From the NCBI GenBank assembly GCA_950295325.1, contig OX485808.1, positions 13,082,501-13,146,500 of the forward strand: 64,000 nt of DNA, read 5' to 3'. This DNA comes from Polytrichum commune. Its lineage: Eukaryota > Streptophyta > Polytrichopsida > Polytrichales > Polytrichaceae. This document shows positions 1-64,000 of the stretch, in pieces (the first letter of the stretch is position 1; every line of letters begins with the position of its first letter). Both the position numbers and the translations under genes were made by a program. Under the pieces are notes generated by a model. The model saw only the letters and a program-made list of their open reading frames with translations, had not been told where the DNA came from and did not search any database.

Positions 1-1130
1 GATGGCTTCCATATGGCAAGAACAACCTCATCATGAAGCTTTCTTTACCAGACTCTAACATATTACAAACTGGTACAAGAACTTTTGCAAGAAGACAATG
101 GAGGAGTTTCAATACACGGAGACTAAGCAAAAGACTCAACTTCAACATGCATAAGTGTGGTTACAAATAGAACCTACAAACCATGACATTCAAATGGAGG
201 TGAAGGAGGCATGTGAACAAATCACACAAATTGAAACACACAAAGGCCGGAGGGTACATCATTCGTAGATGAAGTGGATGGAATCCGGAGACATGCTCAC
301 AAAGCAAGTCTTCTCATGTACTAGGGAGAAACCCTTTAACCATCTTATTGTCAAGCTTAATTTCCCCAAGGTTGTAGCTATCAATGAAAAGAAAGACCTT
401 GAAGGAGTTTGCATTGAATTCTATTTTTTAAATGTATAAATATTGCCCATCTACCACCGCTCGATAGAATCTCATTTAAGATCTCCTCCAACATGTACCC
501 AACAAGTTCTCTCGGTTTGCCTATGCTAGTCTAGATGCCCATATTACCATTGATGATTTAACTAATGCAATTGATTACATGGCTGCTAACAAAGCTCCAG
601 GTCCAAATGGCTTGACCGTCGAATTTTTTCAAATCTTGTTGGGAATTCATATGAGATGCTACCTCAAGATGGTCCAACCCACCTTGTAGAATGGGCACTC
701 CTTCGTGGGGTCACTAAAGGCCTTATCATGCTTATCCACAAAGGAGAGTCCAAGGAAGAGTTCACCAACTGGCAACCAATCACCCTCCTCAACATAGCGT
801 ATAAGATCTACGTGGAAGTCTTGCAAAGGTGGCTCCAATTCCTTCTCTCATAGGTTATTGACAGTGACCAATCGATTTTTCTTCCACTTAGGTATGTTCT
901 ACACAACGTTTTCTTAACTCATGAAGACATTTAGTGGGTTGAAGTATCTAAGCAAATAATCTCTTCCCTAAACTAGATTTTGTGAAAACCTATGATAAGG
1001 TTGCATGAGACTTCCTTTTTTGCAATATGATTAAACTTGGCATGCCTCAAAGTTTCGTGGATAAAGTGAAACTATTTTTAAGAGATGCAAGTGTGCCCAT
1101 GAATCTCAACAATCAAGTATGGCTCTAGCA
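1..1130 (+). mobile_element. Decayed LINE (non-LTR retrotransposon), reverse transcriptase region
   Basis: Conceptual translation in shifting plus-strand frames gives pieces typical of plant L1-type LINE polyproteins. From about 540 there is a segment containing AANKAPGPNGLTVEFF, and at 656-853 one containing LIHKGESKEEFTNWQPITLL followed by NIAYKIY. A degraded piece after 850 reads VIDSDQSIFLP, and a later one resembles the catalytic-domain start (KTYDKVA where an AYD-type motif is expected). Bases 1-400 read like the linker before the RT domain. Several stops and frame changes break it, so it is dead. It is cut by the window edge at base 1, so its 5' end is not visible. The LINE assignment is firm; the exact family is not determined. 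Confidence 0.82.
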
Positions 1131-1500
1131 GACTAAGTGTCTCTTGTTGTTGTAGAACCAAGTAGCTTTAGTAGGCTAAGTAGTTCTTTGTTGTTGTAGA
1201 CCAAATAGCTCGCTAAGTGTCTCTTGTTGTTGTAGAACCAAGTAGCTTCAGTAGGCTAAGTAGTTCTTTGTTGTTGTAGACCAAATAGCTCTAGTAGGCT
1301 AAGTATCTCTTTGTTGTTGTCAAACCACGTAGCTATAGTAGACTAAGTGTCTCTTTGTTGTTGTCAAACCCAGTAGCTATAGTAGACTAAGTATCTCTTT
1401 GTTGTCGTTGTAGAACCAAGTAGCTCTAGTAGACTAAGGCTCTTGTTGTTGAAGAACCAAGTATCTCTAGTAGGCTAAGTATCCAAGTAAGCCTTTTGAG
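1118..1500. repeat. Degenerate minisatellite, about 44-bp unit
   Basis: Seven to eight imperfect copies of a unit built around 'agtagctctagtaggctaag' followed by 'tatctctttgttgttgtaga' and 'acca'. It directly follows the end of the LINE relic. No coding potential is seen. Confidence 0.85.
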
Positions 1501-1665
1501 TAGCTATTTTGCAAGTAACAAAATAATCAAGTAGTCAAATAGCCAAGTAAGCAAGTAATCCTTTGAGTAACTCTTTTACATGTAACCAAATAACCAAGTA
1601 ACCAAGTAGCCAAGTAACCGAGTAATCCTTTTGAGTAACTCTTTTATAAGTAACCAAGTACCTCA
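1501..1665. repeat. Short degenerate tandem repeat, 8-10 bp unit
   Basis: Reiterated 'caagtaacc' and 'caagtagc' words, broken twice by 'ttttgagtaactctttta'. It appears to have grown out of the preceding 44-bp array, which shares the 'ccaagta' word. Confidence 0.7.
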
Positions 1666-4600
1666 ATGATCAATTCTTACACTCCTAATGACTCTTAAAC
1701 CAAATCTTCTCTCTTTTGACTCTTTTTACTGGCCTCCTATTTGTTGCTCCCTATTGTTGGAGTTGCTTTCCGGCAAGACATAGGTGACAATCAATTTAAT
1801 AATCATAAAGTTGTTGTTAGACACATTTTTACCATGTAGGGAGGATTTTCTATCCATATGTGTGATAATACCTCTACTAACCTTCCACTTCCTTAACCTT
1901 CTTATTTCTTGAAGAGGCATCCTTGCGAGTTGCGACACTCCTAAACTTAACATTTTCTCTTCATTTTTCACTCCTCTTTATGAGGTAGTTTCCTTCTCAT
2001 TATAACTTTCAACACAATGTGGTTATTGCAGACTCGCAAGTATAATAGTTGCACTCTATTTCCATAACAACTACATTAGTATATATATCTCATAGATATA
2101 ACAACTTATAGTCTATTTTGGGCACATCACATTAGTGTATATATATCACTCAAGAACTTACAGCAATAACATCATGTAATATACCTGTCAAATTCAAGAA
2201 GTTCAAAGATATTTGTGCATTGATTTGCAGTGTTGTTCCCTGGGTGTCTTGGAAAGTAAGGTATCAATTAGTCTTCAGATAAAATACTGGATATGATATA
2301 CAATTTGGTCAAGTCCTTTGGAACTACCTGCTAGATGTAGGATTAAATGGGGCCAACTTCTGGCTACCTAATGAGAAAACTCCTAATATTACAAAATCTA
2401 ACTTTTTGACTCATTTGATGTATCCTGGGAGGCCAAAGGTCTTATTCGTGTTATAAAGAGTTAGGCAACGTGGATAGGTCCGAATCCTCCTATGGGTTTG
2501 TTTTTATTGAAGTTAGTGACTTGGCTTTGGAAGGGCCTTGTCACTTGATGTTCCTTCCTGATTACATTTTGCAATGGAAGGCTTCATTTACACCAAAATA
2601 CAATAGATTGGCTACAACAACAATTTGGATTCACTAATCATCTTGTACTAATCACTTGTTCAGTCTCCTATGAGTTTTAAATCCACAAACCATTCACCAA
2701 CTACACAAAGGCTCAATTTTGCAGGAAACTAAACACTCCCCCCCCCCCTCCTCTCACATGCTCATGGAGCTCAACACATATTTACTTGCTTGGACTTAAA
2801 CCAACCAAAATCCTTCCTTGGGAGTGGCACCAAAATGTAGTTCAGATTTTTGGATATGACAAAACCCATGGAGACACTCATGGAAGACTTAAAAGGTGAT
2901 CTTTATGTTGTTTAGGTGTCTCAAATAAGTTTATCAGGGCAATTTTAGGTTCATTTCAAGTTATTTAGGATTATGGGTGGACAATTCATACTTCAAGTAT
3001 AAAGGTTTAGAAGCCTCTCAACCACAGTACATGCATTTGGTGACATCCTCTCAATCTCACACTATTTTACCTAGGCAACATTTTGGCAGTGAGTTCATTT
3101 TAATTGGACATTGAGCAATGCACAAACGTAAGCACAACCATCATAAATAGTTTTACATGTGGAACCTATTTTGTCGCTTTTACCAAAGCCAAGGGCACTT
3201 TGTTGTATTCGATTTTCTCATGTTAATTGGAATTTTTAATGTGATTTGATAGTGTAGTGCAATCACCCTTCCAAGGTTTCCAATTCTCCTTTATTAATAT
3301 TGCATTTTAATTAAGTTGTCATAGTATGGTTTTTATTTATTTAACTCCAATCATAAGTGATAGGTATCCATTGTTGGAGTCCCGATGCTGCAACTCCACC
3401 ACAACCAACATGGGTTCAATTCTTTAACACACGAATGTATGACCGACCGGGTTCTACTTTTCTAGGCTATGGTGGGTAAGAACAATTAGCACTATAAATT
3501 TAAAGATTATAGCTGGAACACCAAAGGTCGTACTATTGACTTTTCAAAAGGCTTTCCATCTATATTCCTCTTCAGCTAAATCCCAAGTGTAAATGCCTTT
3601 CTTCGTAGAATTTTTACTTAATTATGCAGACAATTCACCTAGTTTGACAACTCATGACCTGTAATTATATTTGGTTTGCAATCACCCACACCACGGGAAA
3701 TCTTATCATCACATTGAACCTATCACAAACTATTGAATGATTCCAATGTATACTCCCAATGCCATCTAAATGGTCAAAATTTATTCAATAAAAATTTATC
3801 AATTTACTCCAAAATCTCCACATTATTCTGCATCACTCACAAAGGAAATAATATGAAGAAACAATTGGATCAACATCAATTTGATGACCTTAAACTATTT
3901 CTAACAATGGTCGAAGTAATTCTAAGGTGAATATCTCGCCCAACAAGCAAAATCCTTAGAACTTCATATGCTAGCTAAGAATTTACGACAGATGTTTAGT
4001 ACTAAGTCAAAATTCTCCTCAGCAAGGAGAAAAAAATTCCCTATTTATACCAGACAATTACCGTGTGTTGTATTTAGAACTTGAGATTACCTTTGAGTTG
4101 TTTGAAGTTGGAGATGTTTGTTAGCAAGACGTGTGGGTTTGCTCTTACATTGGGCATGCTTCATACTCTCTCATAATCAATGTAAGCATATTCCTAAGAA
4201 GTGTCACTAGAAAAAGTACCACAACGATGTAAAATACCATATGACACTAAATAAAATATTTGGTGCACTCTTTCACTTTGAAAATCTCAAAATTATTATG
4301 GTTAGCAATCGACAAGGGGTTCCACAAAGCATGTCTTGTTGGAATTATGCATGCAAAAAAAATAGAGGGGGTTCAAAGTCTAATTGATGGTTAACCCAAA
4401 ACTAGTAGAAAAACCTTATAACAAAGTGGGGGACATTTCAAAATTATCGAGTCCATGTTGACATGCAAGAACTTAAAAGGTTGGTTTTAGCATGCTCTAC
4501 TTTTCATAGTTCCATGTTGAACCGTTTCAAGCAAGGTTAAAGCACCTTACAACCGAGTGTGGTTGGGAAATACAAACCCAAAGCTCACGTGCTTGCTCAT

Positions 4601-6165
4601 GCAACAAGATACTATTGCATACGAGTGCACCTCTCATTCATCCAACTTTGACACCCTTAACTAGTACGAAGCCTGGAGGTGATTGGTTTTGAGTTAATTT
4701 GACACCGAAATTAGCTTCAAAGACCCCAAATTAAACAAATCCAAGTCATCAGAGATGAACTTGCCAACAACATATAAAATAAGGTGTGAAGATTTATTTC
4801 CACCGGATGCGAGATACCTACGTTTGTATGCAACAATTCCCTCTCGCCACTTGTCCTTTGCTTAGTATCATCCAAAAGAAGAAAAAAAAAAGTGGTGGGC
4901 CTAGTATCATGCAAAGTGCCAAATGGCCATGCACCTTTAATGGAAAAGTAGTCGGTAGTCCAATACTCCCCCCCCTTTTACGGGTCGTAAATTTGAACCT
5001 CGTGGCCACACATGTGTACTAGTATAAAATGCCACTCCATGATCACTCCATCATGGTGTGGTGTGGACTCGAGGGGACCCATCATACTCATATTCTATTG
5101 GCCCTCCAACCTCATTTATTTTTATTTTTATAAGGGCAAAGTGTGATTCCGGTTGGTACCGGAACATGTCACCCGGAGACGGCCATGGTTGAATGGGCGT
5201 GTTGCTTGGTTGGCACTTCTTGGGAGGGGAGGTGGCCGGCTCCTAAATCCGGGTCGAAACTTTGTTGTTGCGGTCAAGGAATTCCGTTATTGCATGACCG
5301 CTCTTTAGGGCTTTTGAGGCCATGATTGGGCCGTGGTCGAGTTTTCTTGCTTGTGTTTTGTTTGTTTCCGTGTGTGCTTTTTCCTCCTCTTCTTCTTGTT
5401 CTCCTTGTTTTGTCGAAGCCCTAAAAAACAAAGAATGTTAGGCTTTCTTCGCAAATACTCGAGTCGGGCTTGGTACTTACATTGGTTATGGACTACATTG
5501 ATTATCCCGATTAGTGCGTGTTACTAGTCGGAGTTCTGCAGTGTAATAATGTCTCACTCAAGAGTTCAAGAGCTCGATTCCTACTAACGATAGTTCAATA
5601 AGTTGTTCGGATACTATAGAACATAAATAACTTTGTTTGGTAAAATGTGACAATCTCATTAAATAGTTATAGCACCGCGTAACTTCGAATAGTAATGCGG
5701 ATTAATTGGGATAATCAAAGTAGGTAAGGGTTGGTTACTAGACATAACCATTTTGGCACCCGCTCTTCAGATCTAGACCCTTCAATCTCCAAGATCGAAG
5801 ACCTAGATTGAGGACATGGGAGGGAGAAGATTATGCTATGGGGAACTCATCCTCTTACCCAACTGGGTATGCCACCTCGTGTGACAAATGGTTATGGTTA
5901 ATATAATTGTGGCCCATGTTGTGGTTAGATAAATAAATTAAAATTAAAAAATTAAAAAATCTGAAAGAAATGAGTGTCCAAGTTTCAACTTTGAAAGGTT
6001 GAGAGTAGTTTGTATCAATAGTTTAAGATAAACAAATTACATACATCCATGTATGTTAGTAACTGTAAGTTTCAGTGCGACCTACTAAAATCTCTAAGTT
6101 CATTCATTAGAGCTTGCAGACCATGCACAATATTGTCTCGGTCCCTAAGGGCCGGTATACCACAG
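1666..6165. other. Gene-free region, no recognised feature
   Basis: Only short, unrelated open frames on both strands. There is a run of C at about 2740 and ordinary AT-rich DNA elsewhere. A stretch near 2250-2600 has codon-like texture but also multiple stops, and I could not match it to a family. I see no supported gene, RNA or complete transposon. Confidence 0.6.
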
Positions 6166-6378
6166 TAAATATGATATTTAGTGTCACTTGCTATTTGGAA
6201 TTCTACAACGCCATAACTCTTTAATGCACATCTCATTTTTTCTACCAACAAATGTCAAATTGGTTGTTTGGGCATTACAAAACATTAATATCTTTACTTG
6301 GTAAAAATTTACATTAATAATGAAAAGATATGGGAATGTGTAACTCTGACCAATAAGTGACACTAAGTATCATATTTA
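6166..6378. mobile_element. MITE-like element, 24-bp terminal inverted repeats
   Basis: The left end (6166-6189) and the reverse complement of the right end (6355-6378) agree at 23 of 24 positions; the shared core is 'ttagtgtcactt'. Total length is 213 bp with no coding capacity. The outermost TA at each end could be a 2-bp target duplication, but this cannot be proved without an empty site. Confidence 0.65.
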
Positions 6379-7652
6379 ATGCACTCACCAATGACCATAA
6401 CCAACACAACTTTCTAGAATCTCCCATTGGTTGACAATTGAGTGGCAGTCCCACTTCATGTTACACGAGGTCACCTAAAATAGAAGTGATCATGGGTGAG
6501 CATGGCATATTATGAATGAGAAAGTGACATGGAATCCTACATGTCAAGAAACATATAATCCTTGCTGGTCACCCACATTTTGTTGCGAGTGAACCCAATT
6601 AGGTTGTCTCAATGAAAATTAAGGGTGACCATATCAAAGTGTTTTTTTCAAAAACATATTAAAATTTTCAAATATATAATTTTAGTACATTGATTTCTAG
6701 TCACTTAGAAAGACCACATTATTCATTTTTGATAAAAACATTATGTCTCAGTCTAAGTTCACTTTACACTATAACAAGCGACCACGACTTTCAAATTATG
6801 ATGTGGATTTCTCTTAGCCATGGTGTTCAAGTTACTGACCGTGACCACGATACATCACAAATCGTTCTTTCTTGTGGTCACAAGTGACATGTGTAAAACG
6901 ACCCTAAGTATGCCGCATCCAAGAATCCAAAAAACATTGTTGAAAAGGGGAATTAAGAGCTCGTTCTTAGGAGCCATGCCTTAATTCCGTGTTGGTATTT
7001 TAATCCAAAATTGATTGATGTAAATTTTGCTAGGTGGAGCTCTTTGGTTGAATGCCCAAAACTTAATATTGGAGGCTTTCGGGGTTGACATGTCAAGTTG
7101 GGGACCGGGACTCAAGAAGAAATCAACAATCTTGGAAGAAATCCACTCACTTGAAGAATGAGAAGTTAATGAAGGGTGAGGTTTACATTAGGGTTCGGGT
7201 CAACAAGACTTGGGTTTCAAAACAACCCTTAAATGGATCTTCCCTTTTGACTCAAGACTGGATGCAAGTTTAAAGTTTGGTTTGTCTAACTGGGTGGATT
7301 TTATTTTTATTTTTATTTTTATTTTTTTGAATAGAGACTAGTCAATAACATTTGGCACGAAAGTGGTGTCACATTAAAATTATGTGTAAAATAAAACAAA
7401 TGAAATCGTGGATTTAGTCTTGGGGTCCTAGTTTATGAGAATTAAACATAAAGTCACCCAAGTTTTCTTAATGCTTAAATTACACAAAGAGTGGTGTTAG
7501 GTTATTTAAAACTGATTTGCTAGGTTGTCCTACTAGGATGGGTGGACCAAGCTAGCCTTGCATAGGCCAATCCGGGAGTCGGGAGAGTGGATCCCATGCA
7601 CATACCCTATTTTAGATCCTAAATTTCTCTCAAAATTTGAGAGATGGACAAA
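6379..7652. other. Gene-free region
   Basis: No supported gene. There is a TTTTA-type simple repeat near 7300-7327. Open frames here are short and lack any recognisable motif. Confidence 0.6.
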
Positions 7653-8030
7653 GGAAGTCCTAAAGAGAGAGAGAAACTCCGGTCTACAAGGGGCCGGCGT
7701 GAATAAAGTGTCCGTTCGTAATGCCAATGAACCCGATGGCCACTGGACAAGGGGACACTGGGACAATACTACTCTCCCCTTTCGAGGATGGACACTATAG
7801 TGACACACTATACTAGTTCCTAGCTAGCCACTAGTGTGCCTTGAAGATACCGGACATGGTATCCCCCCAAAGGGCTTTGAGGTACCCATACAACAAGGTC
7901 CAAGGACCCCCCACCATAGTTGGGTGGACTAAGGTGGTGAGCACCACGCCGGCATGGGGAATAGAACCCACAACCTCCTCATTGGGGGCCATGAGCCTAA
8001 CCACCAAGCCAAGGCCCGGGAAGTCCTAAA
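7653..8030 (-). mobile_element. tRNA-derived SINE with 12-bp target duplication
   Basis: A 12-bp direct repeat, 'ggaagtcctaaa', lies at 7653-7664 and 8019-8030 and brackets about 354 bp. On the minus strand, just inside the right-hand copy, is a tRNA-like head. It has an A-box-like segment (TGGCTTGGTGG, within 7996-8010) and a B-box-like segment (GGTTCTATTCC, 7958-7968) about 30 nt apart. This is the Pol III promoter arrangement of tRNA-derived SINEs. The far end, next to the left duplication, carries an AG/CT simple repeat that could be the 3' tail. The family is not recognised. Confidence 0.65.
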
Positions 8031-9190
8031 AGTTTCATGCAACGTTCATAATAGCCGCTATGATACATGACAAGCTAATGAGCTCTTACTATAAAGTTTT
8101 CACCAAGAAAGATCAAACTGATGGTTTCGTCCCTCTTTGAATGTCTTTACAGATAACTCTATTAGCACCACTTTGGCTTCTCATAGTTTGGACTCGGGCC
8201 CTAGTGTAAACCCGTTGAGTTCAATTTCTTTACCCTCAAACAATGGGATTGCTTGATTTTGGACGTTTCTTTGTTCTTAGATCCCAAGTAAAGTAAACCC
8301 ACCTTAAGTGTAGCTTTGAGCTTTGAGTGTTGAACTTCAATACATGAATAAGAATTCTAAAGCGACGCAATGTGGGAGAGTGCAAATGTGCACAAAGAAA
8401 GAGAGCTTGTCCTCGTTCCAAAAACGAATACGTGAAGTTGGGTCAACTTACGTAAAGAATTGGCACGCATCCATACACCACTTGAAGATCCTAAAAGTGT
8501 GTCCTCGTATGCTACAAGCACCGTCACTAATAACTTGTAATGGCCGGTTTGGGAGTTGAGCGACTCCAATGGCAATGGCGGATTTGAAACCAAGTATCTA
8601 GGTGATCAAAGCGCCTTGAAAAAAGAGTCTATCTAGGTAGAAATATAGTCTAAGTTTATAATAGCCGCCTTCCTTAAAGCCTCCCAAAGATGCGGGCGGA
8701 AATACCGTTGAAGTGCCTCCACTTATCAATAAGTTACTTAAACCATCACATATTGAATATCGAAGTTCTTAGTACTACTAGACACGCATGTCTGCACATC
8801 ATATTCATCACCTTTTTTTTATTGCTACCTTGCTCCCCCAAAAAGTGTGCGGGATTACCAAAGCAATCAACACTCACCCGCCTTTGAATTGCATTTTTTG
8901 GGGCTCATTGGAATTTGAAGATTATAAGTATAAATTTGGATCGTTCGTATTATATATGCATTGTTTATAGACGTAGTAGTACTTTGTTTGTGGTATATAG
9001 TGTCACCATCTCCATAATGCCGCTCATTCTATAATGAATCCTATTTATAGGCTACTACACTAACTGCGGAGATGCTACAAATTATAGTTGCATAACAAAC
9101 TCCAAGTCAAAACACTCCAAAAGGAAGTTCATAATAATGTCAAACTGATTGTATTGTTAAAACCGATGATAGATTTTAGATATTATGGCG
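8031..9190. other. Gene-free region
   Basis: No gene or complete mobile element recognised; only short overlapping open frames on opposite strands. Confidence 0.55.
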
Positions 9191-9475
9191 AGAGCTAGAC
9201 ACCCATCTTTTGGAGTTGGCCCCCCACCAACAATACCAAGGTAGAAGGGTCTACTAAAAACCTAACCCCCACAGTTCATGTAGTTGAAGTGGGTTTGTCA
9301 TAGACTTAATTACACTAAGTGGGTCCTACGTAGATTAATTTGGGGCCTTTGGTGCGAATTTTAGGGTCATTTTATCGAGAAAGGAAAATAATACAAGATA
9401 TAATGCACTTGAATGCGTTTCACCTTGGGCAAATGTTGGTGGGGGCCAAACTCAAAGAGGTGGGTGTCTAGCTCT
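9191..9475. mobile_element. MITE-like element, about 42-bp terminal inverted repeats
   Basis: The left end starts 'agagctagacaccc' and the right end is its exact complement, 'gggtgtctagctct' (9462-9475). The similarity continues inward through 'ttggcccc..accaaca' on the left and 'tgttggtgggggccaa' on the right. The element is 285 bp and non-coding. A 'gatatt' word lies near both outer edges, but a clean target duplication is not evident. Confidence 0.75.
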
Positions 9476-10567
9476 AGCTGATATTTACGTTCTAGTTATA
9501 TTTGTAATAAATCGTAAATATGTTTTTAGAAAAAGTATTACATGCTTTCACAAAGCTTTGGAATATCAACTTTTCTTCATACAAATATTGTATTATGCAT
9601 CAACTTAAACATGGAGATATTTCAATGTACGAATGCTAATATGGAGTGGATCAACCTTGACTTGCCACCTCATTCCTTACAATAAATTTCATAATGAAAA
9701 ATATTACTCACTTTATCTTGACAAGTAAATTATTGGTGACAACATGTGACTGTGATGTCTCCAGGGTTATAACAATATAGTGTGTCCTGTTGCAAATTAA
9801 GTACGTGACACTAAATACCATAAACAATGTAGGATTGTGGCAATCGTTTAGTAAGTTTATAAAAAAAAATCATATTGATGTGCATACTTATGTCAACATA
9901 CATACATGCATGTATGGGGCAAACAAAATTTGGCCCTTTTTAGGTTTGTGGATGCTTCATCCAATTAATCCTACCAACATCTATTTAAGGTATTTAATGA
10001 CCAAACCAAATGGGGAAAACTATAATTCCAAGCTATTAAAAATGACATTCAAGCGAAGCCGGACCGATGCCTAGTCCAAAATTACAACATGTTGTTTTGG
10101 ATGGTAGGATCTTTTGATAGTATATGTGTAGATGATTACGATAATAGTTTATTTTGAATATATTCTCAATATTCACTAGTTGTTTCTATAAATTTAGCAT
10201 TGAGAAGTAGAATATTGAATTTTGATGACACGCTTTAATACCATAGAATTGAAATAGTCATTAAGGAATCATATAGCTCCCATGAAGTTTCAAACCAATA
10301 TTGAAAGTGTTTCAAAAGATCTACCCATAGAAGTGAGGTAACCAAAATCCAAGAGCTGGAAATATTCTAGATTTACTTATATACAAGCCAACTAGTTCCC
10401 AACATTTTTCACCTTGAGTTTATATGCATGCCACAAGCCATGGTCATTAAGATTTCATTGTGCAAGATTGAAGATTCGAACTATTTGTTAGATGCGCAAT
10501 GTTCATACTTACAAAAGAAATGTGGTTGGATCAATAAGAATTAGTTATATTTGAGAAATTACATTTC

Positions 10568-10598
<31 letters not shown>

Positions 10599-12289
10599 TA
10601 GTACATACACACACCCTAATACATCTTTACCTAAACTCTACCCTTTAGAAGTCCAAGGATCCAATTCATCTCAACTGAATTTTACTAAACTAATTTTGGG
10701 GATGATAATAAATTATTGCATATGAGCATACCTCTCATTCATCTTACATGAACGTCCTAAAACATTATATGAGTTATGGTTATTGTCTTCATCACACTTG
10801 ACACCATAAACACTTGAATTATTCCAAAACAACACACTTGAAATCAATCAACCACAAAAACTTACATGGGGTAGGTTTTTAACATGAATGGATGGATGAC
10901 ATGTACACTTGTATGCAACAATTTCCTCTTTGCAAATTTGGGATCATTGCCTCTGATGTTTATTAAAGGTGAAAAACACAAAGGAAAAGTCGGTCAATTG
11001 ACCCTAATAACTTCAATAAATGGATGCTAGGGTCAAAATTGCCAGACCCAAGTGGAGTTGGATTGGTCAAGTCTGATTCATGTCAAATTTTTTTTTTAGT
11101 TCGATGTAATTGTCGTGCTCATATAAAACAAAGTAATATTTGTGTTGAACAAATATTTAATGTATAACATTGTGTTTGTAAGCATTTGTAATTGGGCTTT
11201 TACTTGCTATTGTTGGAACCACGTTGCCATAACACTTCAATTGAATGGCATCTCTCTCTCTTTGCAACTTACACAAAAATATACAAATTTTATGGGGAAG
11301 CAAGTGGAGAGAAAGAGTTAATGGTTTATTATCAACTTAAAACACCCATTCATCAACAATCACATATGACGCGTGTCCTAAGGGACGAATTGCAAGGTTT
11401 TCTTGGAACAATAGCATTCGTGCCACTCAATCATCTCATTGTATACATAGTAGAGGCGCCTATTCCCAATTAGGACCCCATTGGCAATCTATAGGGTACT
11501 AGAATTTTGATTAAGTTGGAACCACTAGCGCCATTACACATGTCTTGGTTTTGAGTGCTAAAGTGAGGAAGAATGAGCAGTTATGGCAAAGTCTAGACAT
11601 TGGTAATGTTTGGACCAACTTTTTAACTTCAACAATTCATAGAAATTTCGATTCTAGGAATAAAATTACCGAAAACCTTCTCAATCCTCCCGACTTCTAT
11701 ATTCCTACACATGATAAATTTGCATTGCCTTATACTTCTCCAAGTATGGTGCATAATCTCTTAAGTGATCGATTATGGGCGCCTCTACTCTGCTGACATA
11801 CTCTGTGAAAACTTGAAGGCATGGTATTCTTCGTCACGACCCAGGTGGGTGGGTGGGTGGGTGGGTGGCCACACCTAGTTACACCAATGTTGATTATGTG
11901 TTGCAAAACTTTTTTTTTTTTTATCTCAACACTAAATTGAAATAAGGTATGTGGGCACTTCCAACTTCACAAAAGATAGTTGTGATTGGACCGGATATGC
12001 AATGGTCCCATTTTGATGAGCAAGTGGGAATTACAAAGACTGTCAATTCTAGTCTCAAAGTTGGAGTACATATGCAGAAGATATAAGACCCTCATATGAA
12101 AGATTGTCTTTCTTCTTAAACTATCATATAGACTATTATAACTGTGATGTCAACTACTAAACTTAGAATGATTTCTTATATCCAATCTTATCATAACACA
12201 CAACACCTTTTTGGTGTCCATGTAACCACAAGCCTTGCTGTACAAGGGTAGACAACCCTTATTCAATTACTTTTCTTATTAGAACACCT
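9476..12289. other. Gene-free region with simple repeats
   Basis: Contains a TA/CA microsatellite (about 10570-10600) and a GGGT run (11843-11868). No gene is supported. The open frames at 11192-11473 and 11545-11796 have no recognisable motif or start context. Confidence 0.55.
11843..11868 (+). repeat. GGGT simple repeat (potential G-quadruplex)
   Basis: Five consecutive GGGT units flanked by GGT and GG. Runs of three G separated by one T are the classic pattern for a stable intramolecular G-quadruplex. It lies in gene-free DNA. Confidence 0.8.
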
Positions 12290-12665
12290 CTACTTGAATG
12301 ATATGGGGTTTGGTGTGGCTCCAAGAACAAATACTAGAATGACGGGTGTTTAAAAAGAATCGACTTACTTACTCAAAATATGATAACATATTCCTAGTCT
12401 CAATAGTCAACATAATAAAATAAAATAAATAAATAAAATATTTTTTGGAGGAGACCTACATGAACATTTCATGAACATGAGAATCTTCACTTTGACGATG
12501 AATAACATATTCATATGAGGTCTGAAAACTATCAGGAAAGTGGCTATGGCTTGGATTCGGGTTTGCTAACCATTTGGTACTGATTAAGTCTTTCATATCC
12601 TAGGAGAAGTGGGCTAGTTGAAAAAAAAGGTAACCATTTAAGACCATCTACCTTACCACTGAATC
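12290..12665 (+). repeat. Dispersed 350-bp repeat, forward copy
   Basis: Contains in order: a 'gtggctccaagaaca' block, a block like 'caatagtcaacataat', 'aatcttcactttga' plus 'tgaataacatattcatatga', then 'gagaagtgggctag' and the end block 'atttaagaccatctacctta'. The same series occurs at 34045-34372 and 62915-63262, and reversed at 44636-44880 and 56125-56445. It is non-coding and AT-rich. Confidence 0.8.
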
Positions 12666-12759
12666 ATTTATAGGTGTCTCATGAAGAAGATGTGATCATC
12701 AAGCCTGCATACGTAAGATACCCCGTGCTCACTCCGGTGCAATTTCCATAGACACAACA

Positions 12760-15700
12760 ATGGAATCCATCCTCAGCTCTCGCGGAGTCCTCCTCCCTTC
12801 TCAATTTCCAAGAGATGTCACCTCTAAAATCGCCTCGAAAACTTTCTATTGTGCAAAAAATGGCGGAAATTTAAAGAGCGATGCATCATCTCCTCCTGTG
12901 AATTGGGGCCATGGTTGTTCCGGAAGGCTACAGACCCGGGATCTCACGGTTGCAAGGACCTCTTCGTCTGTGGTGGTGGCGCCTTCTTCCGCAAGTGATG
13001 ACGATTCACCAGGTGGGTTTTCACTTTTCTTGGGTTTGAATTTTGGGTTCCGAGTCATGGCGCTTGATGTGAATTTAAGATGGTGGTTTTGTGTGGGGAA
13101 TTGGGTGGAATCTTGAATGTACTCTGATAGATTGAGGGTTAGGAAAATATATGCCAATGTGATGTGATGTGTGGGGTTTTAGATTTGGGCCTTGAAGAAT
13201 TTGGATTCTGAGTTTGGAGGTATGCCCTGGATGTGAATTGTGCTGGGAGATTAGGTGGAAAAGGTTGAATGTTAACCTGAGAGATTGAGGAATAAGACTT
13301 TCTTGTGCGAATGTGATGTGATGGGTGGGTTTTCAGTTTTGGTTATTGAAGAATTTTGATGATTTGGGTTCTGAGGTAATGGCCCTTGATGTGAATTTGA
13401 GCTGGTTTTTTGTGTGTGCTGGGTGTGGGAATTGGGTTGAAGATTGAATTTTACTGTGAAAGATTGAGAGATGAGAATCTCTTAAAGAGTTCTGATTTTT
13501 TGGTTCCGAGTCATGGCGCTTGATGTAAATTTGAGATGGTGGTTTTGTGTGGGGAATTGCGTTGAAGATTGAATGTTAGTCTGAGAGATTGAGGGGTAAG
13601 AAACCTGATGCCAATGTGATGTGTGATGTGTGGGTTTTAGTTTTGGGCTTTGAAGAATTCTGATTTCGAGTTTCGAGGTGTGGCCCTTGATGTGAAATTG
13701 GACTGAGACATTGGGTTGAACGATTGAATGTTAACCTGGGAGATCGAGGGATAAGAATTTCCTGTGTCAATGTGATGTGATGGGTGGGTTTACAGTTTTG
13801 GGTCTTGAAGAATTTCAAATTTGGGTTCCGAGGTTTTTAGCCCTTGATGTGAAATCGAGCTGGTTTTTATATGTGCTGGGTGTGGGGAATTGGGTTCAAG
13901 TTTGAATTTTACTGTGAGAGATTGAGAGATAAGAAATTCTTGACGTATTCTGATTTTGGGTTCCGAGGTACGGCCCTTGATGTGAATTTGAGATGGTGTT
14001 TTTGTGTCCTGGGTGTTTTTGTGTCCTGGGTGTTTTTGTTGATAATTGAAGGTTAACCTGGGAGATTGAGGGGTCACAATTTCTTGTGATGGGTTTCAGA
14101 TGAGAGAGAGAGAGAGAGAATTGTGTGTGACAAACAACAAGTGCAGAGAGAGTTTAGGTTCGAGTGCCCAATACCTCCCTCAGCTACCTCGGCTCAGTAG
14201 TTTGGGCGCCTACTACAACTCATGCCAGGGCTGCTCGTATGCATTATCTAGTTTTATAGCCCACTAATTGGGGTACGGTTGCAAATCTGGCAAGAAGAAG
14301 TACAACATGGGAAGCCTGAATTATAGAATGGTATTATAGCCAACACTAGCATGGAATTATAGCCAACAGTAGCATAAACCGTAACTGGGGCCACGTGATC
14401 GCTCATTGTTCCTCCCCTACTAGACTCGCCGAGCCTCTTGGTATTCAAAACTTTGAAAATGATCGGTTGACTTGGTGACCCCCAACCCCAAATGATTGGG
14501 TGGACCATATCGGGTAACACTAGGATGGCTCGGTGGAGAATGAAAGCCCACATCACTTGCCTTGAAAAGAATAATTCAAAAGTCAAGGTGAACCATTATT
14601 TCGTTGCGAGATTCCATAACTCACTAATCAGGGTATGGTTGGAAATCTGGCAGGAAGCAGCACAGCATGGGAAGCATTTGGCACAAAGATCAGTGGCGAA
14701 TGGGATGGGTACAGTGCAGAATTCAATTTTCAAGGGGAACCTGTGCAGTTACCCAGCAATGTGGTGCCCGACGCATTTCGCGAGTGGGGAGTCGAAATTT
14801 ACGATTGGCAATCACAATGTCCGACCCTAACCCATCCCACAGAAGGCCAACTTTGGTACAAAATTCAACGTCTTCTGCCAACTGTGGGTTGTGAGGCTGA
14901 TGCTGCCACCATCCACAGCGTTGAAGAATGTGATGCTCAAATTCACGCCTCCGCACTTGCATACCACGAGGGCGGTTCTTACACGGGCGTGTGGCGTGGC
15001 AAGCGTGTCATGAAAGAAAAACAAGGGTCAGGGCCAGGAAAGGTGATTTTAAGAGAGGGTGATGAATTGGGTGTGGAGCAATGCTTGGTGCACAATCGCT
15101 CTAGAGTGCGAGTTTTTCAGGAGTTAAATGCACGCAGGCGGATCTTGGTTTCGCGCGAGACTTGGGAAGGCCCATTTCGCAATGGCGAGTCGCTGGGTGG
15201 TTGTGCAATTTCTAGCTCTGCTTTCGCAACACAGGCGTGTTTACTAGCGTCAGAACTCAGCGGGTTCTGGGAAACAGAGATTTACTCTGCTGGATTCGAA
15301 TCCGCTTCTGTAAGTCAATGCACATTCCCCAGAATATATTGGAGTTATCCTTTAAGTCGATGGGACTTTTCATCGGGAGTTCGTCTCCGAAATTTTCCAT
15401 TTGGTGTTTGCATACAAAATCAATAATTTCTTTCCATTTGTGATGGTGCATGCTTTGGAGGTAATGTTTGAATTTGAACGAAGAGCAATCTATTCTGGTT
15501 AAATAAGTTCATCCTTGATATGCCGAAGTGAATTCGACCCTCAATAAACCGGTATAGAATCTTCTTCGCACAAACCTCCACTCTACCTCCAAGCATGCAC
15601 CAAAAACTTACCAAACATGGAAGGTCTTGTATGCAAAACATCCAACTCCCGACCAGAAGTCATATTGAATTATAGGATAACTCTAGTCTACGGTTCCTTA

Positions 15701-17283
15701 TAAATCTTGAAAAACAGTTTGAGACAGATTTGTTTTTAACAATGGGAAATGCACCTTAAAAGGACTGAATGTGTGGTTGGTTGTCCGGAGCAGCAGGGCT
15801 CAAGTGGGCATTCTTCTTCTTGTGTAACGAGTGAGCTCATACGGCCTGAGAATTCGGAGGTTTTGGAAAGGCCTGCGGCAGCGGACAATGTGGTTTTTCT
15901 TCCCAAGGATATGTGGACTGTTCTAAAGGATTCTGGCTCAGGTGGCTCCATTGTTGAGACTGGATGGCTTGTGCAACGCGATTTGGCTCTAGTGTCTGTT
16001 TGCGAATTCGAGAGCTCCAATAAACCAAAAGTGAGTTGCCAAAGTTCTAGCATCTCTTATCATGCCAAAATGAGTTGGGTCCTCAATGAACTGATATATA
16101 ATGTTCTTTGATCAAACCTCCACACCGACTCCAAGCATGCACCCAAAACTTACTGAACATGGAAAGTTTGTATACAAATCAATCAACTCCCGACCATAAC
16201 TCTTGGTTGAATTAAAGGATAAATCTTCCAGTGGATGTTCCACTATGTCCTTGCTAGCAAAAGCTCTCTAAAAGTATAACTATAATCTGTGCATGGTGTC
16301 ATGAACTGGAATGAAGAACAAGCAATGTCCAATTGTAAGATGGCTTCAAGCCAAGGCCTAAATGCAAATCCCACAACAACTCTGAGGTTAAGCTGCCTAA
16401 GGCTGCAATTGTACTCCGATGAATCTTTTTAACACTTATACAATGCATCCAATCATAGTGCGGCTATCCGGGTGAACTAGATATATTCAACCAACCATAT
16501 GGGAACCTAGAGGCTTGCCCTTGGGGTTCATAGTTGTGGCCCAGCTTGTCCGTGCCCATTCAAGGTGTTCACCTCTTAAAGGAGGTAGTAGTGTATGAGG
16601 GCAATCTATGTCTTGTGATACTTGTTTCAGGATAACATATAGACTTTGACCAACTCGAAGATGAAGCAACACCATTTTTCATGGCGGTGGCAATGTTGGA
16701 GTCATCTTTCTTTTTGCCCAATTATAGAAGTGTTCTTTGAAATTGATGAAAGAATGATCTCTGGACATTTGGTGTTTGGCATTGCTAAGCACAATCAATT
16801 GTCCATTAACTTGAGGAAACACTTAATTTTCTGGTGCTCCCTATCACTATGGTCCACCCAATCATAGTGGAGGTATCCAGGTGAATTGGATGTTTTCAAC
16901 CAACATACGAGAACCTAGGGCCTTGACCTAGGGGGAAGATAGGTGCAAGCCAACTTGTCTATGCCCATTCAAAGTATTCACCTTTGAAAGGAGACAATAC
17001 TTTTTGAGGGCCCTCAAGTTCTCGTGATGATGCTTGTTCCGAGAGTACATGTGAAGTTAGACCAACTCAAAGTTGAAGCCAAACCATCCTTCATAATTCA
17101 CGCCAGTGGCAACATTGAAGTCATCTCTCTTTCTGTTCAATTGTAGACAAGGAGATGAAAGAATGATCTTTGAGCATGGTGTTCAGCACAGCTAAGCACA
17201 ATCGATTGTCTATGAACTGAGATTTTCAATTTTTATTGCAGAGGGCTTACCTGAGACTTGAGAGGAGGACATCTTCTGCTTAA
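12760..17283 (+). CDS. Predicted plastid protein of unknown function (4 exons)
   Basis: I join exons 12760-13012, 14654-15309, 15794-16030 and 17242-17283 into a frame of about 395 aa. Exon 1 encodes a Ser-rich, positively charged start (MESILSSRGVLLPSQFPRD) that looks like a chloroplast transit peptide. The exon 1/2 join gives SPGSSTAWEAF. Exon 2 encodes conserved-looking text such as ISGEWDGYSAEF, QCPTLTHP, LLPTVGCEADAAT and ETWEGPFRNGE. Exon 3 encodes NVVFLPKDMWTVLKDSG and ETGWLVQRDLALVSVCEFE. Exon 4 adds only RAYLRLERRTSSA. The donor after exon 2 is a strong GTAAGT; exon 3 has a tandem CAGCAG acceptor, so one residue is optional. Tryptophan- and glycine-rich strand-like segments suggest a beta-barrel (calycin-like) fold, but this is inference. 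I do not recognise a named family. Introns 1 and 3 are full of repeats. Confidence 0.75.
13013..14090. repeat. Intronic tandem array with three-monomer higher-order repeat
   Basis: In intron 1 of the plastid-protein gene, the landmark 'cttgatgtgaatttgag' and variants recur with starts at 13061, 13225, 13383, 13517, 13684, 13841 and 13974. Spacings are 164, 158, 134, 167, 157 and 133 bp. The same long-medium-short pattern therefore repeats with a period of 456-457 bp. Monomer 1 matches monomer 4 ('gttccgagtcatggcgcttg'), and monomer 3 matches monomer 6. The array begins at the exon 1 donor. Confidence 0.88.
16340..16822 (+). mobile_element. 5S-rRNA-derived element, copy A (intronic)
   Basis: Bases 16350-16425 align with the central part of plant 5S rRNA: ATCCCA, AACTC, GTTAAGC, TACTCCGATG, in the right order and spacing. 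The following body ('ccaatcatagtg', 'gggaacctaga', 'cccattcaaggtgttcacct', 'accaactcgaagatgaagc') recurs at 16830-17225 and 29098-29410. It lies in intron 3 of the plastid-protein gene in the same orientation. Candidates are a Cassandra-like TRIM LTR or a 5S-derived SINE. Confidence 0.72.
16830..17225 (+). mobile_element. 5S-derived element, copy B without 5S head
   Basis: Repeats the body of copy A head-to-tail, about 408 bp downstream. It starts at 'ttctggtgctccctatcact', the point where the 5S-like head ends in copy C at 29 kb. It stops just short of the exon 4 acceptor at 17241. Confidence 0.75.
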
Positions 17284-19380
17284 GCTGAAAAGACACACGA
17301 CTGAGGATTAATTCATGCACATACAGGTATTTGTCATTTGCTGCAAGGGTTAGACATTCTTCTCATTGTGGTATATTCATGGGGAATGAAAAACTCGAAA
17401 ATGCGAAGTAGAATATTGAAGAAATGTTTTTGACATACAGTAGGAGAACAGTTTATCTTTATTGGCATTGTAAGATACACAGCATATGTAGAGACTCCGA
17501 CCTCCAAGGGAGCATCTTGTTTGTGGAATTTGACATTAGTTTCCCAATATATGTCAGTGTAAAATTGGATGATTGAAATTAACTTCTTCACATGCATTTG
17601 AACAAATGAAGAAATCGACTGACCTCTCATTCAATAGACACTTGATGTGGAACTGAGTGTCTTAGTTGAGCTTGACACACATTTTATTTTTTCTCCTTTG
17701 ATCTGCAACTTCCTCATTTCACGTTTTAAGTATAAGGCATCCCATTACTGATCCTCTGAACCTCTTCTGATCAACCTTGGTTTGGAGCTAATATTCATCA
17801 AGGGATTATCAATATCAAGGAAAGTCCTCCCGACAATGGGGAATACCCCAACCATAGTCAAGGTTCAAAATTACGGAAACTTGAAGACATATCACATTCT
17901 TCCCAGTACCACGTCCTGGATAACCCTCCAACGAATCAAGTGTAAGTTGCACAAAACCAAATCTACGCAGTTCCTTTTTTTGGGTCTCTTTTCAAAGCCT
18001 TCGATGCACCTCCATCCATCTCTACTTAACCCTCTTTGTAGAAGGATATAGATTTGTTGTAGAGGAATGAGGTGGACCCCTAGACTTGTAGAACCAACAG
18101 AAATTGTCTGTTTAATACCACAAATGGACTTGTGTTAATATTCACCATCTGTTGTCATGGGATTTCTCACACTCAAGAGACAGGATAAAGATGCAGAAAA
18201 GCTCTCATGTTCATGGAATGCCCACCAAGCACAAGAAGATTGGAACTTCTAATTCACAGCCACGTTTTTTGTGTGCATTGAAGTGTTTAAATAACACATC
18301 AGTGTTTATATTTGCAGCTGTCGCACTCTTTCCGTGTCTCAAAGTCAAATTCTGTAGAATCATTTTGTCCACTCACAAAATGGATCTAACTCATCCGAAC
18401 CTCAGGCTATGGCGGACTTGATTTCTTCCTTTCTTTCTAACACTTCAATCTTGCTATTACTACCACTAACATTATCTTCTCTGAAACTCTATTGTAGGCG
18501 CAAGAGTCCACATAACTTGGGGGGGGGGGGACCTATAATACAACCATTTAGCCCTTAAATGCGCATGCAACCCAAAATGGGTCGCCACCTAATATTCTAA
18601 TTGGTTTGCGACCCACTAGGAGGCAATCTATGTGGATGAAAGGTATCTACTGGTGTAGGGTGGTGCCTACTACGATGTGAGCCAAACTAACATATAAAAA
18701 TCTCATGCTTCAAGTATGTAGGATTTTTTGTTAGTTTGGGATTGCTTAATTTGGGAGGTGGTCCCATGAGCTGCCCAAATCTAGAATCTAATGTCTTTCA
18801 CATATGAGGGTGGAGTTTTTTTCTCTCTCCCTTAGGACAAGGTGACGGTTTTGCATGACTTGACTGAATGGATTTAAAACAAATTTAATACACATATTGC
18901 TTACTCCCAATCAAAGAGTGAATATTCCAAAATGCCCTCATGTGACCCTTCAATTGTTAGGGTGATGGACTTCATCTAATATGACTCATCAATATGATTC
19001 CTCCATATGACTCCTCAAGGCCCAAAATCATCATTGGACCTTTAGAACCATTAAAGGTTAACCTTCTTAGTAAAAGGACACCCAATCACAAGCCTTCCCT
19101 TGGCGGTCACGCCAGCGGCCATAACATGTCTCGACGGGAATCTGCACCGACGAACGAACAGTCCCAACTGATTCCACGATAGTTGCATATTCAACGACCG
19201 ACTTCACTCGTCCGTCGAGCTCCTAGGGTTTAGGGTTTAAGGTTCTGGCAACTCCCTCCACCTCTTCCTTTCGCATTTTGGTCGCCATCGCCATCGCGGT
19301 TCCATCCCAAATCCTGGTCACCTCTCGCCAAGGAGGAGGAGCAGGAGGAGATTCACGTTCTCTGCGTCTGATCAACCGCC
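17284..19380. other. Intergenic region
   Basis: No gene recognised. There is a G homopolymer near 18525. The last 150 bp carry CT- and GC-richer sequence that is probably promoter and 5' leader of the downstream dehydrogenase gene; no defined TATA or other element could be assigned. Confidence 0.5.
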
Positions 19381-20610
19381 ATGGCAATGTCATTACATTG
19401 CCAAAGGGCCGTTCTAGCCCAGCCATCGGGAGTGGGAATTTCGCAAACGGTGAGCAAGAGCAGCTGTTTTTCCACCTTCACAAGCTGCCCTGTTCGCCAT
19501 TCGTTGCAGAATGGGAAGAAACATCAACAATATGGAAGTGCTGTGTCTGTCTCATCATCGAAGGCAACGATCAGAATGGGGTACAAAGAGTCCGGCCCAA
19601 CTGTGGCAGTGGTAGGAGTAACCGGGGCCGTAGGGCAAGAGTTTCTAAGCGTTTTATCAGATCGGGACTTTCCCTACAGGCAGCTGAAGCTTTTGGCAAG
19701 CAAGAGGTCTGCAGGGAAGCACATAACCTTCGAGGGAAAGGAGTACGAGGTGGAGGAGCTAACCGAAGAGAGTTTCAAGGGAGTTGAAATTGCTTTGTTC
19801 AGTGCTGGAGGATCGATTAGCAAGAAGTATGGCCCCATGGCAGCTGCACAGGGCACCATTGTGGTGGACAACAGCTCAGCATTCCGAATGGATGATGGAG
19901 TACCATTGGTAGTACCTGAGGTTAACCCTGATGCCATGGCACATATCAAGCTAAGCAACAAGAAGGGGGCTCTTATTGCAAATCCTAATTGCTCCACCAT
20001 CATTGCTCTTATGGCTGCAACGCCGTTGCATCGACATGCCAAGGTTAAGAGGATGGTGGTGAGCACATATCAAGCTGCGAGTGGTGCTGGAGCTGCGGCT
20101 ATGGCGGAGCTGGAGCTGCAAACCAAGGAAGTTCTGGAAGGAAAAGAACCGACATGCAATATTTTCAGCAGACAGTATGCTTTCAATCTCTTCTCACATA
20201 ACTCCCCTGTGACAGGGAACGGGTACAATGAAGAGGAGATGAAGCTTGTTAAGGAGACTCGCAAGATTTGGAATGACAATGAGGTTAAGGTTACCGCTAC
20301 GTGTATCAGAGTGCCTGTGATGAGGGCTCATGCGGAGAGTATTAACTTGCAGTTTGAGACTCCGTTGGATGAAGTGGAAGCAAGAGAGATTTTGTCGAAG
20401 GCTGATGGAGTGATTGTTATCGATGACCGAGAAGGGAACAACTTTCCTACTCCTCTTGAGGTTTCGAACAAAGATGCAGTAGCGGTTGGACGCATTAGAC
20501 ATGACATCTCACAAGAAGGCAACTATGGGCTGGATATCTTTGTTTGCGGTGATCAAATACGCAAGGGAGCTGCCTTGAATGCTGTGCAGATTGCGGAGCT
20601 TCTCCTATGA
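19381..20610 (+). CDS. ASADH: Aspartate-semialdehyde dehydrogenase, plastid precursor
   Basis: Single-exon frame of 409 aa. The enzyme reduces aspartyl phosphate to aspartate semialdehyde with NADPH, the branch-point step to lysine, threonine, methionine and isoleucine; in plants it acts in plastids. Residues 1 to about 66 are a Ser/Gln-rich transit-type extension. VAVVGVTGAVGQEF (about 75-88) is the NADP-binding loop. The catalytic cysteine is C204 in NPNCST, followed by Q231 in QAASGAG. The pair R310 and H317 (RVPVMRAH) has the seven-residue spacing of the bacterial substrate-binding Arg and general-base His. GRIRHD follows near 370. The start was chosen because it is the first in-frame ATG, lies in good context (gccATGg) and gives a transit peptide. 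All key residues are present, so it should be active. The lack of introns is notable beside its heavily split neighbours. Confidence 0.97.
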   Translation: MAMSLHCQRAVLAQPSGVGISQTVSKSSCFSTFTSCPVRHSLQNGKKHQQYGSAVSVSSSKATIRMGYKESGPTVAVVGVTGAVGQEFLSVLSDRDFPYRQLKLLASKRSAGKHITFEGKEYEVEELTEESFKGVEIALFSAGGSISKKYGPMAAAQGTIVVDNSSAFRMDDGVPLVVPEVNPDAMAHIKLSNKKGALIANPNCSTIIALMAATPLHRHAKVKRMVVSTYQAASGAGAAAMAELELQTKEVLEGKEPTCNIFSRQYAFNLFSHNSPVTGNGYNEEEMKLVKETRKIWNDNEVKVTATCIRVPVMRAHAESINLQFETPLDEVEAREILSKADGVIVIDDREGNNFPTPLEVSNKDAVAVGRIRHDISQEGNYGLDIFVCGDQIRKGAALNAVQIAELLL

Positions 20611-20799
20611 TAGCAAGCAGAACTTTGAGGTGCAAATTCACTTTGTTGAGCAGAATTCAAGAGATTTGAGGGTCCTTTGGAAAATATCCTCGTCTGTCTT
20701 GGTCATTCAGATGCTCTTAGCTGGTGGATTTTGTTGGAGCTTTCTTCCGATGTTACTGGAGAGAGATGTAACTAAGGATCTTATTTGCGGCAATCAGTG
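20611..20799. other. Likely 3' untranslated region of ASADH
   Basis: Continues from the TGA stop with no new gene. No clear AATAAA signal can be singled out. It runs directly into the triplicated segment. Confidence 0.45.
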
Positions 20800-21885
20800 C
20801 AGCCATTCATTTCTGAAGTCTTAGGTCAGTTAAACCTCTGGGAAACATGCGTAAGAAACTCACAAAAATAAGACCTGTTCCCGGTTGCGCTTGAAATCAG
20901 AACATAACAACCTTGACAACACCTACTTGTTGGGATTAATACTGGCCAGACTTGATAAATGTTCACAGATTCAGGAAGAGTTACCTACTTACTGACGTTA
21001 TTTCAATCCTTTGGATTTCACTCCGGTTTCTTCAGTTTTCTGCCTTCTGCAGTTCTCAGACGTATGTCAGCATTTGTGCATGTGTGCTTGTCCTTGACAG
21101 CAACCAATTTTTTTTGGTATTCTAGGGAACTTCTAACAGTATAGAGAAAGGGCATTTGCTAGTACTAGAGCTGTTACTGGAGAGTTACAAAAGAAGTTGT
21201 GGCGACCATTTATTTCGGAAGTCTTAGATCAGCTAAACCTCTGGGAAACATGTGTAAGAAATTTACAAGAATAAGACTTATTCCTGGTTGCGCTTGAAAT
21301 CAGAACATATCAACCTTGATAACACCTAATTGTTGAGATATATTCTGGCCAGACATGATGAATGACCACAGATCCAGAAAGAGCTGCCTACTGATTGCCA
21401 TTATGTAAATCCCTTTCATGGATGTCACTCTGGTTTCTTCAAGTTCCTGGTTTCTGCAGTTTTCAGAACATATGTTGGTAATTTTGTATGTGTGCTTGTT
21501 CTTGACAGCAACAATTCTTTTGTTGAGAATTTTTTAACAGTAGGAAAGGGCGCTTCGGAGGACTAGAGGCGATATCGAAGAGTTGTTACAAAAAGATTGC
21601 GGTGGCCATTTATTTCTGGAGTCTAGGTTAGGTAAACCTTTGGGAAACAAGTGTAAGATTCTTTAAGAATAAGACTTGTTCCCGGTTGTGCTTCAATCAT
21701 TTTATCCTAACCTTGACATTATCTAATTGTGTGACACCACTAACTATAGATCCAAAAAGAGTGTACTTCTTGCAGATTTGTCAATTCCTTCTTTGGATTT
21801 CACTCTTGTTTGTTCGTTTCCTGCCTTCTTCATACATTTGCATTTGTGTAATTTGAGCTGGCTTGTGCTTGACAGTAACTATGCT
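20800..21885 (+). repeat. Tandem triplication (about 400 bp) after ASADH
   Basis: Three diverged head-to-tail copies. Each carries 'taaacctctgggaaaca', then 'aataagac.tgttcc.ggtt', 'aaccttgac', 'ttcactc..gtttcttc' and ends 'tgtgcttgt.cttgacag.aa'. The 'gggaaac' landmark lies at 20840, 21243 and 21642, giving periods of 403 and 399 bp. Copy 3 is the most decayed. No open frame is shared between copies. Confidence 0.88.
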
Positions 21886-22823
21886 TGTGGCACCTTTGAA
21901 TTGCAACACAAAGCTATAACTCCCAAGTGGACACTGATTTCACATTTTTTCAATCACACTACACCATAACACTGAACTGATGCCTACTTACCAAACATAG
22001 GGCTAAAATCTAATCTTTTATTTTTACAGTGTATACTTGCAACCTACAAGATTGAGTGAATCATGAGCTAAATCTTACCACTGAGAAGGTGATAAAATTT
22101 GAAGGGTATCATGAACCCTTGCATTTTGAGATGTGGTTAGAGAACATCAAACAGGAGGGGGAAAAACACTTTGTGTACCTATAGCTCTCCAAGTTGAGTG
22201 AGAGCTGATGTTATGAAAGAGAAGAAGATCTTGAGCGAAAGAGCCTTAAACCTATTGATTCCCTGGGTTTTGTCATGTTCCACACATTGGCTCCTCATGT
22301 ATTAGTGCTTGGGTTGGTACTATCAGCTCGGAATGATTGTGCAACATATTTTGGGGAAGGAGTGGCATGACTTGATCTGAACGCAGGTCTAGTAGTCACC
22401 ATTGGCCTGTTTTCAAATTCATAGGAAAATCATGGAGTCCATTGAGCAGATAGCATGCATGCAGGACTCTATTGGGTAGTTTAGCAAAAGCAAGATGAGG
22501 GTGATTGGAGACCCAGAACAATAGCAACACCAAGAGGTTAACACCTTGAAACGATGCAGCTGTCATTCAGGCTTGATAAATCCTAGTGAAATGAGAGTGT
22601 TAACATGTGCTTGTATTGTAACCAACACCCATAGAACATCCTTCAAGTGTTTATGGCATCCTTAAACTTGAAAGCACTTTGATTTGGCCCACATACCTTA
22701 CTGTACCTGAATACTAGGGCATAGCAAAAACCCTCCCAGCTCCGTTACAGTGTGAAGAATCTAATGCACAAACTGTGCACAATAAGCATTAAATAACTTA
22801 CAATTCTAAACTCAAACATGTGA
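21886..22823. other. Intergenic region
   Basis: No gene or repeat recognised between the triplication and the tRNA gene. Confidence 0.5.
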
Positions 22824-22907
22824 GTCAGCATGGCCGAGTGGTCTAAGGCGCCAGACTCAAGTTCTGGTCTTCGTAAGGGGGCGTGGGTTCGAACCCCACT
22901 GCTGACA
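22824..22907 (+). tRNA. tRNA-Leu (anticodon CAA)
   Basis: Perfect 7-bp acceptor stem (GTCAGCA with TGCTGAC) plus discriminator A. The anticodon stem is CCAGA/TCTGG around the loop CTCAAGT, placing anticodon CAA at 22858-22860; it reads UUG leucine codons. A long variable arm (type II tRNA) fits leucine. The A box (TGGCCGAGTGG) and B box (GGTTCGAACCC) match the Pol III internal promoter. The gene has no intron after position 37, although CAA leucine tRNAs often carry one in plants. No CCA is encoded, as expected for a nuclear gene. Confidence 0.97.
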
Positions 22908-23559
22908 TTAGTTGATGATTGTCCTAATTGTGACAAGTATGCTTTTGTCATTTCAGCCTTCATTATCTCTCTCTTCAGTCATGGAGTAGAGAAAGTCAGT
23001 ACTTTCATACGATGGGGAGCACTTGCAACTTGAAATAACGATTTTAGTATTCATTCCAATGTTTGGGGATTTTTTTGGGCACAATCCTTCAATATCTTAA
23101 ATTGCCAAGTCCAACTGGTTATCTATTGACATCTTTCAGTGTTTCTTTATTATATTAGAGTATATTCTATGAATTCCTCTAAAATGAGTGGTAAATCTCT
23201 TGAATCTCTTGAACCTGCACTGATATGTGCAAACAGGCTATCCAACGCTAATTTATCTACATTCCACATTATTTTGAATACTTATTACCATAGTAAAAAA
23301 ACACATGAATTAAAAAAAAAATTGTGGTTATGAGTAAACCAAGTTATGAGGTTCTGTAATGTGATTTTAACCCCAAGGTAAATTGCATGATTAAAGAGGC
23401 AACCTACTTGCGAAGGGAACCTACTTGCACATACTAGTGTACCGTTATTAATATGGATTGAACTCAAACTCAATCTAGAGGAAGAAAGAAGGTGATGAAC
23501 TTTATAACATCATGCAATGTCCAAATGCATATAAAGGCAAAAGAGTGGAGAACCCCATG
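22908..23559. other. Intergenic region
   Basis: No gene or repeat recognised downstream of the tRNA gene. There is no strong T-run terminator immediately after it. Confidence 0.45.
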
Positions 23560-24640
23560 CTTGCATTGAGAGCTTGGAAGGCTCTTGAAGAATGATAAAC
23601 TTCACTTTGGGCTTCTACTAATGCTTGCATCTCAACCCGGATTTTGAGACTGGAAATGACAATCTTTGTGATTTGCAATTGCTATATGGGTGAGATGATT
23701 CTTGGTGCGATCTAAGAAGGCATCGTGGCATTCATCTAGAGGAATGTGGATGATGAACTTCAAAAGATCATGCATTCAACATGTATAACTTTTGCAATTT
23801 CACTTGATTGTGGAATTTGAAATGACAATTTTCATGATTTGTTTGCAATTGCTATGTGGATGGGGTGATCCTCCATCCAATCAAATGGTCAACATTGTTT
23901 GTGGAGTTGAAAATCTTTTGAATTGGGCCAGATTTACCCTTACTTAGGTTTGCTTTACATGAGGAGTCAAGGCCTTCAAAATTTGAACCCAATTCATGCT
24001 CAATATTGACTTAGGCCAAGGGAGGAATCTCATATACAACCCCACGAAAGCAAATTGGGTTTCCATTTTGGTCCAACCCAATTCCTTCCCTCAGACACGT
24101 ATCATATTTTGTTTTTTATGCATTAAAATATAATTTTACCTCATTAGAATAAGAATGTCAGGGAATGGCCTTGACTACATCATGTAAAGGCCTTGAGGTT
24201 GCTTAAATGGATTAGACCAATCATGTACAAGGATTTAAGCATGTCATAACCCCAAATCAACCTTGACTCCTCATGTAAAGCAGCCCTTAATAAATGGACT
24301 GAACTCAAACTCCAGCCTGCAAGGCTCTTGGAGCACAATAAACTTCACTTTGACCTCTTCTAAAGTTCGCATCTCAACCCCGATTCGGAAAACTGGGAAA
24401 TGACAATCCTGGCGATTCATCGCAATTGCTAAATGGATGAGACGATTCCCGATCTGATCTAGCGGTCAACATTGTCTCTGGAGCTGGAATTGCTTCCAAT
24501 TGGGCCACATACTTCGTAGAATTAAAGTGGACCGAACTCATCAAACTCCAACTCCAACTCGCAAGGCATCGTGGCATTCATCTAGAGGAAGAAGGCGATA
24601 AACTTCAAAAGATCATGTATGCAAACAGAGAGTCGGGGGA
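23560..24640 (+). repeat. Duplicated 5' flank of the M41-like gene
   Basis: The block from 'aaacttcactttg' through 'gcatctcaacccg', 'ggaaatgacaatc' and 'gcaattgcta' to 'ggcatcgtggcattcatcta' plus 'acttcaaaagatcatg' occurs at about 23590-23790. It recurs at about 24340-24625, offset by roughly 740 bp. A partial third copy lies at about 23815-23935 ('gcaattgctatgtggatg', 'ggtcaacattgt'). The second full copy directly abuts the gene start, so the likely promoter region is duplicated. Confidence 0.8.
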
Positions 24641-24687
24641 ATTGTGAGCATGCAAACCTTCAAGAAAGCTTAGAAGGCGAACTGGCT

Positions 24688-25839
24688 ATGGCCGCAGTCC
24701 TCGAATCCCTCCCGGGCATATCTGGTTACAGAAATCTCTCTCCACAATGCACCAAAATTTCATCGCGCACTCGCAACGTATTTGGCTCCGGAAGAAATTG
24801 CTTGTGTGAGCAGAATTTAGCTCGGTCGAGGATAATCTGCAATTTTAAGCTGAGCAAGGGCGAGGATAGCGTGGCCAAGAAGATCCCGGAGAGCGTGAAG
24901 CCGAAGGATGAGGATGATGCGGAGCTAACTTCAGCTAAGAATGGAAAATTAAGCAAACAGGAGGTGGTGAGGTTGATTGATGAAGCGTTGAAAGGGAGTT
25001 CCGATGTGCGTGCTGTGGCTTTAGCTTCCACTCTGAATGTTTTCGGTAAGGCCACTTCGGTGCCACAACGGTTGTACAGCCTTGAAGAGCTTCGGCTGCA
25101 CAAGATCGACGCATCGCAGCTGTTATCTCCTACAGACACCACGCTCGGTGGAGTGAAATTCAATTTACAACTGGCCGCTGCAACCGGGGGTTTGGTAGCG
25201 TGGTGGCAGCTAGGGTTAGATCAGTTCCAGCTTCTAACCGCCGCAGTTTTGTTCATCTTTCTTGGCACGGTGGACCAGATAGCGAACGGCGGAGGGGTAG
25301 AGGCGCTCCTGTTGGACACTTTTGGACGAATCTTAAGCTCCAAGTATAAAGACCGAGTTGCGCAACACGAAGCGGGACACTTTCTCGTTTCTTACTTGAT
25401 AGGAATTTTGCCCAAGAGTTACACTCTCTCCAGCCTTGACGCACTCCGGAGCTTCGGAGCCTTGAACGTGCAGGCGGGGACTACGTTTGTGGACTTTGAT
25501 TTCCAACAAGAGGCTAGGTCGGGGAGGCTTTCGTCGCAGACGTTGAATAAATTCTCCTGCGTGGCTTTAGCTGGAGTTGCTTCCGAGTATCTGATTTACG
25601 GTGTTGCAGAAGGAGGTCTAGCTGATATTCAGCAGTTGGATAATTTGCTCAAGGCATTGAGCTTCACACAGCAGAAGGCGGACTCTCAGGTGCGATGGGC
25701 TGTTCTTAACACTGTCTCCATTCTTCGTAGACACATGCTCCTGCATACGAAGCTTGTTGCAGCTATGTCGGCTGGTAAATCTGTAGGAGATTGTATCTTG
25801 TTGATAGAGAATGAGCTTGCTGGATCTGCAGATATTTGA
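24688..25839 (+). CDS. Plastid M41 (FtsH-type) metalloprotease-like protein, VIR3-like
   Basis: Single-exon frame of 383 aa from the ATG at 24688. An upstream in-frame ATG at 24619 would add 23 residues, but the chosen start gives a better transit-peptide-like N-terminus (MAAVLESLPG). Residues about 155-200 form one or two membrane segments (LAAATGGLVAWW, LLTAAVLFIFLGTV). The zinc motif HEAGH is at 227-231. A later acidic residue in GGLADIQQ (D313) sits where FtsH peptidases have the third zinc ligand (SNDLQQ-type). There is no AAA+ ATPase domain, so this is a stand-alone M41 peptidase domain, as in the plant VIRESCENT3-type proteins needed for chloroplast development. The family match is from memory of the motif arrangement; the substrate is unknown. 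Catalytic residues look intact. The last 30 codons and 3' UTR are repeated downstream. Confidence 0.8.
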   Translation: MAAVLESLPGISGYRNLSPQCTKISSRTRNVFGSGRNCLCEQNLARSRIICNFKLSKGEDSVAKKIPESVKPKDEDDAELTSAKNGKLSKQEVVRLIDEALKGSSDVRAVALASTLNVFGKATSVPQRLYSLEELRLHKIDASQLLSPTDTTLGGVKFNLQLAAATGGLVAWWQLGLDQFQLLTAAVLFIFLGTVDQIANGGGVEALLLDTFGRILSSKYKDRVAQHEAGHFLVSYLIGILPKSYTLSSLDALRSFGALNVQAGTTFVDFDFQQEARSGRLSSQTLNKFSCVALAGVASEYLIYGVAEGGLADIQQLDNLLKALSFTQQKADSQVRWAVLNTVSILRRHMLLHTKLVAAMSAGKSVGDCILLIENELAGSADI

Positions 25840-26540
25840 ATGCAAGCTCCGACAGGTGTAGAATCATTGTATCACATTTTTGTACACTACCACCATGTTA
25901 TACACGGTGAAAGCTGTCAACAAATCTCGTTTACTAGAATGTTGACGTGTTTTCAACACCTCTCAGGCCCCTACTCTGTAATCTGAAACTTGAGGATTTT
26001 CATTTGTAATTTAAAATTGATTCTTCCACGCGGAGCTTGTTGCGGCTATGTCGGCTGGTAAATCTGTAGGAGATTGCATGTTGTTGGTAGAGAATGAGCT
26101 TGAAGGATCGACAGATATTTGAATGATAGAAAGCTCAGTTGTAGAATCATTATGTCACATTTTTGTACACTACCACCATGTTATACACAGTGAAAGCTCT
26201 CAATGAATCTCGTTTACTAGAATCATGTTGTTTTTTCAACACCTGTAACCCGACACTTGAGGATTCTCATTTGTAATTTAAATCGATCCTTCCATGCGAA
26301 ACGTGTTGCAGCTATTCCGTCTGGGAGAATTGTATCTTGTTGAGAGACAACGAGCTTGATGAATCAACAGGTATTGAAATGCAAGTTCAGGTGTAGAATT
26401 GTATCACATTCTTGTACACTACCACCATCTTATACGTGGCAGAAAGCTCTCAACGACTTATCTCTTTTACTAGAGTGTTGTTGTTTTAACACCTCTGAGT
26501 CAGCCACCTACTCCTGTAACCTGCTGACACTTGAGAGCAT
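25747..26540 (+). repeat. Tandem triplication of the 3' end of the M41-like gene
   Basis: Copy 1 covers the last ~30 codons and 3' UTR of the gene. Copy 2 starts near 26030 and copy 3 near 26290; the 'gcttgttgc' landmark is at about 25752, 26035 and 26301. Copy 2 still reads as an open peptide ending in the same position with a TGA (VAAMSAGKSVGD, then MLLVENEL). Copy 3 has a deletion and no longer reads through. All three share 'ttgtacactaccaccat.tt' in the former UTR. Confidence 0.9.
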
Positions 26541-26562
26541 CACAATCAAACACTCAAAGTTT

Positions 26563-26790
26563 CTTCAAGCATGTCCAGCCTCCAAATCCTTCCGGTATGC
26601 CCTTCAATGTTTTGCATCCGAAGAAACTCAAATCCTCCAAAGCTTTGAGTTTGGTGGTTCCTCATGTAAACTCCTCCAACGCATCACCATCATGCATCCA
26701 TAGATGCTTCAAACATGTTAACCCTCCAAATCCTTTGGGAATGCTCTTCAATGCTTTGCATCTGTGGAAACTCAGATTCGGTTGTTACAG
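26563..26790 (+). repeat. Tandem duplication, 143-bp unit
   Basis: Two copies of a segment with 'cctccaaatcctt..gg.atg' and 'cttcaatg.tttgcatc', at about 26563 and 26706. Open frames here are short and unrelated to any family I know. Confidence 0.75.
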
Positions 26791-29009
26791 CTTCAAGGTG
26801 CCTAAAATTGACATGGGTTTCCATCTGGTACGACAAGGTTTGCGGCTTCCTGGATTTGTGGAGCTCCCCCTCTTCTCCCCTAGTCATTGGAATATGAGTT
26901 GAGGCAAAATAAACGCTCAACTTAAATCACGTATTACACATGAATTCCCAAAGTTGCAATTCCACACGACCTCTGCTAATGGAAGAGTTTTTTGTAGAAC
27001 AAGAATTTAATCCTTAAGCTTAGCCACAACAACATCAGGTGTTATCAAATCTCAATGGCTTGTGCAATGATTCAATCAACAATCTTACAACATACTACAT
27101 ATATGTACCATTATGTACATGTTGTGGTGCTTATGGTTCAATATTATCGACCCTGATGTTGAGATATTAAAAATTGCGAGCTAACTTAAAGGACTGGACA
27201 ATCAATTAGGTGTGAACCATGTTATTTTGAGTTTCGACACTGACCTTCAATCTTGACCCATAACTACACACAAGAAGATAAACAAAGAAAACTAGAGTCA
27301 CTTTATCGCGGGGGGTAGGGTTTAATCCCTAAGCATTGGAGAGTTTTCCCCAAAACTAGATTAATTATATTGTGAAGCTTGAAGTCATGTAAAAGAGAAA
27401 AAGAAATTCAAAAAATCCTAAGAGAAGCTTTTGAGTAATGGATCAAACAACACCTCTATACAACTGGCCAATGCATTGAAGCTTCTATCAAAATGTAGAG
27501 TTATCTTTGAAGAGTTTTCATTTGAAAATCCATCACAAATACAAAACTCATGCATGTGCATGTGCTTACCATGAATCATGTGTTCAATGTTGGTATGGAA
27601 TCATCTTTTGGGATTTTTTTAAAGAGATGAAGTCATGTATACCACAAAATTATTGATTTTCCCAAGAACATCCTTCGCTTTGTAGAGCAAGCATTCACCC
27701 TACATTTATATCCCAATCCTTAGATCTTGTGCAAGAGTTTGGCCTAATATAAATGAAACGAATATTCATATTGGCTGAAGTCACCAGCATAAATATACAG
27801 TTGAAGGCACATGCATGTCAATGTTGAGCTCTCACAATTGTAACCTCATCTTAGTGATTGTGGAGAGTCACATGGGTTAAGAACTTCCCCTGAAATCTTA
27901 AGGAAGTGTCCCCTCTTTGAAAAGGGTCATGCGACTATAGGACATGTTCCCCTCAAACAGGAGACCAAATACAGTTGCATAGTCACTATAAAAAATTGAG
28001 GAGATTTAGTTTATAAGTGTGCTTTACATAAAGTCAATCTTCCAACCAAACCGAATATTCGAAGGAGCTGCAATTCTATTGCGGTCATCCAAAACCAAGA
28101 ATCATGAACATATATAATATAAGAGTCCACAAGTACATGTACCATGACCTTTGCAGTGTTCATAACCTTCGAGTATGCTTTGTTTGAAGGGACCTTTAGA
28201 AGCCCCCAACACAAAACTCATAAGAATACAAATATTTTTTCTCTAATAAATCCAATACAAAAAAACAAGGATAGAAGATGTGGGGATGTTTCAACATATA
28301 CCTAATTTAAAACAAGGATCTAATGTGGGGATGTATCAAACATACACCTAATTTAAAGTAACCAATGCCCAATGATTTGCAAATGAATTAAACAATAATA
28401 CCAAGGTTGAAGAACAGAAATCAAATGGCCACATTGGTGGCATGAGAATAAGTATGAAGGCTTTGGCAAGAGATCAAGAGAGTCCTCCAATGTCTTTCTA
28501 CTGGTATTCCCATCCCCAGTACATGATACACATGGACTTTGAGGCATGAAGGTGATTCCACACCACATCATCTTCCTGAATTACTCCTGAATCATTGAGG
28601 AATTCTTATAAGATGAAGTAATCCTCCATCACTCTACATTCACATATCATTGGTTCAATCACTTCAAACTACAACACTGAATCTATACCTACCAAACATA
28701 GGGCTGCATTTTCAACCTTTGTTTTATGATTGCAAGACCTATAAGGATATTATGAGTTGATTCAATGTTAAAATAAATCGTAGCCAAATGTTAAAGTTGC
28801 TGCTGAGAAGATATTAAATCCTGAAGGGTGTGTATCCGCACTAACTCAACATTCAATGTTTGTCACTTGTGTTTGAGGTGTTGAGCAATGTGCCTCATAA
28901 ATTATGATAGGTTGAGTTCTTGAAGACATGTGCAACAACCACCTCCGCAAATCCTGAATGAGAATTGTTTGGTGTTCCAGTTTTAGATGAACTTTGACAT
29001 ATTAAGAGG
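26791..29009. other. Intergenic region
   Basis: No gene recognised. There is a minor 60-bp direct duplication near 28260-28350 ('gtggggatgt.tcaa.cata'). The rest is AT-rich without structure I can support. Confidence 0.55.
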
Positions 29010-29410
29010 TGGCTGACACCCAAGGCCTTACTGCAGATTCCATTGGAAATCAGAGGTTAAGCCGCCTAAGGCCCAGATAGTGCTCGGATGGGTGACCTTA
29101 GCATTTGATTTCTGGTGCACACTACCAGTATGGTTCACCCAATCATAATGGGGGGTATCATGGTGAACCGGATATTTTCAACCAATGATGTGGGAACCTA
29201 GTGGCTTGTTCTTGGGGAGATTAGGTGTGGGCCAGCTTGTTCCTGTTTGTTCAAGGTGTTCACCTTTGGAAAGAGGCAGTAGTCTTCAAGATCCCTCTAA
29301 TTCTCGTGATGTTTGTTTCAGAATTATATATGGAATTAGACCAACTTGAAGCTGAAGCAACACCATAATTCATGTCAATGCCAACATTGAAATCATCTCA
29401 ACTTTCACCT
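29010..29410 (+). mobile_element. 5S-rRNA-derived element, copy C
   Basis: Bases 29020-29118 align, without gaps over about 60 nt, with plant 5S rRNA. Matching words are GATTCCAT, GTTAAGC (29056-29062) and an intact C box GGATGGGTGACC (29086-29097). The body after it matches copies A and B at 16.4-17.2 kb. It lies between the M41-like gene and the 3' end of the convergent ValRS gene. The intact internal control region could still bind TFIIIA. Confidence 0.78.
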
Positions 29411-29633
29411 GTGAGTTCTTTAAAGAAAAGATTCACTTATTTTAATCACAGGGCTGCTTCTAAGAACAGTGAACCTAGGGAAACCCTTATGGATTTGGAA
29501 ACTGATGAACCAAAATCCACATACCTGGTATCTGCAACAAGGTTGTACAGAATGGGCCGATTCATCAATAAATAAATTTTTTCTTTCTAAATGGAGATCA
29601 AAATAAATTGACCCAAATGCAAGTTGATTTGCA

Positions 29634-42445
<12,812 letters not shown>

Positions 42446-43715
42446 AACAACAAATGAAGAAGAAAAAGATATTTGTTTGATGGTTGGTTGTTTTTCGAGG
42501 AGCTAATGCCCCTCTCAACAAAAAAAACTCCAGCAACAACAATGAAGAGAGAACTGCTGAAGAAGAAGAAGATGGTGACGATGTTGGTGTTGTTGGAGGA
42601 GCTCTGCCCCCTTTCCCTTCGAAGATAGACAAATAACTGAGGAGACCACTGAGAACAAAACAGAGGAGAAAACTGAGAACATAACTGAGGAGATAACTGA
42701 GAACATAACTGAGGAGATAGCTGCGAAGACAAATAGAGTCATGCGCAAAGTAACTCAAAAGAGGGACCTCAATTGAGCTACCAATGAGGGCTCTCTATTT
42801 CGTCCTTATTTGTATCAGAATGCAGTTTCCACGTGGGATACAAGTGGGTCTTAGCAAATTTGAGCATGACATGTGGCAAAATTTGAGAAGGAGATAATTT
42901 TGTGTCGGAATAGAGAGGCCTTTAAGCTATCCGTAGAGTACAGTAGATAGTCTTATTACTATGGGCCACATTAATTTTTTGGAGCCCACACCAATTCTCA
43001 TAATGAGAAGTAATTTGGGTCATATTAATTTCAATCCACGCCAAATTTCTAGTAGGAAAAAGTGTAACCCACATTAAAAAAATTCTAGAAAATGAATGTG
43101 GGTGCTGATTTTATTTTGTGCTACTTATTCTTAAAATTAAAATAGGGTGCAATTTATTGCACAACTATAAAATTTATAATCACTTATAGGGTGAACAATA
43201 TTAGTGATAAGTAGGATGTTTGGTTACTAAAATATGGTTAAATATCGTTAAGGTCGGATCTTGATAATTTTATGCAAAAATATTCGCAGGACTTGGGTTG
43301 AGAGTTGGGTCTAGCTTTTTGCTCAACCCAACTCGTAACACGAGTCCCGAGCCACACCTCCAGAAAGTATCACCATGTGGGCATCCATGTCATAGTTGGG
43401 ACTTAGGACTTGGGACCCTGTGTGAAGTGGTAAGTCCCAACTTCCATGCTCTCAACGGTTGAGATTGCATGGATTGACCACATGTGACTTGGGGACTTGG
43501 GACTTGGGACCCGTGTGAACCAGCCTTAGATTACCGCTTGTCATTTTCAAAAAATTGAGAGAACTTTGGGATTTTTAATAGGGTGTTTCCATCCTGGAGT
43601 TTGGACTCTTCATACCGCATACGAATTAGTGTGAGTGTAAGAAAGGGTATTATTTGAGGCACTAGCATACATAGATACAGAAAAACCAATACATGTTCAA
43701 TTTGAGTAAAATTTA
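42446..43715. other. 5' flank of ValRS and intergenic region
   Basis: Holds a 24-bp minisatellite at about 42634-42722 (unit 'aactgagaacataactgagg' plus 'agat', roughly 3.5 copies). This gives long but repetitive open frames on both strands that I do not accept as genes. No other feature was recognised up to the TIR element at 43716. Confidence 0.6.
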
Positions 43716-44635
43716 GGGGATTGCTATTTCCACACCTTTTTTGGCTAGATTCACACCATTTTGCCGGTTCGGTTGCCGTGTCACTGAGGTTCTTCATGGT
43801 GCATCTGGACCGTTGATCCACCAAGGCCCATCCAAGGGCCTCGATGATCCTAGGTGGCGGTGGGGTGGGGGCAGGGGTGGTGCTTGCCACCAAGGCGGGG
43901 TGGGGCCGTGGGCCTCATGTCTTTTTTGGGGAGGCCGGATTTAGGGTGGTGTCGGGCCTAGTGGCTAGGCGGGCCCAGTGGCTAGGCCTACTTATTATAT
44001 AACTAGTTGGTTACCCTTACTCTACTTACTAAATAACTACACTAAATAGGTAGATTAGTGTTAGATGAAGATTAGTGTTAGAGCCAATAGTTACCCAAAA
44101 CACTAAATGTCACTTGAAAGTACAATTAGTGTTACAATTTCCTTTGTCTTTATTTTGCATTGTCAAAGTTGAGTTTCATTAAGTTTAAATTTTGTAATAT
44201 CAAATTCCTAGCATATTACATTTTCTATGAGGCTCACATATTCTACCTCCAATGCTTCATTTGAAGATCTACAAAAAATGTCATCTAACACTAAATGCGC
44301 TTTTGTAAATATTCAAAGTTACTAATTGGTACAAATAGTGTTAGAGTTGACATTTAGTGTTCTAACACTATGAAGACAATTGACATTTAGCGTTTTCGTC
44401 GACTATTAGTGTTTCCAACACTAATCTACCTATTTAGTGTAGTTGGTCACCCTTACTCTACTTACTACGGTGAATCTAGTTTGTAGTGTGAATCTAGTTG
44501 GTAGAAGTTGGGGACATGAAAAATGAACCAAATTAACAGCCACATACCTTAGAGTCTAGCCCTCTCCAATACTTTATCGCATCAAAACTTTGTCCCGGAA
44601 TTGATGGGAACTTGTACCCGTTAATGTAGATGTGT

Positions 44636-44880
44636 CTTAAATGGTTAATTTTCAAACTAGCCTACTTATGGCATGATATGAAACAAGTAGGTTAGTACAA
44701 GATGGTTAGCAAATCCAAATCCAAATTTAGGAGCTCATATGAATATCTTAGTCATTATCAAAGTGAAGATTATGGTGTCAATAATGATCATATAGGTGTC
44801 CATACCTAACTTCAAGACTTGCACATATAACACTCAAATATACATGTCCAATTAAGAAGAGTGACCAATTAGTAAGTAGA
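44636..44880 (-). repeat. Dispersed 350-bp repeat, reversed copy inside the foldback element
   Basis: Reads as the reverse complement of the family: 'caagatggttagcaaatcca', 'gctcatatgaatatctta', 'atcaaagtgaaga', 'catataggtgtcc'. It lies in the interior of the 43716-45251 TIR element, so it either inserted there or was captured. Confidence 0.72.
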
Positions 44881-44985
44881 GTAAGGGTGACCAACTAGTT
44901 ATTTAGTAAGTAGAGTAAGGGTAACCAACTAGTTATTTAGTAAGTAGAGTAAGGGAAACCAACTAGTTATATAATAAGTAGGCCT
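44856..44985. repeat. 35-bp tandem repeat at the inner edge of the right TIR
   Basis: Three to four copies of 'accaactagttatttagtaa' plus 'gtagagtaagggt'. The left arm holds one or two copies of the complementary unit, so the arms have expanded unequally. Confidence 0.85.
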
Positions 44986-45259
44986 AGCCACTGGGCCCGC
45001 CACCACCCTAAATCCGGCCTCCCCAAAAAAGACATGAGGCCCACGGCCCCACCCCGCCTTGGTGGCAAGCACCACCCCCGCCCCCCACCCCACCGCCACC
45101 TAGGATCATTGAGGCCCTTGGATGGGCCTTGGTGGATCAACGGTCCGGATGCACCATGAAGAATCTCATATATAGCGCCTCAGTGACACGGCAACCGAAC
45201 CGGCAAAAATGTGTGAATCTAGCCAAAAAAGGTGTGGAAATAGCAATCCCCAAAATTTA

Positions 45260-46536
45260 AACTAAAAGCAAGTTATCATATGGTGTATAATAGAGTCAAC
45301 ATTGAATTGTCAACAATATTCTGAGACATATTAAAGTGGTGGTTGGCAATAGTGTATAGATCTTTGATGTATGGAGATTTCATAACATTATTCATCTACA
45401 TGGTTGTCTTCCCATTCTATATTTAACATCTGACATGGGCCTCCACTATCTTACCTTCATGGGAAGATACTTAGAAAACAGGAAGAAATTGATGCCCGGT
45501 ACGAATTATGATTAGTGCCAACATGAATAAAATGAATGTTGTGAATATTGTTGGTAGGTTTAGTGTTTATGCTATTATGAATAAAAAATTTAATGAATAA
45601 TGTTAGGATGAACAATGTTTCATGTGAATAGTGCCGGGAGTATAATTCTACCAAATTTTCAAGTGTCTACCTGGATGTATGAATAGTAAACAAATGTTCT
45701 CTTGTTTTGTTCAGGAGCCCACAAAACATAATTGACATATTCCACAGTCATGGAACCGACCCACATGGTTGAATAGTGTTATGTTTGGATGCTCCTCATA
45801 AAGATTATTTTAGTACTTGTCAAGTGAGATTTAGGTAATCTAATTGTGACAAACTTCAATTTTATTAGTTGAACTCAAATGCAACAGAGATTGCTGAACC
45901 TATGTGTAACATGTGACCTCCTAGACTAAATGATAACTAGGGGTTTCACTTTGAAAATTCTTATTGTGCCTGGCCTCTATCATAGAGGATCACGATTTGG
46001 GTGAACCAACCCATACACTCATTCCTTGTTGGATGCCTAAACCCTTGTCTGCAAGGAACCAATGTACGGGTTATTTCACCCCAACCATAGGATCACCACA
46101 AGGTGCCACTGGTATTCCACAATATTTTGAGCCTTGTTCTTGTATGTACATATAAAAACTTTGCATCTCAAGTTCTGCTTCCCGAGATCAATGTTTTCAT
46201 GATCTATCAAATGATTTGAGCTATGCTAAGTAAAAAGATAGCATTGAAAATCCAACTGCTTTTACAAAGAAAAAAGAAAAATTACAGAATTGCACAATTG
46301 TTTAATATACATATACCATGATTCCTCAAGGGGGCCAGTGTACTATTATAGGGCCTTGTGTATCACATGTAGTACCTAGTCAGGTTTGATAGGTGCAATC
46401 ATAGGGTTTGAGGGTTTGATGTCTGTAACATTATTTTGAAAACATTGAATTTTTTCGACACCATTTGTGATAGCATTGATTAAAATAGAATAAGATGATA
46501 ACATTGGATAATTGCACTAAATTAGTGATTGTCATT

Positions 46537-46568
<32 letters not shown>

Positions 46569-46972
46569 TTGTTTGCATACACTTTTATTGTACCAGAATA
46601 GTATATCAAGTAACAATGAAAGTAGAAGAACTTGACATCAGTTAGCTTTTCCAAGCTTGATCATTGAATAACTTAATATCCACAGGTCATCAGAACCTCT
46701 ATAAAATCATGCATACAACTCAAATTGTATGCTCTCAGCCTCAATCGATAGCAACCTAGATCAAAGATTTAGCCTAACTTAATTAGAGACAACACCAATC
46801 ATTCTTCAGTAGATTTGACTGGAGTGCACAGGAAAGGAGCTCCTGGTTGATGGGAACTCAAGAATTTTGCTAAGGTGTCCTTACTTTGGTACTAAGGTGT
46901 TGAAATCAAACTTCAAAATTAACTAAGAGTATGTATTTTCCAGTTTTCAAAAAATGACAATGGAATAAGATG
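45260..46972. other. Intergenic region
   Basis: No gene recognised. There is a TA microsatellite at about 46538-46561. The last bases before 46973 are the 3' flank of the minus-strand YchF gene. Confidence 0.55.
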
Positions 46973-49900
46973 TCAAACATTGAACCGGAAGAGCATAACA
47001 TCACCCTCTTTCACAGTGTACTCCTTGCCCTCGGCCCGCATCTGTGTTCATAAAGAAACTGCAGTAAGCAACTCAATTTTGTCCATTGTGACTTCATTAT
47101 GTTATTAGACTTGTATAAACAAGAATGTTAACTTGAACACAAAGAAATTATAATTTCAGTGCACATAACAGAGTGGTGTAATCCAGAAATAGTGCTGCAC
47201 AGTACTGCCAGTTTCAATCACCCATGTGATGCAATAATCATTTCTCCACACATAGGAATTGATCGCATTCTAGCCAATGGCAGCATACCATACACATTTA
47301 TGCATTCTTGGTGATAATTAATTATGTATGAAACGGACAGGCATGAAAGGTATTCTACAACAAACAATTAGATGTAAACTTGACTACATCTGCTTGGTTT
47401 TAGGAATATGATGACTCACAAACCTTTTTGCACATGATTCAGAAAATGTGCTCAGTCCTAAAAGAACGATACTAAAAGTAGAAAATAAATTATTTTACCA
47501 AAAGACACCAAGTTTGACAGCAAAGAAAGAGGCTCACCAGTCCTTTATCTTTTGCAGCAGTATATGAGCCAGCTTTAACATAATCGTCATAACCAATCTG
47601 CTCATACAGGATGATGGAAAAGTCAGTGAAATTCTCAATGTGGCGGGAATCTCTTGCCAATGCAATGCTCGATTAACAACTAGGAGGAAGATTTTGGTCC
47701 TGGTTCCTACTGTAAAAGTGAGGTGGAAAAGAAGATATCATCAATAAGCCTCCAGTATCTACTATTGGGGAGATGGCAACAAAGAATGTCACAGAGTGAT
47801 AAGTTTATCAGAACTGTCTATTGTAAAAACACCCAAAAAGCATCTCAATTAAATTCCATAATTTTACCATGCATTGAATAACAAGCTGGTCACTCTCCAA
47901 ATCTGAGATATTCCTATATATGCACCACATGTTTGACATTTAAATGGAAAGCTGTAAGGGCTTACAGTTTCTGCACGAATGAAACCTCGTTCAAAGTCTG
48001 TATGGATGACTCCTGCTGCCTGCGGTGCTGTCATCCCTGCCAAAATTGTCCATGCCCTTGTCTCCTGCAATAGTTACGCATGAGGACATTGCTTAGGTAA
48101 GCGTTTCTTTGCACAATACATAGCATTCTTGAGCATTTGTAAGGATGTTCAAGAATAAATTTTCTAGGTCCTTGAGTACATGCATGAATGCCAAGCATAA
48201 TCAAGTGACAAGGTCTCATAGTTAACACCTCATTGTTGCCTATCTTTGGACATAAAGCCTTATCCCAACTACCGAAATTCAATTAAAGCGGTGCGTCCCA
48301 ACTGGATTCATTTTTAGGCTATCTGGATTACTTAAGAATTATTTCATTTGCATTAGCACCTAAATAGGCTACTTAAGAATGCTATGTGGTGGCTTAAGGC
48401 TGGGCCAATAGCTGTATTCACAACTTTGAGCTCATGAGCTGATAGCAATACAGGGCCAAAATACATTGTCAGATCCTGGAGATTTTCCTTTTACACATTT
48501 GAGAACTTCAAGGGGACGAATATACTCTTTCTAACTGTAAAAATAATAATAATTCGATCCATTAATGAACAAGAATGAAGGGATGGAGGCATTTGAGGCA
48601 ATTTCAAAGCGATCAACCTACAAGATTGTAGACCCCAAAACATCGATAGCACATAGTAAAGTTGAGTACCTTCTCTCCTGAAGTGAAGTATGTTCGCAAT
48701 CCAAGCAAGTTATAGGTGGCTCGAACAAGTGAGCCCAAGCCCCCTTCATTAACACCGAGTGACTGCAAGTAATCATTCCTCTCTTCGGGATCAAGCTCAG
48801 TCAATTCTGCCTCCACCTGCATGAGCAAGTATAACTCCTGTAGTGGTCAGGCTAAGTAATTTTGTTGACATGTCTATTCTTGATTGGCTTTGAGGAGGCA
48901 CAACATCACCTGTAATGGGTGACCCTGCTATGGCCTACCCACTAGGTCCGGTAATGGACATGTATCACCTTGCCATCAACTGTAGTAGGCACCCAATACC
49001 TAGCTCCCTGTTATTGCGGTTCAATAAGTTGGGCACCTACTATAGCCCATGGCACAGCTCCTTGAATCCATAACCTAGTTCGTAGTGATCAGGCTAAGCT
49101 AATTTGTTGCCACGTCTTTGATTAATTGGCTACGAGGAGGCACATAATCACACATAATGGATGACCCTGCCATGGCCTGACCACTACGTCTGGTAATGGA
49201 CGCATGCTGCCCTGTACAGTAATCAACTATTGTAGGCACTCAATATCTAGTTCATATGTGCTCAGTGGAATAACCAACCTCACAAGCTGCCAACAGGAGG
49301 AAGATAAGTGCAGATTGTACAACAAAATTTTCTGTTGCATTTTACCATGTGGTAATGTGGCAAGAAAAAAATCAAAAGTAAGGAAGCAAAAATTCTTAAC
49401 GATTCCATCATACCCAAAGACCTGTAACCTGAATTGACATGTCTCCAGAGATACGTACCTGGGCAGATACCACAACCACCTCTGCATTAAGATCAGCTGC
49501 GCACTTTTTAACCTTTTGGACATGTGGATTTCCAGAAGAATCTGCGAGTTCTGTCTCCGCTACGTTGGCAGCAAAAATGACTGGCTTCATGGTGAGCAAA
49601 CAAAGTTGTTGGACCAGCTTACGTTCCTCTTCTGTCAAAGGCACAAGTCTTGCTGGCTGTCCTGCTAGCAAAGCTTCATTTATTCTTTGAAGAGCTACCA
49701 TTTCCACCTCTTCCTGTAATATTCAGAAAGTAATTGGGTGTCAGCCAAATATTTTTACCAGGACATACATGACATACAAATACAAATCCAAACAACAAAG
49801 ATGCTCCTATGAATGATCAGTCAAATATCCCGATGTCTGAATTTTTAAACTCCAATGACAAAGGAAATGAAATTGCCAAAATTTGATTGAAATACATATG

Positions 49901-52388
49901 CAATACCATTGCCTTGACTTGAGGATCCTTCACTCTGCCCTTCTTCAGTCTTTCCAACCTCTTCTCAATCTGCAAACTTCAAGTTTCATGTGTTTAGGAA
50001 CAAAACTTCAAAAGGTTGAAGTACGAGCAAAGGGTGACGTCTTATCAGAACTTGAGACCCATGTTGCATAGAGTATGTAAAATGATTACCAGAGATTCAA
50101 GCTCATTTTCCACATTGGCAATAAATTTAAGATTGTATTCTATAAGAGCACAACTACAAACTCAGGATACAAATAACAACTTTCCTGCTCTGATCACATT
50201 CCTTGATATCTCAGATTATTCATTCCATGACAAAAGGAGACTTAAGGATTCTTCTTCACATTTTCTCATCATAGTTTTTCAAAAATACAAAATACTAATA
50301 CTGGTTGTGCACAAAGGTTCCTGAAGCCTAAAAAACATCAGTAAGATCTTCTATGCAGACAGTAATATAGAGAGGATTGCCTCAAAGTTGTAGCATTATA
50401 GGAATTGTTAACCTGAAACATGTCTGAAAATGCGAGCTCTAGGTTGATAATGTCAATGTCGACCTCAGGATCGATTTTTCCATTAACGTGGATGATGTCA
50501 TTATCCTCAAAGCACCGCACCACCTTCCTAGCCATAGATGCAACAACTTTAGCACACACATGTGCAAGGCCCACAAATAAACAAGACCCAGGGTACCCAA
50601 CCTTTTGAAGACTACCTTGCCCTCAAGATTACAGCACCTAATAATTGCAAGATGTCAAGGATTCAACCAGATTCACAAGTGCATAGATCAAGCACACAAA
50701 AGTGTCACCTGAACAATACAGTCTACTTCTCGAATGTGCGATAGAAATTTGTTGCCAAGACCCTGCAAGGGATTCACAGAGTCACATCATGTGGCATCAG
50801 AAACCCCCCATTCAATCTGTAATTTCAGTGATCACAAAGAAGGTGAAGGCATCATGGCCAATTGACAGAATGCAGAAGGTTTTTACAGTGTAAATCAGGA
50901 TTAATGTTGATCATAGGAAGAGATTCAACAGTGTATCTTAAGTCTGCTTCATTGTTTGAGTCACATATCAACACACTGAGCTAATATCAACAACCCTTAT
51001 GATGTGAGTATCAACAACAAAACACATCTCTGAATCAGTCAAGACGTTGTGGTTAAAAAAATGTGCTCTAACTTGACTCTTGGCAATCACTCTCTTTAAA
51101 CATCACCCATTTTCACTATTGACAGATTTATCTGTGCAATTGCAGGCTGCAGGCCTAGTTCATATTCATTTGAAAAACTCTTCCACAAATATTAATAGCT
51201 GGACTGAAAGAGGAGGATAACTTCTTCACATTTACAGAATCAAAATGCAAAATTCAGTAAGTAATTTTAGACCCAGGCAGCACCATACCTCCCCTTGGCT
51301 CGCACCTTTCACAAGACCTGCAATGTCCACAAATTCAACAGAGGTGGGCACAATTTTTTGAGACTTGCTCAGCTGAGACAGAACATCCAGCCTTGGGTCC
51401 GGTACAGCTACAATACCAACATTGGGTTCTATTGTGCAGAAGGGGAAATTTGCAGCTTGCGCTTTGCCATTCTCCACCTAACCCAATTCCCCAATTGATA
51501 AAATAAAAACACACTGTGAGCCAATATAACCTCACTGCATCATTCCATGGGTATCTTGCAAATTTGTGCACCACTGCATTCACTTAAGCAAGAAACGATA
51601 CCAGAAAGACATGTTTTTGAAAGAGATTGAATTATGTGCTCATAATTTGTTAACGAATCCAGGCTCAATAGTCAACATCATTGGTGGGGCCTATGTGGCC
51701 TTCTTATGGCTCACTGTCAGTGGACTTTGATGATTCGTAACAACTCGAGCTCCAAAACGTTCTGGGATTGGCCTGGCTTCATCGGATACATTTACGGATG
51801 CAGAGAAATTTCAACCTCGCAAATTTGAGTAGTACATCGCAGCAACAAATATTGGCCCATTTAACTTACATGTCAACGAGAGGAAGATGATGTTTCTTAC
51901 CAGAGCATTGAATGAGTGGATATTTGCCCACATTTAGTAGAAAACCCACTGTAAGCATATTTGACATAACTGCATTCATTCTATGGGTATCTTGCGGATG
52001 AATTCGCACACCAATGCATTCATCACATATATTATATGTCAAAGAGAAGGAGAGAAGAAGATGATGATGATGATGATGATGATGATGTGTTTCTTACCAG
52101 AGCATTGAAGAGAGTGGATTTGCCCACATTGGGTAATCCTACGATGCCACTTCGCAACGCCATGCTCACTCTGCCACATGAAAATCTTCTGGTCTGTTTG
52201 ATGGGCAGTAATCTTTCGCCTACCAAAGTGGAATTTGAGGACGACACAAAAACGGCGCTCATTGTTGCCCTTGAAGTTCTCGAAATTGTTGCAATGTGGC
52301 GAGAACAGAAGATTGCATGGTGAGTCATTGCCGCTGCCACTCGTGTGCGACAGAGAGCCGCCGGAATGTGAGTCGCCGCCATAGCCAT
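46973..52388 (-). CDS. YCHF: YchF/OLA1-type ATPase-GTPase, organelle-targeted (10 exons)
   Basis: Obg-family P-loop protein of the YchF subfamily, thought to act with ribosomes. Exons (descending) are 52098-52388, 51289-51477, 50709-50762, 50413-50523, 49907-49969, 49459-49713, 48670-48816, 47966-48064, 47538-47597, 46973-47041. The sum is 445 aa and all joins are phase 0. Residues 1-75 are an Ala/Arg/Ser-rich targeting extension ([20 protein letters not shown]). The P-loop GLPNVGKST is at 84-92. [10 protein letters not shown] is the G3 region. NVAE in [10 protein letters not shown] is the NxxE motif that replaces NKxD in YchF proteins and permits ATP use. A coiled-coil insert ([17 protein letters not shown]) follows G3. 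The C-terminal TGS-type domain ends [11 protein letters not shown]. The start was chosen at the first ATG; the GTG five codons earlier is not a plausible plant start. It looks intact. The plastid versus mitochondrial destination is not resolved. Confidence 0.95.
48880..49265. repeat. Tandem duplication in YchF intron 6
   Basis: Two copies about 235-240 bp apart share 'gaggaggcac', 'tgggtgaccctgc.atggcct', 'ggtaatggac' and 'tgtaggca.ccaata.ctag'. They lie between exons 7 and 6. Confidence 0.78.
51600..51850 (+). repeat. Dispersed repeat fragment in YchF intron 1
   Basis: Shares 'gaaagacatg', 'ttgaaagagatt', 'ctatgtggccttcttatggc' and 'tcactgtc.gtggactttgat' with 60380-60640. The first half also belongs to the 350-bp dispersed family, so this looks like a longer or fused variant. 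Confidence 0.75.
51862..51960 (-). pseudogene. Broken copy of the YchF exon 1 end with intact splice donor
   Basis: Bases 51862-51960 match 52029-52130 at an offset of about 197 bp. They carry the former P-loop codons (now with substitutions and a shifted frame) and the unchanged donor context 'gctctggtaagaaac' on the minus strand. The copy sits in intron 1, so it is a decoy 5' splice site. A second, overlapping duplication in the same intron has an offset of about 436 bp ('atgggtatcttgc' at 51547 and 51983). Confidence 0.8.
52058..52088. repeat. ATG/CAT trinucleotide repeat beside the YchF exon 1 donor
   Basis: About nine tandem triplets in intron 1, beginning roughly 10 bp after the exon 1 splice donor on the minus strand. 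The mutated copy at 51885 has only two triplets. Confidence 0.88.
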
Positions 52389-53582
52389 GGGTTTAGTGTT
52401 CACTAAACCCTACACTACAATCCCTAAACAAAACCCAATTCTATAGATATTGAAGCATCAAAATGCACATGGTTTGGCAGTTCAGACCAAAAACAAGGTA
52501 AAATGAGAATGGAGTGTTGATGAATCCACACAGGGATGATTCATACCATCACAAAACTCTGGGAATTCCCAATTTCTCCTTGAAACCTTGCCAGGCTTCT
52601 ACATAAGTATGTTGTGCTAATTTTTTTGGAAGTTTTGAGGAAAAGGCTTTCATGGGTTGAGCTACAATGATGTTCCTGCGCTTTGTGTGTGTATGTGACT
52701 TCTTTGGGACTGATGAGGAAGCCCAATCTGTTGCTTATCCATTCCCAGGGTTTTGTGACCTGAAGCACACAGTCGTCCAGCGTTTCTCGTCCGCCGAACG
52801 AACGAACGAACGAACGACTTCGTCCGAACCTTTGCTCGCTGTCGTCCAAAAGTTCCTCAGTCTGACCGCCAACTTAGGTCTCTCCTCTTAATCAGTTTTA
52901 GTACTTACATGAATTCCCAGTTTTGTTCCTTTGAGCAAGCATGAATGACGAGTGTAGTAAGTAATCATCGATTCCTGGGTTATCCCTGGTCAGTCAGAAA
53001 TTGAAGCTGTAAGAAAGGATAGATTCGAGGATGTTGAGTGGCAATTCTGAAACTGTAAAGAATTATTATCTTGATTGAGGGTAAGATTCATTGGCATCTG
53101 TGAAACTATTTGCTCCAAACTGCAATTTCAGTTGTTCCAACAAGATTCTTGGATTGTTGAGTCATCTGATGTCCAATTCCCTGCGATTGAGTGGCCTTGC
53201 TACTGATCCATATTTCCCCTCTTCATTCAACCCTAATTTCTGGCCCCCTGTAACTTCAACCTAATCTGCAGTAAAGACATTCCATCACCTGTCTGATCAT
53301 CAAATTTCATAGGAGTTGGCCACGCCAATCCTAACTTACCGTTTCTTCAGGAAAAATTGGCCAGAAGACCCAGGTAGTCTAATTTAGTCTCTTTCAGTGT
53401 CATCATGTATTAGGTTTGTTCGGTCATGCTCTTGACACGGTTGAGTTAAATGCACAAATGTCGGTTGCATCATTCCTTCTTATTAGGTGGCAGTCTGAAG
53501 AATTGAGAAGCAAGCATCAAATGCAACGACAAGGTCACTGATGGTGTAGTTAGAATTTTTTTTCAACCCTGCTGAATCAGAG
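52389..53582. promoter_or_regulatory. Intergenic region between divergent YchF and ABCG genes
   Basis: About 1.2 kb separates the two starts, so it must hold both promoters. It contains an AACG tetranucleotide repeat at about 52797-52818. No TATA box or known motif can be named with confidence. The minus-strand open frame at 52541-52849 shows no family features. Confidence 0.5.
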
Positions 53583-56500
53583 ATGGCAGGACACAAAAAG
53601 GCTCCGAATATGGGCGACTCCTCCACATTGTTTGCAAGCAAAAACAGAGAAGGGGGGGCTCAGTCACCAGGCTCTTACTACCGAGTTCATGCATGTCAAA
53701 ATCAGCTTTCTAGGGCATCACCACAATCCAATGCATCAAGAGTCTCGAAACTTGAAGATTCTTCACTTTCAATGAAGGAGTATCAATATGCAATGCCATC
53801 TGGGTATCGTCAACTGCAATCTACCGCGGAAGAAGACTATCGCTACAACATGCGAGAATCATCATCTACACAACTGGCATCAAGATCATCACCACAACTA
53901 CAACCACAATCAAATGCAAAATCTTCACAACATCTTGATTCTTCAGTTTCCGTGAAGGAGTGTGCAGTAATGCCACCTTGGAGGACACCGAGAACAAATG
54001 ATGACTGGAGAAAGTATGGGCCATTGGAGAAACAAATACTACCAGTAATCAGCTCAAGGGTTATGTCTATGTCACCACCCGGTGGTACACAAGGTCGGAT
54101 GAGTCAACCACCTGTGAGCTTGAACTTGCAATATCCAAAAGATGGTGCAAAATCATCAGCGGTGATTGCCACTGATTCTCTTGACGTGAATTTCACTCCA
54201 AGATCAATCTTCATCACAATCAGTCCTCCTACTCCTCGTAGTCCTCTTTATCCTCTTGCTGTCTCCGAGAACAGTCCTTCTTCACCACGAGAAAGTTTGG
54301 ATCCATCGAAGCCTAATAGCTTCATTCCCATCCCAATTGCATCTGGAGGATCATCGTCACCGCGAGATGAAAAAAACCTCCCGGAACAACATCAACGATC
54401 TGGACAAGAAGTTTGGGCAAATTCAGGATCTCCTCGTCATTCTTACCAAGACATCTCACCACTACAAGGGCTGAGAAAACCGCCTCCTCTTTCCTCCAGA
54501 TCTGATTACCAAGCATTCACATTCTGCGCTTCTCAAAGGTCCACTCAAAAATTTAGCAATACTTCGAAGAATTCCTCCAGTAGTGTCACTTCAAGAGGCC
54601 GACGTCGATCATCGACAACCGTGTGTCGTCGTGACCAAAGACTCCGAGAGCGGTCTCCGAAACCCTTGAGTCCTAAAACTCCTCCAAGTCGGAGTAAAGA
54701 ACGTCGTCTGAAAGATAACACGGAGGGCAAATTTGAAGGCTGTCTTCCAAAGTCTGGAAGGAAGGCATTAAAGAGGGAGTCCAACCGAAGGCCAAGAGTT
54801 TCGGGAAACATAAAATGCACTGAGCTTGATGATGATAACAATGTTAACAACAACAAAGACGCATCCAAGAACACACGGAAGGCTGAGAACTCCATACCGG
54901 AGAACCGAAAGTTGTGTCCACCAAATGAATTACAGCGTGCGGTAGCGGGGTGCGAAGATAGGTCACAATTTGTTGAAAAACATCACCAAGAGGGAGTGGT
55001 GTTGTCCTGGGAAAACTTGACAGTGATTACCAAGTGAGAAAACCAACCAAGAACCTCTAACACTGAAACTTCAATTCTCATTTGTAACCTAACCTTCACA
55101 GTCTGATATTTGGGTTTTTCGAGAATGTAGAGCGATAGACATTGTGATTCGTGTTTCTACGTTTGCATACAGGTCAGTCGCTAGGTAATGGTTGCAAATC
55201 TGAATGGAAGCTTATGTCCATGATCGATTCTCGTATGTGTCCAAAATTGTTTTTGCATCTGATTTCACTAATTGAAATGCAGTGAAGTGGCGTGTACTTG
55301 AATCTAGAATTTTTGTTTGCACTGATGTGCTGATCGACATGGATACAGAGGTAAAAAGAGACAGAGGAAAATTCTTCTGGACAACTTGACTGGGCAGGTA
55401 GCAGGTGGGTTCACCGCAATCCTTGGTCCAAGTGGGTCAGGCAAGACAGCATTGCTCAACACATTGGCATGTCAAATTGAAGAAAAAACGGCCACAATTA
55501 GAGGCAACCTGCGGTTGAATGGAAGGAAGTATACGCATGCAGATTTGAAGAAACTCGCAGGCTATGTGACGCGAGATGATGTGTTGAATAATAATTTGAC
55601 TGTTGAAGAAACTTTGAAGTATACCTCGAAGCTGCGATTAGAGCCCACTTTGAGAGACTCTGAAATGTCCCAAAGAGTTGAGGATGTCATTCGTGAGGTA
55701 AGTAATTATACCAATCTTTGAACGCTTCCACTTTTTAAAACTCATCAGAGTTAGGTTACTTGTCGTCACAGAAATCTTGCAAAAGAGCTACTAAAATATT
55801 CATTGGAGATCTTGATGTTTCTTCACATACACAACACGTTGAATCCATGGTTCAAAACTGTGATTAGAGCTCACTTTGGGAGATTCTGAAATGTCACAAA
55901 GAGTTGAGGATGTCATTCGTGGGATAAGTAATTATACCAATCGTGGAACAGCGATTACACTTCAAAATCATCAGGTTAGGTTACTTGATGTCACAGAAAT
56001 GCTGTAGGAGTACTAACATTTTCTTTGGAGATCTTGATGATGTCTTCTGCACATAATGTAAGCATGCTTTAAACAGACACTGGTAGTTCTGCACCCACTT
56101 CTTGTAGGATACGAAACACGCAATTAGTGGGAGATGATTAGTGAATCCAAATCATGATGCCTGTAGCCATTTCTCTAATATTTTTTGGAGCTCAAATGAA
56201 TATCTTATTCTTGTCAAAGTGAAGTTCTCTTTCTTATTATGTAAAGGATCGTCACATAGGTCCCCCTCAATTATGTTGACTATGGAGCCTAGAATGGTTA
56301 GGAGATTTTGAGCACATACTTTGTTCATTTTTAAACACATGATGCCTTTTTGGTGTCCCTTCTTAGATCCACACCTAACCCTAACTGCACACCACTCAAA
56401 TATAACTGTGTGTTTAAGATGAGTAACCGATAGCTTACGAAATTCTTAATGGGGAGTTCATAGGGTGATGCAGATGGGATTAGGTCATGTTCGAAATGCA

Positions 56501-59500
56501 GTAATTGGAACTGCAAAAAGAAGTGGCATAAGTGGCGGCGAACGAAAACGTGTGCGCTTAGGCATGGAGCTTCTCACTCAGCCCCAACTGCTCTTTCTTG
56601 ATGAACTGACCTCAGGTATATTTTGGGAGTGATTAACTTACTCCTTGATCCATAAACCTCATGACAACCTCAGAGGATGTCGGCAAAGTCCTCAGATGGA
56701 TTACAAGGCCACAGCAGGTGAAGGATTATTGTTTCTATTGCAAGTTCCAACATTTCTTGTTCCATGTTCCAACATTTCTTGAATTTCATAGTTAGGGGTT
56801 TGAGTGAGAAGCTCCATGCCTGTATTTATGGTTTAGGTCTTATGTTTGTTCACATGCAAAATTTTGAAAATCCTCTTTAAACCATAATGACATACCTAAA
56901 CCCTAAAGTACGCAAATCCTGCTTGGGAAGTGATCAACTCACTCCCTTGAACCACAAACCTCATGACAGCCTCAAGGATGTTGATGAAATCCTCAGATGG
57001 AATACAAAGTCACAGGAGGTGCACAATTAGTATATTCATTTCGCAATTCCTTGTTTCAACATTCCTTGAATTCTGTATTTAGGGGTTTAAGTGAGAAGCT
57101 TCATGCCTGCATTAATGGTTTAGATCTCATGTTTGTTCGTATACAAGAAATAATGAACAGTAATCACTGTCAACTTAATGCGATCAGCTGGATTTGCTCA
57201 TGCAGGTTTCGACAGCGTGACATCTTTATCACTCTGTTCACAGCTGCGAGCCCTTGCAGATAAAGGCAATTGCACTATCATATGCACCATCCACCAACCC
57301 CAATCCAAAATCTTCAACCTCTTCCAACACCTCATAATCCTCAAAGCTGGAAAGGTTTGCCACCGTACAATGAACTGAACATATCTAACTTGATGAAGAT
57401 ATTCGATTCTTGAATTTTAATTTTCCGTAGCCACAGCAATTAATTTCTCTGAAAAAGGTGGCATGTCTTTCAAGAAACATTTTCTGACATGACCAAGCAC
57501 CAGTTCATGCCAATGACGAATTTATTTTAACATTTTATGTTTTTTCCATGCAAATTGTGGTGCATTGACATGCAGACGGTGTATCATGGGAAAGCATCTG
57601 AAGTCTTGAAGTTCTTCGAGGACTCAGGGTTTTCGTGCCCTAAATACACAAATCCAGCTGATCACGTTTTGGAGGTGATTACTCCCTTGATCCACAATCC
57701 TGATGACAGCCTCAAGGATGTTGACGAAGTCCTCAGACGGAATGCGAAGCCACAGCAGGTGAAAATCATTTAGTATTTGTGTTGCACAATTCAATGACCC
57801 AACATAATTTTTTAATTAGCAGGAGGTATAATCCAATGTTGGACTGGTATATAGGTGAATGCATGGTATTAATAATCAACATAAACAAGGTTATCAAAGA
57901 ACCTACCCATGGGTATCAAAATTGTAATAGCATTCAAATATTGATATTTGGTGGGTACGTCAAGGTGAATTTTTTTTTGTATACTTGAGTTATTATTTAG
58001 GTCAACATCATTCTAAACCATATTGATACCATGGCAATTTTATCTGGATATGAAGGTTCTTGCATGGTATGTAGACCCAAATGATATCCAAAATACCAAT
58101 ATTGTCAATTACCCATACCCTATCAATATCAAAAAATGTGAAAACCTCATTATAGATACCTGAATGGTATCAGAAAAAGAGGATACCAGTTTAACACTGG
58201 TACAATCCATGTTTTCTCTTAATTACATAGAGGTAGAACTAATGAATAAGTAGTACAATTCTTGGATGTAATTTTTTATAATCTACAAAGATAGTATTAT
58301 GGAAGAGAACCAGTGGTAAGACAACGCAATTTCCGTAGTGATTGAATGGTCTTGTCAATACTATGAGAGAATGTTGGGGAGATTGGGGCAAAATGCAAGT
58401 GACACTACAATTTAAGAAGCTTATGATATATAAGGATCTATTTACTAAGGACTTTAAGTAGATGACATTCAAATTCCGGTGTCTAGGTGGACATCCGTTG
58501 GGGTTCCAAACAACCACCTCAAAAGGACCGCAAGCACATGCCATGGCACCAACAATTCTTAGTTCTCCTGCACCGATGCTGTAAAGAGCAATTCCGCAAA
58601 CGCAACGTCTTTTTCACCCAAATCGCTCAAAGCGTTGTTATGGCCCTTCTAATTGGAGGTGTGTTCTTCCAAATTGGCACTTCCCAGGCATCCACCATCA
58701 AACGACAACCAGTTTTGTTCTTCTGTGTGGTCAACCAAGGAGTTTTTGGGGCTCTCAAAGTCGTCAACTCCTTCCCTGGCGAACGGGCCGTTATGTTGAG
58801 GGAAAGAGCTGTGGGAATGTATTATTGTTCAGCTTACTTCATGGCAAAGGTATGGTACTTAATGAAATTCATTCCTTCTACATCACCTTGAAGACACATA
58901 TCTAAGCCGGATGTATTGGGTCACTTTTTTCAATTAGCCCACTTCTCCTTGAATAAGAAACATGTGATTAATACAAGATGATTAGCAAATCCAAATCTAG
59001 GCCACAACCACTTCTCTCCACTATCTGCTCCACTATCAAAGTGAAGCTTCTCTATCTTCTTAAATGGTCATATAAGCTAAGTTGGTAACTTGTCTTGATG
59101 GGGCACCTATATTTGAGAGGTTTGTGGTTGGATGTGATCTAAGAACGGACACCAAAAATATGCATGTTTAAAAGACATTGGATTGCGTGCTCAGAATTTA
59201 TTAATTATTCTAGGTTCCATAGTCACCATAATTGGGGTGACCTATACGATCATTCAAGAAGAACATGAATAATGAATAAGATATTCACTTGCTATTACAA
59301 AATTACAAGGATAATGCCTACCGTCTCGATTCAGATTGCTAAGCATCCTTGATTAATATCTGAGAAGTGGGTGCAGAGTAAAATATAAACATTTAAGACC
59401 TATGTACCTTAGAAGGTTCTATGATCTGCGAAGGTAGTAGATTCTACATCCATGCAGATAACAAAAACTCAAATTAGATATTCATAGATTTTGTAAACCT

Positions 59501-60130
59501 TGTATTGACTGGGAAGCAATGGTAAGACCATGGCATTTTTGTAGTGATGTTTTGTTGAGTTCTGGTTTTGGTTGCACTCACTTGTTGCTTGGGCTTTTCT
59601 AGGTTACGGTGGAGATGGTGGTGCAGATGGTGAGACCCATTGTGTTTTCAGGTGTTGTATATTGGATGGTTGGGTTCCAACCTCTTAAAGGAAAGTTTTT
59701 CATCTTCACTGGTTTCATGGTCTTGTGTCAGTTGTGTGCGACTTCGCTTGGCCTCATGACATCAGCGTTATGTCGTACAACAGACCTTTCGTTAACAGTG
59801 TTGCCCACAGTTCTCGAATTGAACCGACTCTTTGGAGGCTTCCTTTTGTCGCCCAAAAACCTCCCAAAGCATTTTGTGTGGCTTGATGCTCTCTCTTATG
59901 TGAAGTATACGTACATAGGAGTCTCTCTCAATGAGTTAGAAGGACTCCAAATCACATGCTTGCCTACCGAGCTTGTGAATGGTGTGTGCCAAGCCCCGAG
60001 TGGGCAACAGACTATCAGTGACCTAGGATTGAGTTATTTGAAACCTCGTGATTGTGCACTAATAATCATACTTTTCATCCTGGTTACTCAAGTTGTTGTG
60101 TACCTTGGTATCCGGTTTCTAAAACATTGA
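53583..60130 (+). CDS. ABCG: ABCG (WBC) half-transporter with long N-terminal extension (7 exons)
   Basis: Exons 53583-55033, 55349-55697, 56474-56615, 57206-57354, 57576-57758, 58487-58849 and 59603-60130 join in frame to 1054 aa. Residues 1 to about 470 are a Ser/Pro-rich, partly basic, disordered-looking region. The ATPase domain starts at LSWENLTVITKGKK, across the exon 1/2 join, which shows the extension belongs to this gene. Walker A GPSGSGKT is at 510-517, signature ISGGERKRV at 619-627, Walker B LLFLDE at 639-644 and the H-loop His in CTIHQPQ at 677. Exons 6-7 supply about six membrane helices (QSVVMALLIGGVFFQIG first, IIILFILVTQVVVYLGIRFL last). Domain order NBD-TMD is typical of ABCG. 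Such half-transporters work as dimers exporting lipids, hormones or secondary products; the substrate is unknown here. Oddities: DELTSG instead of DEPTSG after Walker B, and GFDS for GLDS in the D-loop. Usual half-size proteins are about 600-750 aa. Confidence 0.93.
55636..56060 (+). repeat. Tandem duplication of the ABCG exon 2 end and intron 2 start
   Basis: Bases 55636-55845 recur at 55862-56060 (offset 226). The second copy repeats the coding text of the exon end ('agttgaggatgtcattcgtg') with few changes, but its donor is 'gggataagt' in place of 'gaggtaagt', so the GT is lost. The copy lies in intron 2. Confidence 0.9.
56125..56445 (-). repeat. Dispersed 350-bp repeat, reversed copy in ABCG intron 2
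   Basis: Reverse complement of the family: 'agtgaatccaaatcatgatg', 'gctcaaatgaatatcttatt', 'gtcaaagtgaag', 'cacataggtccccct', 'cttagatccacacctaac', 'actcaaatata'. It ends about 30 bp before exon 3. Confidence 0.78.
56629..57020 (+). pseudogene. Two decayed copies of the ABCG exon 5 3' half in intron 3
   Basis: Exon 5 text at 57672-57765 ('tgatgacagcctcaaggatg' through 'cacagcaggtgaa') is repeated at about 56629-56725 and 56925-57015. Both copies keep the exon-donor order but carry indels and stops. The two copies are part of a tandem unit of about 293 bp that also includes 'agtgagaagct.catgcctg'. They precede the functional exons 4 and 5. Confidence 0.87.
58885..59425. repeat. Palindromic form of the dispersed repeat in ABCG intron 6
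   Basis: The left half (about 58920-59060: 'agcccacttctcc', 'gattagcaaatccaaatct', 'atcaaagtgaag') is the inverse of the right half (about 59230-59400: 'aatgaataagatattca', 'gagaagtggg', 'aacatttaagacctatgtac'). A central part matches the 5' half of the dispersed family. Confidence 0.75.
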
Positions 60131-60279
60131 GAATTTACATTGTCACTGCCTCATACATTGTAAGCAGCTTGTGTGTGGTCCGATTGTCTGAAAATTGTTC
60201 TATGCTAGGTTTTGAAACTAAGAGTTACATAGAGTTCAAGAGTTGAAAAACCAATACTGGAAATACTGGACTTTCAAGT

Positions 60280-60640
60280 ATTAAGGTTGAGCGGTCCTAA
60301 TTCGGTTACTTATCTTAGTTGGACACGTATATTTGAGTGGTGGGTGATTAGGTGCAGATCTAAGAACCAACACGTGAAAGACATGTGGTTGAAAGAGATT
60401 AGACTACGTGCTTAAAATTTGTCAAACCATTTTATTCTCAATAATCAACATACTTGGGAGGACCTATGTGGCCTTCTTATGGCTCACTGTCGGTGGACTT
60501 TGATAATTCATAACAAGATTAGTTTGAAAATTTTCTGGGATTTCATCATAGCTTCTTCATATGCATTCGCGGACGCACAGAAATTTTGACCTTGCAAATC
60601 CATATATAATCCTAGCATATGGTAGCAAACAACAAAAATC
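60280..60640 (+). repeat. Dispersed repeat fragment downstream of ABCG
   Basis: Begins like the 350-bp family ('cggttacttatcttag', 'atatttgagtggt', 'ctaagaacca', 'ttgaaagagatta') and then continues into the sequence shared with 51700-51850 ('atgtggccttcttatggctc'). Confidence 0.75.
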
Positions 60641-61051
60641 AACCAAATAAGGCCCATCTATGTTAGGTTTCACAGGTCCAGAGTAGGAGCAGCTGATGTG
60701 ATGTGAAGCTGTCAGTACTGAGAATTCATGCTTTAATTACCGTTGAGAAAAGTCCAATTCACGTGTACGGTGCCTGTTGGCATGCGGCGAACTGCATGAG
60801 TGTAAGTTAGGTACTGGCAAGAGGCCAATTGGAATTGCACCATCATGACGAGACTTTGGTGGTCACTGAGCCAGCAGTGTTTTTCCTGGCCTTTTCCCCC
60901 CCTTGCAGCCAGTGTGGCCCTGTTACACATGTACGTAGATAATCTGGCCACAATTTGGTGTTGTACGATACTTTCATAATTTCTCTATAAGTGACAAAAT
61001 CTGATGAATGTGATGTAGAAAATGAGGTTCTCAAGTTTTTCAATTCGCCTC
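60641..61051. other. Intergenic region
   Basis: Nothing recognised apart from short open frames without family features. Confidence 0.5.
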
Positions 61052-62489
61052 AGGGAGTGCACTACCGTAGTTTAATAGCAGATCCGGCACAAAATAATTC
61101 TAAAAATAGATGCCTAAAATTTTGGAAAATTATTGGCATTTTTTGCCGAATATAAAATTAATTATTTTTCAAAATTGCCAAAAAGTAAGAAATTTTTACT
61201 TCTCACTAGAGTTTTACTTACAGTGGAAGCATATGTGAATTTTGAAGGAGAGAAGGTGCTCCTTTTGTAATCAAGCTCACGTACATTAGTCCACAAAGAA
61301 TATGGGTTAAGAAGTAGCAAGACTCTAGGCGAGGCTTTTCAAATGTGTTGTACACAAATTTTTGGAGTCCAATTGAGCATAGAAGATGAAGTTTTATAGA
61401 ATTTTGTCCAACTAACAAAAGTTGAGAAATCAATCCTTCTTCCACCTCCAACAAGTTTTGTGTCAAAATAAGTCTTTATGCAAAAGATATGGACAAAACA
61501 TTGCAGCCGTGTAAAGATCAAAAAATTAAAATGCGTTCATAACAGTTTTTTGGAGCTCATTTGTGCATAGAAGATCAACTTTTTTGGAATTTTGTTGGTC
61601 TAAGAAAAGTTTAGAAATCAAGTAATATTTCACCTCCAACAAAGTTTATGTCATTTGAAGACTCTATGCAAAAGTTATGCGTGTTATAAAAATGACGTCT
61701 AACTAGGTGCTTCACCTCAAAGTTTACATATCCCATATGCATTGTTGAACACAACTCCACTCTACTTGCATAAAGCACAGAGCATTCTCAACTCTTAACT
61801 CACATCTTACTTGTCATTCAATGCAAGAGAGATGTACAAGATATAAGTTGAAATAGAAAATTAAAAATAAATGTAAGCCGAATTTTTAAAAATTAAGAGA
61901 GGAAATTGCCGAAAATATGAATATACTATTTTTAGGTGCCGAACCTACTTTTTGAACTTTAATTAAATATTAGGCAGCAAGTTGCCTAACCTGCTAGTAA
62001 ACTACGGTATTCATTAAAACCAAGCATCACGTGCGTGCATGCCCCTTAATAAAATACCCCTGTATACATTTTATTTTTGCTAAAATCAAGCAATATACTT
62101 ACAAATCTCATTGCTTCAAAATGCATTTCCATACGTACACAAGGGTCCAAAAACAAATACATAAATTGTATATAACATGTGTACAAATGTTTGGAAATTC
62201 AAAAATATGGCCCTATTATATGTATAATATCAAATCATGGATTTTTAGTTATAAAGTCGTTACTTAGTGGATGAAAAAACACATGATTCTTGGTCCAGGT
62301 CTGACTTGAACGCGTAAACGCGTAAATGCGTACTTTACATATATTTTTCTATAGCCTCATGTATATCTACTTCTTGCTTAATAGGAATATGTCTCTTGTA
62401 CGTACATTTTGTACATGCTTGTTTTAAATAATACCCCTTTTGTGCACCCACGTGTATAAATACAGTACTTGAACAGTGCACTCCCTGGA
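61052..62489. mobile_element. TIR element with flanking direct repeat, about 1.4 kb
   Basis: An 11-bp direct repeat, 'caattcgcctc', lies at 61041-61051 and 62490-62500. Inside it are inverted ends 'cagggagtgcact' (61051-61063) and 'agtgcactccctg' (62475-62487). The CAGGG end is hAT-like, but the direct repeat is longer than 8 bp. A second inverted pair ('taccgtagttta' at about 61063 and 'taaactacggta' ending near 62012) lies inside. The interior is AT-rich with no transposase. Confidence 0.65.
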
Positions 62490-62914
62490 CAATTCGCCTC
62501 TATTTTTTGGTTGTGTCAAGAAATTTGTGGTCACTGAAGTTTTTCCTTTGCAAATGACATGTCAGGCTGAGGTCGTTTGTTTTTGTCGTAATCGTCACCA
62601 CATTTTGACCTTGAAATTTCTTATTTAGCAGCTTTGTGTATTACTCTTTATTATCACTTGCATATATATCATTTTGACTGCCCTGTTCACAACAATGCAA
62701 AGGATGTTCAATTTTTTCCCCTTGGCAAGCATTTCTTGGCCTATGTGCTTGTTGTTGGTCATGGTGCACTTTCACTGTTTTCTGATAAGGTTGTTGTGCA
62801 TTAACTCTGGTATCTTAAAAACTGTGATATATGTATATATCTTGCATGTAAGCTACATTCTTGTGGGAGGAATGGTCAGTATCGAGAGAGATTGGATCTT
62901 GCAATGCTTAACGT

Positions 62915-63262
62915 AGGCATGCCTAACTCGGTCACTTATCATAATTAGACACCTATATTTGAGTGGCTCCAAGAACGGATACCAAAATGACATGTGTTGA
63001 AAAGAGATTGGTGTACTACGTGCGCATAATATGATAACCATGTAATCAATTTAATTAAAAGCACACCTATATGACCCTTTAATGAGCACAAGAATCTTCA
63101 CTTTAATAATGAGTAAGATATATTTTCATATAGCTCCGAAATATAAGAAAAGTAGTTACGGCCTTGGTTTGGATTTGTGAACCATCTCATTTTAATTGTG
63201 TGCTTTGTATCTTAAGAGAAGTGGGCTAGTAAGAAAAAAGTATTTATTTAAGACCCATCTAC
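62915..63262 (+). repeat. Dispersed 350-bp repeat, forward copy
   Basis: The fullest forward copy: 'aactcggtcacttatcataa', 'tatttgagtggctccaagaa', 'agaatcttcactttaata', 'ggccttggtttggatttgtg', 'agagaagtgggctag', ending 'taagacccatctaccttag'. Confidence 0.82.
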
Positions 63263-63756
63263 CTTAGTTTGTTGCATATAGGTGTAAGTTAATGTGTGCA
63301 CACTGAGTTGAGATTTCATTAAATAATTTAACAAGGCTTCTAATAGATGGCACGGCAACGGCCTTTAAAGAAATATAGAAGTTTAACACTTAGTGAACTT
63401 TTTTTTGGGTTTTTATCGCTCAAAACACTACACATTTTGTGTGGCAAGAATATCTGATTATGTTTTTTCCTCTTTTTGCATGGATGATATCGGTGAAATC
63501 TTCCTAGTTTTGGAAAAGTATTGCTCTATCTTGGATGAAAGTATGTAAATTATGCATGTAGTAGGGAAGTGCCGTATTCCAGATATGCAAATTTTCATCC
63601 TTGTCAATAATCCATCATGTGACATGTGTAAGTACTTACCACAATTAGTATCAGTCATACTTAAGCAAATAGGGTATTCGCACTTGACATACAATATCAA
63701 TATTCTACTAATTTACACATGCTTCGAATTCGTTGCAACTGATTTATTAAGCAACT
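63263..63756. other. Intergenic region
   Basis: No gene or repeat recognised. Confidence 0.5.
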
Positions 63757-63912
63757 GAGGGGCTGATCACACCGGCCAGCTCAGACACCATCCGTCGGCA
63801 TCTCCAGCTGTAATAATGTGAAAAGTGGTGGACCAACATCTACTTTAGAACACATTCCCCAGCAATTTCACGGCTAGAATCAGACGGAAAGTTTGGTGTG
63901 ATCGGGGCATGA
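63757..63912. mobile_element. Possible small MITE
   Basis: Short inverted ends: 'gggctgatcacacc' on the left and 'ggtgtgatcggggc' on the right, with a weaker 'ccgtc'/'gacgg' pairing inside. About 155 bp, non-coding. Evidence is limited to the inverted ends. Confidence 0.4.
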
Positions 63913-64000
63913 GGGTTAACTTAGAACCGATGCCAACATTCTAACTTCATCGTGTCCAAAGAAGATTTTGTATTTTAACATACTGCAAAGCTCAGTTCTC

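Follow-up and report, generated by a model that had tools for sequence, protein, structure and literature searches.

A 5S rRNA-headed SINE family in Polytrichum commune sharing its 3' end with LINEs of the same genome

The genome of Polytrichum commune harbours a repeat family of ~393 bp that is very probably a SINE, that is, a non-coding retroposon in which a full-length 5S rRNA-derived head (119 bp in the majority sequence) is followed by a body and by a LINE-like 3' end formed by a hairpin and pyrimidines, and whose propagation would have combined Pol III transcription with insertion by a LINE. The reference copy lies on the forward strand of the window, the whole stretch of 64,000 nucleotides analysed here (C6:13082501-13146500 of a 407.8-Mb genome, of which the contigs C1-C7 measure 42-78 Mb). 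Without its tail, this copy spans positions 29007-29397, resembles the family majority at 84.8% over 394 columns, and has sharp ends in an alignment of 40 copies. The 5S rRNA-derived head covers residues 29007-29122 and includes a box A-like region (GAGGTTAAGCCGCC, 29053-29066) and a region resembling the intermediate element (IE, 29074-29080), both positioned by the alignment with 5S and with boundaries that follow the usual 5S boxes, as well as an intact box C core GGATGGGTGACC (29086-29097, pattern match at C6:13111586). The ensuing body (29123-29367) is conserved in the 40 copies, and BLAST of these copies yields no hit with eight LINE loci below E 0.018. The LINE-like 3' end with its hairpin region (29368-29397) is decayed in this copy and is assigned on family-level evidence, while a 2-nt remnant of the pyrimidine tail (29398-29399) lies between the end of the core and the candidate right target-site duplication. 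The latter (29400-29412, forward strand) pairs with a candidate left duplication (28990-29002, forward strand), the 13-bp repeat being degraded (10/13 matching positions); the same 5' flank compared with the 3' flanks of the 39 other copies returns 8 at most, and two stricter family-wide duplication scans did not report this 13-bp candidate. The original prediction had proposed a 5S-derived mobile element at 29010-29410, either a solo LTR or a separate SINE type. One repeat copy is indeed present there, with its limits now moved to 29007-29397 plus the 2-nt tail remnant; its nature as a mobile element is borne out by the homology of its head with the 5S gene of this genome and by dispersed copies with target duplications. 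As to its type, the SINE is retained, and the start at 5S, the pyrimidine tail, the duplications of 8-18 bp and the end shared with LINEs speak against a solo LTR or Cassandra.

The likeness to 5S rRNA, for which two motifs had been named, GTTAAGC (29056-29062) and GGATGGGTGACC, is confirmed. When the window is searched with the 5S gene of this genome, positions 29020-29098 are returned (76.5% identity over 81 columns, E 5.8e-9), and the Rfam 5S_rRNA model (RF00001) reports 15 bits over residues 29008-29120 (E 3.4; gathering score 38). Over the window, this match appears at a permissive threshold only, and a tRNA alone is returned at the gathering threshold. This tRNA gene (22824-22907, forward strand, 59.5 bits) carries a 12-base insertion in the variable-arm region as compared with the Rfam consensus. 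As the window copy alone is a weak witness at 15 bits, the family of copies was examined. The majority head of the 40 copies (119 nt) aligns over its entire length with the 5S gene of this genome, with 82/117 identical positions and a score of 83 that lies far above those of 500 single-base shuffles (mean -23, maximum 3), and individual copies are 66-76% identical to this gene. RF00001 is found at the head in nine of the 18 SINE loci tested (out of 39) at E<=10, the best match scoring 27 bits (E 0.11). The Rfam 5S score stays below the gathering score on all 18 loci and on the window copy, no Rfam family other than 5S is reported at the head of these 18 loci, and the plain minimum-energy fold of the majority head does not adopt a 5S shape. 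Fifteen of the 40 copies have an unaltered box C core, and across all 40 conservation amounts to 0.915 for box C, 0.838 for the box A-like region, 0.878 for the head on average, and 0.862 for the body. The nuclear 5S genes of the genome carry GATGCGG and GGCCGGAATAGT. Judged from these sequence comparisons, the head of the family derives from 5S rRNA.

Several other 5S-like loci occur in this genome. Elements of ~110 bp are located at L072 (C2:59433400-59434400), L073 (C7), L080 (C4), and L081 (C1), tandemly doubled ~180 bp apart in the first three. L072 comprises a C2H2 zinc-finger exon matching TFIIIA among other zinc fingers, and L073 a C2H2-like stretch. These elements seem to be P5SM, the 5S mimic of plant TFIIIA genes, in doubled form. 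As in the window family, P5SM is a 5S-like sequence in plant DNA; however, the P5SM-like elements are confined to four loci that are paralogous, two of which contain coding sequence for zinc fingers, and do not form a dispersed repeat family as the SINE does. The low-scoring 5S matches at C2:59433593, C7:14288127, C4:54347759, and C1:23658934 were considered as paired LTRs and rejected, being paralogous non-SINE loci. Contig C8 bears, in a row, rbcL, tRNA-Arg(CCG), and an accD-like frame. This plastid gene order, like the 5S type, would suit a bryophyte host, probably a moss, and seven chromosomes would agree with a haircap moss.

A genome search with the interval 29010-29410 returned 42 matches, 40 of them long (the best 40 of 2039 candidates were scored), and the 39 other long matches, taken with ~500 bp upstream and ~700 bp downstream, were aligned with the window copy (n=40). 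In this alignment, whose majority sequence comprises 393 columns, conservation climbs from ~0.4 to ~0.9 at the 5' end and drops again over ~20-30 columns at the 3' end. The copies begin at the 5S 5' end, or a few bases from it, and finish in a (CTTT)n-like tail. The 40 copies represent a dispersed short non-coding repeat with constant ends. The linkage of head and body elsewhere in the genome, whose absence had been named beforehand as refuting, holds: the pattern GGATGGGTGACCN{38,66}CACCCAATCA returns 95 genome matches and its reversed control none. The genome does contain other 5S-like places of the pseudogene type (L074-L079, L082, L083), which would suit a body repeat of other origin that chance or segmental duplication had placed beside 5S pseudogenes. 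Such a pairing is refuted by the 95 exact head-body junctions against none in the reversed control and by dispersed copies with their own target duplications, and we regard it as practically excluded. The body motif returns 484 genome matches, and 20 loci were sampled from the listed, mismatch-free places among them, a selection independent of the head. In this sample the head is detected in 10/20 loci, the 3' end in 16/20, and both in 7/20, the head of the 10 others, and likewise the 3' end where it is not detected, being missing or truncated, interrupted, or too diverged for recognition. Since the head-body pattern is carried by 9/40 aligned copies and the body motif by 24/40, the copy number may be put very roughly at 420 (from the 95 head-body matches) or 810 (from the 484 body-motif matches), the 40 reference copies being the best matches.

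Besides the sharp ends in the 40-copy alignment, target duplications had been proposed as a check on mobility, and half of the copies possess one. Next to the pyrimidine tail, 20/40 copies contain a stretch that repeats the 5' flank directly (score >=8), compared with 6/400 swapped-flank controls, and the length of this stretch varies from 8 to 18 bp; no target duplication was detected in the other 20/40 copies by this wider scan. The latter replaced an earlier scan with a 5' offset that was too strict (17/40 copies at score >=8; controls 2/200). With the stricter scan, a duplication is reported in one of the seven full copies of the body-motif sample (controls 0/42). In 17 of the 20 duplications, 0-5 bases separate the repeat from GGG, and the true start of the element may therefore lie a few bases upstream; in the remaining three, the repeat overlaps the first base. 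At L106, the start of the head is absent, yet a target duplication can be recognized by eye beside the truncation point. Variable duplications beside a 3' tail are the marks of target-primed reverse transcription, and not of LTR integration. This bears on the possibility of a Cassandra-like TRIM seen as solo LTRs, in which the 5S promoter would be inside the LTR and an LTR retrotransposon would provide mobility. The target duplication of Cassandra is short and fixed, as opposed to the non-fixed 8-18 bp observed here. Cassandra resembles the window family in being a short plant element with a 5S-derived internal promoter region, and it provides the precedent for a 5S sequence in a short non-coding plant repeat, as far as the accessible portions of PMC10886601, PMC10853983, and PMC4717578 tell. 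However, the 5S of Cassandra is located within paired LTRs, whereas the window family exhibits no LTR: its copies start at the 5S 5' end or a few bases from it, and their 3' end is LINE-like, with a pyrimidine tail. Paired copies, suggested as a sign of LTRs, were not encountered either, since none of the 39 loci contains a second full copy within its flanks (~500 bp on the 5' side, ~700 bp on the 3' side); at L018 there are just two extra body pieces. We therefore consider a Cassandra-like TRIM highly improbable and retain the SINE.

The body had also been reported to recur at 16.4-17.2 kb of the window, and the family majority indeed matches there at residues 16341-16705 and 16820-17124. The first match belongs to a second SINE copy with a decayed head (16338-16706, forward strand, ends set by eye; 76.7% as compared with the majority over 16341-16705), and the second to a headless tandem duplicate of the body of this copy (16820-17125, forward strand), followed by a duplicated flank. 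This flank has two matches in the genome, both local to 16.3-17.2 kb, and the 16820-17125 body is therefore a local tandem duplication; a longer dimeric subfamily was rejected for the same reason. At another place on this contig, L018 (C6:30883458-30885226) comprises a SINE copy followed by two further tandem copies of its 3' half (query residues 205-390).

The 3' end of the family leads to the LINEs of the same genome. A search by the Pfam endonuclease domain PF14529 scored 150 of 401 candidate places, these 150 all matching, and eight LINE stretches and 20 more 3' regions were assembled into a set of 28 loci. One LINE family possesses an open frame of ~2000 codons encoding an endonuclease, a reverse transcriptase (RT), and an RNase H. 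Between RT and RNase H, its member L046 returns a PF12237 (PCIF1_WW) hit below the curated cut-off (E 2.7e-6), and L048, from another LINE family with the same domain order, returns one above it (E 1.8e-12). In a PDB sequence search, the L046 protein comes closest to R2 proteins, and L1 ORF2p is absent from its eight matches at E<=0.001. The LINE 3' end shows ATTCA(C/T)GCCGGT or a near variant of it and then a hairpin, typically followed by GGGCGTTAT together with a (TTTTCT)n-like tail, and the SINE majority ends with AATTCACGCCGGTGGCAACATTGGAGTCATC and then a (TTTC)n-like tail; ATTCACGCCGGT, the hairpin, and the pyrimidine tail represent the 3' end common to the SINE and the EN-RT-RNase H LINEs. 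When compared with the SINE end against dinucleotide shuffles, 16 of 17 LINE ends reach p<=0.031, the exception being L061 (p 0.167); these 17 are the correctly extracted ends (L055 was left out), and the tests are not independent, the LINE ends being mutually related. Ten of the 28 LINE loci did not yield such a 3' end. The likeness spans only ~35-40 nt, and a plain BLAST comparison between the 40 SINE copies and the eight LINE loci, which returns nothing better than E 0.018, missed it because it is too short; it was found by reading the termini. The pattern ATTCACGCCGGTN{6,22}TTTCTTT returns 188 genome matches, some places being counted twice, and none in the control. Among the matches listed, 16 rows (14 places) are SINE ends when read by their letters, and most others are LINE ends. 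Twelve places were fetched from this list. Ten of them are LINE matches, and for at least four of these the match is limited to the last 80-170 bp, as is seen in 5'-truncated LINEs; the other two, chosen as SINE-type on the basis of their sequence, proved to be SINEs. The exact pattern is present in 0/40 aligned SINE copies, and at the CpG sites of the shared pattern the SINE column counts exhibit C/T and G/A mixtures. Folding gives a terminal hairpin for two forms of the SINE end and for each of five LINE ends. Two LINEs that are 99.5% identical and a third with a near-identical end part right after the tail, so the tail marks the genuine end of the element; recent activity of the LINE is possible. 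Of the other LINE loci, L048 and L050 display a different 3' UTR with a tRNA-like antisense stretch recognized by eye, and L050, L064, and L071 end with ATTCACTCCGGT, a hairpin, and (CTT)n, which represents an alternative form of the terminal signal described above.

Taken as a SINE, the family would have been propagated in three steps. Pol III would initiate at the first base of the 5S head, or a few bases from it, by means of the internal A box, IE, and C box. The resulting RNA would end in a hairpin and a U/C-rich tail similar to the end of the EN-RT-RNase H LINE, and the LINE protein would take this RNA and insert it by target-primed reverse transcription, giving rise to the 8-18 bp duplications next to the tail. 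We infer that Pol III use and recognition of the RNA by the LINE protein were both at work at the time of insertion. The family is old: the pairwise identity of the 40 copies is 71-86.5% (mean 78%), with no pair above 86.5%, the copies resemble the majority at 86.7% on average, and the best genomic relative of the most typical copy reaches 83% (40 of 2379 candidates scored). No young copies are present among the 40 aligned, and the family is probably inactive now. The majority carries TTTT at position 171, and internal runs of T4+ are found in 31/40 copies, T5+ in 7/40, and T6+ in 1/40. An internal TTTT could end Pol III transcription early, which counts against efficient full-length Pol III transcripts and would fit a SINE that has lost Pol III promoter function in its 5S head and whose copies arose via Pol II read-through or another promoter, the shared LINE tail doing the rest. 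The box A-like region (0.838), which is not better conserved than the remainder of the element, points in the same direction, box C being somewhat better conserved (0.915). However, the head is kept from the first 5S base, consistent with a transcription start at this base, the box C core remains exact in 15/40 old copies, and plant Pol III may tolerate T4. A loss of Pol III dependence is thus unlikely, and the SINE transcribed by Pol III from its own head is preferred.

The SINE3 elements (zebrafish, AmnSINE1, the lepidopteran HaSE3, the beetle SINE3-1_TC, and SINE3 of Aspergillus) are the closest to this organization, with a 5S-derived 5' head, a non-coding body, and a LINE-linked tail, according to the accessible portions of PMC7245038, PMC10886601, PMC5063351, and PMC3747384. 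The partners given for SINE3 in these portions belong to the CR1, I, and RTE clades and RSg-1. The window family differs by its land-plant host and its pyrimidine (CTTT)n tail. It shares a T-rich 3' end with the poly(T)-ended plant SINEs (p-SINE, Au-like), a likeness drawn from description and not from sequence. The heads of p-SINE and Au are tRNA-derived. Unlike these, the window family combines a 5S head with a candidate LINE with a U/C-rich tail already in hand. In the sections available, Ohshima 2013 (PMC3747384) suggests partner LINEs recognizing a poly(U) repeat for the poly(T) plant SINEs, and the published plant SINE/LINE pairs were few as of 2013, three in flowering plants and one in a green alga. 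The 5S-headed SINEs named in the literature, as far as accessible, are from vertebrates, insects, and fungi. A plant 5S-headed SINE was not found in the open-licence literature, including the accessible portions of PMC10886601, PMC10853983, PMC4717578, PMC11490119, PMC7245038, PMC5135761, PMC3747384, and PMC5063351 (Repbase and SINEBase lie outside this scope), nor did the searchable portion return a plant description of a 5S head combined with a LINE-like end. In the excerpts at hand, one published report states that Physcomitrella has no TRIMs, and Cassandra is speculated to have arisen from a 5S-headed SINE landing in an LTR (PMC10886601).

This is therefore a real, old 5S-headed SINE family in a host where it was not expected, and a LINE with an unusual U/C-rich tail is its candidate partner. 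A plant 5S SINE supplies the kind of donor that was missing from the scenario put forward for Cassandra; the literature, as far as accessible, names 5S SINEs of animals and fungi. The pair with its U/C-rich tail bears on which LINEs move the poly(T)-ended plant SINEs. More tentatively, and with clear reservations, the family might be a land-plant SINE3 whose partner is an EN-RT-RNase H LINE (with an RT matching R2 and not L1 ORF2p in the PDB search), the RNA of this LINE having a hairpin and a U/C tail at its end rather than poly(A). If this were true, the U-rich end of the Pol III transcript would double as the recognition tail of the LINE, which would then represent the U-tract-recognizing type of plant LINE postulated to account for poly(T) SINEs, and plants would offer a way to test whether Cassandra arose from a 5S SINE, as has been proposed.
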